Below are positions 1-64,000 of a stretch of 64,000 nucleotides of DNA, in pieces. A model generated the notes under the pieces. It was not told the origin of the DNA. It searched no databases and worked only from the letters and a program-made list of their open reading frames with translations. Origin of the DNA: Ignisphaera sp. (lineage in GTDB: Archaea; Thermoproteota; Thermoprotei_A; Sulfolobales; Ignisphaeraceae); contig JAPWTX010000001.1 of the NCBI GenBank assembly GCA_028275825.1, positions 1-64,000 on the forward strand. Direction: 5' to 3'. Position numbers and translations under genes: made by a program. Within the stretch, counting starts at the first letter, position 1; each line of letters opens with the position of its first letter.

Positions 1-140
1 AGCATTCTCTTCAAACATTAGACTTAGCAAAGAAAATTTATAAGTGATTCATAGCTCAAAACCTATAGAATTCGCATAAAGATATAGCCTTAGCTAGATA
101 CTAACATAACTTGAGAGCATTAGTTTTCAGATGATGCTTA

Positions 141-1199
141 ATGATTTATGTAGAGAACCTGAGTATAAATCCCATCATAAAGGCGCTTGAAGTACTCAAA
201 AAGCAGAAATATCATGTAATAGGCTCTCACAGTGCTGTAAAGAAGTGTTACTGGGTTCATAAAGCACTTACTGAGAAAATGTTCTGCTATAAAGCTAAGT
301 TCTATGGTATAGAATCTCATCGCTGTATACAATTCTCACCTTCTATTCTCTGGTGTTGGAACTACTGTCTTCATTGCTGGCGATATAGGTCAAAAGATCA
401 GTGGAGTGACATATGGTTTCAGTTTCCAGAAGGTGTAGATGATCCAAGGTTCTTGGTAGAAATGGCAATAAAAGAACATAGGAGAACTGTAAGTGGCTAT
501 AAGAAGTATCCTAATGTAGACAAGAAAATGTATGAGGAGGCATTAAACCCTAGGCATGTAGCTATAAGTCTCACGGGCGAGCCAACACTATATCCACGCC
601 TAGGTGAGCTCATTAAGGAGTTCCATAGGAAGGGCATTACAACATTTCTTGTTACAAGAGGAGTTAGACCAGAGGTTTTGGCGAATCTGGATGAAGAACC
701 TACGCAGCTATATGTATCTCTAGAGGCATATGATTTAGCTAGCTACACTAAATTCAATAATCCAATATCAAGTAATCTATGGAGAAAAACCCTAGAGACC
801 TTAGAGATGTTGCCTAGCTTTTCTGCGCCAACAGTAGTTAGAATAACTCTTGTTAAAAGCTTCAACATGAATGAAGAGGCTGTCGAGTCATGGGCAAGAA
901 TCCTAAAAATAGCGCAACCAACTTTTATAGAGATTAAGGCTTATATGCACATAGGTCTTTCGATAACCAGGCTATCTAGAAGTGATATGCCTAGCCATGC
1001 AGAAGTGAGGAAAATTGCTGAGATCCTGGCAAAAAGACTTGGATATAGCCTTGTATCAGAAAGCGTGCCAAGCAGAGTAGTCTTATTATCAACTTTAGAC
1101 AGCCCTGTTATAAGATATGGTAATCCTCCAGTCACCTGGCGTGATATTGATGCTGGTGATGAGAACTCTGGAGAGTATGGGAGTAGTGAAGCACCATAG
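141..1199 (+). CDS. taw1: tRNA 4-demethylwyosine synthase (TYW1/Taw1-like radical SAM)
   Basis: ORF with SPSILWCWNYCLHCWRYRS radical-SAM cysteine motif and SLTGEPTLYP. Confidence 0.9.
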   Translation: MIYVENLSINPIIKALEVLKKQKYHVIGSHSAVKKCYWVHKALTEKMFCYKAKFYGIESHRCIQFSPSILWCWNYCLHCWRYRSKDQWSDIWFQFPEGVDDPRFLVEMAIKEHRRTVSGYKKYPNVDKKMYEEALNPRHVAISLTGEPTLYPRLGELIKEFHRKGITTFLVTRGVRPEVLANLDEEPTQLYVSLEAYDLASYTKFNNPISSNLWRKTLETLEMLPSFSAPTVVRITLVKSFNMNEEAVESWARILKIAQPTFIEIKAYMHIGLSITRLSRSDMPSHAEVRKIAEILAKRLGYSLVSESVPSRVVLLSTLDSPVIRYGNPPVTWRDIDAGDENSGEYGSSEAP

Positions 1200-1267
1200 G
1201 TTTTATACCCATTCGCTGAGGAATATAATATGTGCAGCATAAAGCCAGATAGAGAAGCTGAGCCATT

Positions 1268-2278
1268 ATGTTACCAGAGCTTGCCCGGATAGATAGAAAT
1301 GGTGCAATACAGTTTCTTGCAAAGCTCTGCATAGATGGGCATGTTAATGGATGTTTTGCAAGAATTGTGACACATATTCATAGCGATCACACTTTGCATC
1401 TGAATAAAAGCATTACGTATTGTAAATACATAGCAGGGACTCCTACCACACTAGATTTACTAGATACGTTAGGGCATGCTATTCCAAAGAACAAACAAAT
1501 TCCCTTAGGATATAGCGAAATCACTACTCTAGATGAATACAAAGTGAGATTTGAGTTTGCAGATCACATTCCAGGATCTGCACAGGTCGTTGTCGAACAT
1601 GATGGGTTATCGCTAGCTTACACTAGCGATTTTAAAAACCCTGGTACAAGAACTAAAATTATTGAACAACCTCATGTACTGGTTATTGACGCTACCTATG
1701 GTAATCCAAAACATGTGAGAGAAAAAGAAGAAGTGATATGGAGTAAATTTGTAGAGCTTTTAAAGAAGCTGCTTATGCGAGGTTCAGTAGCTCTCTACGC
1801 TTATTATGGTAAAGCACAAGATATTATGCTGAAGCTGAGGGAATGGGGCATTGATGCACCATTTCTCCTCACATCATCGCAGTGGAGAGTATACAAAGTT
1901 CTTGAAAAATATGGGTATAGAGTTGAAGACACCTTTCTCTTAAGCTCTAGAGAGGCTGAAGAGATAAAGAAATCTAAGTGGTATTTGGAGGTGCGTCACA
2001 CAGCAAATATTCCATCATATGACATTGATATAAATTCACATGTTATTCTAACAGGGAGGCTCTTAAAATCAATTTTGAGAATGAATACAGCTAATGTTTG
2101 GATTGTTGGAATAAGCGGCCATGCTGACTTTAATGACTTGGTGTACTACGTCGATGTCTCAAGACCTGATATCCTCATTGTGGATGGGTATAGAAGTGAG
2201 CATGCACACATATTTGCATCTTATGTGAAAGAACACCTTGGAGTTCGCTCTGTAGTACTTCCAGCTTCAATACAATAA
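1268..2278 (+). CDS. Metallo-beta-lactamase fold exonuclease / RNA-processing-like protein
   Basis: THIHSDHTLHL, DHIPGSAQVVVEHDGLSLAYTSDFKNPGT and ISGHADFNDL motifs. Confidence 0.75.
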   Translation: MLPELARIDRNGAIQFLAKLCIDGHVNGCFARIVTHIHSDHTLHLNKSITYCKYIAGTPTTLDLLDTLGHAIPKNKQIPLGYSEITTLDEYKVRFEFADHIPGSAQVVVEHDGLSLAYTSDFKNPGTRTKIIEQPHVLVIDATYGNPKHVREKEEVIWSKFVELLKKLLMRGSVALYAYYGKAQDIMLKLREWGIDAPFLLTSSQWRVYKVLEKYGYRVEDTFLLSSREAEEIKKSKWYLEVRHTANIPSYDIDINSHVILTGRLLKSILRMNTANVWIVGISGHADFNDLVYYVDVSRPDILIVDGYRSEHAHIFASYVKEHLGVRSVVLPASIQ

Positions 2279-2371
2279 TACCGAGTTGACGGTATTTAGG
2301 CTTATTTAAATTTATAAGAGTGCTGCACAAAATATAAGTCAAAAGTCAATGTTAAGTTTGGGTGTTATAAT

Positions 2372-2704
2372 ATGGAGTATGTATATGCAGTACTCCTACT
2401 CCATACAGCAAAGAAAGACGTTTCAGAGGATAGTGTAAGAAAGGTTTTAGAAGCTGCAGGAATAGCTGTAGATGATATAAGGTTAAAAGCATTAGTTGCA
2501 GCAGTCAAGGAAATAAATATTGATGAGGTGCTGAAATCCTCATTTGCCATGCCTGTCGCACCAGTAAGTACACCTATAACCACAGCTACTGCTGCTCAGC
2601 AACAGCAGGCAGCTCCAAAGGCTGAGGAGAAGAAGGAAGAGGAGAAAAAGGAGGGAGTTTCAGAAGAGCAGCTAGCTGAAGGACTTGCAGCATTATTTGG
2701 ATAA
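2372..2704 (+). CDS. rpl12: Ribosomal stalk protein P1 (L12)
   Basis: MEYVYAVLLLH... with acidic/Lys hinge and terminal EGLAALFG. Confidence 0.95.
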   Translation: MEYVYAVLLLHTAKKDVSEDSVRKVLEAAGIAVDDIRLKALVAAVKEINIDEVLKSSFAMPVAPVSTPITTATAAQQQQAAPKAEEKKEEEKKEGVSEEQLAEGLAALFG

Positions 2705-2810
2705 TTGCCGAGACACTACTTAGTGTAAAGCTAAATTTGAAATCTCTTTTTGAGTCCCTAGCTAGACACGTCTATCCATTTATAAATATTATGAGAAGTG
2801 GAAGTTTGGC

Positions 2811-5570
2811 ATGTCAAGAGCTATTGATGAATCTATTTATGCTGTGAATATGTTCAGCGAAAGAGGGTATAAGAGAGCTCAATGTAGGTATTGTAAAGCC
2901 TATTTTTGGAGTGCCGTAGATAGGGAGAACTGTGGTGATGCACCTTGCGCAGACTATACGTTTTTTGCCATTCCTGCTAAAAGAGTGCTTAGCTATAGAG
3001 AAGTTAGAAATATGTTTCTAGAGTTCTTCAGAAAGAGAGGACATGAAGTAATAGAGCCTAGACCTGTTGTTGCTAGGTGGAGGGAGGATCTTTATCTCAC
3101 CATAGCAAGCATCGTTGTTTTTCAACCTCATGTTACTTCAGGTATTGTTGAACCTCCTGCAAATCCTCTAGTAATAGCTCAGCCATGTATAAGACTTGAG
3201 GACATAGACTCTGTTGGGCTTACTCTGGGCAGGCATCTCACTAATTTCATTATGGGAGGCCACCATGCATTCAATTATCCTGATAAACATGTTTATTGGG
3301 TTAATGAAACAGTGGATTTTGCAAGAAAATTCTTTGTAGAAGAGCTTGGAATTCCAGAAGAGGAGCTAGTGTTTAAGGAATCATGGTGGGAGGGGGGAGG
3401 CAATGCAGGCCCCTCGTTTGAAGTAGCTGTGGGAGGTCTTGAATTAGCAACCCTAGTTTTCATGATGTATAGAGTTGATGGTGCAAGTTATATAGAGCTG
3501 CCACTGAAAATTGTTGATACGGGTTATGGCATAGAAAGAATTGCCTGGTTTACTCAAAAAACGCCTACAGCATTTCATGCTGTTTATGGGGATCTTGTAA
3601 GAGAATTCCACAAGCTGCTAAATGTTCCTGAACCTGAAAAGAGTGTTCTATATGCATTAGTTGAAAAATCTGGTAGATACAATCTATCTGATCCAAAAGA
3701 GTTTAACACTGTTGTGGATCTTGTAGCAAAGGAGTTGAAGCTAGGTAGCGTAGAGTTAAAAGAGTTACTGAGGAAGGTGTTTGATGTTTATGCTGTGCTC
3801 GATCATACAAAAAGCATTGCCCTTATGTTAGCTGATGGTGTAGTTCCTTCAAATAGTGGTGAAGGTTATCTGGCTAGGCTTGTTATAAGGAGGACGTTGA
3901 GGAGATTGAGTAGGTTGGGTGTTGATGTAAAGTTAGGCGAGCTTATATCCAGGCAAATAAGTTTTTGGGGTGATATGTTTCCAAACATGGTAAAGCATAG
4001 AAACATAATTCTAGAAATAGTTGATTTGGAGGAGGATAAGTTTAGAGAGTTGCTTTCTAAAGTATCAACAATTGCTGTGCGATACTCTAGAAAGATTCCA
4101 TCAGCAGAGGAATTAATACAACTCTATGATTCTCAAGGAATTCCACCTGATGTACTTCAGCAGGAACTTGAAAAAAGATATGGCATTAAATTCGATGTCC
4201 CGAATAACTTTTACTCTTTAGTGGCGTCTCGCCATAGCAAGCCAAAGGTCTTAAAGGAGTTAGAGGAGGAGGCATCACTACCTAAGGATGTCATAGAGTG
4301 GGCTAGTAAATTGCCTGAGACTAGAAGGCTCTTTCATGAAGATCCATATATGAGGGTGTTTAAAGCTAAGGTACAAGGTGTGTATGGAAATTTTGTTGTG
4401 TTAGATGCGACAGCATTTTACCCTGAAGGCGGTGGCCAGCTTGGTGATAGAGGCTATCTTAAAGTAGATGGGGTGACTTTTAGAGTTATTGATACGAAGA
4501 AAGTTGGGAATACTGTTATACATGTTGTTGAAAATTCTATGGGGTTGAAAGAGGGTGAGGAGGTTATAGGTGAGATAGACTGGAATGTGAGGTATAGAAG
4601 GATGAGGCACCACACTGCTACACATATTCTACTTGGAGCAATTAGAAGGGTGTTGGGAGAGCATGTGTGGCAAGCTGGTGCAGAAAAAACTGAGTATAAA
4701 GCTAGGCTTGACGTAACTCACTATAAGATGCCTGTGAGAGAGGAAATAGAAAAAATAGAGGCGTTGGCAAATAATGTAGTTGATATGGGGCTCGATGTAA
4801 ACATCACTTATATGCACAGAAATGAAGCTGAAAAGAGATATGGGTTTGTGCTGTATCAAGGTGGAGTGCCGATGACTCCAATAGTGCGTGTTGTGGAAAT
4901 ACCGCAGTGGGATGCTGAAGCATGCTTTGGCACGCATGTGAGGAATACTAGAGAGGTTGGTGTGTTGAAGATTGTTAAGGTAGATAAAATCGCTGATGGT
5001 GTTATAAGATTCGAATTTGCTGCAGGAACAGCTACAGTAGATTACATCAAGCAGATTGAGAATAGGATTGCTAGAATTGCTAATACGCTGGGCTCAAGCT
5101 TTGAAGAAGTTGATAAGAGAATTGATGGAATAGCTAAAGAGTTAGAAAGCATGAGAAACATGCTTAAGGGTTATAGAGGGTTTTACCAAGAGTTATTGCT
5201 AGAACAGGTAATAAAATATTCTGAGGATCTGGGGAGGGTAAAGCTCTATATACTAAGAGCCAGCATACAAGATGAAGAAGTACTGAGAAACATTGCTCTA
5301 AAAGCTATAAACATTGTTCCCAAACTAGTACTTGTAGTACTACAACCAAGAGAACAAAAAACATATCTAGAAATATCGTTAGGATCCGAGGCTCAGCAAT
5401 ACATCGATTCAAGAGATATAATAAAAGAATTCTCAAAACATGTAAAGATAAAGGCAGGCGGGAAGAAAGACCACGTAACAGGTATAATAGAGAACACTGA
5501 AAAAGATGTTGAAAACATTATTAGAAACACTATTAAAGAGATAATAGAATCAAAAAGCAAACAAAAATAA
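2811..5570 (+). CDS. alaS: Alanyl-tRNA synthetase
   Basis: 919 aa; archaeal AlaRS architecture, RMRHHTATHILLGAIR editing motif; follows P1 as in crenarchaea. Confidence 0.97.
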   Translation: MSRAIDESIYAVNMFSERGYKRAQCRYCKAYFWSAVDRENCGDAPCADYTFFAIPAKRVLSYREVRNMFLEFFRKRGHEVIEPRPVVARWREDLYLTIASIVVFQPHVTSGIVEPPANPLVIAQPCIRLEDIDSVGLTLGRHLTNFIMGGHHAFNYPDKHVYWVNETVDFARKFFVEELGIPEEELVFKESWWEGGGNAGPSFEVAVGGLELATLVFMMYRVDGASYIELPLKIVDTGYGIERIAWFTQKTPTAFHAVYGDLVREFHKLLNVPEPEKSVLYALVEKSGRYNLSDPKEFNTVVDLVAKELKLGSVELKELLRKVFDVYAVLDHTKSIALMLADGVVPSNSGEGYLARLVIRRTLRRLSRLGVDVKLGELISRQISFWGDMFPNMVKHRNIILEIVDLEEDKFRELLSKVSTIAVRYSRKIPSAEELIQLYDSQGIPPDVLQQELEKRYGIKFDVPNNFYSLVASRHSKPKVLKELEEEASLPKDVIEWASKLPETRRLFHEDPYMRVFKAKVQGVYGNFVVLDATAFYPEGGGQLGDRGYLKVDGVTFRVIDTKKVGNTVIHVVENSMGLKEGEEVIGEIDWNVRYRRMRHHTATHILLGAIRRVLGEHVWQAGAEKTEYKARLDVTHYKMPVREEIEKIEALANNVVDMGLDVNITYMHRNEAEKRYGFVLYQGGVPMTPIVRVVEIPQWDAEACFGTHVRNTREVGVLKIVKVDKIADGVIRFEFAAGTATVDYIKQIENRIARIANTLGSSFEEVDKRIDGIAKELESMRNMLKGYRGFYQELLLEQVIKYSEDLGRVKLYILRASIQDEEVLRNIALKAINIVPKLVLVVLQPREQKTYLEISLGSEAQQYIDSRDIIKEFSKHVKIKAGGKKDHVTGIIENTEKDVENIIRNTIKEIIESKSKQK

Positions 5571-5627
5571 AAACCCTACACAATAAAATATCTTTTGCTT
5601 AAGGCCACCACATCACGTTAACAGAAT

Positions 5628-5705
<78 letters not shown>

Positions 5706-5742
5706 CACAATAGAATGTTAAAGGAGCTCATTTTCAACTTCT

Positions 5743-5913
5743 TATCATTAAACTGATTTCATATTGCATGTGATGAATATCAGATATGCAATGATGAAAG
5801 TCATTGATTCTGTTCATTGACTTGAAGTATATCACTCACGGCTTTCTGGTATGTGAAAGGAATGGACAAGTTTGCGTAGCTTCTCGAGGTACTTGGGGTA
5901 ATAGTTATCTGCT
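5743..5913 (-). repeat. Left copy of inverted repeat bounding the accessory island
   Basis: Reverse complement aligns to 19801-19972; encodes ADNYYPKYLEKLRKLVHSF then conserved TGA and hairpin. Confidence 0.8.
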
Positions 5914-6333
5914 TCGCTTGAGAGATCTTTCTTCTTCATACCTTGGGAAAAATGTGGAGAGCTTTCTGTTTGCAGCATCTCCAAGACCAACCTCCTCAAG
6001 AAGCCCTCTACCAAGCCTCCTAGCATCAGAAAGTGAAAGCCCTTTGCAAGTTGCTAAATACATGAAGTAGTCCAGGATCTTAAACTCCTGTTCAAAAATG
6101 AGAGATAGGAACCCATCCAATTCTAGAAGAGGCCAGGCCTTTTCCCTTGGCACAGGGTAGCCATCTATATAAACATCGCCAGCATCTGAAGGTAGAACGC
6201 CAACAGCAATTCTAATTGTGTTAGTCTTGCCAGTGCCATTAGGTTCAACATAGCCAGCAACTTCACCATTTCTAACCTCAAAAGACATTCTGTGTAGTGC
6301 CATAACTCTTTCAAACCTCTTAGAGACCCCCAT
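5914..6333 (-). pseudogene. ABC transporter ATPase remnant (truncated, frameshifted)
   Basis: MALHRMSFEVRNGEVAGYVEPNGTGKTNTIRIAVG degenerate Walker A; signature-like FSQGMKKK in another frame; joins repeat sequence abruptly. Confidence 0.75.
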
Positions 6334-6419
6334 AATTTCAATTACAGTTCAGCACCAAGCACAGTTATTTAGAACTCTACATATATAAAGCTATTTCTAT
6401 TGAATTTGAAGCTAGCTAC

Positions 6420-7060
6420 CTTACCCTTCTCGCCTCATTAATTACCTCTCTAGGTGCTATTGTCAATGCAACCCCTTTACTAAATCTGAACTCGATGGGC
6501 TCAACAATCTCCTGTGGCTGTAGAGCTTACGTATTCTATTATGTACTCTACCCAAAGTCTGTGAAAACTCCAGAAAAGCTCTGCTTCTTCACCACTAGCC
6601 TCCCTGACCCTCAGCCCCAGGTCTGTAGCATCTTTAGTCGCTATAGCTATGCTTTCTGTTTATAACTAACAAGCTTCTCGGCAATTTGCCTAGCCTTCTC
6701 ATGCTCTCCCTTAAGCATTCTACTTGCTAAAACCCTTTGCACAAAGCTCTGCATTATGCTCTACAGCTCTCTTATAGTCGCCAAGTTCAATGACAGGCAG
6801 CCTTTCTAGAATAGCGTTAACAACATCTCTTGGAACTCTGCTGCTCAAGATGTTGAGAATTTCTAGAATTGATTGCAACGGTATGTAGCGCTCTGTCTTC
6901 AAATCGTAGATAACTGGGTCTATGGGCTCAGCTATAGGAAGCATTACAAGCTCGTCACCTGCAAGAGCTAGGAGTGTTCCAGCACTTTTAGTAAACCTAG
7001 ACACATAAATAACAAGCTTCTCTCTAGCAAGCCGTAGTCGGGTCTACATCAACTGTAGAT
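6420..7060 (-). pseudogene. Multi-frame remnant of an unidentified protein
   Basis: Coherent peptide pieces in different frames (SRFTKSAGTLLALAGDELVMLP..., KMLKGEHEKARQIAEKLV, DATDLGLRVREASGEEAELFWSFHRLWVEYIIEYV, EIVEPIEFRFSKGVALTIAPREVINEARRVR). Confidence 0.5.
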
Positions 7061-7290
7061 ACTTAGCTTAATCACCTTCTATAACTATCAGCACCTCAAC
7101 CCTCTCCCCATGGAACTTCCTGAGTCTCTCCTGATTAGGCGGGTAGAGAGCAATTCTGTTTCCAGAGTACTTCGATACTGATGCTTCAAAATGTAGACAA
7201 GGCTCATGAAACCACCAGAGATATAAAATAGAAGATTTATAAACTTTGATAGCAAAATTAATTGTTATGATGCTTATTAGCCTCTCTATG

Positions 7291-8411
7291 AGGGTTTTGG
7301 TAACTGCCAAGATTGAGGCTGTTGCCCCCGAGGGAGGTGAGACTATACTAATCCAGTTCCTAAAGATTTATAGAGATGTTGTTCAGCACATAGTTAACAG
7401 GATTTGGCTTTTGGATGATGCTCTATCTGAAGAGAAGTTGCATAAAATGTTTTATGAAGAATTAAAGAGGTTTGGTTTTAGAGCTCATCACGTATCTGAG
7501 ATAAGAGGGCTAGGGAGGTTATTGAGGGTGCTAAGAGGAATAATGGCTCTAAACCTGTATTGAGAAGGTTAACTGCTAGAATACATCAGCTAGACTATAG
7601 AATTGACTTCAATGCAAAGACGCTAAAGATAGCTGTTCTAAATGATCAGTGAGTTAAGCTAAAGCTCAAGTGGTATAAGTATTTAGATAAGTATCTCGAT
7701 GGTTCTTGGAGATCTGGGGAGATGTTGATTAGCTATAGAAATAATAAGATATTTGTTTACATAGCATTTCATAGAGGTGTTGAGCTCATTGCCTTCAAAG
7801 CTGTTGTAGGTGCAGACATAAACTTCAACAATGTTACATACACTGTCATAGACTTGAGTGGAGTTCTAATCACATTTGGTGTTATACCGTTTAGGGGATT
7901 GAGGAGGGCTCTACACCTAAAGAAGCTTTCTGAAGATTTGCAGAGGAGGTACCTAAATTCTTGGAGATTCATAAAATGGGTTAGAAGGGCTAGGGGTAGG
8001 TGGCTTAGCAGAGCGAGGAACATATTGATGGATTCAGCCCATAGATTATCTAAAAGAGTTGTGGAGATAGCTAGTGAGCATAAAGCATTGATTGTTTTTG
8101 AGGATTTGGAGAGGCTTAAAGAGAATAGCAATAACAATTACAGACTCTCATGGGAAAAATCCTTGTGGTGCTATAGGAGGGTGCAGATGTTCACAGAGTG
8201 CAAAGCCATTTTTCACGGAATTAAAACAGTTTATGTAAACCCATTTAAGACATCTAGGAAATCACCTAACGGCGAAAAGCTGAGTTTCATAAACTACAGA
8301 TTCGTTAAACTAGGAAACATAATAACATCTAGAGATGTTGTTGCGTCTTGGAACATAGCGCTAAGGGGGATTAAAGCGTGTGAGGGGCTCAAGGATTTTG
8401 TTGAGCCCTGA
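7291..8411 (+). pseudogene. tnpB: IS200/IS605-family TnpB (OrfB) #1, frameshift plus in-frame stop
   Basis: Three colinear pieces: MRVLVTAKIEAV..., REVIEGAKRNNGSKPVLRRLTARIHQLDYRID..., then GADINFNN, VFEDLERLKEN, TSRDVVASWNIALRG. Confidence 0.85.
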
Positions 8412-8480
8412 TAGCCCTGCAGATGGGGGTGTGAGAACACGACCCAATGCGGGGAACCCCGGGGTAAAGCACTTAAAACT
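8412..8480 (+). ncRNA. Possible omega-RNA/reRNA remnant downstream of tnpB #1
   Basis: GC-rich segment with small hairpins (GTGT-GAGA-ACAC; CGGGGAACCCCG) directly after tnpB. Confidence 0.35.
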
Positions 8481-8718
8481 AATTACAGCTATTCACAGAT
8501 AAATGCCTCGGAGGAACCCTCTGGAGGTATGTTACAAGCAGGTAGGCCTCAACAATATCACCACCAGAGCAGAAAAGCATAATGTCAAGCCTATTAACAG
8601 CCCCAAGCTCCCTAAGAACAGTGTATATAGAGTCCACAGCTCTTGCATTAACATACCTGTTAACACCAAAAGGTATTGGCACTACAGAAAAACCTACAAT
8701 CTCCCCAAACCTTTTCAA
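8479..8718 (-). pseudogene. Truncated ClpP/SDH-type serine protease-like protein
   Basis: SVVPIPFGVNRYVNARAVDSIYTVLREL...LFCSGGDIVEAYLLVTYLQ then loss of homology. Confidence 0.5.
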
Positions 8719-8903
8719 AACCTTAGAACAAAAACACTGAAAGCGTGAACAAGATTCACAACACCATCAACAAGCATATGGCTACATCCTCAAGTACAGG
8801 TATTCTAAGTAAACCTAGGAGCGCCACCAACTTTAAACCTATTACAACTCATTTAAGCTGGAAAAAGCCATAGCTACACAAACAGGCTTGTAAGCTAACT
8901 CTA

Positions 8904-9297
8904 TTAATCAATGAGAAGAGCTTTAACACCAAGCTTTTCAGCAATCTCAGCCTGCTTACCATCAGCTGTAACAAGCTCCAAGCCTTTTTCAAAGCAAAGA
9001 CAATGAAAAGACCATCATAAACTGTAAGCCTATGTTCAACAGCAATTCTAAGGGCTTCTGCAATATATGGTTTACAACTAGAAGAAAAGCTCTTCTAATA
9101 GTCAAGTCCTCAACAATTTCTCTAGCAAAATCAAAGCTCATTTCACTCCTCAAAACCTTTTTCCAAAGAGCATTTGCAACTTCTATAACAGCAAGTTCTA
9201 GTGTTACCACATCCTCTAGAACTACTTTTCTTACCCTTTCCCAGCTAGGTTCACGAACATAGTACTTTACAAGTGCTGAAGAGTCAGTGATTCTCAC
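8904..9297 (-). pseudogene. vapC: VapC PIN-domain toxin, frameshifted near 9060
   Basis: MRITDSSALVKYYVREPSW... plus, in another frame, ALRIAVEHRLTVYDGLFIVFALKKGLELVTADGKQAEIAEKLGVKALLID. Confidence 0.8.
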
Positions 9298-9508
9298 GAT
9301 CCTCCCTTATAGACTTAACCGCAAAACCGGGCTCACTAGGCTTAACATTCTTTAAAATCTCATCCCACTTCTCAACAAACTTCCTGATCTTGATTTTCCA
9401 AGCGAGTTCCTCTAAATGCTTTCTAACTTCTTCAGCTATATCAACACCATTTTCCTCCAAAATCTTCTTAACCTCTTCAGGAACTCTAACGCTAATAACA
9501 ACACTCAT
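9284..9508 (-). CDS. vapB: VapB-type antitoxin
   Basis: MSVVISVRVPEEVKKILEENGVDIAEEVRKHLEELAW; overlaps vapC start by 14 nt. Confidence 0.8.
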   Translation of the reverse strand: MSVVISVRVPEEVKKILEENGVDIAEEVRKHLEELAWKIKIRKFVEKWDEILKNVKPSEPGFAVKSIREDRENH

Positions 9509-11012
9509 AGCTACTCATCAAAGTATACTGTATTTGTCTACAAGTTTATAAACCATATATATCTACACACCTTGAACTAATAAAGTATGAGAAAACTTGA
9601 GGTGCTTAATAAAGAATATGCAAAGCGCTACGTAGTTCTCATGAAGATGTGAATGCTATCCCCTCTCACTTCTCCTCAGCTTTCGCTCCCACCTACATCT
9701 CCACAAACCCTTGCCAAAGCCCTCTACAACAATCTCAAATTCACCAGCAAGCACACCGCTTATCAGCGGCTCATCTACAATAGGGTTAAGACAACAATGT
9801 CTGTTAAAACCTCTCTAGACTCAACATCCCCTGTCACGACCTTGACCAAAGCCTTTCTAGAGTAGAGCTATGTCTGAGGAAGTTCTCTTGCTGTCTCTAA
9901 AAACACTTCATAGGTGTCTTCAGGAGGCTGCAGATTAAGGGGTTTTGCTATGTCTATAGGTGTTGGGTTTCAAAACTGTTATAGTGTAAGTGTGTTAATA
10001 ACTCTATTGCTAACTCTTATCCTCAGCTTTATAGCCATAGTCAACACCCTTAATTCTATCGACAAGCACTCTATGCATTTCAGCACCCGTTCTACAAACA
10101 CCTACAATACATTGCTACATCTAACCATAAAGCTGTATTCAAATACCCTACTCCAATTGGTTAAGTGTTTAAGCAATAATGCAAAAACTTTAGACAATTA
10201 ACAAGCAAAGCTTGCTCTCCACGTGTACTTTCTTCCGCTCTTCTGATGACTTCTCTTCCTCATCCCTTTCCCTATACCTCCTAAAGACAAACCCAAGTGT
10301 TATTGCTGCCAGTAGGTGTAGTTTTCAAGCCTCTGAATAATTCCCATACCCTAGCACCACTACTCTCACCAACTCCTCTACTTCCTCAAGCATAAACTCC
10401 CCAGGACTCTTCCCATATACTTCAGCATCATTTCCCACTCCTCCTTATTGACTATAGCAAGCCTAGCCATTCTGTGTGCCTCCTTAACCAGGAGATCCTT
10501 AGGCATTAGCCCTAATCATGCCCTCACGAGATAAGAACTTAACAAAGAACTCTTGGTAACCAGTAAAAGCTAGTGCAAACCTTTCAATCTTATTACTAAC
10601 TCTCTTCTTAACCTCCACAAACCCCCATCCACATCATTAAACCTCTTCTCAGACCCTTGAACCTCTTATCAATACCTTCAAACTTCTTGTCAATCTCAAT
10701 AAACCTCGTATTTACATACAGCTTTAGATCCGCAATTCTATCCTCAAGCAACCTAAACTTATTATCTGTCTCAGGAAACTTCCTCCCCATTCAGTAGGCT
10801 AAGCTAGCCACAGACACAACAACAGTTGTTAAAACATTGACTAGGACATCTATAGGGATACCATTAGCCACTAGCCCAGCCACAGCTAATTACCTGCTAT
10901 AAGAGGTGTAATATATGCTGATGCGAAATATACTTCTACAGCATTCAACTGTTTCTTAACCGTAAAAAAAAAAAAGCCGAATTTTTAACTAGTTTTTCTG
11001 GGTGTCTCTAAA

Positions 11013-13049
11013 ATGGGTGTGCTTAGATTGAGTCAAGCCAGTATCGCTACAGCTCTTGTGTTAGCTATTGCAGTGGCTGCATTAGCTGGTACAGCAATAA
11101 GTGTTGTGTTAGCTCCCAAACCTATTCAAGTTGGTTCTCTAGAGGTTGGGGCTGGTAGTGCGCCAAACTGTATAACTATAGAGTTGAGGAGTTCAAGCTT
11201 CTTGCTTAATGGTACGATGTTCTCAGGACACATAATAATTGGTTTTGGTGGTGAGTTCAAATCGATTCACTTAAACGATGTTGTTAAGCAGGGTGGTAGA
11301 GCTACTATATGTTTCAGTGAGGGTGTTAGGAGGGAGTTGGCTAGGTTGAGGGAGATCTATAGGAATGTAAGTACAGATTTAAGTGATAAGGGGTTTGTAG
11401 AGGGGCTAAGTGCAGATGATGTTGTCTCAAGACTTGGCAGGAAATATGCTAGCATAGCCATACCAACGGTTTCGGTAACGCTATGGATGTACGACAGCAA
11501 AGGGTTTAGCTATGTATACACAGCAACAATTTCATCAATACACTTCTACATGAGTAAAGGGCTTAGATACATAGACGCATTTAAGCATAGCCTAAAGGAT
11601 CCAATGGCTATTGTCAGAGAGGGTGTAACCATATCTATACCACCAATAGACAAGCTGTATCCATATCTAGCAAGATTCAACATTACACTCATTGTTGAAA
11701 AGATTGAGAAGCAGTTAAACTTAACAAATAGGGTTCTAGAGGTTTCTCCAAAGCCGCGTTTCAACATAGCTAGTTCTGGAGCTTATATAGATCCTGATGG
11801 CTATATCTACAACTACTGGCTCTATCCCACTACACCACCACAATTCTGGATGGATAGAGTAACTGTTGTGACCCAAGGTGTTGGCGAAGACTATATTGAT
11901 TACTGGACATGGCAGTACTTCATATCTCTATACGGCTCAGCATACCTATTCAGCAAAAGCAAGTTCCCAACACCAGATTCCGTAAGAAGCTTCCTAAATG
12001 GTGCAACTAGTGGTGAATGCTTCCATGAAGGGGCGAAAAGCATGTACTTCGCTTTAAACTACTGCCTAAACCCAGGATCCTACACATTGAACTGGATCCA
12101 CACACTAAACCCCAGCACATACTTTACATCCTACAAACCATACGTCATATCCATAGTTGCCACAACAACACCTCCCAACATGGACATAGATTTTGATTAT
12201 GGCAGTGCAAGTGGCGGTTATGACCAGGTGGGGGTAACATTTATGGGAGCACTTATATGGGGTTATAGCAAGTTATGGGTGCAAGAAAATTCAGGATCTA
12301 TATTCTTCACCTTACCTCAACACTATAACAATGGTTATCGCTATGCAGCGATGATAATACCTTCAGAAATGTATTACTATGGTGATGTACTTCTACTAAC
12401 ATATGATATTAGGAGCTATAACAATGATTACTGGATAGCTATACCAATAGCAACAATAATTCCGTACTACATAGAAGACTTTGAGTACCCGCGAGAAGCT
12501 TGGGACATGAACTACTTTGATGTATATGGTAACTGTGTAGGGACTTGCAAGTATGTAAGCAATATAGTGAGCTATTTATCCAATGTTTTGAGGAGCATTA
12601 ATGTGGAGGAGTATGTGCTGTGGAGCGGTTTCTACTATCAACTACCTGTAGAGACATGGAATCTCATCGATGAATCGCGAACAAGTCAAACCTATGTCGG
12701 TAGTAATTATCCTCTTGCGGCAACAGCCTTTGGAGTCTCCACAGATCTGCTAAGCATGCTGTTTGAGAAAGCTGTTGAGACGTGGATAGAGGATACAGTT
12801 TTAGCTAAGCTTGGAGGATTCATAATAAACTTCATCAGCTTCACAGATATCACTATATATCAATCAGCCTCTGCATACTTCTTCAGTGTCTATAGAGAGT
12901 CTAGCGATTCATATGCAGCCCCAATCACCATAGAGAAGCTTACCTTAGAGAACAAGGTTGATGCATATTATCAAATCAATAAAATGCCACTATGCGTAGA
13001 GTACATAGTTGAAATAGGCTATATTTCAGCTCCTCCAGGCGCCACGTAA
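11013..13049 (+). CDS. Exported/membrane-anchored 678-aa protein of unknown function
   Basis: Long intact ORF with N-terminal hydrophobic signal/TM (ASIATALVLAIAVAALAGTAISVVLA), Tyr/Ser/Thr/Asn-rich ectodomain. Confidence 0.8.
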   Translation: MGVLRLSQASIATALVLAIAVAALAGTAISVVLAPKPIQVGSLEVGAGSAPNCITIELRSSSFLLNGTMFSGHIIIGFGGEFKSIHLNDVVKQGGRATICFSEGVRRELARLREIYRNVSTDLSDKGFVEGLSADDVVSRLGRKYASIAIPTVSVTLWMYDSKGFSYVYTATISSIHFYMSKGLRYIDAFKHSLKDPMAIVREGVTISIPPIDKLYPYLARFNITLIVEKIEKQLNLTNRVLEVSPKPRFNIASSGAYIDPDGYIYNYWLYPTTPPQFWMDRVTVVTQGVGEDYIDYWTWQYFISLYGSAYLFSKSKFPTPDSVRSFLNGATSGECFHEGAKSMYFALNYCLNPGSYTLNWIHTLNPSTYFTSYKPYVISIVATTTPPNMDIDFDYGSASGGYDQVGVTFMGALIWGYSKLWVQENSGSIFFTLPQHYNNGYRYAAMIIPSEMYYYGDVLLLTYDIRSYNNDYWIAIPIATIIPYYIEDFEYPREAWDMNYFDVYGNCVGTCKYVSNIVSYLSNVLRSINVEEYVLWSGFYYQLPVETWNLIDESRTSQTYVGSNYPLAATAFGVSTDLLSMLFEKAVETWIEDTVLAKLGGFIINFISFTDITIYQSASAYFFSVYRESSDSYAAPITIEKLTLENKVDAYYQINKMPLCVEYIVEIGYISAPPGAT

Positions 13050-13989
13050 TACAACCTCTTTTTATCTATTTCTTTTCTCCTCTCCTTCACTCAATGCAAA
13101 AAAGCGTATATAACATAAAAATAGTTTGTCTTAATTATTACCTATCTTTACCCAAGCTTTATGATCCTAGTCGCCTCTAGCTCATCAATGTAAATGAAAA
13201 CGCTTGTTCATAATCTTTGACGCTTTACTATGGCTGAATGTTTTTATGGGAACTGAGCAGCTTTAATGTTCTATTCCTCAATCATATCTTATTACTTTAG
13301 ATACTGTGACTTGGTGTAATGGTTGTGGCAAGCAAATAAAATACTTTTCCTTAGGTATTGACTGTGAAAGGGGGTAAATTGGCTAGGCATGTTTTGATCC
13401 TGTTAGGTCTAGGCTTGGTTTGAGTCTGCATGAATAATATTCCTTAACAAGACCTAGCTATAGCTGCATCTATTGCCAGCTTGGGAGAACAACTAGTTTA
13501 TGCGTTGAAAGGAGGTGCTTCTTTGGTTAGAGGGAGATAGCAAATGATGTTAAGAGGTTTATTGAGGAGTACAAGGCTGTTACAGGTTTGAAGTGGTTTG
13601 TAAATACTTGAAATGTTTTTAATGATTTTCAGCACTGTGGGGTATGGTAAAGGGGTTCAGCTTTGGAAAATTGCAAGATCTTGATTATATCAAGCTCCTG
13701 AGATCCGTAGGGTTGTGAGTTGCTAGGCAACTGGTGATGAACCGCTGTAGTGAGGGGCTTGGAGGAGGTGTGTTAAATTGCTCGCCAACTATTTACAGAT
13801 ACTCGTAGCTCACAAAGCTTTGTGAGTGCTTGCAGAGTTCTGCTTGGAGTACACTATAAACCGTTATTGTGTCGAGAGCAGTTATACTGTTGTTAGCTAA
13901 GTATCTTGGCAATTCTGTTGAAGATTGCTTAAAATTGTTTAAAATTTGTAGCAGTGTTGTATTAATATTGCAGGTATTGTGAAGGTGTC

Positions 13990-14388
13990 TTGTGTTTGTC
14001 TGGTCTTAGTTTAAAAATTGTGAGGGTGTTTATTGAAAGCCCTGGATATACTGTTATCGATTTAACAGAGAGTGTAAGGGGTGTAGTGGTTGAATTGAAG
14101 ATGGATAGAGGTATAGTAGTTGTTTATACTAATGAAAGAGGTTGTTCTGTGACTGAAATAGAGTATGAGCCAAATCTCTTGGCTGATTTAGAGGACCTCC
14201 TTAAAAAGCTTGGTTGTATAGAAACAGCTCTATGTGATGTAGTGTTAAGCAGAAGCATTGTTATCCCAGTGATTAATGGTAATCTGTTTTTAGGTCAGTT
14301 TAAAAAAGTAGTCCTTGTTGATACATCGAAAAAATCTGGTGAGAAATCCTTGGTGATGGTTCTTGAAGGTGTTTTCAAAGATAATTGA
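13990..14388 (+). CDS. YjbQ/UPF0047-like paralog A, active-site degenerate
   Basis: SRSIVIPVINGNLFLGQFKKVVLVDTSKK aligns to SERVFPVIDGKLVRGTWQNIFLVEMDG of the YjbQ at 57352. Confidence 0.6.
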   Translation: MCLSGLSLKIVRVFIESPGYTVIDLTESVRGVVVELKMDRGIVVVYTNERGCSVTEIEYEPNLLADLEDLLKKLGCIETALCDVVLSRSIVIPVINGNLFLGQFKKVVLVDTSKKSGEKSLVMVLEGVFKDN

Positions 14389-14761
14389 TATCCGTACCTA
14401 TGGTCCTATGGAATTTCATCCAATAACAAACATTGTTAGAAAAATCGTGAAAGAGAATTGCTCAGCAGATGGCATTATATGGCTCTCTGTTGAAGGAGCT
14501 ACACCTGCACTTTTAATTCTACAAAAAGGCATGGAAAAAGCATTTATAGAGTACATAACGAAAATTATACCTTTTACTACTTGGAGGCATGGCAATGCCT
14601 ATGCCCATCTAACATCAACACTTATTTCAACAAACCTAGCCATACCTATTATAAATAGCGAACCAGTGCTGAATTATGGTGAAGAGATATATCTTCTGGA
14701 AACAAGACCTGTATACAATCACATAAGAAGAATATTAATAGAGTTACACTGCAACAATTGA
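14363..14761 (+). CDS. YjbQ/UPF0047-like paralog B, partly degenerate
   Basis: TTWRHGNAYAHLTSTLISTNLAIPIINSEPVLNYGEEIYLLETR; overlaps paralog A by 26 nt. Confidence 0.65.
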   Translation: MKVFSKIIDIRTYGPMEFHPITNIVRKIVKENCSADGIIWLSVEGATPALLILQKGMEKAFIEYITKIIPFTTWRHGNAYAHLTSTLISTNLAIPIINSEPVLNYGEEIYLLETRPVYNHIRRILIELHCNN

Positions 14762-14800
14762 CCTCCACCCCACCCTAAAGAACGGGGCTTTCAGTTGTAA
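14757..14800 (-). mobile_element. IS605-type right end of tnpB #2
   Basis: Reverse complement TTACAACTGAAAGCCCCGTTCTTTAGGGTGGGGTGGAGGTCAAT on the 3' side of tnpB #2. Confidence 0.6.
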
Positions 14801-15059
14801 TATGCCTAGTTTAATCTGAATACATCATTAACGTAGACCAAACCTCTTAATTATGAACCCCTAAAGCTACTCCTAGAAACATTAGCTAAACCCTTTGTCT
14901 CTGGATGGTTATCCCTATCATTTTAGGGTTCTCAGGGTCTCATCCAAGGACATTCTTCTCACCCACCTCTTCATAAATAACACTGCCACCTCCAGAGAAG
15001 GTTCAATGGGCATTGGAGCTAGCGACGCGAGCCCCTTGGAAGTTAGATACTTTTCTCAA

Positions 15060-16129
15060 GGTTTAGCATAGCTATTACATCTCTCCCAGATTCAAACCCA
15101 CACACCTAGGGCACTTTAAATGCCTTGGAGTATAGCCCTCATCAGCTTGAGCTGCAGAGTAGGCACGTGGAGGACATGTTTCTTGGATTGATTTTCACTA
15201 CGAGGACTTCTCTAAGCACCTATCTTCAACAGCCAATAATGCTTTTGAATCCTGCTTGGTGTATTCTGTGTTTTAGTATAGAGTCCTTAATATCTCTAAT
15301 CACATTCCTTGAACACTGCTTTGGTAGCTTTTCTAAAATAACTATTGCATTAAGATTCTTGATTAGTAACAACGTTTGCAATTTTAACCTAATATACCTC
15401 TTCCTCTTACACCCTCTACCATGAATAACCCTCTCAACATGCTCATTGCTCTTAACATTCTGCACAACCTCTCCATCCCAGCATATCCAACAGTAATACT
15501 CTTAACGTTTGTTTCAGAGACAAACACCTTATTAAGAATCTTAACAGCCACATTATTCTCATTATCATCAACGAAGATAATGCGTTTAATGCTATCTTTA
15601 TTGATATCAATGTTTTTGGCAAGGCAAAGTACAATAGTAATCTCCTATGCTCATAGTCAATTCTAATTTTTTGGTTGTGTTCTCAGAGCTCATCCATTAT
15701 TAATGTACTTCTGGTAGAGTTTATGAGGAGCTGGCCCTACAGACACTCCAGTCTCTGTGAGTGCAAATGAGGATAATTACGCACCCTATACACCTTCACA
15801 AGTAGTCATCTAGTCAAATACTAACCTTAACTGATTCCTGATTTCTCTAACTTCGTCAAACCCTTCTTTCTGAATTTGTTGAAATTCTTAATCCTAGTTG
15901 ATGCATCTTGACATACTGTGTGAATGTAGCAACTTGGCAACTGCGAGTATTTCTTATGTAACTCACGATACTTGTCTCTCTTCAACCTAGTGAACGAATC
16001 AATATTATTTTTAAAACCATATCTCACAATCTTCAAGAGAACCTACCTATAGAGTTCTTTAAGCTCTCTAAACACCTCAAACCTCTTCTCAGTAAGCCTA
16101 ATATTCAACACAATAATAGTTCTAGACAT
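15060..16129 (-). pseudogene. tnpB: IS605 TnpB (OrfB) #2, multiple frameshifts/stops
   Basis: SRTIIVLNIRLTEKRFEVFRELKELYR, LPSCYIHTVCQDASTRIKNFNKFRKKG, INKDSIKRIIFVDDNENNVA, NLNAIVILEKLPKQCSRNVIRDIKDSILKHRIHQAGFKS, KCPRC in successive frames. Confidence 0.8.
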
Positions 16130-16584
16130 TTCACTTGTTCTTCTCAACCTCCTCTAGAAGCTTCTTGAAGTCCTTAATCCAATTCCTAACCCTGCCCCTA
16201 GACACCCCTTAACCTAACAAACATCTCCACGTGCTCGTGAATCTTAAGTAGGTTGAATGGGGTTGCCTTCTGAATACAACATCCATTATTCCCTCTCCTT
16301 AGCCTCCCTCAGGTTAAGCTCCATTACGGTAACTAGGTCGCTGTCCAGCCTTAATCCACCACAGAAGGATTGAAACCACCTTACCCTCATGGATATTAAT
16401 ACTTATGCATTCATTGACCGTTAAGCTACCGAAGTACTTCCAAAGGCATTCACCATTGACTATCACATTTTCGGTGTTCACCATCGGTTAAAGCTGATGC
16501 TGAAGAATTTTTAAATTTGCAACCCATTAGGTAAGCTCTATAGGCTTTAAGAACATCGTTATATAATACATAAGGGGATTACCA

Positions 16585-18411
16585 GTGAACATTATAAAAA
16601 GTAATGATGAAGAGCTCAATGCCTTAGTAGACTTAAAGCCACCTAAAGTGTGGAGAACTGCATGGATATCTAACTACTATGTTAAGTGGTTCATACTGGG
16701 GGCAGTAATAGGCGTTGTTGCAGGCATCTCCGCCCTAGCCTTCTACTTCACGTTGAAGCTCATGGAGCACCTTTTCCTAGGCCTAATCGTTGGTGTATCG
16801 GTTCCTGAACCAATTGGTGAGGGTGGTTCATTGGCAAGTGGATTTAGGGTTGTTAACTACTGGCTAATACCTGTATCAACAACCCTCGGGGGCTTACTAT
16901 CAGGTTTAATAGTCTATACCTGGGCCCCGGAGGCCGAAGGGCACGGCACTGATGCTGCCATAAATGCCTACCATAGGCTACAGGGTAAGATAAGGAGGAG
17001 GATCCCTTTAATAAAGTTGGTGGCGTCAGCTATAACCATAGGGTCAGGGGGTAGTGCCGGTAGGGAGGGGCCTACGGCCCAGCTCAGCGCTGGCATTGCT
17101 TCAGCCATAGCTGACCTTCTTAGGCTATCGCCTGATGACAGGAGGAGAGCGGTAGCTGTTGGTATTGGGGCTGGCGTTGGCTCAATATTCAAGGCACCGA
17201 TCGGCGGTGCAATATTAGCAGCCGAAGTGCTCTACATGAGAGATATTGAGTCTGAGGTCCTCTTCCCAGCCCTGGTGGCGTCGGCCGTGGGTTACTCGAT
17301 ATTTGGTTCCATTGTGGGCTTCACCCCCATATTCGGCTACTACACGGGCATATTCAACCCAGCAAGGCTATCCCTCTACGTGGTGCTTGGCATCATCGAT
17401 GGGCTATTTGCAGTGCTATATGTCAAGACATTCTATGCAATCCACGATTCGTTTAAGAAGTGGCGTATTAGCAACTATGCGAAGCCTGTGGTAGGCGGTT
17501 TATTAGCTGGCTTAATAGGCCTAATGGCCCCTGAGGTGCTTGGTACTAGTTACGGTTGGGTTAATCTAGCTGAGTTCGAGAAGCTAAGCCTATTCACATC
17601 GCCAGTGCTTCCACCCATTGTGCTACTGGTGGCTTTACCATTCCTGAAGGTCTTAGCCACATCATTCACAATAGGATCAGGGGGTAGTGGTGGTGTGTTT
17701 GCCCCTGGGATAGTCATAGGGGCTCTAGTAGGCCTTGACATGGGGTTACTCTTTCACTACCTACTCCCATCACTAGTACCAGATGCAGCCCCCTTCGTAA
17801 TCGTAAGTATGCTTGCCCTATTTGGCGCCGCGGCTAAAGCGCCATTAGCCGTCATGTTCATGGTCGTGGAGATGACTGGTAGTTATCAATTGCTACCTGC
17901 AGCAATGATTGCCGTGGCTACAGCTTACTTAGTTTCTGGAAACAATACAATCTACAGGGCCCAGGTACCCACAAGGAGGGATTCACCAGCTCACGTGGGT
18001 GAGTACAGCGTACCAGTACTCATGGAGATTAAGGTTAGTGATTGCGAACTGAATAAGGGGCCTGTGGTTAAGATTGATGAAAGCGTTAATAACGCAGTGA
18101 ATGTGATGCTCCAGCACCGTTACACATCATTACCAGTCGTGAATCACGATGGCAATCTAGTTGGTGTAGTGCACTTACTAGACGTACTAGGTAAGAGGGG
18201 GGCCATAGGCATGTACGTTAAGGCTGTGGGTAGCTACGTGCAACCTGACTCAACGCTTTACGATGCCTGGGAAGTGATGAGCCGCGAAGGCACCACATGG
18301 GTGCCCGTAGTGAAGAGCGGGAAACTCATTGGGGTATTGACTATGGAATCCATGAGGAGGGCATATGACTTAAGGATTAGCTCAGCTAAATCAACATCAA
18401 ATAAGCCTTAA
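16585..18411 (+). CDS. CLC-type chloride channel/antiporter with C-terminal CBS pair (GTG start)
   Basis: GSGGSAGREGPTAQ, GSGGSGGVFAPGIVIG, CBS-like repeats in the C-terminus. Confidence 0.95.
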   Translation: MNIIKSNDEELNALVDLKPPKVWRTAWISNYYVKWFILGAVIGVVAGISALAFYFTLKLMEHLFLGLIVGVSVPEPIGEGGSLASGFRVVNYWLIPVSTTLGGLLSGLIVYTWAPEAEGHGTDAAINAYHRLQGKIRRRIPLIKLVASAITIGSGGSAGREGPTAQLSAGIASAIADLLRLSPDDRRRAVAVGIGAGVGSIFKAPIGGAILAAEVLYMRDIESEVLFPALVASAVGYSIFGSIVGFTPIFGYYTGIFNPARLSLYVVLGIIDGLFAVLYVKTFYAIHDSFKKWRISNYAKPVVGGLLAGLIGLMAPEVLGTSYGWVNLAEFEKLSLFTSPVLPPIVLLVALPFLKVLATSFTIGSGGSGGVFAPGIVIGALVGLDMGLLFHYLLPSLVPDAAPFVIVSMLALFGAAAKAPLAVMFMVVEMTGSYQLLPAAMIAVATAYLVSGNNTIYRAQVPTRRDSPAHVGEYSVPVLMEIKVSDCELNKGPVVKIDESVNNAVNVMLQHRYTSLPVVNHDGNLVGVVHLLDVLGKRGAIGMYVKAVGSYVQPDSTLYDAWEVMSREGTTWVPVVKSGKLIGVLTMESMRRAYDLRISSAKSTSNKP

Positions 18412-18900
18412 CCAACGTCTACTTGGTTAACAACACCTTTAAGCAAATTTAAGAAGCGCGTTTCAGTGATTGATTAGATATTGTTCCACGAAGCATGAAG
18501 GGAGGTTAAAAAGAGGTTACCCTCTCCCACTTGTTAAGCTCATCCCAAAACACTACATATCCTCAAAGAGGTCAAGCATCACAGTATGCAGTTTGCTAAG
18601 TAGTGCATCGTTTAGTAATATAAACCCATCCCTGGTTACGTAATCATAAGTCTTCACAGGACCCTCAACCCTATCCTCAACTACGGCATTTGATTCTAGG
18701 CTTCGACCAGTCGTAACAATGCCGCAGAACAATACATCAATAGAGCAAAGAGCTACACCTATTCTTGCTATTGCTACAGTTGCTAGCGTAGCTTTGATAG
18801 CATGCTACTTGAGAAGGTTAATGCGTTAAGCAGTGTTTGGATAAAACAAAAACTCTTTTTATTATTTTACTTCTCCTTCAGGTGAGGCGTTGTCATTGTT

Positions 18901-19422
18901 TTAAATCTTGTATAGCTTGACGGTGTTTTCGTCTAGTACTGCTTTGGCTATGTCGATTGCTGTATCTCTATCGATGTAGTCTAGGTATACCATCTCTGCT
19001 AATACATATGCAAGCTCTTTCTTGGCAAGAGCAGCTTTTCCGTAAACTCATTCAACTGTGTATGCATAACTGAAGAATCCTCCTATCTTGTTGTAGGGTA
19101 GCATTTGTAGTCGTAGCTTGAGGTAGCTCCTAATTATTTCTGGGTACATTGAGTACCACCAGTAGCTATTTAGAAACACGTTTTGGTAGTTCTTAGCCAC
19201 AACAGTGAATTGGTGGGAGAATAGTGGATCAGCAATCATTATATCAAACTTTACGTCAGGATACATAGCAAAGATACTCACCAAGTTGGGTACTTGTTGA
19301 GGGTTATACACAGTTATTGCGTAATCTGGTGAAGCCATTGGCACTGGACGCTTAACACCTAAACATGAACTGAGCAACTTTGCCACAGTGACTGCATAGC
19401 TATAACAATTTATGTAGCACAA
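18901..19422 (-). pseudogene. Uronate-isomerase-like C-terminal remnant with in-frame TGA
   Basis: FDIMIADPLFSHQFTVVAKNYQNVFLNSYWWYSMYPEIIRSYLKLRLQMLPYNKIGGFFSYAYTVE*VYGKAALAKKELAYVLAEMVYLDYIDRDTAIDIAKAVLDENTVKLYKI. Confidence 0.55.
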
Positions 19423-19633
19423 ATGATGCTACTGCAATGCCTAGAGAGGTCGCTAGATTCATATAGTCAAGACCTGGGCTGTTTCCGTAAATAGGGCGAG
19501 CTAGGGTTGTTTAAGTCCTTTTAGGGCTATGAGATATGCTGATGCCGTGTGCCTGCCTAGTCTATATTTTCTCATCGCATCGTCGTGCTCTCGGGAACTT
19601 ATCTTTATAAACCCCTAGACCCTTATAAAATTG

Positions 19634-19776
19634 TTGGTGACCCCAGGTTTCCGAGAACCGCTCCAGAAGGGCGGTGAGGGGCCTGGGGAGACCGTGAGGA
19701 GCCCGAGGGTGGCACTAAACAACCTTAAAACACCATAAACAACCGCTCTCGGGTGAACGGCTAAAGAGCTCAGGCC
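19634..19776 (+). ncRNA. Candidate structured RNA: two GC-rich hairpins with kink-turn-like motifs
   Basis: CCCCAGG/CCTGGGG and ACCGCTC/GGGCGGT nested; then CCGT-GAG-GA-GCCCGAG...CTCGGGT-GA-ACGG; TATA-like TTTATAAA about 30 nt upstream. Confidence 0.5.
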
Positions 19777-19884
19777 ATGTACGAAGAACTTTTAACTAAA
19801 GCCGATGAACACTACTACCCCAAATATCTTGAGAAGTTACATGAACTTGTCTATTCCTCTAACATGCAGAAGACTAACAGCTGA
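19777..19884 (+). CDS. 35-aa ORF within right repeat (MYEELLTKADEHYYPKYLEKLHELVYSSNMQKTNS), possibly a C-terminal remnant
   Basis: Amino-acid sequence and stop position conserved in the inverted left copy. Confidence 0.4.
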   Translation: MYEELLTKADEHYYPKYLEKLHELVYSSNMQKTNS

Positions 19885-19972
19885 TATACTTCAGGTCAAT
19901 GAGCAGTTTCAATGAACATCACCATTGCATGCCTGATATTCATCACATGCAATGGTCAGGGCAATTCATTGA
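19801..19972 (+). repeat. Right copy of inverted repeat bounding the accessory island
   Basis: 62/73 identities by hand with left copy in the block tgatatacttcaggtcaatg...cacatgcaatg; nested palindrome TCAATGAA/TTCATTGA and CCATTGCATG/CATGCAATGG. Confidence 0.8.
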
Positions 19973-20014
19973 GAAGGGGGTGAATGGAGACATGTAGCAA
20001 TTTTCAATTGTTTA

Positions 20015-20090
20015 TGCGGCGGCCGGGATTTGAACCCGGGATCTCCGGCTCGGCAGGCCGGCGTCCTAGACCAGGCTAGACGACCGCCGC
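20015..20090 (-). tRNA. tRNA-Gly(GCC)
   Basis: GCGGCGG/CCGCCGC acceptor, anticodon loop CTGCCGA, T-arm GGTTCAAATCC. Confidence 0.95.
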
Positions 20091-20137
20091 ATGCAACTGT
20101 TTTCTAGTTCTTGTGCACGGGTTATAAAGTTTTACTT

Positions 20138-21388
20138 TTAGAGCCAATCCTTTGTGACAACTGTTTTTGGTGGCACATCTTTATATACGGTAACTCCTGG
20201 GTATATTACTGAGTAGGACCCTATTTTTACACCTGGCATTATTGACACGTTTACTCCTGTCTTTGCGTGACTCCCTATCACTGCTCCAAATTTTCTTCTT
20301 CCGCTATCTATTTTTTTACCCTCTACATAGATTTTTACATTAGCTTCATCAAATCTCAAATTGGCTAAGAGTGTGCCTGCCCCTAGATTCACGTTTTCTG
20401 CTATTATACTATCGCCTATGTATGTAAGGTGCTCTGCATGTGTATTTTCCATTACTATGCTTTCCTTAGCTTCTACCGAGAAACCTATGCGTGCCTTATT
20501 CATTATAGTTGTATAAGGTCTTATGTAAGCATTTGGCCCTATCACTGCTTCACGACCTATGTAAACAGGCCCCTCTATGTATGAACACCCTTTTACCATG
20601 GCTCCATAATCTATATACACCATGCCCTTAATAGTTGTATGTACATCTACATCGCCTAACACTACTTTCTGCCTCAGCTTTTCTAAAGCCATTTTATTCG
20701 CTTTCAACAAATCCCATGGATAGCCTATGTCTTGCCAATGCTCAGAGCCTATCACCACATACTTAAATTCCTCACCTCGACTGCTAGCCATTTCAACGAT
20801 ATCTGTCAATTCATACTCTCCCCTTACAGAAGGTCTAACCTCATTGAGAATATTGAGAGTGCTAGCCCTAATCGCATATATACCAGCGTTTGCAAGACCT
20901 CCACCCCCTTCAGAAGGTTTTTCAACTATCTTTAAAACACTATTACCAGAAACCACAAGCTTTCCATACTTAGTAACGTCAGGAACTTCAACAGCTGTAA
21001 GAGCATTGAGACCCTTCACAACAGCAGGTTTCAGCGCTTTTGCAACAACCTCAGAATCTATATAAAGATCTCCATAAACCACAATGGCGTAATCCAAGAC
21101 CTTTTCAATAGCCACCTTAACCGCATGGGCCGTGCCTAACTCTTTTTCTTGAGCGACAAAATGAATGTTAAGTAAAAGCTCATCCCCAAGCCTTTTAACA
21201 ACATCCTCAACAGCTTCCCTCATATACGATACAACAACATACACATCATTTACATTTAATAAGCTCAGCATCTTTAAGGGATAGTAAATAACAGGCTTAC
21301 CTGCAACAGGCATTAACACCTTTGGTCTTGACTCTGTTAACGGCTTCAATCTCTTACCCACTCCTGCAGCCAAAACAATGCCTATCAA
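20138..21388 (-). CDS. GlmU-like bifunctional sugar-1-phosphate nucleotidyltransferase/acetyltransferase
   Basis: MIGIVLAAGVGKRLKPLTESRPKVLMPVAGKP plus C-terminal hexapeptide repeats. Confidence 0.9.
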   Translation of the reverse strand: MIGIVLAAGVGKRLKPLTESRPKVLMPVAGKPVIYYPLKMLSLLNVNDVYVVVSYMREAVEDVVKRLGDELLLNIHFVAQEKELGTAHAVKVAIEKVLDYAIVVYGDLYIDSEVVAKALKPAVVKGLNALTAVEVPDVTKYGKLVVSGNSVLKIVEKPSEGGGGLANAGIYAIRASTLNILNEVRPSVRGEYELTDIVEMASSRGEEFKYVVIGSEHWQDIGYPWDLLKANKMALEKLRQKVVLGDVDVHTTIKGMVYIDYGAMVKGCSYIEGPVYIGREAVIGPNAYIRPYTTIMNKARIGFSVEAKESIVMENTHAEHLTYIGDSIIAENVNLGAGTLLANLRFDEANVKIYVEGKKIDSGRRKFGAVIGSHAKTGVNVSIMPGVKIGSYSVIYPGVTVYKDVPPKTVVTKDWL

Positions 21389-21508
21389 CTTTTACACCGG
21401 AACAGGATATAGATGAAACGAAGGATTTAAAAATGGTTAGCAGTCAAAACTCTTGTTTTCGAATACCTAGAGAGGAGGCTTACTCCAAAATCAGTTGAAA
21501 AGCTTTCA

Positions 21509-22174
21509 TTAAAGTGATGTTCCATGAGGGGCCTCTAGAACGCCAGGCTTTGGAATTATAACTGCTTTCTTTACTCCCTCAGGTGTTGGCACTGCTAAAA
21601 GCTTTGATTTTGCAAATTCTACCTTTCTTAGCGGATATATTCTCTTAGCTTCATTGAATAGCGTCTGGTTGTAATCTCCAAACACCATTCCAACTACAAA
21701 CTCTCCTAAGGTCTTCTCTGAAGCAATCTTTGTTGTGAGATCCATTAATATCTTTCTAATTGAATGCCTTTGGCTAGTGTTGCAGCGGTATGTAGTCCAC
21801 GCCATTATTGTAACCCTAAATATGTAGCCATCCTTTGTTGTCACATTGAATATTGCTGTTATCTTGCTACTTTTCCTCCTAGTTAAACTCCTTAAATAGT
21901 CCCTTGCAAGCTCATGACCCTTAAAAATGGTGTAAGCATTTTCCCCTTCAACCTTCCATATCTGGAAATGAAGATTTATATGAACTTGTGTAACATCTCC
22001 TGTAAGGTCATATAGTGTTGCTGTAACCTTCCTGCCAAGCAACTTCCATGGCTCATCAACAGGCGTTGTTGCTATTGCTACTGATCCAAAGTATTCTGGT
22101 GTAACCACGCTATACCATTTCTTAAGTCTCCACCTCTCTCTTCCTGTAAGCCTAAACTTCTGCGCTGATGACAA
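21509..22174 (-). CDS. rps3ae: Ribosomal protein eS1 (S3Ae)
   Basis: RLKKWYSVVTPEYFGSVAIATTPVDEPWKLLGRKV. Confidence 0.95.
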   Translation of the reverse strand: MSSAQKFRLTGRERWRLKKWYSVVTPEYFGSVAIATTPVDEPWKLLGRKVTATLYDLTGDVTQVHINLHFQIWKVEGENAYTIFKGHELARDYLRSLTRRKSSKITAIFNVTTKDGYIFRVTIMAWTTYRCNTSQRHSIRKILMDLTTKIASEKTLGEFVVGMVFGDYNQTLFNEAKRIYPLRKVEFAKSKLLAVPTPEGVKKAVIIPKPGVLEAPHGTSL

Positions 22175-22300
22175 CTATACCAACACCAATTACCTAGAGT
22201 ATTCATAGCACTGTTAAGTGCAGAAACTTAAAAGCTTTTGAAGACATTACTTCAATGGGTTTATATACGATGGTTGCTAAAGTTGTTAAAATTGCGTTAA

Positions 22301-23680
22301 ATGGTGATTCAGATGATTAGAAGGGCTTTAACCATAGCTGGTAGCGATTCTAGTGGTGGTGCAGGTATACAAACAGACTTAAAGACATTCGCAGCTCTAG
22401 GAGTGCATGGAATGAGCGTAATAACCTCTATTACAGCACAGAATACCTATGAGATTAGGGCTGTATTCGACCTTCCACTAAATATAATTGAAGCTCAGTT
22501 TAGAGCTGTTGTAGAGGATATAGGTGTAGATGCATCTAAAACCGGGATGCTAAGTAACAGCGAGATAGTTAGGCTCATCGCAAATTTGATTAAAAGTTAT
22601 GGTTTTCCAGTAGTTGTAGACCCAGTTATGGTAGCTAAGAGTGGTGCTTCACTTCTTAGGGAAGAGGCTATAGAGGCATTATTAAAGTATTTGATACCGA
22701 TAGCAACGGTAGTAACACCAAATAAATTTGAAGCTGAAAGACTCACAGGTATTAGCATAAATAGTCTAGATGATGCAAAGAAAGCTGCTAGATACATTGT
22801 TGAAGAGCTTGGTGCTCAAGCAACTATTTTGAAAGGAGGTCATATTGAGGGTGATGAGGTTACAGATATTCTCTACTACAATAATAAGTTCAAGGAGTTC
22901 AAAGCTAAGAGAATCCGCACTAAGAACACTCATGGCACAGGATGCTCCTTTTCTGCTGCTATAGCAGCTGAGCTGGCTAAGGGAAAGCCAATTGATGAAG
23001 CTGTTAAAACAGCAAAAGAGTTCATAACCATAGCGATAGAGTACAGCCTTCAGCTTGGAAAAGGCTATGGCCCTGTAAATCCAGTTGCGTGGTTAGCCAT
23101 ACCAGCTGAAAAATACTTCGTACTTAGCAATTTAAAAAAAGCTGTGGAACAACTTGAAGAAAATGGGTATTTGATTGCCCCACTAATGCCTGAAGTTGGC
23201 ATGAACATAGCTATGGCTCTTCCAAAACCTTATGCTAAAAGCATAGATAGTGTTGCTGGCGTAATGGGCAGGATAGTCAGGATAGGCGATAAAGTAAAAG
23301 CTGTAGGCTCTATAGAATTTGGAGCCTCGAGTCATATGGCGAGAGCTGTGCTGAAAGCTATGGAGTTTGATGAGAGGGTTAGAGCAGCAGCTAACATAAG
23401 GTTTGATGAAAGACTCATTGAAATTGCTAGAACTCTAGGCTATTCAGTGTCCTTCTATGAAAGGTCTCAAGAACATGTAGATATAAAGAGAGTTGAGGGT
23501 GCTTCAATACCATGGGGAGTTGAACAAGCTGTGACTAGGATTGGATACGTACCAGATATAATCTATCACAAGGGTGACTGGGGAAAGGAGCCAATGATAA
23601 ACGTATTTGGGCTTACTGCAACAGATGTTGTTGAGAAGATTCTGAGGCTGGCAAAAACATATAAGGAAAGAAAGCCATAG
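22301..23680 (+). CDS. thiD: Bifunctional hydroxymethylpyrimidine kinase / ThiN
   Basis: [30 protein letters not shown] kinase domain and C-terminal ThiN domain. Confidence 0.93.
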
Positions 23681-23702
23681 TACCTTGGTGCCCTAGACTT
23701 GG

Positions 23703-24488
23703 GTGATAGAAATGCTTGAAATTTATAGAGAGGAGTGGATCGGCGATTTTGTAATATTAGAATACAAACCTATAGAGTTGCAAAGACCTAGCTATGCCAT
23801 AATTTCTTTACCAGACACAGGTCTTGTGGGGGTTATTAGTGCTTGGCACATAATAAAAACGCTACAATTATCTGAAGTCGGTGGTGTTGATTCGTATGTA
23901 TATCTACCGCCCATCGTTGTAGTGAGCAATAAGATTATGAGAACGCCGATAAGGGTGTTCTCTGGCAGCAACATTCTTGTAATATATAGCGAATTTATGC
24001 CTGCACAACAAGGCTTATTACACCTTTCAAAAATTCTTGCAAATTATTTAGAGAGGAAAGGCATTGACTATGTACTTCTGCCTTCAGGAGTACCAATACA
24101 GAACAGATTTGAAGTTGAAAACCTAAAGACGTATTACCTAACTACAACATCTAAAGCCTTAGAATTGCTTAAGGACACGGATATACTGCCCTTTGAAAAC
24201 GGTCTTCTTGCAGGTACTTATGCCCTTCTCTTAAAGGAGTTCAGCAGAGCAAAGCTTAACACCATCCTATTGCTTACAGAATCCTTCTTAGAATTCCCCG
24301 ATCCAGAAGCATCAGCAAAAAACATTAACATAATCTCTAAAATCATAGGAAGATCCATAGATGTTAAGGAACTTCTTGAACAAGCTGAGGCTATCAGGCT
24401 GAAGGCTAGAGATGCTATGAAGAACACCTTAAGAGGATTAGCTCAAATGAGAAAAGATGTAGAATACGCTGTTCCTCTATATACCTAG
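23703..24488 (+). CDS. PAC2-family proteasome assembly chaperone-like protein
   Basis: YAIISLPDTGLVGVISAWHIIKTL...NGLLAGTYALLL. Confidence 0.85.
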   Translation: MIEMLEIYREEWIGDFVILEYKPIELQRPSYAIISLPDTGLVGVISAWHIIKTLQLSEVGGVDSYVYLPPIVVVSNKIMRTPIRVFSGSNILVIYSEFMPAQQGLLHLSKILANYLERKGIDYVLLPSGVPIQNRFEVENLKTYYLTTTSKALELLKDTDILPFENGLLAGTYALLLKEFSRAKLNTILLLTESFLEFPDPEASAKNINIISKIIGRSIDVKELLEQAEAIRLKARDAMKNTLRGLAQMRKDVEYAVPLYT

Positions 24489-24499
24489 GTGTTGAGAAA

Positions 24500-24946
24500 A
24501 TGGATGAAGATTTTGAAAGACTATTCAAAAGAATTAAGGAAATTGAAAGAAATCTTAGAGAATATATAGAAGATGAGTTTAGAAGAGCTATTGGGAAATT
24601 CAGAGAGGATATGATGCACATAGAAGGAATGCTTGCCCCTATGTGGCATTATGAAGGTTACTTAAGACCCTTATACAGTATCGTGGATAAGGGTTCTTAT
24701 TATGAGATTTACATAGACTTGCCTAAGGCTGATGAGCAGAGTATTGATATAAGGTTTAGAGGCAATATGATGTATGTAAGAGCCAGGCTGAAAGAAGAAA
24801 TTGGATTTAGCGGGCTTAGCGGTAGAGGTGGTGAAACAAAGTTTCATGAATATAGGGAAGTTGTAGAGCTGCCATTCAATATAGATCCGCAGAAGGTTAG
24901 AGTTGTAGCAAAACGTGGATTTGTAAAGGTATTGATTTACAAGTGA
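24500..24946 (+). CDS. Small heat shock protein (Hsp20/alpha-crystallin)
   Basis: YYEIYIDLPKADEQSIDIRFRGNMMYVRARLKEE...YREVVELPFNIDPQKV. Confidence 0.88.
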   Translation: MDEDFERLFKRIKEIERNLREYIEDEFRRAIGKFREDMMHIEGMLAPMWHYEGYLRPLYSIVDKGSYYEIYIDLPKADEQSIDIRFRGNMMYVRARLKEEIGFSGLSGRGGETKFHEYREVVELPFNIDPQKVRVVAKRGFVKVLIYK

Positions 24947-25150
24947 GCTCCTCGTCTTTTTAATGCAGGGATGGGTAAAAGCTTAAAATGTTTTCCAAAG
25001 CTTGTAGAGTCCCAGGAGATGAGTTGTTATCCTTGGGCATGTGGATGCGAAGAGTACAACAACGAAAAACAGAAACAGTATGGGGATCTCCATCCTAAAT
25101 GCCTCATATATTAAAGGTGTAAACATGAAGAATGGATGTGAGGAGCTAAT

Positions 25151-25198
25151 GAACTCCCTAAAGGGGGTTTGCCCCCTAGAGTGGGGAGGAGATTAGAA
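25151..25198 (+). mobile_element. Orphan IS605-type right end
   Basis: GGGGGTTTGCCCCC hairpin then CCCTAGAGTGGGGAGGAGATTAGA matching the consensus end. Confidence 0.45.
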
Positions 25199-25220
25199 AT
25201 AGCCTCAGCGGGCTTATACA

Positions 25221-26135
25221 TTGAAAGCCATTTTAGCTATTCATGGCGGAGCCGGTAAGTGGGCAGTTGACGAAAAAACTTATAGAGATGTTAAAAAGGT
25301 TTTGGAAGAGGCGTTAGTTGAAGGGTTTAGAGTTTATCGAACTGGTTCTAGCCTAGACATGATTACAATAGCCATAGAGGTTTTAGAGAACTCAGGCATA
25401 TTCAATGCTGGTATAGGTAGTACTGTGGATGTTTCTGGCTCTATATCAATGGACGCTGGCCTCATGTATCGAAATAGAGCTGGGGCAGTGGCCTATGCTA
25501 AGTACCCTAAAAACCCTGTGAAGTTGGCTAGAATTGTATTGGAAAAGACTGACCATATAATTATTGCTGGTGATGCTGCCGATAACCTGGCTAGGAAAAT
25601 GGGTTTAGAGCCGCATCCAGGCCCTTTACCAAGAACTTTAGAGCTTTATAGGAATTTTATGGAAAAGCTTAGAAGAGGTGAAAAAATAGAGAGCCCTTTT
25701 AAAAAGAGCTTGGAGATGTGGTTAAATATAGGGGATACCGTTGGAGCAGTAGCAATAGATAAGGATAGTGTTTTAGCAGCTGGCGCAAGCACAGGTGGTG
25801 TATTTTTTAAAATGCCTGGTAGGGTTGGAGACTCCCCTATTCCAGGAGCTGGATTCTATGCAAATGAATGTGGAGCTGCTGTTGCCACAGGTATTGGTGA
25901 ATACATACTACTTACTCACGCAACTCTGAAAATTGTTGAAGAATTGTGTAACAATACTCTACCAGGAAAAGCTATTGAAAAAATCCTTAATGTTATAACC
26001 AGCCGTTTTGGATCTAATACTGCAGGTTTCATAGCATTGGATAAATTAGGTAGGGTTGCAGGTCTATATAACACTCGTGCAATGCCATGGGGTTACATAA
26101 GTGAGGATGGCGCTGTAAAGATTCTTGGAATATAG
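25221..26135 (+). CDS. Plant-type L-asparaginase / isoaspartyl peptidase
   Basis: LAIHGGAGKW...SGSISMDAGLM...IGDTVGAVAID catalytic Thr motif. Confidence 0.93.
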   Translation: MKAILAIHGGAGKWAVDEKTYRDVKKVLEEALVEGFRVYRTGSSLDMITIAIEVLENSGIFNAGIGSTVDVSGSISMDAGLMYRNRAGAVAYAKYPKNPVKLARIVLEKTDHIIIAGDAADNLARKMGLEPHPGPLPRTLELYRNFMEKLRRGEKIESPFKKSLEMWLNIGDTVGAVAIDKDSVLAAGASTGGVFFKMPGRVGDSPIPGAGFYANECGAAVATGIGEYILLTHATLKIVEELCNNTLPGKAIEKILNVITSRFGSNTAGFIALDKLGRVAGLYNTRAMPWGYISEDGAVKILGI

Positions 26136-26246
26136 TCTAACAATTGAGGTATAGGCAAATTAAGTAAAGTTAGTCACAGATGAGTGTGTAGTATATATAC
26201 TCAGTAACATAGAACAGTATTATAGCAAAGCTAAGGGATTATCAAG

Positions 26247-27938
26247 TTGAGTGGAGGCAATAATCTTAACATAGTTTTTTACATCGATGAATGGATCGAT
26301 GACGATGATTTTTCATTATTTCTGCAGTTTGCCAGGTATCTAGGTAAAGAGCGCAATAAAACAAAATTTGCCATAGATGTGAACAAGCTCTCTCAAGCCC
26401 TTAAGGAAAAAAAGATTACGCCCTCTGACATCCTAGACCTCCTGATAGGATATGATGCAGTATTCGAGAGCGGCTCTATAGATGATGTTAAGAAGCTTAT
26501 GGAAAATCACATGCCCACGGTTACTATTGAGAAAAATATTAATGATCTGTACCTCAAACCCAATTTCTATTTAGGTGAGTTAATAAAGGATCTGAGAGAA
26601 AAACATATATTGATATACGATAGGAATAGGAAAGCGTTCAGAATAGCCAAACCTATGTACTTATTTCATGTTATAGATGTTCTGAAGAAGAGAGGGATAG
26701 AAGTAGTTGATATGAGTGGCATTAAAAGAGAAGAGCCTCTCCCAATAAAGCCTCTGTTTAAGGGGATATTAAGAGACTACCAGCAGGAAGCTTTTGAGGC
26801 ATGGAAAAAGAATAATTATAAGGGCATTATAGCTCTTCCTACAGGAACAGGAAAGACTGTCATAGCCATTGCTGCACTAGCTGAGTTAGGTGTGAGAACT
26901 CTTATCGTAACCTTTACTAAAGAGCAAATGTTTCAATGGGCTGAAAAAATAGTTGAATTTACAGATATTCCTAAAAGCTTGATAGGGTTTTTCTATGCTA
27001 ATGAAAAAAGGCTTGCACCAATAACAATCACAACCTACTACTCAGCCTTTAGATATGTAGATGTATTAGCACCGCATTTTTCTCTATTAATTATTGATGA
27101 GGTTCATCATTTACCAGCTGATAAGTTCAAGTTTATTGCAGAAAATAGCTATGCTGATCTGAGAATGGGGCTTTCAGCTACTGTTGTAAGAGAGGATGGA
27201 AGGCATGTCGAATTATTCCCATTGATGGGGGGTATAGTATATGCAAAGACTTTGCAAGAGCTCGCTGAAAGAGGATATATAGCGCCATTTGATGTCATTA
27301 CAAGGAGAGTGTCATTAACGCCAGAGGAGAGGACTAGGTATAGAGAACTCTTAGAGAAGTTCAAAAAACTTGCACATGGAAGAGAGTTTAAGCAACTTGT
27401 TGAAGATGCTAAGAAGGGGGATATAATAGCCATGGAGGCGCTTAAAATAAGAAGTGAGTTGAGAGAGTTAATAGCAAACTCAGAGAGGAAGATTGAAGAG
27501 ATAAAGAAGATTGTTAATGAAGAGCTTGCAAAAGGTAGTAAAATACTTATTTTTACGCAATATGTGGAACAAGCAAAGAGGATAGCGGAGGCACTAAATA
27601 CATACTGTATAGTGGGTGAGCTTGATGAGAACACTAGGAAAATGAGATTAGAGTCATTTAAGTCCGGCGTTGTTAGAGTACTTGTCTTAACAACAGTTGG
27701 TGATGAAGGTTTAGATATTCCTGACGCTAATGTGGGGATAATAGCTACGGGGACTGGCTCAAAAAGACAATTTATTCAAAGACTTGGTAGAATACTTAGA
27801 CCCGTTCCTGGGAAAGAAGCAAGGCTCTATGAAGTCATTGTTAAAGGAACTTATGAAGAAGCTGAATCTAAAAGAAGGAAAGAGGCTTTGAAAGCTCTCT
27901 TCGAACAGCTCGTCTCATTTTCAGATTCAGGTGTTTAG
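26247..27938 (+). CDS. xpb: XPB-type SF2 DNA helicase
   Basis: LRDYQQEAFEAWKKNNYKGIIALPTGTGKT, IDEVHHLPADKF, RLGRILRP. Confidence 0.9.
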   Translation: MSGGNNLNIVFYIDEWIDDDDFSLFLQFARYLGKERNKTKFAIDVNKLSQALKEKKITPSDILDLLIGYDAVFESGSIDDVKKLMENHMPTVTIEKNINDLYLKPNFYLGELIKDLREKHILIYDRNRKAFRIAKPMYLFHVIDVLKKRGIEVVDMSGIKREEPLPIKPLFKGILRDYQQEAFEAWKKNNYKGIIALPTGTGKTVIAIAALAELGVRTLIVTFTKEQMFQWAEKIVEFTDIPKSLIGFFYANEKRLAPITITTYYSAFRYVDVLAPHFSLLIIDEVHHLPADKFKFIAENSYADLRMGLSATVVREDGRHVELFPLMGGIVYAKTLQELAERGYIAPFDVITRRVSLTPEERTRYRELLEKFKKLAHGREFKQLVEDAKKGDIIAMEALKIRSELRELIANSERKIEEIKKIVNEELAKGSKILIFTQYVEQAKRIAEALNTYCIVGELDENTRKMRLESFKSGVVRVLVLTTVGDEGLDIPDANVGIIATGTGSKRQFIQRLGRILRPVPGKEARLYEVIVKGTYEEAESKRRKEALKALFEQLVSFSDSGV

Positions 27939-27940
27939 AA

Positions 27941-29620
27941 TTGATGTGTCGCTCTGGTACTCCTATTGGTAGAGTAGGTGAAGAGTCTTATCCTCATAGT
28001 GTGCAAATTATATCAAAGTATCCAATACCACTTGGAACTTACATAGCCATTCCATTTGAAGCTTATGAGATCTCCGCCAATGAGAGAAAGCAATACTGTG
28101 CTATTGGTGTTATTAGTTTGACTGCCTATAGAAAACTCATCCCGACGTCACCTACATTCATAGCTTCATCAACACAGCTAGGCATTGATGATGAAAATCT
28201 TAGATATTCGCCTTCACGTGCAAGAATATTCGCTAATATTGTTGGTGATAGGATTGAAACTCCTTCAGTGCCCCCCAACCCTGATGCTGAAGTATATTTA
28301 GCGCCCTCAGAAATACTTGCAAGAATGTTTACCATTACTTCAGCTGGCTCTATTAGGATAGGGCATGTGATTGGAAGATCTGACGTTGAGGTTAAGGTGG
28401 ATGTGAATGCCCTTACAAAACACCTATTCATAACAGGAACTACAGGGTCAGGCAAAAGCAATGCTGTAGCTATACTTGCTGAAAGAATTGCTGGAATAGG
28501 GGGTACAGCTATAATATTTGATGTACATGGAGAGTACATTAATATGACTACTTCCTCGCCTGACATTAATATACATGTAATGGACTTCAAATTTAATCCA
28601 CTAAAAATACCACCAAAGGTACTAGCAAAGATGATCATACCTGAAGCAGGGGCTACAAGACAGAGAGCACTCACATCTAATGCATTGCAAATAGCTAATA
28701 CGATCTTAAGCAAGTTTATTGAAAAATATGGTGTTAGCGAGGACTTGATAAAAGCTATTATGGGGAAAAGTGAAGAGGTGAAGAGAATTCTAAATCCTCA
28801 CAGCATTAGTGTGGAAGACTTAGTAAAAAATATTACTGTGGATGAAGATCTAAATGAGAACATTATTGAAATTTATAAAAACACCATTATCCTGCTATTC
28901 AGAAAATTCTACGCCCGCGATGATTCTGCAGCAAAGGCCCAGGCAAAAGTTGAGGAGTTTTTTGATAACATACCATTAAACTTTGCATCGTCTAGCCTCA
29001 CAGATTTATTAAGACCGTCATCAATATTTGTGGTAAACGCCTCTGATCTTTCTGATGAACAAAAAGATTACTGTTTAAAGATAATATTGGATGAAATGCT
29101 GAATTATACTAGGCACAGACTAGCTATGGGTAGACCCCACCCTGTTATCATATTTATTGAAGAGTCTCACCGATTCTTATCTGCCACTAGATCCACTGTT
29201 TCTAAAAGCTCTATTGAAAGAGTTGCTAGGGAAGGTAGGAAATTTGGAGTTTCACTGGCTATAGTATCGCAAAGACCCCGCAATCTTGATCCAAATACTG
29301 TGAGTCAGGTCCAGAACTTCATTTTTATGAAGCTTGTGCAGGAGGAGGATCAACGATTTGTCATGAATGTTTCAGACATGCTTACAGAAGATGTTGCATT
29401 ATCTCTATCTGCCTTAAACACAGGTGAGGCAATAATAATTGGTGAATGGGTTGGAAGGTTTCCGATATATGCAAAAATAGATAGACATGCAGGTAAAAAA
29501 CTTGGAGCATCTCTTGACATAGCGTCTATATGGCTCTCTACAAAGAGTAATCAAAATGCTATTAAAAGCCTTGCCGCTTCTAGTAATGAAGTGTACAAAG
29601 AACTTTCAAACATTATGTAA
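27941..29620 (+). CDS. herA: HerA bipolar DNA helicase
   Basis: FITGTTGSGKSNAVAILAERI; FIEESHRFL; adjacent to mre11-rad50. Confidence 0.93.
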   Translation: MMCRSGTPIGRVGEESYPHSVQIISKYPIPLGTYIAIPFEAYEISANERKQYCAIGVISLTAYRKLIPTSPTFIASSTQLGIDDENLRYSPSRARIFANIVGDRIETPSVPPNPDAEVYLAPSEILARMFTITSAGSIRIGHVIGRSDVEVKVDVNALTKHLFITGTTGSGKSNAVAILAERIAGIGGTAIIFDVHGEYINMTTSSPDINIHVMDFKFNPLKIPPKVLAKMIIPEAGATRQRALTSNALQIANTILSKFIEKYGVSEDLIKAIMGKSEEVKRILNPHSISVEDLVKNITVDEDLNENIIEIYKNTIILLFRKFYARDDSAAKAQAKVEEFFDNIPLNFASSSLTDLLRPSSIFVVNASDLSDEQKDYCLKIILDEMLNYTRHRLAMGRPHPVIIFIEESHRFLSATRSTVSKSSIERVAREGRKFGVSLAIVSQRPRNLDPNTVSQVQNFIFMKLVQEEDQRFVMNVSDMLTEDVALSLSALNTGEAIIIGEWVGRFPIYAKIDRHAGKKLGASLDIASIWLSTKSNQNAIKSLAASSNEVYKELSNIM

Positions 29621-29695
29621 TAACTGATTTATATAGTCTCGAAACACATAATAAGTACACTGTGTACAACAATTTTGCTATAGGGTACAAGGATA

Positions 29696-30901
29696 ATGTT
29701 AGCAATACATGTTAGTGATACCCACTTAGGTGCAATGCCCTTTGGACTCTTTTCCAGAGCCAAAGACATATACTCATCTTTTGCTGAAACCATAGAGATA
29801 GCTCTTAAAGAAAGAGCAAGTTTTTACATACATTCCGGAGACTTCTTCGATTTACCAAGCCCTCCACCTGAGGCATATCTAGTTGCATATAGAAATCTTA
29901 GAAAATTGAAGGAAAAGAACATAAAGGTTATCGTAACTTCAGGGCAGCATGACACACCTAAGAGAGTTGCTATGTCACCTTTACAAATGCTTCTAGACCT
30001 AGGTGTAATAGATGTATTGAGCGTGAATGAGATTATCCAGAGAGAGTTTGAAATAGAGAACAGATACGTGAATTTTATTTGTGTACCTTACCCTGCTAGA
30101 ACCTCTATACCCGCTCTTAGCAGACCTTTGAAGGAATATCATAGGAACATACTTGTAGCACACCTCCTTCTAAAAGAGCTTGGAATACCTAGCGAGCAAG
30201 CAGACATTTCTTTATCTCAAATACCAAATTGGTTAAACTACATAGCATTAGGAGATTATCACATAAAGACAGAGCTTAGGCATGGTGCAGCATATGCAGT
30301 TTACCCTGGTGCGACAGAGATTCTGAAGATGAATGAATGCTGCGATAAATATGTAGTACTCATTGATTTGAGCACTGATTTTCCAAAACCTCAGTACGTA
30401 AAGCTCTCTAATGTAAGACCGTGGATTATAGTGAGTTACAGGGATATGCAGAGTCTTAGTAGTATGCTTTCAAATAGGTTAAGTGAGGTTAAGAAAATGA
30501 ATTTGAAGCAACCTATAGTTGTTGTAAATGTTTTGAACTCTTCTATTGAGCCTTTAGAAAAATATTTAACATTGTTGAGAGACCGTGGTGAAATAGAGTA
30601 TTTTAGACTAGTATATTCGGATAGAAGTGCTACTGAAAACGATGATCTACTTAAGACTAGAACAGTAATTGAAGAATTAGAGTACATAAATGTACCAAAG
30701 CTCATAGAGCAAATAGTCGGTGATACCCAGTTAGCACATTTCTTAACGAACCTGGTTAAGGAACCTTCTAAGGCAATAGCCAAAAGCATTGTAGACTATC
30801 TTAGGGAAAAACCTGAGGTAGCTAAACAGATAGAGGGTATTGCGAAGCTGAATATACTCACTAACTATATGAAGTCTGAACATAGTCATAGTGAGAGCTA
30901 G
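29696..30901 (+). CDS. mre11: Mre11 nuclease
   Basis: HVSDTHLGAMPFGLFSRAKD, HSGDFFD phosphoesterase motifs. Confidence 0.93.
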   Translation: MLAIHVSDTHLGAMPFGLFSRAKDIYSSFAETIEIALKERASFYIHSGDFFDLPSPPPEAYLVAYRNLRKLKEKNIKVIVTSGQHDTPKRVAMSPLQMLLDLGVIDVLSVNEIIQREFEIENRYVNFICVPYPARTSIPALSRPLKEYHRNILVAHLLLKELGIPSEQADISLSQIPNWLNYIALGDYHIKTELRHGAAYAVYPGATEILKMNECCDKYVVLIDLSTDFPKPQYVKLSNVRPWIIVSYRDMQSLSSMLSNRLSEVKKMNLKQPIVVVNVLNSSIEPLEKYLTLLRDRGEIEYFRLVYSDRSATENDDLLKTRTVIEELEYINVPKLIEQIVGDTQLAHFLTNLVKEPSKAIAKSIVDYLREKPEVAKQIEGIAKLNILTNYMKSEHSHSES

Positions 30902-30916
30902 GTTAGGTTTAGCACC

Positions 30917-33232
30917 TTGAGTGAGACAATACTCCTCAGAAGGATTAGGCTTAAAAATATACTTTCACATGAGAATACTGAAATACATTTACCAATAGGC
31001 TTAATAGCTTTTGTGGGTCCGAATGGCGCGGGAAAGAGTTCAATAATAGATGCCGTTGTATATGCTCTTTTTGTGACACCTTCTGCTGCAAAGGGGTATA
31101 GAGGTGAAGGAAAGCGCGGGCTCATAAGATCTGGGGCTTCTGAGGGAGTTATAGAAGTTGAGATAAGCATAGGAGGTAAAACATATTTGGTGCAGAGATA
31201 TGTCAGCGTAAACAGACCTGATGTAGCATTCATCTACGAGATTACATCTGATGGCAACAAGAAGGTTATAGCAACGGGGGTGCAAAATGTTGTCAGCATC
31301 ATTGAAAAACTTCTCTCAATACCATCTACAGAAGCTGTAAGATTCTCTATAATTTCAAGACAAAACGAGCTTACAAGATTTATTGAAGAGACTGAGGCGA
31401 AGAGAAAGGAAATTGTATTAAAGCTTCTTGGCTTAGACGAGCTTGAGAAAGCAAAAGAGTTGTTTACTAGAGAGGTGCTGAAAGATATTGAGAAGGCTAA
31501 GGACAACTATGAAGATAAAAAGAGACTGCTATTTGAATCATATAAAAAGCTAGAGAGCATTAAGAGCAATATAAACCTGCTTAATGAAAAAGCAAGAAAG
31601 CTAGAAGAAGCATTTTCACAACTAAATAGAGAAGTCGAAACATTTGAAAAAGCAAAGGATGCTTTGATGAGGTTTGAGAAAATTAAAAAAGCTAGGGATT
31701 TGATGATCGAGATCTCAAGGTATCACAGCCTAGAGAGTGTATGCAAGAAAATTGCAAGCATAGAGTTGGGTAAGTTAATTTCCCAACTTGAAATATATAA
31801 GAACAGTAAGAAGGAGCTTGATGGCATTATAAAACAGCTAAATGAGTATAAGTCAAGGCTTGATAATTTAAGGCAACAGGCTTCAGGTATTCTTCAAGTA
31901 ACAATTGAAGAGAGTGATGCAGAGAAGCTGATTAGTATTATTGAAGATAGGCTTAGCGAGCTAAAGGAGCTATTACAGCTAAAGAAGGCAGAAATGGATC
32001 TCAGTGAAAAATCTCTACAAGCAATAAAAACATCCTCTATTTGTCCAGTATGTAGAAGGCCTTTAGATGAGGAGTTGAAGAAGATTTTGCTAAGTGATGC
32101 ACATGATAGAATTGAGAGTAGTAAGAGGCTTATAAAAGAGTACATAGCAACTGAATCTAAGTTGCAAGAGCTATTAAACTCCATGAAGAGCCTTCATGAA
32201 ACAATAATTAGATATGGTATGAAATATGAGTTGCTGAATCAGCAGATGAAAAAAGCATTAGAGGAGTACAATAATAGTAAGCAAATCATAGACAAAATAA
32301 TTGATGAAGTAAAGGACAGTAATGAGTTACAAGAATGTATAGAACTTAATGACTTTAGCTCTGTAAAAACGTTGCAATGCTTGCAGAGAAAATGCATTGA
32401 ATATCTAAATATGTTAAGCGATAGAGCAGCTCAACTACAAAAGATTTTATCCGAACTTGGGATAGAAAGCGAGGTTGTGATAAAGGAATTCAATGCATTA
32501 CAACACACATTATCTAATCTTGGCATAGATACTGAGAAAGCAAGTTTCGAAGAACTTGAGAAGAGGTATAGAGAAAGTATAAAAAGGTTTCAAATGGTTA
32601 GAGACGAGCTAAATAGAATTAAAGGTAAGTTGGAGGAGCTTGAGAAGAGCAGAACCGATTTAGAAAAGCAAGTTAGCGAACTTGAGACAGAAGTTAAGAG
32701 TTTAGAGAAAGATGCAATGATATTTAATGCTTTAGATGTATTAGCAAACAACATCTTAGGTAAAGATGGGCTTATAGCAAAAGTTTTAACAAAAGAGGCT
32801 AGGAGGCTGATGGAGATGTATACTAACAACATCTTAAACGAATTTGGAATGGATTTTAGAATAAGTATAGATAATGAATTCAATATTGAGGTTCAAGGTC
32901 CCTTAGGTAGAATAGATTTGAGGGGGTTGAGCGGAGGTGAAAGTATAGCTTTGGCAATAGCTCTTCGATTAGCATTAGCATATACTGTCTTCGGTAGGCT
33001 ACCAGGCTTTTTAATGCTAGACGAACCGACACAATTTTTGGATGAGGAAAGGAGGAGGATACTATTTGATGTTATAAAGAAACTTTCACAAAGAATCCCC
33101 CAAGTCATTGTAGTTACACATGACAGAGATGTTATAGAGATAGCTGATCACATATTTTATGTAAATAAAGAGGGTGGGAGATCCTTTGTAAGAGAAAAAA
33201 GCATTATACAAAAAGAAATTCTAGAAATTTAA
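30917..33232 (+). CDS. rad50: Rad50 ATPase
   Basis: GPNGAGKSSIIDAV, zinc hook CPVC, LSGGESIALAIALRLAL, LDEPTQFLD. Confidence 0.96.
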   Translation: MSETILLRRIRLKNILSHENTEIHLPIGLIAFVGPNGAGKSSIIDAVVYALFVTPSAAKGYRGEGKRGLIRSGASEGVIEVEISIGGKTYLVQRYVSVNRPDVAFIYEITSDGNKKVIATGVQNVVSIIEKLLSIPSTEAVRFSIISRQNELTRFIEETEAKRKEIVLKLLGLDELEKAKELFTREVLKDIEKAKDNYEDKKRLLFESYKKLESIKSNINLLNEKARKLEEAFSQLNREVETFEKAKDALMRFEKIKKARDLMIEISRYHSLESVCKKIASIELGKLISQLEIYKNSKKELDGIIKQLNEYKSRLDNLRQQASGILQVTIEESDAEKLISIIEDRLSELKELLQLKKAEMDLSEKSLQAIKTSSICPVCRRPLDEELKKILLSDAHDRIESSKRLIKEYIATESKLQELLNSMKSLHETIIRYGMKYELLNQQMKKALEEYNNSKQIIDKIIDEVKDSNELQECIELNDFSSVKTLQCLQRKCIEYLNMLSDRAAQLQKILSELGIESEVVIKEFNALQHTLSNLGIDTEKASFEELEKRYRESIKRFQMVRDELNRIKGKLEELEKSRTDLEKQVSELETEVKSLEKDAMIFNALDVLANNILGKDGLIAKVLTKEARRLMEMYTNNILNEFGMDFRISIDNEFNIEVQGPLGRIDLRGLSGGESIALAIALRLALAYTVFGRLPGFLMLDEPTQFLDEERRRILFDVIKKLSQRIPQVIVVTHDRDVIEIADHIFYVNKEGGRSFVREKSIIQKEILEI

Positions 33233-33247
33233 TTAATTCAATTGATA

Positions 33248-34207
33248 CTACTCTACAACAGGCCCTATAATTTCTTTCCCTACAACCTTGTTTATTCTCT
33301 CAACTTCGCTATCCACCATTTTCTGAATCTCTTCGATATCACGATCAGTTAAATGATTGAATCTGCCCTGCAATCTTATATAATGCTTAACATGCTTTCT
33401 CTTTGGCACTGGTACTGTCACCTTAAACTCGCCATAATCAAGCTCCCAGTTTATCCACATAGCTGTTTCCGTTGCAAGTCTAGCAATTTTTATACCCAGC
33501 CTTGGATCAAACCTCCAACCTGTTGTGCAAGGCTGAAGTACATGTATAAATGATGGTCCTTCAACTTCTAGGCCCCTTCTAAACTTATTCATCATGTCTA
33601 GGAAGTGAGCTGGGTTAGCTGTAGCTACGTAAGGAATTCTATGAGCTGCTACAATCTCTGCAACAGGCTTCTTGAACTGGATCTTTCCTCTCAACACCTT
33701 TCCTACTGGTGTAGTAGTAGTCCATGCATACTGCGGGGTTGCACCACTTCTCTGAATACCTGTATTCATATAGGCTTCATTATCATACATAACATACATC
33801 AGTTTATGTCCTCTCTCTAGCGTTCCGCTAAGTGCTTGAAAACCTATATCTGCTGTTCCACCATCGCCTGCTAAAGCTATGACATTCACACGTTTATTTG
33901 GGTCTATGAGCCCTTTAGCTTTCAATACCTTCAGAGCTGCTTCAATCCCACTTGCAACAGCAGCAGCATTTTCGAAAGCTACATGTATGTAAGGCACTCT
34001 CCATGAGGTATAAGGAAATGTAGTTGTTGAAACCTCTACGCATCCAGTGGCATTAACTATTACTGTATTGGGTCCTGCCACCTTCAGCAAGAGCTTTACA
34101 ATGGTGCCTGCTGTACAACCTGCACAAAGCCCATGGCCTGGAGCAAAGAGCTCCTCCTTTGGTATATCAAATACTGTTTTGTAATGTAATTTGGGGGATG
34201 AGCTCAC
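33248..34207 (-). CDS. porB: 2-oxoacid/pyruvate:ferredoxin oxidoreductase beta subunit
   Basis: FAPGHGLCAGCTAGTIVKLLL; ALAGDGGTADIGFQALSG TPP motif. Confidence 0.93.
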   Translation of the reverse strand: MSSSPKLHYKTVFDIPKEELFAPGHGLCAGCTAGTIVKLLLKVAGPNTVIVNATGCVEVSTTTFPYTSWRVPYIHVAFENAAAVASGIEAALKVLKAKGLIDPNKRVNVIALAGDGGTADIGFQALSGTLERGHKLMYVMYDNEAYMNTGIQRSGATPQYAWTTTTPVGKVLRGKIQFKKPVAEIVAAHRIPYVATANPAHFLDMMNKFRRGLEVEGPSFIHVLQPCTTGWRFDPRLGIKIARLATETAMWINWELDYGEFKVTVPVPKRKHVKHYIRLQGRFNHLTDRDIEEIQKMVDSEVERINKVVGKEIIGPVVE

Positions 34208-35400
34208 TGCCTAACACCCCAATAAATTGATTTTTCAGTAAGTGACACACCTTTCTTAAGAAGGTCAATACTATTCTCAACCATAGCCATTACATCTTCT
34301 TCTGTTACTGCTCTCTGACCAACCGAGGCTATGTAGCTGTGTAAAGCTGTATCTAAGCTCTTTTTAGATATTGTTGCTAGCACTTCCATAGCTATGGGGC
34401 CCTCCAAAGCAGCTCCAAAACTTATAGCCCTATCTATTACTATTACTGCCTTTAGATTCTTCAATATCCTTATAAGTTCTTCTGTAGGCCATGGTCTAAA
34501 GACCCTTAACTTTATAGCACCAACATCTAAACCCCGTTTTTTCATGATATCAACAGCCTCGGTGACCGTGCCATACAAACCTCCATATGTTAAAATCGCA
34601 ATGTCACTGCCATCCATGTTGTAAGTCTCTATAAAGCTGTAGTTCCTTTCAAATCTTTTGCCAAATTCTTCAAATACTTGTTTAAGAATGTTTAGGGAAT
34701 TCTCAATTGCTACTACTTGTTGGTATTTGAATTCATAATACCAATCAGGATTTCCAACAGCGCCTACTGTAATGGGTTTATCGGGATCTAATATATTCCA
34801 CAAAGGCTTTCTTTTTGGCACAAATTCTAGTATTGTAGACCTGTCTTTGGCTACGTATACCGGTTCGTAAGTGTGGCTCATTAGGAAGCCGTCATATGCC
34901 ACCATAACAGGTAACAACACATCTGGATTTTCAGCTACTTTATATGCTTGAATAATGCTGTCATAGACTTCTTGAGCTGAAGAAGCTATTATTGTAATCC
35001 ATGAAGAGTCTCTTGTAGCCATTACATCGCTATAATCACCCCATATGCTTATAGGTGCTGAGAGAGCTCGCGAAGCTATACTCATAACAATGGGTAATCT
35101 CAAACCAGATGCTATGTACAGAAGCTCGTGCATAAGCTCAAGACCTTGCGCTGATGTAGCTGTAAAAACTCTTGCACCTGCTGAGGCTGCACCTATGCAT
35201 GCACTTAATGCTGAGTGCTCACTTTCAACATGAATCATTTCAGCCTGTAGCTCGCCATTTGCTATAAACTCTGCTATTTTTTCAACAACAGTAGTCTGTG
35301 GTGTTATCGGGTAAGCTGCAACAACATCTACATCAGCATCTTTGGCTGCATAGGCAGCAGCGTAATTCGAACTTAGAGGTATTCTTACCCACTCACCCAT
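34204..35400 (-). CDS. porA: 2-oxoacid/pyruvate:ferredoxin oxidoreductase alpha subunit
   Basis: AAYPITPQTTVVEKIAEF; TATSAQGLELMHELLY. Confidence 0.93.
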   Translation of the reverse strand: MGEWVRIPLSSNYAAAYAAKDADVDVVAAYPITPQTTVVEKIAEFIANGELQAEMIHVESEHSALSACIGAASAGARVFTATSAQGLELMHELLYIASGLRLPIVMSIASRALSAPISIWGDYSDVMATRDSSWITIIASSAQEVYDSIIQAYKVAENPDVLLPVMVAYDGFLMSHTYEPVYVAKDRSTILEFVPKRKPLWNILDPDKPITVGAVGNPDWYYEFKYQQVVAIENSLNILKQVFEEFGKRFERNYSFIETYNMDGSDIAILTYGGLYGTVTEAVDIMKKRGLDVGAIKLRVFRPWPTEELIRILKNLKAVIVIDRAISFGAALEGPIAMEVLATISKKSLDTALHSYIASVGQRAVTEEDVMAMVENSIDLLKKGVSLTEKSIYWGVRQ

Positions 35401-35402
35401 CT

Positions 35403-35732
35403 TTACTTCACCTCTTCAACAAAATCTATTGCTTTAACAGGACACTCTTCAACACAAATCCCACAACCCTTACAATAATCATAGTCTACTTCAAAGGTCA
35501 TCTTCCACTCTCTTCCCGAGGACGTCTTGTAGGGCCTGTCAATAATTTTTATTGCAGGTTCTGGGCAGTAAACCCAGCACAAATAACACCTAACGCATTT
35601 GTCCTGATTTATAATTGGCTTAAATACTCTCCAATCACCCGTCGGCCTATTCACACTATTGCCTGGCTGTGTAATAGCTCCTCCAACTGGTACCTCTCTC
35701 CAACTAGCAAGTCTCTTAATCTGCAGTGTCAT
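35403..35732 (-). CDS. porD: 2-oxoacid:ferredoxin oxidoreductase delta subunit
   Basis: Two 4Fe-4S motifs CVRCYLCWVYCPEP and CKGCGICVEECPVKA. Confidence 0.93.
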   Translation of the reverse strand: MTLQIKRLASWREVPVGGAITQPGNSVNRPTGDWRVFKPIINQDKCVRCYLCWVYCPEPAIKIIDRPYKTSSGREWKMTFEVDYDYCKGCGICVEECPVKAIDFVEEVK

Positions 35733-36289
35733 GCGATCTCCACCTCATTAAGAGCTCTTCTCATTGCCTGTATATTGGCTTCAGCTATCTTTGGTCTAAA
35801 GTTCTCTTTTATAGCTTCTTCAATATATGATACATCGATAACTGGTATTACCTTTGCAACAGCTCCCAACATGGCCATGTTGACAAATGGTGCCTTTAAA
35901 ATTTCGAGAGCTATTTTAGTTGCATCAACTCTAGCAATCTTAATGTCATCTCTGCCAACATCTTTTTTAATTTCAGCAATACTTTTTTTCGTGTTAATTA
36001 TGAGTAACCCATCCTTCTTCAAACCCTCTACATAAAGTGATGGACTTAGCGATGGGTCTAGAACCACTACAGCGTTGGGTTCTATTATTGGTGCCCTTGT
36101 GTATATAGGCTCATCTGAGATTCTTGTATAAGCTTTCACAGGAGCACCCCTTCTCTCAGCACCAAATTCAGGAAATGCTTGAGCATATTTACCTTGATAT
36201 ATAGCAGCCTCTGCTAATATCATTGCTGCTGTTACCGCTCCTTGACCACCTCTGCCATGCCACCTAATTTCAATACGCTTTAAATCCAA
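35729..36289 (-). CDS. porG: 2-oxoacid:ferredoxin oxidoreductase gamma subunit
   Basis: IRWHGRGGQGAVTAAMILAEAA. Confidence 0.93.
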   Translation of the reverse strand: MDLKRIEIRWHGRGGQGAVTAAMILAEAAIYQGKYAQAFPEFGAERRGAPVKAYTRISDEPIYTRAPIIEPNAVVVLDPSLSPSLYVEGLKKDGLLIINTKKSIAEIKKDVGRDDIKIARVDATKIALEILKAPFVNMAMLGAVAKVIPVIDVSYIEEAIKENFRPKIAEANIQAMRRALNEVEIA

Positions 36290-36391
36290 TATGCCACCAC
36301 CATTTTACGATTATAAGCTATTCTGTAGCGTAGTATAAAATGTTTTTTATATAGTCTCAAAAATTTTTATACATAATACATGTGAAGATAA

Positions 36392-36931
36392 ATGGATATA
36401 GTAAAAGATGTTATGAAGGTTTTATGGATTATTCTACCAGCATATGTAGCTAATGGAACACCTGTGATTATAGCAAAGCTTTTGTACAAACTTAGACTTG
36501 AAAGACATCCTATAGACTTTGGAAGGAATTTTATTGATGGTAAGAGATTGTTTGGAGATAGCAAGAGTTGGGAGGGGTTAGTAGCAGGAATCTTAACAGG
36601 TACTATCACAGGTTATATACAGAATCTCTATCCTTTAATTGATAGCACTACAAATACTATTGTACTAGGTTTAGTTTTGAGTAGTGGAGCTATGACTGGC
36701 GATGTCTTAGGAGCCTTTATTAAGAGAAGAATTGGTTTAAAACCTGGAGAGCCTTTGCTTTTTGTTGATCAACTGCTTTTCATTGTTGTTGCATTAGGTC
36801 TTTCTATAGCTCTAAACATATTAAGTTTATCACCTTTTGACTGGTTTATTGCAGTAACACTTACGTTTGTGCTTCACATCGTATCAAATCTTATCGCCTA
36901 TATTATAGGTCTGAAGAATGTTCCTTGGTAA
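36392..36931 (+). CDS. carS: CDP-archaeol synthase (DUF46)
   Basis: PAYVANGTPVI...HPIDFGRNFIDGKRLFGDSKSWEGLVAGI. Confidence 0.9.
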   Translation: MDIVKDVMKVLWIILPAYVANGTPVIIAKLLYKLRLERHPIDFGRNFIDGKRLFGDSKSWEGLVAGILTGTITGYIQNLYPLIDSTTNTIVLGLVLSSGAMTGDVLGAFIKRRIGLKPGEPLLFVDQLLFIVVALGLSIALNILSLSPFDWFIAVTLTFVLHIVSNLIAYIIGLKNVPW

Positions 36932-37034
36932 AGTTTCAGTGTAATGAGTTTAACAATTCTTTTTGTCACCTACTTGGTTTTATTGTCAAGTATATTAAGC
37001 AGAATTTTTTGACATCTAATTTGGTAGCTGGAGA

Positions 37035-37439
37035 GTGAGTTGGGCGAAACTAAAGCCTGTAATATACATGGTACTCGGCTTTGCAATAGCATGGCTTTTA
37101 ACAAAACTTTTAAGTAGCTTGCAAAATGCTTTAATTATTGGATTAATGCCATTTATAGGACTTTTGCATGAATTATTGCATCTTGTTGCATCTATTGCTG
37201 TTAAAGCCTCATATAAATTTACTTTAAATGGTCTATTCATAGGATTCAAAATAGTTGTGAAAAACGTCAGAGATTTCATTATAATAGCTTTGATGCCTCA
37301 AATTCTAAGCGTATTGTTTCTTATTCTCTTCTTGATGTTGAACTCAAATATGGCTCTAGCATTAATGCTAATACATGTAGCCATATCTCTTGAGGATTTA
37401 AACAAGGCTACCAAATATTTAGCATCTCTCTCACCCTAA
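37035..37439 (+). CDS. Membrane protein with HELLH zincin-like motif
   Basis: LLHELLHLVASIAVK plus TM segments. Confidence 0.55.
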   Translation: MSWAKLKPVIYMVLGFAIAWLLTKLLSSLQNALIIGLMPFIGLLHELLHLVASIAVKASYKFTLNGLFIGFKIVVKNVRDFIIIALMPQILSVLFLILFLMLNSNMALALMLIHVAISLEDLNKATKYLASLSP

Positions 37440-37522
37440 AGGCAAATTTTTCGGTTGAAATTGCAATGAATTCCAGGTCTTTGCATATTCTTCTAAGTTG
37501 TAGTAATACATTACTTTGAGAG

Positions 37523-37596
37523 TGGGCCCGCGGGGATTTGAACCCCGGACCTCCGCCTTGTAAGGGCGGCGTCCTACCAGACTAGACGACGGGCCC
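37523..37596 (-). tRNA. tRNA-Val(TAC)
   Basis: GGGCCCG/CGGGCCC acceptor, anticodon loop CTTACAA. Confidence 0.95.
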
Positions 37597-37644
37597 TTTA
37601 ATTTAGTATGTAACATGCTTAGGGGTTATAGCTTTTTTGGATCT

Positions 37645-37980
37645 TTAGTATTCCCTCCAGGTATGTCCACATTTTGTGCATTTATAAAACGTCGTAGGAG
37701 GTTCGTCAGCTGCTCTTGTCTGAAGCTGCCAGGCATATACTTCTTCGTGACCGCATCTCGGACATCTTACATGTCCCTTTACCAATGTTGCTGTTGGTGG
37801 TACAGAAGCTATTGAAGAAGAATCTAGTACAATAGTCTTTTCTTTATTATTGTGCTGAAAACTTTTTGACATTACAACTTTATTGCTTATGTTTGCAGCT
37901 TCATAGCCGCATTTGGGACATCTATACACTTTTTTTACCTTGTCAAGCACTAATAGCGTTCCACAACGAGGGCAAAACAT
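37645..37980 (-). CDS. tfs: Transcription factor S (TFIIS-like)
   Basis: MFCPRCGTLL...YRCPKCGYE...CPRCGHEEVYAWQLQTRAADEPPTTFYKCTKCGHTWREY. Confidence 0.96.
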   Translation of the reverse strand: MFCPRCGTLLVLDKVKKVYRCPKCGYEAANISNKVVMSKSFQHNNKEKTIVLDSSSIASVPPTATLVKGHVRCPRCGHEEVYAWQLQTRAADEPPTTFYKCTKCGHTWREY

Positions 37981-38050
37981 TGTATTGCCACCTTTACTCC
38001 AATGATTTTAAAGTATAGGCTAAAGTTTCTAAGGATAATAAGCGTTATCA

Positions 38051-38629
38051 CTAAATAAAAAACATCTCGTCACGTACGTGAATACCCAAATCAAATACAT
38101 TCTTCACAATAGCGGTAAGCATTTGCCCACGTTTTATTAATTCAGCAATCTCATCTTCACTATAAAGCATCATTCCAATACCAATGGCCTTAAAGTCTTC
38201 AGAGTCTATCACAGCTATGTATTTTCCTTTTTCAATGGGTGGCAATACTTTTTCAAGTGATACGAGAAGCAGGTCATTGCCATATAGAAAAGCTCTTACA
38301 CCTTGGGGTTTTGAACTCACAGCGCATCCGATCTTCTGATAATTATCATATATGAAGTTGTAGAGATGAGGTGATGGAATGAACTTTCCTTTCCACATCC
38401 ACCCTGCTAATATACCTCCACCAATAATTCTTAATTTCTTAGAGCTTTTTAAAACAATTTCACGTGTTGCAACAGGTTGAAGCATTATTTTAGTCCATCG
38501 CCTACGTGAAGAGAATGATAGGATGTCAAATGCGTTCTCTAAGTGGGTAAATAATTCTTCACTATAACATTTATTAATAAAATCTTTTATTAAGACCTTA
38601 ACACTATTTATCAATTGTTTTTCTACCAT
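38051..38629 (-). CDS. Conserved protein with C-terminal PUA-like domain
   Basis: GKYIAVIDSEDFKAIGIGMMLYSEDEIAELIKRGQMLTAIVKNVFDLGIHVRDE. Confidence 0.6.
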   Translation of the reverse strand: MVEKQLINSVKVLIKDFINKCYSEELFTHLENAFDILSFSSRRRWTKIMLQPVATREIVLKSSKKLRIIGGGILAGWMWKGKFIPSPHLYNFIYDNYQKIGCAVSSKPQGVRAFLYGNDLLLVSLEKVLPPIEKGKYIAVIDSEDFKAIGIGMMLYSEDEIAELIKRGQMLTAIVKNVFDLGIHVRDEMFFI

Positions 38630-38954
38630 ATTTTTTCTCAGCTAAGTCTATGATATCTAAAATACTTTTTATGACATTTGTTTCCACATCTCTCCTTTCT
38701 ATTTTTGCATCCCAGATTTCATCCCACACCTCATAAACTTTGGCACTCCCCCCAAGGCTGTCACTAATAGCATCTACAGCTTCGTCAAGCATCTCTATAT
38801 CCCATTTCTCTACATTCTTAAACCTCTTATCAATACCGCTTGCAAACTCCTTTACAAATTCCACATACACATCATAAATCACGTCTACATTTACTCTGTT
38901 CAAGTTCTTCATTAAGAGCTCTTCAATGGCTTTTCTAATAAATTTTAAATTCAT
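38604..38954 (-). CDS. Hypothetical helical protein
   Basis: Likely start MNLKFIRKAIEE; overlaps downstream PUA-like gene. Confidence 0.5.
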   Translation of the reverse strand: MNLKFIRKAIEELLMKNLNRVNVDVIYDVYVEFVKEFASGIDKRFKNVEKWDIEMLDEAVDAISDSLGGSAKVYEVWDEIWDAKIERRDVETNVIKSILDIIDLAEKKYGRKTIDK

Positions 38955-39050
38955 TGTGAATAACCTTATTTGCACACTCTTTCTCAAAACTTATTAACTA
39001 AGCTAAGAACTTATATCTTTACACACGTAAATACAGCTGTCGGTGATACC

Positions 39051-39446
39051 ATGAGTGTAGACTATGCAGAATTAGGAGACTTGAAGGAGGGTAGCTATGT
39101 AGTTGTAGATGGAGAGCCTTGCAGAGTTGTAGAGGTTTCGCGAGCAAAAACAGGTAAACATGGCAGTGCAAAAGTGCATATCGTAGCAATAAGCCTCTTT
39201 ACAGGGTCTAGGAAAACCCTTGTGGGTCCAGCAGACCAGAGGGTTGAGGTTCCTATAATAGATAAGAGAATTGGGCAAGTAATAGCTGTTTTGGGAGACA
39301 GAGTGCAGGTAATGGATAATGAAACCTATGAAACTTTTGAAGTTGAAATGCCTTCTGATGAAAGTGTTAGAAGTAAGATAACACCAGGTGTGGAGGTAGA
39401 GTACTGGAGTGCTTTAGGTAAGAGATTTATATCTAGAGTTAGATAA
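39051..39446 (+). CDS. Translation initiation factor aIF5A
   Basis: [35 protein letters not shown] hypusine loop. Confidence 0.95.
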
Positions 39447-39468
39447 GGAGTATTAATAGGATTGCAAA

Positions 39469-40818
39469 ATGGTATTAGATTCTCTTAAAAACCTAGTTAT
39501 AGATTTTTTAAAGGGTAGAGGTTCATATGAAGAAGCTGTAGAAAACTTTATTAAGGAGCTGCAAAAAACACTTCTGAAAGCAGATGTAAATGTAAAGCTC
39601 GTCCTTCAACTCACTAATAGCATTAGGGAGAGAGCTCTTAGAGAAAAGCCACCACCACTAGTTTCAAAAAATGAATGGTTCATAAAGATAGTGTATGACG
39701 AGCTTTCAATGCTTTTTGGAGGAGATACAAAACCTCAGATCTTCCCCCAGAAAACCCCATACGTGCTAATGCTTGTTGGTGTTCAGGGCTCTGGCAAAAC
39801 TACAACAGCAGCAAAAATAGCTTACTACTACAAGAGATATGGATATAGACCTTGCTTAATTTGTGCAGACACCTATAGACCAGCAGCTTACGAACAGTTG
39901 TATCAGCTAAGCAAACAAATTGACGTAACGTTTTGCGGTGATCCTAAGTCTAATAATGCGATATTGATAGCAAAGAAATGTGTTGACACATGCTTAAGGC
40001 AAAACAGCAATATGATTATAGTGGATACTGCTGGAAGGCATGGTTATGGAGAAGAAGAGGCTTTGCTTAAGGAAATGCAAGAAATAGCTAAAAATGTAAA
40101 CCCCGATGAAATAATGCTTGTTTTGGATGCATCAATAGGGCAAAAGGCTTATGACATTGCTATGCGATTCCATTCAGCAACGCCTATAGGCTCCATCACT
40201 ATAACGAAACTTGATGGCACAGCTAAAGGAGGTGGAGCATTATCAGCTGTAGCAGCAACAAAAGCTATGATAAAGTTCATTGGAATGGGCGAAAAAATAC
40301 CAGAGCTAGAAGTATTTGAACCAAGAAGATTTGTAGGCAGGCTCCTAGGATTAGGTGACTTGACGGCACTCATAGAGAAGTTAAAATCTTTAGAGTATGG
40401 TGAAGAAGTTGAAAAGAGATTTGCAAAGGTTTTAGCCACAGGTAAAATCACTTTAGTAGACATATACATACAGCTTCAAGCTATGAAGAAGCTAGGACCC
40501 TTATCAAGGGTCTTGCAGATGATTCCAGGACTTTCATTTTTACCTTTGGATGAAAAACAGCTGAAATTAAGCGAGGAAAAGATAAAGAAATGGATTGCAA
40601 TAATAGACTCAATGTCTTTTGAGGAACTGAGAAATCCTGGCATAATTGACAAGAATAGAATGTTAAAAATAGCTATAGGCTCAGGCACTACTGTTGATGA
40701 TGTTAAGGAGTTGCTTAAATATTATGAACTTGTCAACTCAATGATGAAGAATATTAAAAGAAGAAAAACATTTTTCAGAAGGTTAGGCATAGATTTATCA
40801 AATATGAAGACGGAGTAG
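39469..40818 (+). CDS. srp54: Signal recognition particle protein SRP54
   Basis: MLVGVQGSGKTTTAAKIAYYYK; DTAGRHGYGEEEALLKE. Confidence 0.96.
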   Translation: MVLDSLKNLVIDFLKGRGSYEEAVENFIKELQKTLLKADVNVKLVLQLTNSIRERALREKPPPLVSKNEWFIKIVYDELSMLFGGDTKPQIFPQKTPYVLMLVGVQGSGKTTTAAKIAYYYKRYGYRPCLICADTYRPAAYEQLYQLSKQIDVTFCGDPKSNNAILIAKKCVDTCLRQNSNMIIVDTAGRHGYGEEEALLKEMQEIAKNVNPDEIMLVLDASIGQKAYDIAMRFHSATPIGSITITKLDGTAKGGGALSAVAATKAMIKFIGMGEKIPELEVFEPRRFVGRLLGLGDLTALIEKLKSLEYGEEVEKRFAKVLATGKITLVDIYIQLQAMKKLGPLSRVLQMIPGLSFLPLDEKQLKLSEEKIKKWIAIIDSMSFEELRNPGIIDKNRMLKIAIGSGTTVDDVKELLKYYELVNSMMKNIKRRKTFFRRLGIDLSNMKTE

Positions 40819-40824
40819 AACAGA

Positions 40825-42141
40825 ATGGCACTTAATAAAACAAGCGATGAAAGCATTCTCGAGATTGTTGTTAGAGTCCTAGAAAAATATCCTTTATGTG
40901 ATAGATGCCTTGGCAGGCTCTTTGCTCACTTGGGTAAGAACTTAGGGAATGATGAAAGAGGTAAAGCATTGAAAATAGCAGCAATAATGGAATTACATAA
41001 AAAGGTATTGAAAGGCGATAAAGAAGCTGTTAATGTTTTAAAAAAGATTTTGATTAATAGCAGGATACCTTTAATAGAACTTTATAAAGAAATGAATATA
41101 GGGGTTCAGGAAGAACTCCCCAAATGTTATATCTGTGAAGATCGCCTACAAGAAATTATAAACATATTTTCAGAACTTATAGCAAAGAGAATTGCCGAAA
41201 ATAAAATGCAAAGTTTTTTAATAGGCGTTATAACACCTCATAACATAATTGAAAAAGAAACAGAAATTATAAAGAAATTTCAATTGCAATACTGGGAAAG
41301 CATTAAGAGAGAGATTAAGAGAGAGATAGGTAAGAGAGTTCAGCAAATGACAGGTGCTAAAGCAGATTTTGAGACTCCCCAAGTTACTTACATAATAGAC
41401 TTAACAAACAATATTGTAAGGGAAGAGATAAGATCAGTTTTCATATTTGGTGTTTATAGAAAACTTGGAAGAATGATTTCACAAAACATATGGATTAAAA
41501 GAGATGGTACAAGAAAGTACAGGTTAGCAATAGAGGATGCCATTAAAAGTACTCTAACCTATTTCAAAGCCTCTAACGTTGTTGTGCATATTGCTGGGAG
41601 AGAAGATGCTGATGTTAGGATGCTAGGAAATGGCAGGCCAATTATTATAGAGTATAAAAATCCACATATATACACTATTGATTTGACTACACTGAATAGC
41701 ATTTTGAACTCTTTTTCACAGTGGATAAAATTCGATTTGAAGATGACAACACGACGTGAGGCTGTTTCGAGGATAAAGATGGGATCTATAGGTGCATACA
41801 AAATTTACAGAGCTCTCATATATTCAGAGAAGGTGTTAAAACCAGAAGAGCTCATAAGGTTAGAGAAAGCTTTTGAAGGCAAGACAGTAATGCAGAAAAC
41901 GCCCTCAAGAATTCTTAGAAGAAAATCTGATAAGATGCGTTACAGAAATGTGTTTCAAGTGAAAACTATCTATGTATCTCCCCACGTATTTGAGGCTCTA
42001 ATAAGATGTGAGGGAGGACTCTATGTTAAGGAGCTCATCACAGGTGATAATGGTAGAACTACCCCTAACTTCTCCCAGGTCTTAGAAACGAATCTAAGGT
42101 GTCTCATGCTAGACGTTCTATATGTTCATGAACATATATAA
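40825..42141 (+). CDS. pus10: tRNA pseudouridine synthase Pus10
   Basis: PLCDRCLGRLFAHLGKNLGNDERGKALK; AGREDADVRMLGNGRPIIIEYKNP. Confidence 0.93.
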   Translation: MALNKTSDESILEIVVRVLEKYPLCDRCLGRLFAHLGKNLGNDERGKALKIAAIMELHKKVLKGDKEAVNVLKKILINSRIPLIELYKEMNIGVQEELPKCYICEDRLQEIINIFSELIAKRIAENKMQSFLIGVITPHNIIEKETEIIKKFQLQYWESIKREIKREIGKRVQQMTGAKADFETPQVTYIIDLTNNIVREEIRSVFIFGVYRKLGRMISQNIWIKRDGTRKYRLAIEDAIKSTLTYFKASNVVVHIAGREDADVRMLGNGRPIIIEYKNPHIYTIDLTTLNSILNSFSQWIKFDLKMTTRREAVSRIKMGSIGAYKIYRALIYSEKVLKPEELIRLEKAFEGKTVMQKTPSRILRRKSDKMRYRNVFQVKTIYVSPHVFEALIRCEGGLYVKELITGDNGRTTPNFSQVLETNLRCLMLDVLYVHEHI

Positions 42142-42196
42142 AGCTATTCATATGAAAAATAGTTGTTAAAGAGGAATAATTTAATGGGTTATAATA

Positions 42197-42598
42197 ATGG
42201 TTAAGGCACCTCAAGGACTTAGACATAGAACAAGAAAGTTGTTTAAGAAAGGGATTAGAGAGAAAGGAGCTATTCCACCACTTAGTAGAATACTTATCGA
42301 ATATAGATTAGGTGATAAAGTGTACATTGGTGTAAATCCAGCTATTCATGGAGGAATGCCACATAGAAGATATATTGGTAAAGTAGGCAAAGTGGTTGGA
42401 TTTAGAGGAAGAGCTGTTATAGTTGAAGTAGAAGTAGGGTCAAAAACTAAGAGATTAATTCTACTACCAGAGCACATAAAGCCTGCATTTGAAGTAAATG
42501 AAAGAATTAATGAAATTTTCAAGAAACTTGCTGAGATAAGCAAAATAAGGATTGAACAGAGAAAGACACTATTAAAGTTATTAGGTAAACAAAAATAA
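42197..42598 (+). CDS. rpl21e: Ribosomal protein eL21
   Basis: HRTRKLFKKGIREKGAIPPLSRILIEYRLGDKV...AIHGGMPHRRYIGKVGKV. Confidence 0.95.
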   Translation: MVKAPQGLRHRTRKLFKKGIREKGAIPPLSRILIEYRLGDKVYIGVNPAIHGGMPHRRYIGKVGKVVGFRGRAVIVEVEVGSKTKRLILLPEHIKPAFEVNERINEIFKKLAEISKIRIEQRKTLLKLLGKQK

Positions 42599-42601
42599 AT
42601 T

Positions 42602-43003
42602 TTGAGGAGCAAAACCTTTCTTTCATTACATAAATTTATTACGGGATTTCAAATGGTGTACGAGGTTCTAGAATTTCATGACATTCCTCATGCCGTTGCC
42701 AAGAAACTTCTCGAAAAATATTCACAAAAACTTGGAGGCAACGTTTCTGAGCTTGCAAGAGTTGTCATGGAATATCTAGATAAGGTGGTGAGATGTAATG
42801 AAAATGATGTTGAAGAGCTGTATAATGAGCTTAAAAAGTATGGATTTAAGGAAGTAACTACTTCAATGATTCTCAACATAATTCCTCAATCAATTGATGA
42901 ACTTAGAACACTTATGGTATTTGAAGAGAGCATTCCTGACGAAAATGTATTAAAAAACGTTGTTGATATGATAAATGAGCGTTGCGGCAAAAGAGAAGAA
43001 TAG
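42602..43003 (+). CDS. rpoF: RNA polymerase subunit F (Rpb4)
   Basis: HDIPHAVAKKLLEKYSQKLG...ILNIIPQSIDELRTLMVFEE. Confidence 0.85.
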   Translation: MRSKTFLSLHKFITGFQMVYEVLEFHDIPHAVAKKLLEKYSQKLGGNVSELARVVMEYLDKVVRCNENDVEELYNELKKYGFKEVTTSMILNIIPQSIDELRTLMVFEESIPDENVLKNVVDMINERCGKREE

Positions 43004-43024
43004 GCTTCTTACAGGGATTAATGT

Positions 43025-43678
43025 ATGAGGGCAAAGGCTAGACGCTTTCAGATAGTGCCAGACGAATTTGCTATAATTCTGGATTATACCCCTATGGGCA
43101 ATCCCTATGATAAGCATTCTTTTCATAGAACTTCTCCTGTGGCTCAAGGTATTGGTACGAAATATTTTTCATTAGTAGAGATTATACCTGGCAGAGGTCA
43201 AACACTTGTAATTGGTGAAAGAGTTGCTATAGCTTCAGCACCTGACCGACCTGGGTTAAAGGTTTTTGATAGACTTCTTTATGAAGATCTTACAATAATA
43301 GCTAAGGAAAGTTTAGTTAGGTTCTTGCCAAAAATTATTGAGGAAAAAGAGAGGGTATTTGTAGAATTCTTTAATATTGCAGAAGCAATAAACATTAGAT
43401 TACATAGCTTAGAACTATTACCTGGAATAGGCAAGAAAACCTTATCGATGATTTTAGAAGAAAGAAGAAAATTTCCATTTACTAGTTTTGAAGATATTAA
43501 GAAGAGGGTTAAGATATCTGACCCTGCTAAACTTTTTGTAGATAGGATAATGGTTGAGTTACAAAGAACTGAAAAGTATTATCTGTTCGTAGAGCCATAT
43601 CCGCCCTCACCTGATTATAAATTCTTAAATTATCTGGAGTTGCTGTATAGTAGAGTAAGATATAGTGAACCGTGGTAA
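43025..43678 (+). CDS. DUF655 protein
   Basis: DEFAIILDYTPMGNPYDKHSFHRTSPVAQGIGTKYFSLVEI; between rpoF and ksgA. Confidence 0.88.
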   Translation: MRAKARRFQIVPDEFAIILDYTPMGNPYDKHSFHRTSPVAQGIGTKYFSLVEIIPGRGQTLVIGERVAIASAPDRPGLKVFDRLLYEDLTIIAKESLVRFLPKIIEEKERVFVEFFNIAEAINIRLHSLELLPGIGKKTLSMILEERRKFPFTSFEDIKKRVKISDPAKLFVDRIMVELQRTEKYYLFVEPYPPSPDYKFLNYLELLYSRVRYSEPW

Positions 43679-44535
43679 TGGATCTCCACAGATTATTTTC
43701 TTCAGAAAGAAATCTCTATAAACTAGTAAAAAAGTTGTTATCTGAGGAGGGGATAAAGCCGAAAAAGAAATTAAGTCAAACGTTCTTAATCGATGCAGAA
43801 GAGCTAGAATACTTGTCAAGTATACTAAGAAAAACAATCGACAAACAACAATGCATAGTTGAAATCGGAGCTGGTATAGGTAATCTAACAACATACATAG
43901 CATCTTTAAATAATGATAAGATAGTGGTAGCACTAGAAATTGATGAAAGATTTGCAAGCGTTTTAAGGATTATACAAGAGGCTTTTCCTAATGTTGATAT
44001 TGTAATTGGTGATGCGTTAAAGATTATACCATCTATGAGAGGATGTAATGTGGTTGTTGGGAATCTGCCCTATCATATAACGTCGTCACTCTTAGTAGCC
44101 ATAGCTAAGAGTTCATTCGATTTAGCGCTAGTAACGGTTCAAAAAGAGGTTGCTGAAAGAGTTGTGGCAAAAGCTGGGAGTAAAAATTATGGAAAAATAG
44201 CAATTTTTTTGCAACACCTCTTCGAGGTGACATATGTCAAGACAATACCCTTATACAAATTTTATCCTAAGCCGCGTGTAAACTCAGCTATTGTTTTATT
44301 GAAACGGAAGAAAGCATATGACCTTATGTCACAGACACTTGAACATCTTATTAAATGTCTATTTTCCTTCAAGAGAAAAACTGCTGATAAAGCTCTAAAG
44401 AGGTGTTTAAAAGAATTTGAAGCATCAGAGAAATGCAGGTTACAAGAAATATGGAGAAAAAGGGTATATCAATTAACTGTGGAGGAGTTAGAAAGAGTTG
44501 CAATAGCTTGTATGTATGCAAATCAGAAAACATGA
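43672..44535 (+). CDS. ksgA: rRNA dimethyladenosine transferase
   Basis: LSQTFLIDAEELEYL...IVEIGAGIGNLTTY...VVGNLPYHITSSLL. Confidence 0.93.
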   Translation: MVMDLHRLFSSERNLYKLVKKLLSEEGIKPKKKLSQTFLIDAEELEYLSSILRKTIDKQQCIVEIGAGIGNLTTYIASLNNDKIVVALEIDERFASVLRIIQEAFPNVDIVIGDALKIIPSMRGCNVVVGNLPYHITSSLLVAIAKSSFDLALVTVQKEVAERVVAKAGSKNYGKIAIFLQHLFEVTYVKTIPLYKFYPKPRVNSAIVLLKRKKAYDLMSQTLEHLIKCLFSFKRKTADKALKRCLKEFEASEKCRLQEIWRKRVYQLTVEELERVAIACMYANQKT

Positions 44536-45173
44536 GGAAAGACTTAGCAAATGGCATTGTCATAGTATTTAATGAAGAGGTCTATATACCTTCTGATGAC
44601 ACCTTCATACTCGTTAATGGAGCCCATTATGCAATAGAAAAATTCTCAAAAAAGTTCCTTACAATAGTGGAGCTGGGTTGCGGCACAGGCTATGCATCGA
44701 TTTCTACGCTTAAAAAAGCCCTGAATAAAGGCTTTTCAAATGTGTATGCTGTTTTAATTGATATATCTCCATGTGCTACAAAAAGTGCATTAAAATCTAT
44801 AGAAGCTAATGAACTTGGCGTCTATGCAGATGTTGTGCAATGTGATGGTGCAAGTTGCTTAAGAGAGAAATTATTTGGATTAATATTATTTAATCCCCCT
44901 TATCTACCAGTTAAAGATTATGGAGATTGGCTTGCAGAATCATGGAGTGGTGGTGAGGAGGGTCTGGATATTTGGAGGAAATTCTTTACTGATTCCCTGA
45001 GGATATGTGAAAAAGACTGCTTAATTGTGTTTGTAGTTTCTTCACTACAAAACCTTACTGAAATTTTCAAAAAAATGTTAAGTAACTGCAAAAACATTGA
45101 AATTATTGAATGCAGAAGCTTTTTCTATGAAACTATTTGCTCAGTTTGTTGTACAGCTGGTGATACATCTTGA
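44532..45173 (+). CDS. HemK2/PrmC-like methyltransferase
   Basis: VYIPSDDTFIL...VELGCGTGYASI...LFNPPYLP; ATGA overlap with ksgA. Confidence 0.85.
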   Translation: MRKDLANGIVIVFNEEVYIPSDDTFILVNGAHYAIEKFSKKFLTIVELGCGTGYASISTLKKALNKGFSNVYAVLIDISPCATKSALKSIEANELGVYADVVQCDGASCLREKLFGLILFNPPYLPVKDYGDWLAESWSGGEEGLDIWRKFFTDSLRICEKDCLIVFVVSSLQNLTEIFKKMLSNCKNIEIIECRSFFYETICSVCCTAGDTS

Positions 45174-45886
45174 TTAAGGTAGTAGTAGTAGGTATTGAGG
45201 GGGAAATTAACTTAGGGTTTATTATAAGGCTCTGTAAAAATTTTGATGTAGATGAGCTAGCTCTTGTAAAGCCCCAAGCAAATGTATGGTCTGAGGAGGT
45301 CAAGAGGTTTGCTGCAAATGGTGTTGATTATCTGTATAGTGGCAAGGTCAAGATCTATGATAATCTGGAAGATGCTTTGAAAAATATGGGTATTTCAGCT
45401 TGTACATCAGCCGTTATAGATGTTGATGGTGGTGACCTTCTTAGAAAAGCCGTTGAATTAGAGCGCTTTATTCAAATAGCAAAATCTTACACTGATATTG
45501 CTATAGTTTTTGGGAGAGAAAGCACAGGTCTTACTAGAGAAGAGATAGCAAAGTGCGATCTCTTAGTACATATCGCTTCAAATCCTAGTTACCCAGTTTT
45601 AAACCTTAGTCATGCTATTGCAATTGCTCTGTATGAGCTTTACAAGGAGCTTAATAAACCATCGCTTATTGAAAAAATGGATAAAGTAGATGAGGAGCTA
45701 CTAAGCGTAGCCGAGAAATACATTGTTGAATTAGCTAGAATTGTAGCAAGCGATGAAAGGCAACGTGAAATGTTTTCAATGGCATTCAAGCACCTATTGA
45801 GAAAGTCCTCGCTGTCCAGAAGTGAAACAGGTTTTTTAGTAACATTTATAAGGAGGCTGGCAAATAAATTAGCAAAGTGCGTATAG
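45170..45886 (+). CDS. SpoU-family tRNA 2'-O-methyltransferase (TrmJ-like)
   Basis: NLGFIIRLCKNFDVDELALVKP; FGRESTGLTREEIAKCD; YPVLNLSHAIAIALYEL. Confidence 0.9.
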   Translation: MIKVVVVGIEGEINLGFIIRLCKNFDVDELALVKPQANVWSEEVKRFAANGVDYLYSGKVKIYDNLEDALKNMGISACTSAVIDVDGGDLLRKAVELERFIQIAKSYTDIAIVFGRESTGLTREEIAKCDLLVHIASNPSYPVLNLSHAIAIALYELYKELNKPSLIEKMDKVDEELLSVAEKYIVELARIVASDERQREMFSMAFKHLLRKSSLSRSETGFLVTFIRRLANKLAKCV

Positions 45887-45896
45887 AGGTGTTTTA

Positions 45897-46403
45897 ATGC
45901 CTCAGAAACCCGCTAGATGCTATACACATCAACATAGACCCCCCTATACTAGGAGGGAATATATACATGGAATTCCGCCACCAAAAATAACAAAGTTTGT
46001 TATGGGCAATACAAAGCTTGCTACTGAAGTTGTAACAGTGCTCAGAGCCGAAGAGAGAGGTGTTATAAGGCATAACGCCCTAGAAGCTGCAAGAGTAATT
46101 ATTCATAAATTCCTGAGTACAGAAGTAGGGGAACAGAATTTTCTTTTAATAATTAAGAAGTATCCGCATCAAGTACTTAGAGAACATAAAATGATGGCTT
46201 TTGCTGGTGCAGATAGATTGCAAGAGGGTATGAGAAGGGCTTTTGGAAAACCAGTGGGTTTAGCAGCTATTGTAGAGCCGCTAGACGAAATAATTGAGGT
46301 AAGAGGTCTAACACAGCATATTGAACTTCTAAAAGAAGGATTGAGAAGAGCGGCTGCAAAGCTTCCAATTAAGTGCAGTATTGAAATAAGGAAACTCAAG
46401 TAA
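45897..46403 (+). CDS. rpl10e: Ribosomal protein uL16 (L10e)
   Basis: KPARCYTHQHRPPYTRREYIHGIPPPKI. Confidence 0.95.
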   Translation: MPQKPARCYTHQHRPPYTRREYIHGIPPPKITKFVMGNTKLATEVVTVLRAEERGVIRHNALEAARVIIHKFLSTEVGEQNFLLIIKKYPHQVLREHKMMAFAGADRLQEGMRRAFGKPVGLAAIVEPLDEIIEVRGLTQHIELLKEGLRRAAAKLPIKCSIEIRKLK

Positions 46404-46404
46404 A

Positions 46405-47400
46405 ATGCCTATGAGTTTTTGTCATTATTACGATTTTGAAATAGAGACTATAGTTAAATTCATTAGGGAAATCAAGGCTAAGAAAATATTGCTGCAGTTA
46501 CCAGAGGGTCTTCAAATCTGTGCTTCTGAAATTATACAATTACTAAGAAACGCTTTTGGAGATTTAGAGGTGATTCTATCTCAAAATCCTTCTTTTGGTT
46601 CATGCCTGGTGGACGAATATGGTGCGATAGAGTCAGGAGCAGATGCAATAATTCACATTGGTCATATAGAGTACAAGTATTATAAACCGAAGACGCCTAC
46701 ATTATTTATTAGAGGTGCTTATCGAGGAATAGATAAAGATAAGATCACCATGTTGTTATCTCAGGTCTGTAAAGAACAACAAAACAAGGTAACAATATGT
46801 ATAGGAACAACAGCGCAACACATGGCAGAAATAGATAGCTTTGTCAAAGAATTGAGGAATTGTAGAATTGTGTACAAAGGCATTATACTTGGATGCATAC
46901 CTATCAACCCCAGTAATTGTGATAACACCATTATTATAGCTGGAGGTAAGTTCCATTGCGTTACACAAGCCCTTTATAATTTATCATTAGGTAAGCATAT
47001 AAGCACCTTATGTATAGATCCATATACGAATGATCTTTGGAATCCTGAAAAGGATGTAGAAAAAATTCTTCATGTAAGGTTATGGAAGGTTAGAGAAGCG
47101 TTTGAGGCTCGCAAATGGCTTATTATCAATGGTTTTTATGGACAGCACAGACCCTATTTAATAAATGCTTTAATTGAGAGACTTCGTAGCCTTGGTAAGG
47201 AATATGTTGTCGTTAAAGCGTTGGGAATAACTAGAGACTTGCTAGATAATATAGGTGCAGAGAGCTTTGATGTAATAGTGATTACAGCCTGTCCTCATGT
47301 AGCTTTTGAACTAGATGACTATATCAAGCCTGTTATAACAGCTGGCGAGGCTATGATGGCTCTTAGAAGGGATTTGAGTAGGTATATATATCCATGGTAG
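46405..47400 (+). CDS. dph2: Diphthamide biosynthesis enzyme Dph2
   Basis: ILLQLPEGLQICASEI; SFGSCLVDEYGA; VITACPHVAFE. Confidence 0.92.
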   Translation: MPMSFCHYYDFEIETIVKFIREIKAKKILLQLPEGLQICASEIIQLLRNAFGDLEVILSQNPSFGSCLVDEYGAIESGADAIIHIGHIEYKYYKPKTPTLFIRGAYRGIDKDKITMLLSQVCKEQQNKVTICIGTTAQHMAEIDSFVKELRNCRIVYKGIILGCIPINPSNCDNTIIIAGGKFHCVTQALYNLSLGKHISTLCIDPYTNDLWNPEKDVEKILHVRLWKVREAFEARKWLIINGFYGQHRPYLINALIERLRSLGKEYVVVKALGITRDLLDNIGAESFDVIVITACPHVAFELDDYIKPVITAGEAMMALRRDLSRYIYPW

Positions 47401-48029
47401 TGAGAAGCAAGAAGGAACTTGAAGTAATGCTTAGTAATGTACCAAGGTTCCACACCCCTAGACGAGTACTTGAACAGTATGTCTGTGACAGTAGAATAGC
47501 AAGTGAAATGCTGTGGCATGCCTACATGTCTGGTGATATCGAGAATAGGGTGGTGGTAGACCTAGGATGTGGTACGGGGATTTTAGCTTATGGAGCGATA
47601 CTATTGGGAGCTACAACAGTCTTTTGTATAGATATAGACTGCAGATCTCTTGCTATAGCAAGAGATTTTCTTAAATTTCATGACAATGGCAATGTCTTTT
47701 TTGCTTGCTTAGACGCAAGGAAAACTACATTGAGGAACGTAGATACTGTGATTATGAATCCTCCATTTGGTGTTTACAAGCGCGGTATAGACATGGAGTT
47801 TCTAATTTCTGCAGTGAATTTAAAGCCACATGTTATATACACGATACATAGATATTCAGATAGATTGATTCATGTGATTGAGAGAGTGCTAAAGAAATAT
47901 AAGGAGGAATATAAAATAATACTTTTGCTTACAGATGTTATGATGATTCCCCAGATATTTGAAACACATGTAAAGAAGGTTCACAGATTTAATGTTGCAG
48001 TAGTTAAAATCGTGAAAAATATGGAGTGA
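47394..48029 (+). CDS. METTL5-like rRNA N6-adenine methyltransferase
   Basis: LEQYVCDSRIASEMLW...VDLGCGTGILAYGA...IMNPPFGVYKRGID. Confidence 0.88.
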   Translation: MVVRSKKELEVMLSNVPRFHTPRRVLEQYVCDSRIASEMLWHAYMSGDIENRVVVDLGCGTGILAYGAILLGATTVFCIDIDCRSLAIARDFLKFHDNGNVFFACLDARKTTLRNVDTVIMNPPFGVYKRGIDMEFLISAVNLKPHVIYTIHRYSDRLIHVIERVLKKYKEEYKIILLLTDVMMIPQIFETHVKKVHRFNVAVVKIVKNME

Positions 48030-48035
48030 AGATAT

Positions 48036-48587
48036 ATGCAACAGGCTATTGTAACTCCTGGCGATAAACTATGTGTTGAGGAAGAATTCATGCCATATAC
48101 AGGAGCTTATGTGGAGAATGGTATCATTAGATCCCTTATAGTGGGTAGACCTGTTTACGATATAATTAACAGAAAGGTGTATGTAAAACCTGCAAGAAAT
48201 GTTCGAGTGCCAAGGAATGGAGATATATTGCTTGGTGTTGTAGAGCAGATGCGAGATGAAATAGCCATGATTAGATTCATCGGTTATGATATTAATAAAC
48301 CCTTGAAGCATGAATTTAGAGGAGTGCTTCACATATCTCAGGCAGCAGAAACTAGAATTCAAAGTCTTTATGACGTTATAAGGCTTAGCGATGTTGTGAG
48401 AGTTAGGGTGCTCAATAACTATATACCCTTTGTAGTTACAATGAAGGATGCCAGACTTGGTGTTATTGCCGCGTATTGCTCTAGATGTGGAGCACCTCTT
48501 GTTAAAGAAAAAGATGTGTTGAAATGCAGGGTTTGTGGCAATACAGAAATGAGGAAGTTGGCTCCTGACTACATTTTCCTATTCTAG
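48036..48587 (+). CDS. csl4: Exosome subunit Csl4
   Basis: VTPGDKLCVEEEFMPYTGAYVENGIIRS; C-terminal CSRCGAPLV...CRVCGNTEMRKLAPDY. Confidence 0.92.
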   Translation: MQQAIVTPGDKLCVEEEFMPYTGAYVENGIIRSLIVGRPVYDIINRKVYVKPARNVRVPRNGDILLGVVEQMRDEIAMIRFIGYDINKPLKHEFRGVLHISQAAETRIQSLYDVIRLSDVVRVRVLNNYIPFVVTMKDARLGVIAAYCSRCGAPLVKEKDVLKCRVCGNTEMRKLAPDYIFLF

Positions 48588-48609
48588 GTAAAGGTAGAAG
48601 TGATGTAAA

Positions 48610-49215
48610 TTGGGAGAGGTTTTTATAGAGAGGAGCTTTACATATTCATGTCCTTCAAAACATTTTTGTGTTGAGCTTTTGGAAAAGTTAGATGAAGAGC
48701 TGCAGTTAGAAACAGAGCTCTATGCAGAGTTGAAACAAGATAAGATAATCTTTAGAGTTTTTGGATTAGAATCCTCTGTTGAAACAACGATAAATAGAAT
48801 AAAAAACTACATAATGCAATTCTCAAAGATGAAGGCACTTAATCCAAAGCAAGGATTATCAGCTGAGCAACTAGCTAAACTTATGCGTAAAGCAATACCA
48901 CTAGATGTGCTAGCAGAGGTTCTCAAAAAACAGGGCATAACAGGGGTAATTGTGAGAAAAAACATTATCTATGCAGACACAGACTTGGAAACAATACAAG
49001 CATACTCACAACTAATAGCAAAAGCAGCTGATAAAATAGCTAATCTAAAGTATTCACATAATCTTAAAAAGGTTATTATGGCTGCAACAATATTGTACAA
49101 TGTTGATGTACATGAAGCTCTTGAGATGTTAAGAGAATGTAACGTATTAAATGAAAGTGAAGAACTTACAGTTCCTTGGCAAAACTCGCTAGAATGCTTT
49201 GAAGAAAGAGTGTAA
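48610..49215 (+). CDS. DUF2067-like conserved archaeal protein
   Basis: Position between csl4 and rpoL; ERSFTYSCPSKHFCVELLEKLDEELQ. Confidence 0.65.
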   Translation: MGEVFIERSFTYSCPSKHFCVELLEKLDEELQLETELYAELKQDKIIFRVFGLESSVETTINRIKNYIMQFSKMKALNPKQGLSAEQLAKLMRKAIPLDVLAEVLKKQGITGVIVRKNIIYADTDLETIQAYSQLIAKAADKIANLKYSHNLKKVIMAATILYNVDVHEALEMLRECNVLNESEELTVPWQNSLECFEERV

Positions 49216-49290
49216 TACACTAAGTCTCTAAAATTACGGATCTCTACATTTATTCATGTTAATGGTAACATTGTATTAACGACCTGCGTA

Positions 49291-49331
49291 TACCTTCTCC
49301 CCACTCTAAAAAGTAAAGCTTTCAGTTGTAA
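49291..49331 (-). mobile_element. Orphan IS605-type right end
   Basis: Reverse complement TTACAACTGAAAGCTTTACTTTTTAGAGTGGGGAGAAGGTA; first 14 nt identical to the end at 14757-14800. Confidence 0.55.
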
Positions 49332-49420
49332 CATTAGCTATAAAGCTAAATTTAAAATAAACCTTTAAGCAAACAACTTTTTACAGAATTTAAATTGAAA
49401 CGTATAGAGGTATTCTGAAA

Positions 49421-49729
49421 ATGGTGATTAATGTGGAACTAAAGAAGCTTACAGACAGAGAAATAAGGTTCGTAATTTATGATGATGATAAGCACTCCTT
49501 ACCAAATTTGATAACCAAATTAGCTTTAAAGAAACCTGATGTAATATATTCAGCTTACATTCTTGAGCATCCGATGACCTCATATCCTGAGGTTGTAATA
49601 CTAACTAATGGCCTTAGAAATCCTTTAGAAGTTCTAGAAGAAGTTATAAACGAAGCCAAGAAATTGATTGAAGATTTTTCAGCTAGATTTGAAGAGGCTC
49701 TGAATCATGCAGCTAAAAAAGGAAAGTAG
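49421..49729 (+). CDS. rpoL: RNA polymerase subunit L (Rpb11)
   Basis: DDDKHSLPNLITKLALKKPDVIYSAYILEHPMTSYPEVVILTN. Confidence 0.93.
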   Translation: MVINVELKKLTDREIRFVIYDDDKHSLPNLITKLALKKPDVIYSAYILEHPMTSYPEVVILTNGLRNPLEVLEEVINEAKKLIEDFSARFEEALNHAAKKGK

Positions 49730-50044
49730 GATATTAATTGTAGATAGAATTAATAATGTAGTTGTAGGCGTGGTGTTGAGGGGAATTGTAGGTATAGAAG
49801 ATATTGTTGTGTTTCGTGATTGTAATCATTTAATAAATTTTTAAAGAATAGACAAGGCATAGCAGGCGAGATAAATTATATTGTTATAGAGAATGAGGAC
49901 ACTTGCAATTTAAAGAAATATTTTGAAAAGGTTTTAATACAATCCGATTTAGTTAATGATGTTGAAATGACAAGAACCATAAAAAATGCTATTGAATTTC
50001 TAAATATAGTTAAGCTAAGGCTTTTAAGATTACAATCTAAATAG
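49707..50044 (+). pseudogene. Hypothetical gene interrupted by one frameshift in a T-run
   Basis: MQLKKESRILIVDRINNVVVGVVLRGIVGIEDIVVFRDCNHLINF / LKNRQGIAGEINYIVIENEDTCNLKKYFEKVLIQSDLVNDVEMTRTIKNAIEFLNIVKLRLLRLQSK. Confidence 0.65.
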
Positions 50045-50112
50045 CATATGTAGGAGATGATTAGGGTTTTAAGACCTGATAAATTGATGAAAAACCCACG
50101 CAATGATCCCCT

Positions 50113-51561
50113 TCATCTAATACTACTCAAAATCTCCTGAATAATCTCTTTAGTTATTTGTGGATCGGCTTTGCCCCCTGTTTTCTTCATGACGAGACCG
50201 ATTAGATAATTGATGGCTTTTGGATTGCTCAATGCATCTTGAACTGCTTTCGGATGCTCTTTCATAACTTCTTCAACAATCTTATGTAAGTAGCTTTTGT
50301 CAATTATTTTTACATATCCTGAAGCAGCAACATAACTCTCTACATCAATACCATCCTTAATAATTTGAGGAAGAATCTCTTTAACCATTTTCACAGACAA
50401 GATACCTTCATCCCATAACTTCAAAAGCTTTACAATATGTAATGGGGTTGCTTTGAAATTTTCGGGTGACAAGTTATATTCGTTTATCCATCTCAAAAAA
50501 TCTGTTATGAGTAGATCAGCTAGCTTTTTGTAATTACTATAAATTTTGGCAGCATCTTCAAAGAAATCTGCGAGCCATTTATTTAATACCAGTACTGACG
50601 CTCTATATTCATCTAAACCATATTGCATCGTAAATCTAGCAATCCTATTGTCAGGGAGTTCAGGTAATGCAGAGGAAATTCTTTCTATAAGACTCTTATC
50701 CAATTTCATGGGCGGTAAATCAGGGTCAGGAAAGTATCTATAGTCCTCTTCATATTCCTTCGACCTTAGCGAAACTGTTACACCTTTACTAGGGTTCCAA
50801 TGTCTAGTCTCTCTCTCTACTTTTCCTCCTTGCTCAATGATTTTCTTCTGTCTTATTATTTCATATGTTAGTGCTTTTTCAACATCTTTTACTGAACCTA
50901 TGTTTTTAATTTCTACTCTACCAAAACCTTCAAAAGAAATATTTGCATCAACCCTAAAGGCCCCTTCTTCCCTAGGATCGGTGACCCCTAAATACTCTAG
51001 TATTGCTATAAGCTTCTCTAAAAATGCTCTAGCTTCTTTAGGGCTTGCCATATCGGGTTCTGTAACAATTTCAAGTAATGCAATACCAGATCTATTATAA
51101 TCTATAAGGCTATAAGGGCTTATCTCAATGCTACCCACATACACTATTCTACCTGGATCCTCCTCTATATTCACTCTCCTAATTCTAATAATCTTTACTT
51201 TTCCATCTGCATAGATCTTTACATAGCCATTTCTAGCTATTGCTGTAAAGCCTGGACCTATGTATTGAGATATCTGATAATTCTTTGGCAAATCGGGATA
51301 GAAATAGTGTTTTCTAACAAATACAAGTTTATCGCTCACTTCACAATTTAAAGCCTTTGCAACAGCTATAGCATATTCCACAGCTTTTTTATTGACCACA
51401 GGTAATGTTCCTGGAAGACCTAGGCAAATTGGGCATACATAGGTGTTTGGAGGACTTTTTCTGTAGTCAGCTGGTGTAGGGCAAAACAGCTTTGATCTTA
51501 ACTTCGTTAGCTGAGTATGAACCTCTAAACCTATTAATATGTTCAAATTATTGATAAGCAC
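50113..51561 (-). CDS. gatB: Asp/Glu-tRNA amidotransferase subunit B
   Basis: IGLEVHTQLTKLRSKLFCPTP...CPICLGLPGTLPVVN. Confidence 0.97.
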   Translation of the reverse strand: MLINNLNILIGLEVHTQLTKLRSKLFCPTPADYRKSPPNTYVCPICLGLPGTLPVVNKKAVEYAIAVAKALNCEVSDKLVFVRKHYFYPDLPKNYQISQYIGPGFTAIARNGYVKIYADGKVKIIRIRRVNIEEDPGRIVYVGSIEISPYSLIDYNRSGIALLEIVTEPDMASPKEARAFLEKLIAILEYLGVTDPREEGAFRVDANISFEGFGRVEIKNIGSVKDVEKALTYEIIRQKKIIEQGGKVERETRHWNPSKGVTVSLRSKEYEEDYRYFPDPDLPPMKLDKSLIERISSALPELPDNRIARFTMQYGLDEYRASVLVLNKWLADFFEDAAKIYSNYKKLADLLITDFLRWINEYNLSPENFKATPLHIVKLLKLWDEGILSVKMVKEILPQIIKDGIDVESYVAASGYVKIIDKSYLHKIVEEVMKEHPKAVQDALSNPKAINYLIGLVMKKTGGKADPQITKEIIQEILSSIR

Positions 51562-51563
51562 TA

Positions 51564-53042
51564 TTAATGCACCTCAGCTACAATATTCCTAAACCTTGTT
51601 TTTTCCTCAAGTTGCATCGATAAATATAATAATACCTCCTCAGTTAACTGTCTAGACATTATCTGGACAGCTACTGGTAAACCATTGTAAAAATCTATAG
51701 GTATACTAATGGCTGGCACTCCTATGAGATTTGCTATTACGGTATTAACATCGGCAAGGTACATCCTTAATGGGTCTTCAAAAAACTCTCCAAGTTTCGG
51801 TGGAAGTATAGGCATTGTAGGACTCATTACAGCATCAACACTCTTAAATATTTTGTCAAACGTTTCTTTAAGTATCCTTCTAAACTTTAATGCTCTAATG
51901 TAGTACATATCTCTATATCCTACGCTCAGAATATATGCACCTAAAGCTATTCTCTTCTTAACTTCATAGCCAAAGCCCTTGGTTCTAACCTCTGAATATA
52001 TTTCATCCCATCCTTTATTCTCGAAAGGAATTTTTAAGCCATACCTCACACCATCAAATCTTGCCAAGTTTGAACTTGCCTCAGCCATTGCTATGATGTA
52101 ATATGCGGCAACAAGTTGTTTGCCATAGGGTAAAGAGATCGTTAGACAGTCATGATATGCGCACAGCATGTCAACAGCTTTATAAGTCTTACTCCTAATA
52201 CCCTCATCAGAGTTCTCAAAGAGTTCCTTAATTATGCCAATTCTAAGCCTAGGCTCTTTATGCGTAAGCTCTTTGAGTAGAGATACATAATCTTTGCCAT
52301 TGATGAGAAGAGAAGTTGAGTCCTTAGAGTCATGACCTGCAATTATATTGAGAAGAATGGCTAAGTCCATGGTATTTCTAGCCATAGGACCTATCTGATC
52401 CATACTACTAGCGTATGCTATAAGACCATATCTGCTAACTAAACCATATGTAGGCTTCAAGCCATATACTCCGCAAAAAGCAGCAGGATTTCTTATAGAT
52501 CCGCCAGTATCAGAACCAAGCGCTAAAGGAGCTTCGCCTGCTGAAAGTGCAGCAGCACTTCCTCCAGAAGATCCTCCAGGAACCCTAGATAAATCCCATG
52601 GATTTCGAGTAGGATAGAAAGCACTAGTCTCTGTTGTAGAGCCCATAGCAAACTCATCCATATTTGTCTTTCCTATTATTATACCCCCCTCCTTTATTAT
52701 TCTTTCAATTACTGTAGCATTATAAGGTGGAATATAGTTTTCAAGCATTCTCGAAGCACATGTAGTTCTAATGCCTTTTGTTGAGATGTTATCCTTTACA
52801 GCTATAGGAATGCCAAGTAGTTTTAATGAATCAAATTTCTCTAAACCTTCTTTTACCAGTTTTTCAACATATTTAAAAACAATATCCTTGGATATGAGCG
52901 TTATAAATGATCTTATCTTATTTTCAGTGCCATTTATAACTTTATAAACAAGCTCTAGATAATCAAAAATCTTCATAGGATCTGTCTTAAACTCTTGCAA
53001 AAGTCTGTAGACAGGCATAGAGAGGTACTTGTAACTCATCAT
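51564..53042 (-). CDS. gatA: Asp/Glu-tRNA amidotransferase subunit A
   Basis: GIPIAVKDNISTKGIRTTCASRML; SRVPGGSSGGSAAALSAGEAPLALGSDTGGSIRNPA. Confidence 0.97.
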   Translation of the reverse strand: MMSYKYLSMPVYRLLQEFKTDPMKIFDYLELVYKVINGTENKIRSFITLISKDIVFKYVEKLVKEGLEKFDSLKLLGIPIAVKDNISTKGIRTTCASRMLENYIPPYNATVIERIIKEGGIIIGKTNMDEFAMGSTTETSAFYPTRNPWDLSRVPGGSSGGSAAALSAGEAPLALGSDTGGSIRNPAAFCGVYGLKPTYGLVSRYGLIAYASSMDQIGPMARNTMDLAILLNIIAGHDSKDSTSLLINGKDYVSLLKELTHKEPRLRIGIIKELFENSDEGIRSKTYKAVDMLCAYHDCLTISLPYGKQLVAAYYIIAMAEASSNLARFDGVRYGLKIPFENKGWDEIYSEVRTKGFGYEVKKRIALGAYILSVGYRDMYYIRALKFRRILKETFDKIFKSVDAVMSPTMPILPPKLGEFFEDPLRMYLADVNTVIANLIGVPAISIPIDFYNGLPVAVQIMSRQLTEEVLLYLSMQLEEKTRFRNIVAEVH

Positions 53043-53335
53043 TACTCGCCAACAGTCTTAGGTGCCTTTATATATCCATTTTCTAAAATGGCATTTTCAG
53101 ATAAGAGTTCATGACTAGAATCTACCGTATCTAATGGCTCATCATCTCTTAACGGTAATTCAATTTCTATTACATGGTATAAAGGTTCAACTCTATCTAG
53201 TTCCTCAACTTTCATCAACTCATTGAATAACTCTATTATCTTAGTTATTTCAATCCTTACTTTTTCTCTTTCACTTTCTGTGAATTTAAGAAGTGCTAGT
53301 CTTTCAAGATAATCAATGACATCACTTTCCTGCAA
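53042..53335 (-). CDS. gatC: Asp/Glu-tRNA amidotransferase subunit C
   Basis: YLERLALLKFTESEREKVRIEITKIIELFNEL; directly upstream of gatA. Confidence 0.92.
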   Translation of the reverse strand: MQESDVIDYLERLALLKFTESEREKVRIEITKIIELFNELMKVEELDRVEPLYHVIEIELPLRDDEPLDTVDSSHELLSENAILENGYIKAPKTVGE

Positions 53336-53436
53336 TATTACATCACTTTATATATTAGTTAATATTTAATTTATAATCTGCTAAACTAAAATGTTTTTTG
53401 AAGAATATGAGGAGCGTGCTTTTTTAGGTATGTAAC

Positions 53437-53880
53437 ATGAGGCCTGAGGAAGTAGTAGAGCTTTTCAAAAATGTTGTAAAAGATAGTAAGCTTGTATTTA
53501 TGGCTATTGAAGAACTACGATTACTCGGATACAATGTTGTGCACTTCATAGCAGGTGAAGATGTTGATGAACTAGTGATATATATCACATTTATGTATAG
53601 TCAATTAGATGATGAATTGACTCCTATAGCCATTGCTATAGAATTTCACAATGACCTTACTAAAAAAATGCATTTTACAACGGTCTCAGATTTTGTAAGG
53701 GATTTAAATGGCTATATTTTTGGTAGTAGCAGAAGTTCAGGTATTTTGATACCTATCTCAACAGCTGCAGATCTCGAGATCCTAGTAAACGTTTTGTTAC
53801 CAAAGTTTCTCTCTAGAATATTAGGCAAAGAAGTTAGGTTGAGTATTAACAGGTATGAACTTGAGTATATGTCTTCATGA
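53437..53880 (+). CDS. Hypothetical protein
   Basis: 147-aa intact ORF in a clear intergenic slot. Confidence 0.55.
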   Translation: MRPEEVVELFKNVVKDSKLVFMAIEELRLLGYNVVHFIAGEDVDELVIYITFMYSQLDDELTPIAIAIEFHNDLTKKMHFTTVSDFVRDLNGYIFGSSRSSGILIPISTAADLEILVNVLLPKFLSRILGKEVRLSINRYELEYMSS

Positions 53881-53947
53881 ATTAGTTAATATAGTCTTTT
53901 AAAGTTTTTCAAAATAGTTTTATTCCTCTGTAAATCACATAGTTTAA

Positions 53948-54958
53948 ATGTTGGGACTTAAAATGCTTGATGTGCTTTTCCTAAGTTCAGCAGATGTAGA
54001 GAGAATCATAGACATGAAGAGAGTTATAGAACTTGTTGAAGTGGCGTTCAAGGAAAAGGGATTGAAGAGGGTTCAGATGCCTCCAAAGTCTTATCTTTAT
54101 TTCACAAAATATGATGGTGATTTGAGGACGATGCCTGCATATATAGAGTCTTTAGATGTAGCATCAGTTAAAATAGTTAATTCGCATCCATCAAATCCAA
54201 TAAAATATGGTCTGCCTACTGTAATGGCTACACTAGTCCTCATAGAGCCTTCGACAGGGAGGCCTCTTTCAATAATGGATGGCACTATCATAACAAGATT
54301 CAGAACAGGTGCTGCAGCTGCTGTAGCAACAAAACATCTATATGGATTTGGAAAAAATGCACGTGTAGGCATTATTGGTGCGGGGACGATGGCATCTTAC
54401 ATCATAGAAGCACTAATACATGTGATTAGGATTGATGAACTTAAAGTATATGACAAGATTTTTAATAAGGCAAAAGGGCTTGTGGAAACCATTAGGAAGA
54501 AGTTTGATATAGAGGCAAAAGCCACGGAAACAGCATATGATGCGGTGCGCAGTAGTGATGTCATAACAACAATAACACCGTCAAGAAATCCTATAGTAGC
54601 AGCTAACTGGATCAGAGAGGGCATGCATATAAATGCTATGGGAGCTGATGCACCAGGAAAACAAGAGCTGGATCCTGAAATATTGAAAAAGGCAAAGATC
54701 GTGGTTGACGATTATGAGCAAGCTATACATAGTGGAGAGGTTAATGTCCCAATATCGCAAGGAATTATAAAACCGAGTGATATATACGCTGAATTAGGCG
54801 AAATTGTCGCAGGTTTAAAGAAAGGCAGGGAAAAACCTGAGGAACTAACTATTTTTACATCAACAGGTTTGGCTATACAAGACACCGTAACAGCATGGCA
54901 TGTATATCAGGAAGCTATAAGAAAAGGCATTGGAAAGAAAATAACTATGCTGACCTAA
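53948..54958 (+). CDS. Ornithine cyclodeaminase / mu-crystallin family dehydrogenase
   Basis: DGTIITRFRTGAAAAVATKHL...VGIIGAGTMASYIIEAL...GMHINAMGADAPGKQELD. Confidence 0.92.
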   Translation: MLGLKMLDVLFLSSADVERIIDMKRVIELVEVAFKEKGLKRVQMPPKSYLYFTKYDGDLRTMPAYIESLDVASVKIVNSHPSNPIKYGLPTVMATLVLIEPSTGRPLSIMDGTIITRFRTGAAAAVATKHLYGFGKNARVGIIGAGTMASYIIEALIHVIRIDELKVYDKIFNKAKGLVETIRKKFDIEAKATETAYDAVRSSDVITTITPSRNPIVAANWIREGMHINAMGADAPGKQELDPEILKKAKIVVDDYEQAIHSGEVNVPISQGIIKPSDIYAELGEIVAGLKKGREKPEELTIFTSTGLAIQDTVTAWHVYQEAIRKGIGKKITMLT

Positions 54959-55190
54959 CAACTAAAAACCATTACCCTAGTATGTTGCCACAAGTTTGAT
55001 GACAAGTGTGAATAGTTGCAAACATCTATAAACGTTTAATGTTTTTGGTTTTTGCCAAATAAGATTAAAAGCTTTGATCTTACTAGTGTTTGTGAATGAC
55101 ACATTTTGCAGTAACTCAAAACTCTAATGAGGATTCTGTGATGTGTTTGGCTTGACAGCCACCCATGATGTGTGAGTGAGGTTAACGAAC

Positions 55191-55228
55191 CCACTCCAGA
55201 GGTAGCACTACTACCTATGAGGGAGTGG
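55191..55228. other. Strong hairpin with kink-turn-like internal loop
   Basis: CCACTCC-AGA-GGTAG-CACTA-CTACC-TATGA-GGGAGTGG in the convergent intergenic region. Confidence 0.45.
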
Positions 55229-55353
55229 TAAGAGAAAGCCCTAGACGCAATAAAGTAAATATAAATTGTTAAAAAAGCATCTAGGGACAAATAGAAACGC
55301 GAGGAGGTCAGATAAAGGAATTGTCATCACAGTTCAATAGGGGTGGAGTCTCA

Positions 55354-56088
55354 TCATCTTTTGAAAAACTTTGCAAGTGTTAATTGTTTGGATATCATGT
55401 TTTTCAATGCTAGGTTATCTGTAGCAATGCCATCGATGCCATAGTTAATTACTTTTAGTGCTTGTGCAACATCATTAATAGTCCAAGTATATACTTTGAG
55501 CTTCTTAGCATGAGCTTCCTTAATTACTTGTGGTGTAATTGTTGTATACCTTGGTAGAATAGCCATTGCGTTATGCTTTGTAGCAACATTTATCGGTATG
55601 TTGTATGTATTTGAAAGCAAGCCTATCTCTATCTTGTTGTAGAGGTTCTTTATCTTGATTAATGAATTGTAATTGAATGATATTACTAGGCAGTGATCAA
55701 CAACGTTGTATTGTTTGATTAGATCTGTAACAATTTCTTCAAGCCCCTCATCTTTAATCTCTATAAACATAGCAATCTTACCTCCTAATTCTTGTAATAC
55801 CTCTTCTAGTGTGGGTATTGTTTCAACGTTAAACACCTTAACTTTCTTTAACTCACTGAGGAGCATTTCTGAAATACCTTTATTAACACCAGCAACTCTT
55901 CTAAGATCTTCATCGTGGATAACAACAGGGAGTTTATCACGAGTTTTTCTAACATCAAATTCAATTGCATCGGCGCCCATTTCTAAGGCTTTTCTGAATG
56001 CTGTTATAGTATTTTCAGGTGCATGCATTGCCCCTCCTCTATGTGCTATGAATAAGAATGAGTTTTTCCACTCCATTTTAATAACCAT
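55354..56088 (-). CDS. Glycerophosphodiester phosphodiesterase
   Basis: IAHRGGAMHAPENTITAFRKALEMGADAIEFDVRKTRDKLPVVIHD. Confidence 0.95.
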   Translation of the reverse strand: MVIKMEWKNSFLFIAHRGGAMHAPENTITAFRKALEMGADAIEFDVRKTRDKLPVVIHDEDLRRVAGVNKGISEMLLSELKKVKVFNVETIPTLEEVLQELGGKIAMFIEIKDEGLEEIVTDLIKQYNVVDHCLVISFNYNSLIKIKNLYNKIEIGLLSNTYNIPINVATKHNAMAILPRYTTITPQVIKEAHAKKLKVYTWTINDVAQALKVINYGIDGIATDNLALKNMISKQLTLAKFFKR

Positions 56089-56919
56089 TTATTTCCTTAT
56101 AATGCTTCTCATAGATAACTCTTGGTATAGTGCATAGATATCAGATGTTGTGGGATCTGCACCCGTGTATATCAAATCGTTGTAAATTTTCCTACATAAT
56201 GCCTCAACATCTATACCTGGTTCAATGCAAACTTGCATTTCTTTGCGATACCTCAGTATAGCTAGTATAACTAAAGAAAACGCAACAATATCGCTGGGCT
56301 TTAATTGACCCATTTTAATCTTCTTCCCCATGATATCCATGACATGTATGAAGTAGGGGTCATCAAGCAACTTCTTCATATTTTCAAGTTCACTATATAT
56401 CATTTTTGTAAGGGTATCAGCAATAGCATTTGTAGATGGCAACATTTCATCATCATTTAGGCATGGCGTTCTGCTTTTCTTTTGACTTTCAGAGATTTGC
56501 ATTTGATTAGCTATAGGAGCTAACGAAATGACCTCTTTAATTAAATTGAGGAGCTTTATCACATCAACAAGTTTTTGGTGATCAACCATACATCTTCTTG
56601 AAACGGACGTGATATCCAAGCCCAGCCTCGATGGTGTTAGTTCTAACAATTTCTTTAAAAATTCTATCTCACTAGCATCAGATTTTACTAAAAATGATGC
56701 TATTCTCCTCTCTATTGCCACTATATCACTATACCCTATTATATTCCTCTTAGCCAGGTTAATTACCCACAGCATTGCAGCTAAGGCTAATGCTGCACGA
56801 GGTTTAGAAAAAAAGTCTACTCTATTAATAATATCCATATCGAGAAAGCCTTGTACTCTGTAGCACTTGTGTAATTTTAATAAGGATTCAACAACATCGT
56901 TATAGCTCACAGCACTCAT
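56089..56919 (-). CDS. Hypothetical helical protein
   Basis: 276-aa ORF directly upstream of the GDPD gene. Confidence 0.6.
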   Translation of the reverse strand: MSAVSYNDVVESLLKLHKCYRVQGFLDMDIINRVDFFSKPRAALALAAMLWVINLAKRNIIGYSDIVAIERRIASFLVKSDASEIEFLKKLLELTPSRLGLDITSVSRRCMVDHQKLVDVIKLLNLIKEVISLAPIANQMQISESQKKSRTPCLNDDEMLPSTNAIADTLTKMIYSELENMKKLLDDPYFIHVMDIMGKKIKMGQLKPSDIVAFSLVILAILRYRKEMQVCIEPGIDVEALCRKIYNDLIYTGADPTTSDIYALYQELSMRSIIRK

Positions 56920-57057
56920 TACATATCACTAAGTAAGCTAGTATTACACAAGGTGTCTCTTCACTATAAAATATTTCACATTAAGAAGAGTAAAAAATTT
57001 ATAGTAAATTTACGATAATGCTTGATATTACTTAGACACACTTAGTCATAATGATAT

Positions 57058-57291
57058 TCATTTTTCAACAACAATTAATGTTGTTGAGGCCTTTATATGA
57101 GGCATTTTTCTAATTTTTGATATAACGACGTTTCTTAATTTATCGAAGCTTTCAGACTCAATAATAGCAACTACATCATAAATGCCATAAACTATGTATG
57201 TCTCCTTTACCTCTGGTATTTGTGAAAGCGCCTTGGCAACCTCTTCTTCTGCACCGACATCACTATTTATCAATACTATTGCCCTAGCCAC
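57058..57291 (-). CDS. Stand-alone Lrp/AsnC ligand-binding (RAM) domain protein
   Basis: SDVGAEEEVAKALSQIPEVKETYIVYGIYDVVAIIESESFDKLRNVVISKIRKMPHIKASTTLIVV. Confidence 0.9.
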   Translation of the reverse strand: MARAIVLINSDVGAEEEVAKALSQIPEVKETYIVYGIYDVVAIIESESFDKLRNVVISKIRKMPHIKASTTLIVVEK

Positions 57292-57351
57292 TCACACCTC
57301 CCTTAAATCAATAAAGTATACGTGGTATATAAAGCTTATATCAAATAAACA

Positions 57352-57777
57352 CTAGCTTCCAATAACAACAATAACAACATTTCTAACACTTCTAGGACCA
57401 TCCATTTCAACTAAAAATATATTTTGCCATGTACCTCTAACAAGCTTACCATCAATTACTGGGAAAACTCTCTCAGATCCTATAGTCGCTGAGCCTATGT
57501 GGGCATGAGCATTGTCGTCAATGGTGTTATGTTTCCAATTCCTCTCAGGCTGTACAAGTTCTTTTATGAATGTTAGAATATCTTGCATCAAACCAGATTC
57601 TCTTTCATTAGATATAATTGCCGCAGTGGCGTGGGGTGCAAATACAAGGCAAATGCCGTTCTTAATACCACTTCTCTTAATAACTTCTTCAACATATTCC
57701 GTAAGGTCTACGAGGTCAAATCGTTTCTTTGTTGAAGTATTCATTACCTCATAGTAAACTTTACACATAGACTTCAC
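57352..57777 (-). CDS. YjbQ/UPF0047 family protein (canonical copy)
   Basis: FAPHATAAIISNE; DDNAHAHIGSATIGSERVFPVIDGKLVRGTWQNIFLVEMDGP. Confidence 0.93.
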   Translation of the reverse strand: MKSMCKVYYEVMNTSTKKRFDLVDLTEYVEEVIKRSGIKNGICLVFAPHATAAIISNERESGLMQDILTFIKELVQPERNWKHNTIDDNAHAHIGSATIGSERVFPVIDGKLVRGTWQNIFLVEMDGPRSVRNVVIVVIGS

Positions 57778-57867
57778 AAAGAATAAACTGTGGTGTGAAA
57801 GCTATATTAAGGTATATTAATGTTCTGAGTTGATGGATTTATAAAAAACAATTATTTTATAGTATTA

Positions 57868-58251
57868 TTATGAAGGGGCTTGATGAAGAGGCTTCAACAT
57901 TTTATAGACTGCATCTTTTAGACCTGCTCTGGTAAGCAGTCTTTCCAATCTATATAGCTGCTCATGTGCAATATCTAAGGTTTTTGCTATTTGTGCTATT
58001 GGAATGCCATTGGCTCTAGCATACAGAAGGTATATTAATGTTCTTATGCTATGGGGATGCCTTAATGATGAAGCTATTGCTGAATCAAATACAAGCCAAT
58101 CTAGCAGATCGATATGTGCTTTAACCCATTCAATCATTTCTGGTGGTAAATCAAAGGAATGCTCTAATCTCTTTCTAAACTTCATTTTATTGTCTTCTAC
58201 AATAAGTTTTCTTTTCTTTCTTCGTCTTTTTTCGATAATTATTTCAGACAT
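57868..58251 (-). CDS. Helix-turn-helix protein with basic N-terminus
   Basis: ANGIPIAQIAKTLDIAHEQLYRLERLLTRAGLKDAVYKML. Confidence 0.65.
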   Translation of the reverse strand: MSEIIIEKRRRKKRKLIVEDNKMKFRKRLEHSFDLPPEMIEWVKAHIDLLDWLVFDSAIASSLRHPHSIRTLIYLLYARANGIPIAQIAKTLDIAHEQLYRLERLLTRAGLKDAVYKMLKPLHQAPS

Positions 58252-58394
58252 TTCTTCGCACCTTCAACTCTAAGCACTAGATAAGAAATATTGTGAAAGA
58301 AGCTAATAAATTTATTGTTTTATAATCTATTAACCAAATTTTAGAAAAGCATTATAAGATATTTAAATGAGTTAACCATAGTAAAAAACTTGAC

Positions 58395-58868
58395 TTGCGT
58401 ATGTCAGAGAAGGACTACAATAAAATAGGAAAGCTTCTAGAATTTGAGCTTAGAGTAGTTAATAAGCATCTTCCGCTCAAACGCTTTTCATTGGAAGAAT
58501 TGCTGAGTATGGAGTTACCATATGTCAGACTACAGGATGGCACCATTCATGTATTCAAGAAAAATGAGCTTGAGAAGTTGAAGTTGTACCTTAGCAATGA
58601 TGATTTAGGGAAGTTACAGTTACCAATAATAGTTATTTTAAGGCCAGACATAGGTGAGGGCATAGGGTATGTAGAGGACCCAGTAGCAGCAAAAGCCATA
58701 GCTAGAATCCTAGGTATGGAGTATGCCAAGGACTCGAAATTAATTTTGTATAAGCCTCACATAGCACTATTGAGAAGGTACTTTGATACATTGTTTCAAT
58801 TTGCCATAGCTGTAGAGCTAGAAGAAGCTTTTGAAGAAGCTGCATCAGCTGAATCAATTAGAGAGTAG
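58395..58868 (+). CDS. DUF61 protein
   Basis: LEFELRVVNKHLPLKRFSLEELLSMELPYVRLQDGTIHVFKKNELEKL. Confidence 0.85.
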   Translation: MRMSEKDYNKIGKLLEFELRVVNKHLPLKRFSLEELLSMELPYVRLQDGTIHVFKKNELEKLKLYLSNDDLGKLQLPIIVILRPDIGEGIGYVEDPVAAKAIARILGMEYAKDSKLILYKPHIALLRRYFDTLFQFAIAVELEEAFEEAASAESIRE

Positions 58869-58872
58869 ATAG

Positions 58873-59190
58873 GTGGCTGATATAATGACTGTGAATATCC
58901 CTGAAGCTGAGGGCAGTAAAACAAAGACATTACTCATATTTAACGAAACTGTTATTCAACTGTTTTGTGATCCTGAAGAGGTGTTCGAATGCGATGCCAA
59001 TGATTGTGCATTAGAGCTTTTTAATCTATGCGTTAAGAACTTTGTTAATATTCCTATCAAAAATGTTATTGTTAAAGCTATAAAGCTTCTCAAGGGAGGT
59101 AAGGTAATAGTATATAGTGTAGATGATAAGAGATATTATTTGTGTGCACATAGAATCCAAGGAGATATCATTGAGTTATGCAAATCATGA
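58873..59190 (+). CDS. Hypothetical protein
   Basis: 105-aa ORF directly after the DUF61 gene. Confidence 0.5.
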   Translation: MADIMTVNIPEAEGSKTKTLLIFNETVIQLFCDPEEVFECDANDCALELFNLCVKNFVNIPIKNVIVKAIKLLKGGKVIVYSVDDKRYYLCAHRIQGDIIELCKS

Positions 59191-59192
59191 TG

Positions 59193-59885
59193 CTAGCAAA
59201 TATAAACTGATTTAGGTATTACATAACCTTCAAAATAACTTACAATATGAGTCTCATAGTCAACACAGATCTTTTTTTCTCTAAAAAGTGGTGTGTAAAT
59301 AACAAAGGTTTCTGCTTCACCACCTTCAAAAGATGGATTGAATCCATATTTTTTAGACAATTCAATTATTTTTAGAGCCATAGCAAAATCTACTACCTGT
59401 CCCAATAACTCTACAGGTAACCCCCATGCATTCACAGTTGTCATAATGAATTCTATACCTACATTTAAAATGTCTAATAGGTGTTGAACAGGATCCCTAC
59501 CCCAAAAAGGAGTATACAATTTAACACCTATGTAATCACAAATATTTAAGAATAGTGTTCTCTGAGCATCACTTGCTATAACACCTAATACAATGTAGTC
59601 AAAAGGTATTTTTTCATAGAGGTTTTCCAATGACCTCCTTATCTCAAGGCTTTCTAGCACCTTCTCGTTAGAAGACAGAGATATTGTTACATGCTTTTCC
59701 TTCATAGAAAGTAGCTGTAGTTGAAGATCAGTATACTCTGTAAATGGTCTATGAACGTACCAAGGATGGTTAGATGATGGTACAAAGGTAACTATGGCTG
59801 ATATCTCAAAACCTTGCAAAAGCACTACGTGAAGAGCTAGTGTACTATCTTTACCCCCACTAAACATTACTACAGCTTTTTTCAA
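59193..59885 (-). CDS. dph6: Diphthine--ammonia ligase-like ATP pyrophosphatase (Dph6)
   Basis: VVMFSGGKDSTLALHVV...NPSFEGGEAETFVIYTPLF. Confidence 0.88.
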   Translation of the reverse strand: MKKAVVMFSGGKDSTLALHVVLLQGFEISAIVTFVPSSNHPWYVHRPFTEYTDLQLQLLSMKEKHVTISLSSNEKVLESLEIRRSLENLYEKIPFDYIVLGVIASDAQRTLFLNICDYIGVKLYTPFWGRDPVQHLLDILNVGIEFIMTTVNAWGLPVELLGQVVDFAMALKIIELSKKYGFNPSFEGGEAETFVIYTPLFREKKICVDYETHIVSYFEGYVIPKSVYIC

Positions 59886-59894
59886 CGCATCTCA

Positions 59895-60365
59895 CTATTT
59901 ACTTATACGCATTTCTGTTAGGAATAGCCTCTTTAAAATGTAGCTTTCTGCTCTATCTAATGAAATAAATAACGCATTAAATATGCTCACACCCTTTTTA
60001 ATTAAGTAATTTGCAAAAACTCCTTTAAACTTCTCTAAAGCTTTTTCACTAAATGTATAAAACATTGAATCACCGATAATCACAATAACATCATTACCTT
60101 CGCGAAACATTATCCAGAGGATATCTGGATTAGGACCGAGACTTTCAACATTTTTCAAAATCTTTTCGTTAACTTTATAACCACTATGCTTTAAAGTCTC
60201 TACTATAGCGATTCTGAACCCCTTAATAATGGTGCTTTCAATTTTCTTCAATTGATCTCTATCCATATTTTCAGCATTAATGTATAATCTCTTGTGTTTC
60301 TCTACGTCAAACTTTTTTGGAATAATCTTAAGGATTTCATCTAGTAACATGTCATAAATCCTCAT
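59895..60365 (-). CDS. Hypothetical protein
   Basis: 156-aa ORF upstream of dph6. Confidence 0.55.
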   Translation of the reverse strand: MRIYDMLLDEILKIIPKKFDVEKHKRLYINAENMDRDQLKKIESTIIKGFRIAIVETLKHSGYKVNEKILKNVESLGPNPDILWIMFREGNDVIVIIGDSMFYTFSEKALEKFKGVFANYLIKKGVSIFNALFISLDRAESYILKRLFLTEMRISK

Positions 60366-60544
60366 TGCAATACTATTTCTACACAGAATACCAGCTTTTT
60401 TAGAGCTTAATGAAAAGCACCTTGTATTATTCTATGGCGGATTTCTTCAAATTCTTAGCCAAACACCATTCTATTATAATTACTAACGAGCAATACTTAA
60501 AGCCTTTGGCTGCTGTTTTGAGTTTCATACATATTTACTAAGGT

Positions 60545-60812
60545 TTATATTACCAAATACTTGTAGACTTTGAGAACATCTATGAAACTCAAGATATGGG
60601 GTCTCTGGATTTTCTGAACACCCTCAAGGCAGGTGCGATCCAAGAAGCAATGCAGGAGAAAGGAGATACAGCCATGAAAACACATCAAATATGTGAACCT
60701 ATATTAAGAGTTGAGCCTCCTTGAGTTGGACTAATGCTTAGTGGAAAACACAATTTCAAACTTCTTTATCCTAGTAAAAGCCTCATTCCTTAGGGTGAGA
60801 AGAAATTAGATG
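60545..60812 (+). mobile_element. Decayed IS605-like 3' relic ending in a right-end-like motif
   Basis: Broken reading frame (DFENIYETQDMGSLDFLNTLKAGAIQEAMQEKGDTAMKTHQICEPILRVEPP*VGLMLSGKHNFKLLYPSKSLIP*) ending AAAGCCTCATTCCTTAGGGTGAGAAGAAATTAGAT. Confidence 0.4.
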
Positions 60813-60816
60813 AAGG

Positions 60817-61428
60817 CTATGGTATCCACAGCTTCATTTCTCTAAGTTTCTTCATGTCTTCTCTAGCAAACTTCATGATAAAGTCTATAAATATTGACCC
60901 TACATCATCAAAATTCTTTTTACTATAAGAACTTGCATTCCATTGCATTGCTACATCATCCCACATCTTGAGCTCCAAGATCCTTGCACGTGCCAATATA
61001 CTAAGGCTTTTCTTCACATCTTCGGGAATGGGTCTTCCATTCAGTATTATACCAGGGCATTCACCAATTGCATTATCATTAAGCTCTATCTCAATATTGT
61101 CTTCCTTTTCACTATAGACAAACGGATAAAATCTACAAACAAGGGGTTTATAAGGATGTATAGAGCACCTACCATTAGGTGAAAGAAATAGGCATGAGCC
61201 ATCCTCTTTTGAATTCAAAGCTAGGAAGTATTTCTCTCCGCCAAACACCACGTGAGGGTATGAAAGATCTTCATAAAGAGAAACTTCATACAAGTTAAGC
61301 ATTTTGGGGTAAATTTTAATACTAGTGTAAAGCTCTATTCTAAGAAGGTCTAAATGAGTTACTGGGATCCAATATTTTTTACAACAATGACCTCTCAACA
61401 AACATCTAAATATTACCAATGCCATCAC
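60817..61428 (-). CDS. YkgJ-family zinc/iron-chelating Cys-cluster protein
   Basis: CLLRGHCCKKYWIPVT...CLFLSPNGRCSIHPYKPLVCRFYPF. Confidence 0.85.
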   Translation of the reverse strand: MMALVIFRCLLRGHCCKKYWIPVTHLDLLRIELYTSIKIYPKMLNLYEVSLYEDLSYPHVVFGGEKYFLALNSKEDGSCLFLSPNGRCSIHPYKPLVCRFYPFVYSEKEDNIEIELNDNAIGECPGIILNGRPIPEDVKKSLSILARARILELKMWDDVAMQWNASSYSKKNFDDVGSIFIDFIMKFAREDMKKLREMKLWIP

Positions 61429-61483
61429 CTGTTAATAAATGTAGAGTTCATCTTACATCCAGTATGCAGCCATTTACTGTAAT

Positions 61484-62188
61484 TTATAACACTAGTTGCC
61501 ATTTCTTAGTAGAGTTATTATATATTATTAAGGCTGATTCTTTAAGTTTTTTAAATAAGCGAAATTCTATATCATCTAAAACCTTGCGAACCTCGTCCTC
61601 ATTTTGGACGCTTAGATCATCAATCTTCTTAGCAAATTCATTCCAGAATGCTGGCTCTACAGCTATTCTCTCATCCTTGGCTTCAATTATCTTTGCTCCC
61701 TCACGTCCTAATTTATTGAAGAAGCTCTCTCTATCCCTTATTCTAGACGCAATATCTCTTTCAAATATCACTTTTTGTTCATGTAGGATATCAATAGCTG
61801 ATTTCTTTCGCTCTCTCTTTTCACCTTGTGTAGCTTTCTCTGGTCCTCGAATTTGTTGCATTGATATTTTCTCTTCTAATTCCTTCAATTTCTCTTCAAT
61901 AGCTTCAATCTTTTCAACAAGCTCCCCATACTTTCTTGCAATTTCATCTACTTTTGACGTAAATGGATTGATCTTGTCTAGCAATCTCCTTTCTAGTAGC
62001 TGAACTAGCTTATCCACACTTACTCCACTAGACTTCACCTCAGGTTCTGGCTGTTGCTTTATTTTACCTAATTCCCTCATTAGCAACACTCTTATGTACT
62101 CAGATACAGTTAGTAACCCTTCTGTCTTAGCTTTTGCTAAGAGTTCTTCGTATAACTTTTCATCAATTTTTATAGTAACAATTTTCAT
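61484..62188 (-). CDS. N-terminal RHH-like domain plus long coiled coil
   Basis: MKIVTIKIDEKLYEELLAKAKTEGLLTVSEYIRVLLMREL then charged coiled coil. Confidence 0.7.
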   Translation of the reverse strand: MKIVTIKIDEKLYEELLAKAKTEGLLTVSEYIRVLLMRELGKIKQQPEPEVKSSGVSVDKLVQLLERRLLDKINPFTSKVDEIARKYGELVEKIEAIEEKLKELEEKISMQQIRGPEKATQGEKRERKKSAIDILHEQKVIFERDIASRIRDRESFFNKLGREGAKIIEAKDERIAVEPAFWNEFAKKIDDLSVQNEDEVRKVLDDIEFRLFKKLKESALIIYNNSTKKWQLVL

Positions 62189-62256
62189 TCTTTAGCCTAA
62201 ATAGACTTTAAATTTAAACAAATTTAAAAGTACTATGTAAAAAATGTGTAACAATC

Positions 62257-63450
62257 TTATATATCTACATGTTTTAATTGTTCAAGTACATATTGTCTTA
62301 TTTCATTAGGCTTAGGTAAGGATTGAAGTAGCTTACCTTGATCAATGATTTTGGTTAACATGGGTTTTGCTAGGTTACCGTCACTACATCTAATGGCTTT
62401 ACCTGGTTCATCTACATAATCTTCTTCTATAGGTACACATCTATAAAGCTGTTTCATGCCTGGCATCTTCCCTCTCTTAGATATTGGTATCCACTTACCT
62501 TCTTTCTCATCATATACCTCTACAATATCCATACTCAAGTCAATTGATGGTGGAAATGCTATTGATGTGCCAACACCAAATGCGTCTGCCACTTCCTTAA
62601 GTTTCTCTACCTCATCTTCATCTAAACCACCACTGATAATTATCTTAACCTTGTCAAAACCATGTAATTTGAGAGTCCATTTGACTTCCTTCGCAATCAG
62701 ATATATATCTCCTCTTCTACTTCTTGGCGTATCTAATCTTACCCCCTGTAACCTCTCACCCAGAGTTTTTGCTGCCAAGAGACTTTCAAAACGCTCATCA
62801 TAAAAAGTATCTACAAGAGCTATTCTAGGGACTTCTTCAGGCATAACCGAATCAAAGGCCTTCCATGCTTCAACAGGGTCGCCAAATGTTATTATCAATG
62901 CATGTGGTATTGTACCTCGAGGTTCTATACTAAGGAATTCTCTGCTAAATGCGCCTGAAACTGCATCACAGCCTCCTATATAGGCTGCTCTATCTAGTGC
63001 AGCAGCTATTGCAGGGTGTTGCGCCCTTAGACCAAAGAATAACACCTCTTTTTCGCCTGCCTTCTTCTTAATTCTAGCTGCTTTTGTGGATACACTGCTA
63101 TAGAATCTTAATATGCCTAGTATTGCTGTTTCAAACACTATTATGTCACATATTCTTCCCTCTACTATAGCTAATGGCTGGAGCTGCGTGAATATAGTGC
63201 CTTCAGGTGCAGCATACAAAGTAATAGGTATATCACGAAGCAGCGCTAAAACTTCTTCAAGACCTGTAAATAAAGCCCACTTGTAGCCCTTGGGAAGACT
63301 GTATGCATGGATTTCAAATCTTACAAGTTTATTGCAAAGCCCATATTTCTCTAAAATTTGTTTGCTTCTAATAAAGTATACATCAGTAACATTGCCTCTT
63401 TTCAGCTCATCCTCACTAAAAATATAAAATCTAGGATGAGGCTTTGTCAT
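62257..63450 (-). CDS. pncB: Nicotinate phosphoribosyltransferase
   Basis: FGLRAQHPAIAAALDRAAYIGGCDAVSGAFS; IIISGGLDEDEVEKLKEVADAFGVGTSI. Confidence 0.93.
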   Translation of the reverse strand: MTKPHPRFYIFSEDELKRGNVTDVYFIRSKQILEKYGLCNKLVRFEIHAYSLPKGYKWALFTGLEEVLALLRDIPITLYAAPEGTIFTQLQPLAIVEGRICDIIVFETAILGILRFYSSVSTKAARIKKKAGEKEVLFFGLRAQHPAIAAALDRAAYIGGCDAVSGAFSREFLSIEPRGTIPHALIITFGDPVEAWKAFDSVMPEEVPRIALVDTFYDERFESLLAAKTLGERLQGVRLDTPRSRRGDIYLIAKEVKWTLKLHGFDKVKIIISGGLDEDEVEKLKEVADAFGVGTSIAFPPSIDLSMDIVEVYDEKEGKWIPISKRGKMPGMKQLYRCVPIEEDYVDEPGKAIRCSDGNLAKPMLTKIIDQGKLLQSLPKPNEIRQYVLEQLKHVDI

Positions 63451-63519
63451 AGATCCCCCATCGAAAAATCATTCATATTGCTATATAATAGATTAAACCA
63501 CTAAGCTATTTAATTCGAG

Positions 63520-63783
63520 CTACTCACTTTCTTGCGTTCCTATATTTATACCTTTCTCTTCTGCTACCTTCCTTGGCATAACTGTTATTATTCCATTTTC
63601 TTCATCTTTGATAACAACATATTCTTTCCCATATTTTTCAACAATATTTCTAGGCACATAGAGATTTAGTGATAATGTGTAATAGTCATAGCTATACGTC
63701 TTGCTTTTAACATGCTTCTTTCCAATAATTCTTCTCACTTCAACAATTCTAGCCCTCGTTTTTTGAGGTGTTTGTGTATTCAT
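63520..63783 (-). CDS. Small AbrB-like/conserved protein
   Basis: Likely start MNTQTPQKTRARIVEVRRI; LNLYVPRNIVEKYGKEYVVIKDEENGIITVMP. Confidence 0.5.
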   Translation of the reverse strand: MNTQTPQKTRARIVEVRRIIGKKHVKSKTYSYDYYTLSLNLYVPRNIVEKYGKEYVVIKDEENGIITVMPRKVAEEKGINIGTQESE

Positions 63784-63848
63784 GTTACTTCTCACCATAG
63801 AATTTACAGTAATGTATGAGCAAAAATAAGTTTTGTGCAAATAATGCT

Positions 63849-64000
63849 TTACTCAATATAGATGCCGGGTCTAAGTGGTAACGCAACACCTTTTTTACCA
63901 CCGTAATTGGGGGCATTAGGATCCTCAGAACTATATATGGCTATCCTTGATCCAAGGCTTTTCTCTATATATTCTTTAGCCGTTTCCAAAGCCTTCATCT
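63849..64000 (-). CDS. Partial C-terminus, probably leucyl-tRNA synthetase
   Basis: KALETAKEYIEKSLGSRIAIYSSEDPNAPNYGGKKGVALPLRPGIYIE* running off the window. Confidence 0.55.
   Translation of the reverse strand, partial: MKALETAKEYIEKSLGSRIAIYSSEDPNAPNYGGKKGVALPLRPGIYIE

What the first reader, a model, noticed from the sequence alone, without database searches (positions are those of the whole stretch)
19634..19776. Candidate new structured RNA with two kink-turn-like hairpins
A GC-rich block in AT-rich debris folds as CCCCAGG/CCTGGGG enclosing ACCGCTC-CAGAAG-GGGCGGT, with a CGA-GA / GA internal loop. It is followed by CCGT-[GAG]-[GA]-GCCCGAG...CTCGGGT-[GA]-ACGG, which fits the kink-turn consensus (3-nt bulge plus tandem G-A) bound by L7Ae. 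A TATA-like TTTATAAA lies about 30 nt upstream. I see no RNase P CR-I (GGAAAGTCC), SRP GNAR-loop context, tRNA or C/D box set. It ends at the ATG of the 35-aa ORF in the right repeat, so it could be a stand-alone RNA or an L7Ae-controlled leader.
Basis: partly seen in the sequence, partly recalled or inferred. Interest (0 to 1): 0.7.

Follow-up and report, generated by a model that had tools for sequence, protein, structure and literature searches.

The report
Guide-like RNA of archaeal TnpB-type transposons
The window holds a shortened mobile element that carries only a folded RNA; the same RNA lies back to back with a miniature TnpB-type (Cas12-ancestor) nuclease gene in many heat-loving archaea and ends exactly where the element ends, as the guide RNAs of such nucleases do, so it is probably a so far uncatalogued kind of guide RNA.

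Summary
The structured RNA is real: strand +, 19636-19760, no Rfam match. It is a dispersed repeat, not a host RNA. In 82 of 216 genomes of the order (about 15 copies in this genome) it sits head-to-head, divergently, with a ~365-aa TnpB-family RuvC gene (D-E-D kept, no zinc finger), or alone in ~0.3-kb deletion derivatives like this one (19479-19760). Covariation is strong: 19 of 27 pairs show compensatory changes, 0/500 shuffles match. U-G pairs fix the strand. The second hairpin is a textbook kink-turn whose outer stem (CCGU/ACGG, GCGU/ACGC, CCGC/GCGG) closes at the element's right end. Beyond it every copy differs, except that the first base is C or T (59/59). The left flank ends in GGG (31/37), and two insertion sites are uninterrupted in several relatives. 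Best explanation: an omegaRNA (reRNA) with the flank as guide and a G-rich TAM, for a TnpB clade whose RNA is encoded upstream on the opposite strand instead of at the 3' end. Guide use, cleavage and L7Ae binding are inferred, not shown. The cis-leader idea is not supported. Verdict: a new variant of OMEGA/TnpB systems.

The parts
19476..19478 (+). GGG in the left flank (candidate TAM / insertion-site motif)
   Evidence: GG among the last 3 flank bases in 35/37 elements and GGG within the last 4 in 31/37; G-run also present in uninterrupted homologous sites of one element
19479..19500 (+). left end of the element (core CTGTTTCCGTAAATA)
   Evidence: same left-end motif in intact and deleted copies
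19501..19596 (-). remnant of the C-terminus of the TnpB-like gene (residues ~333-360, stop codon at the left); the rest is deleted
   Evidence: tblastn 86% identity, E 1e-9; 9 of 11 copies in the closed genome G041 carry the same kind of internal deletion
19604..19611 (+). TATA box of the RNA
   Evidence: sequence; TATA-like peak at -32 in 25 of 39 homologues
19636..19693 (+). hairpin 1 of the RNA (long stem with GA-rich internal loop)
   Evidence: A2 covariation: helix 1, 8 of 11 pairs with double changes; helix 2, 4 of 5
19692..19760 (+). hairpin 2: terminal kink-turn; outer stem CCGU/ACGG closes at the element's right end
   Evidence: helices 3 and 4, 97-98% of cells paired; outer-stem variants CCGU/ACGG, GCGU/ACGC, CCGC/GCGG
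19636..19760 (+). whole RNA scaffold
   Evidence: model R1, 129.8 bits, E 2.4e-27 (the window copy is one of the 25 sequences of the model); conservation stops here
19761..19780 (+). presumed guide (flanking DNA CTAAAGAGCTCAGGCCATGT); length by analogy with TnpB
   Evidence: right flanks are unrelated (27% mean identity) but start with C or T in 59/59

Best explanation
19479-19760 is a non-autonomous deletion derivative of a transposon whose full form (~1.3 kb) is [left end][tnpB-like gene, leftward][shared promoter region][RNA, rightward, ending at the right end]. The RNA is most likely an omegaRNA/reRNA: an independently transcribed two-hairpin scaffold with a kink-turn at its 3' end, continued by about 20 nt of flanking DNA as guide. 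The TnpB-like RuvC nuclease, supplied in trans by a full copy, would bind the scaffold and cut DNA that carries a G-run TAM followed by the flank sequence, i.e. the empty site, which favours retention or spread of the element. L7Ae may stabilise the kink-turn. Shown: repeat nature, boundaries, divergent layout, RNA structure and strand, TnpB homology, G-run on the left and pyrimidine on the right, uninterrupted sites. Inferred: transcription, guide use, TAM role, cleavage, L7Ae.
For: Covariation 19/27 pairs, 0/500 shuffles on all measures; U-G pairs in 23/25 and 17/25 sequences fix the strand. RNA next to and divergent from the gene in 39 gene-linked loci and in four full copies outside the order. 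Nothing folds at the canonical place, the ORF 3' end (mean z -0.09). Scaffold ends sharply; flanks unrelated, first base Y 59/59, left GGG 31/37. Closed genome G041: 11 copies with near-identical scaffolds, 11 different flanks, 2 genes. Insertion sites intact in relatives for L083 and L113. Protein: profile-profile with canonical TnpBs of the same genus, prob 96-98%, E 5e-9 to 1e-14, D209/E273/D346 aligned to D..E..D; NCBIfam guided_TnpB down to 9e-9 in members of the superfamily.
Against: No transcript, binding or cleavage data. The typical member scores below the curated cut-offs for TnpB, and PDB profile hits are only E~0.1, though seven of nine, including the best, are TnpB/Cas12f. Junctions of L049, L079, L090, L100 and L110 do not align base for base. 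No structure prediction was possible. The GG on both sides could be a recombination core and not a TAM.
Confidence: 0.8

Rival explanations
1. The RNA is a DNA- or RNA-level end signal of the transposon (right-end hairpin recognised by a transposase in trans) and is not used as guide by the TnpB-like protein.
For: Copies without the gene are common and keep both ends, as transposase recognition would require. IS200/IS605 ends do carry hairpins (general knowledge).
Against: Selection acts on an RNA strand (U-G pairs kept; z -5.2 vs -3.2 on the other strand). The scaffold has a TATA box at a fixed distance and a kink-turn, which is an RNA motif. Own genome and G041 lack Y1 TnpA; G041 also lacks a serine resolvase.
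Confidence: 0.12
2. The RNA regulates the divergent tnpB-like gene or host mRNAs, for example as an L7Ae-bound sRNA or antisense RNA.
For: Shared promoter region; kink-turn; transposon-derived RNAs regulate mRNA in S. solfataricus (PMC3674436).
Against: The scaffold ends at the element end with a different continuation at every locus; a divergent layout gives no antisense overlap with the gene; it persists in copies without the gene.
Confidence: 0.05
3. An IS110-type bridge RNA or TIGR-like guide.
For: Kink-turn and a C-box-like GUGAUGA resemble the box C/D logic shared by IS110, TIGR and snoRNAs (PMC12045711).
Against: The partner is TnpB-like, with D-E-D and the DPxxT motif region; the only Pfam match is a weak Cas12f1-like_TNB hit in 3 of 37 members; one open flank, not two internal guide loops; no repeat array.
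Confidence: 0.02

Closest known systems
IS607 TnpB with RAGATH-18-derived reRNA (PMC11061315)
   Same: ~390-aa TnpB, separate non-coding reRNA with a possible kink-turn, 3' guide from the flank, G-rich TAM (AGGAG, GAGGG)
   Different: there the reRNA starts 13 nt downstream of the gene, on the same strand; here it lies upstream on the opposite strand with its own TATA box. Other scaffold (no RAGATH-18 match), no zinc finger, no adjacent serine recombinase seen
IS200/IS605 TnpB and omegaRNA, e.g. SisTnpB1 of Sulfolobus islandicus (PMC10640517); processing of own mRNA (PMC10278001)
   Same: RuvC nuclease, two-hairpin scaffold ending at the right end, flank as guide, motif before the left end, tnpB-only elements
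   Different: omegaRNA there lies at the 3' end of tnpB and can be cut from the tnpB mRNA; TAM AT-rich (TTTAA). A divergent RNA cannot be made from the tnpB mRNA
IscB omegaRNA
   Same: RNA encoded on the 5' side of the nuclease gene (general knowledge)
   Different: there same strand and guide at the RNA's 5' end; here opposite strand and presumed guide at the 3' end; no HNH
Box C/D sRNA and L7Ae kink-turns
   Same: GUGAUGA plus GA closing a kink-turn
   Different: no C'/D' pair, D box GUGA rather than CUGA, guide outside the motif, mobile-element context

Membership tests
OMEGA / TnpB-omegaRNA | RuvC nuclease of the TnpB family with D-E-D triad | tested here: met
   D209 and E273 invariant, D346 at least 90%
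OMEGA / TnpB-omegaRNA | C-terminal CxxC zinc finger | tested here: not met
   no CxxC pair in A3; canonical TnpBs of the same genus mostly have it
OMEGA / TnpB-omegaRNA | conserved structured RNA that ends at a transposon end | tested here: met
OMEGA / TnpB-omegaRNA | RNA at the 3' end of tnpB, same strand | tested here: not met
   divergent in all gene-linked loci; ORF 3' end has no excess structure
OMEGA / TnpB-omegaRNA | variable flank follows the scaffold; fixed motif beyond the other end | tested here: met
OMEGA / TnpB-omegaRNA | RNA-guided cleavage of TAM plus target | not testable with these tools
   needs biochemistry
Rfam families, incl. RNase P type T, SRP, RAGATH-18, C/D and H/ACA | covariance-model score over the gathering cut-off | tested here: not met
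Kink-turn (L7Ae site) | C stem, 3-nt bulge, tandem GA/GA, NC stem | tested here: met
   window exact; 25/39 strict, 37/39 with GA or AA; kept with another sequence (AGGGG-UAU-GA-GGAC..GUCC-GA-CCCCU) in the distant f11 group
Kink-turn (L7Ae site) | binding by L7Ae | not testable with these tools
   gel shift needed
IS200/IS605 element | Y1 TnpA in the element or genome | tested here: not met
   none in the element; absent from own genome and from closed genome G041
IS607 element | serine recombinase | tested here: inconclusive
   none in the element; 4 in own genome but none in G041 or G010; GG at both ends would fit

The most novel reading that the evidence does not exclude
A separate branch of OMEGA systems in the window's archaeal phylum, in which a zinc-finger-less TnpB uses a divergently transcribed, kink-turn (L7Ae-assisted) guide RNA with a G-rich TAM, and one nuclease serves a dispersed set of RNA-only copies, each with its own guide. 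It spreads in genomes that lack both known TnpA types.
Probability: 0.5. Interest if true: 0.85.

Novelty: new variant of a known kind. Interest (0 to 1): 0.72.

Why it matters
It would break the rule that a TnpB guide RNA is the 3' end of its own gene or lies just behind it, would add a widespread unlisted archaeal RNA family, and would link RNA-guided nucleases with the archaeal kink-turn/L7Ae machinery. It would also give very small, probably thermophilic nucleases with a G-rich TAM to test.

Tried and rejected
Rfam, also relaxed, and RNase P type T in the own genome: nothing. My first reading of the ORF as downstream of the RNA was wrong: genome-search loci are not oriented; corrected. Viral contigs: no protein relative; 9 DNA pattern hits were chance. 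Plasmids and phages: none. Structure prediction was not run because its rule admits only sequences from other tools. RNA-257 of S. solfataricus considered: it derives from the distal part of an ISC1904 transposase gene, i.e. canonical orientation. The L110 junction was in frame but not decided. Literature searches found no divergent TnpB RNA, but most subscription papers are not held.

Full report
What was checked. Rfam has no match at the gathering cut-off in the window other than three tRNAs; a relaxed scan of 19400-20000 gave only weak, chance-level matches outside the RNA.

It is a dispersed repeat. A DNA search found the segment in 18 of 60 relatives, with up to 14 copies in one genome. 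A covariance model built from 25 copies (R1) finds it in 82 of 216 genomes and 46 of 79 genera of the order, about 15 times in this genome at E below 1e-3, and in 41 of 400 genomes sampled over the phylum, 23 of them outside the order.

It belongs to a transposon with a TnpB-type gene. Search hits came unoriented. Once turned, all gene-linked copies have the same layout: gene leftward, about 50 bp, RNA rightward. The gene codes for ~365 aa and has relatives in 69 of 216 genomes of the order. D209 and E273 are invariant, D346 nearly so, and no CxxC zinc finger is present. Most members match no curated model above cut-off, but profile-profile comparison with canonical TnpBs of the same genus gives 96% and 98% probability over the RuvC region, with the three acidic residues in register. 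These pairwise E-values are rough.

The RNA is a real, strand-specific structure. On alignment A2, 95.9% of cells pair, 19 of 27 pairs have changes on both sides, and none of 500 shuffles reaches any of the five measures; slid controls fall to 37-55% paired. Frequent U-G pairs at fixed positions would be A-C on the other strand. [quoted passage not shown] A TATA-like box peaks 32 nt upstream. The outer stem of the terminal kink-turn exists as CCGU/ACGG, GCGU/ACGC and CCGC/GCGG. In a distant protein subgroup (25-37% identity) the RNA ends in the same way or in a kink-turn of quite different sequence (my reading of that alignment).

Its 3' end is the element's right end. After ACGG/ACGC the copies share nothing (27% mean identity over 20 nt) except a first base that is C or T in 59 of 59. 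The left flank ends in GGG in 31 of 37 (left ends were picked by eye). A joined-flank search found uninterrupted sites: L083 in four relatives and L113 in four relatives; allowing for 2-3 bases shared by both ends the junctions close, with no long target duplication. The dehydrogenase-like gene hit by L049 is intact elsewhere in the same genome with 3 extra bases at the joint. L079, L090, L100 and L110 are less clean.

Full and deleted copies live together. In closed genome G041 there are 11 copies with near-identical scaffolds and 11 different flanks: 2 full (~1.3 kb) and 9 of roughly 0.3 kb that keep the last ~33 codons, the promoter and the RNA. The window copy (19479-19760) is of the second kind; its gene remnant is residues 333-360. 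In this genome the best full-length gene copy has an internal TGA, so activity here is uncertain.

Mechanism. A structured RNA ending at a transposon end, a variable flank behind it, a fixed short motif beyond the other end, and a linked TnpB-family nuclease are the marks of OMEGA systems (PMC10278001, PMC10640517). The simplest reading is that the flank is the guide and the G-run the TAM. G-rich TAMs and a possible kink-turn are known in IS607 TnpB/RAGATH-18 (PMC11061315), but there the RNA is downstream on the same strand. The divergent layout means that the RNA cannot be processed from the tnpB mRNA; an own promoter would replace that, and one nuclease could serve many RNA-only copies. What moves the element is open: no Y1 TnpA in this genome or G041, and no serine resolvase in G041.

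Limits. No expression, binding or cleavage data; no structure model; no species names; boundaries rest on comparison; the alignment was made by MAFFT and not fitted to the structure.

Noticed in passing
window 7590-8363 (+): Degenerate canonical TnpB (NCBIfam guided_TnpB, E 6e-19, one internal TGA), unrelated to the element studied.
   Followed up: no
window ~19905-19970: Near-perfect inverted repeat (CATTGCATG ... CATGCAATG within a larger TCAATGAA/TTCATTGA frame) between the element and the tRNA gene at 20015-20090; gives chance-like miRNA hits in the relaxed Rfam scan.
   Followed up: no
G041 (closed genome), L220-L230: Eleven near-identical element copies in a genome without any detected Y1 TnpA or serine resolvase: the mobilising enzyme is unknown.
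   Followed up: partly
L119-L127 (family f11): In the distant subgroup a small ORF with an AbrB-like look sits between the TnpB-like gene and the RNA promoter, on the strand of the gene (my reading; no model search done).
   Followed up: no
G000:C10:12555-13646: Best full-length TnpB-like gene of this genome has a single in-frame TGA.
   Followed up: no
window 19048-19422 (-): 124-aa ORF left of the element that looks like a decayed gene fragment; not identified.
   Followed up: no
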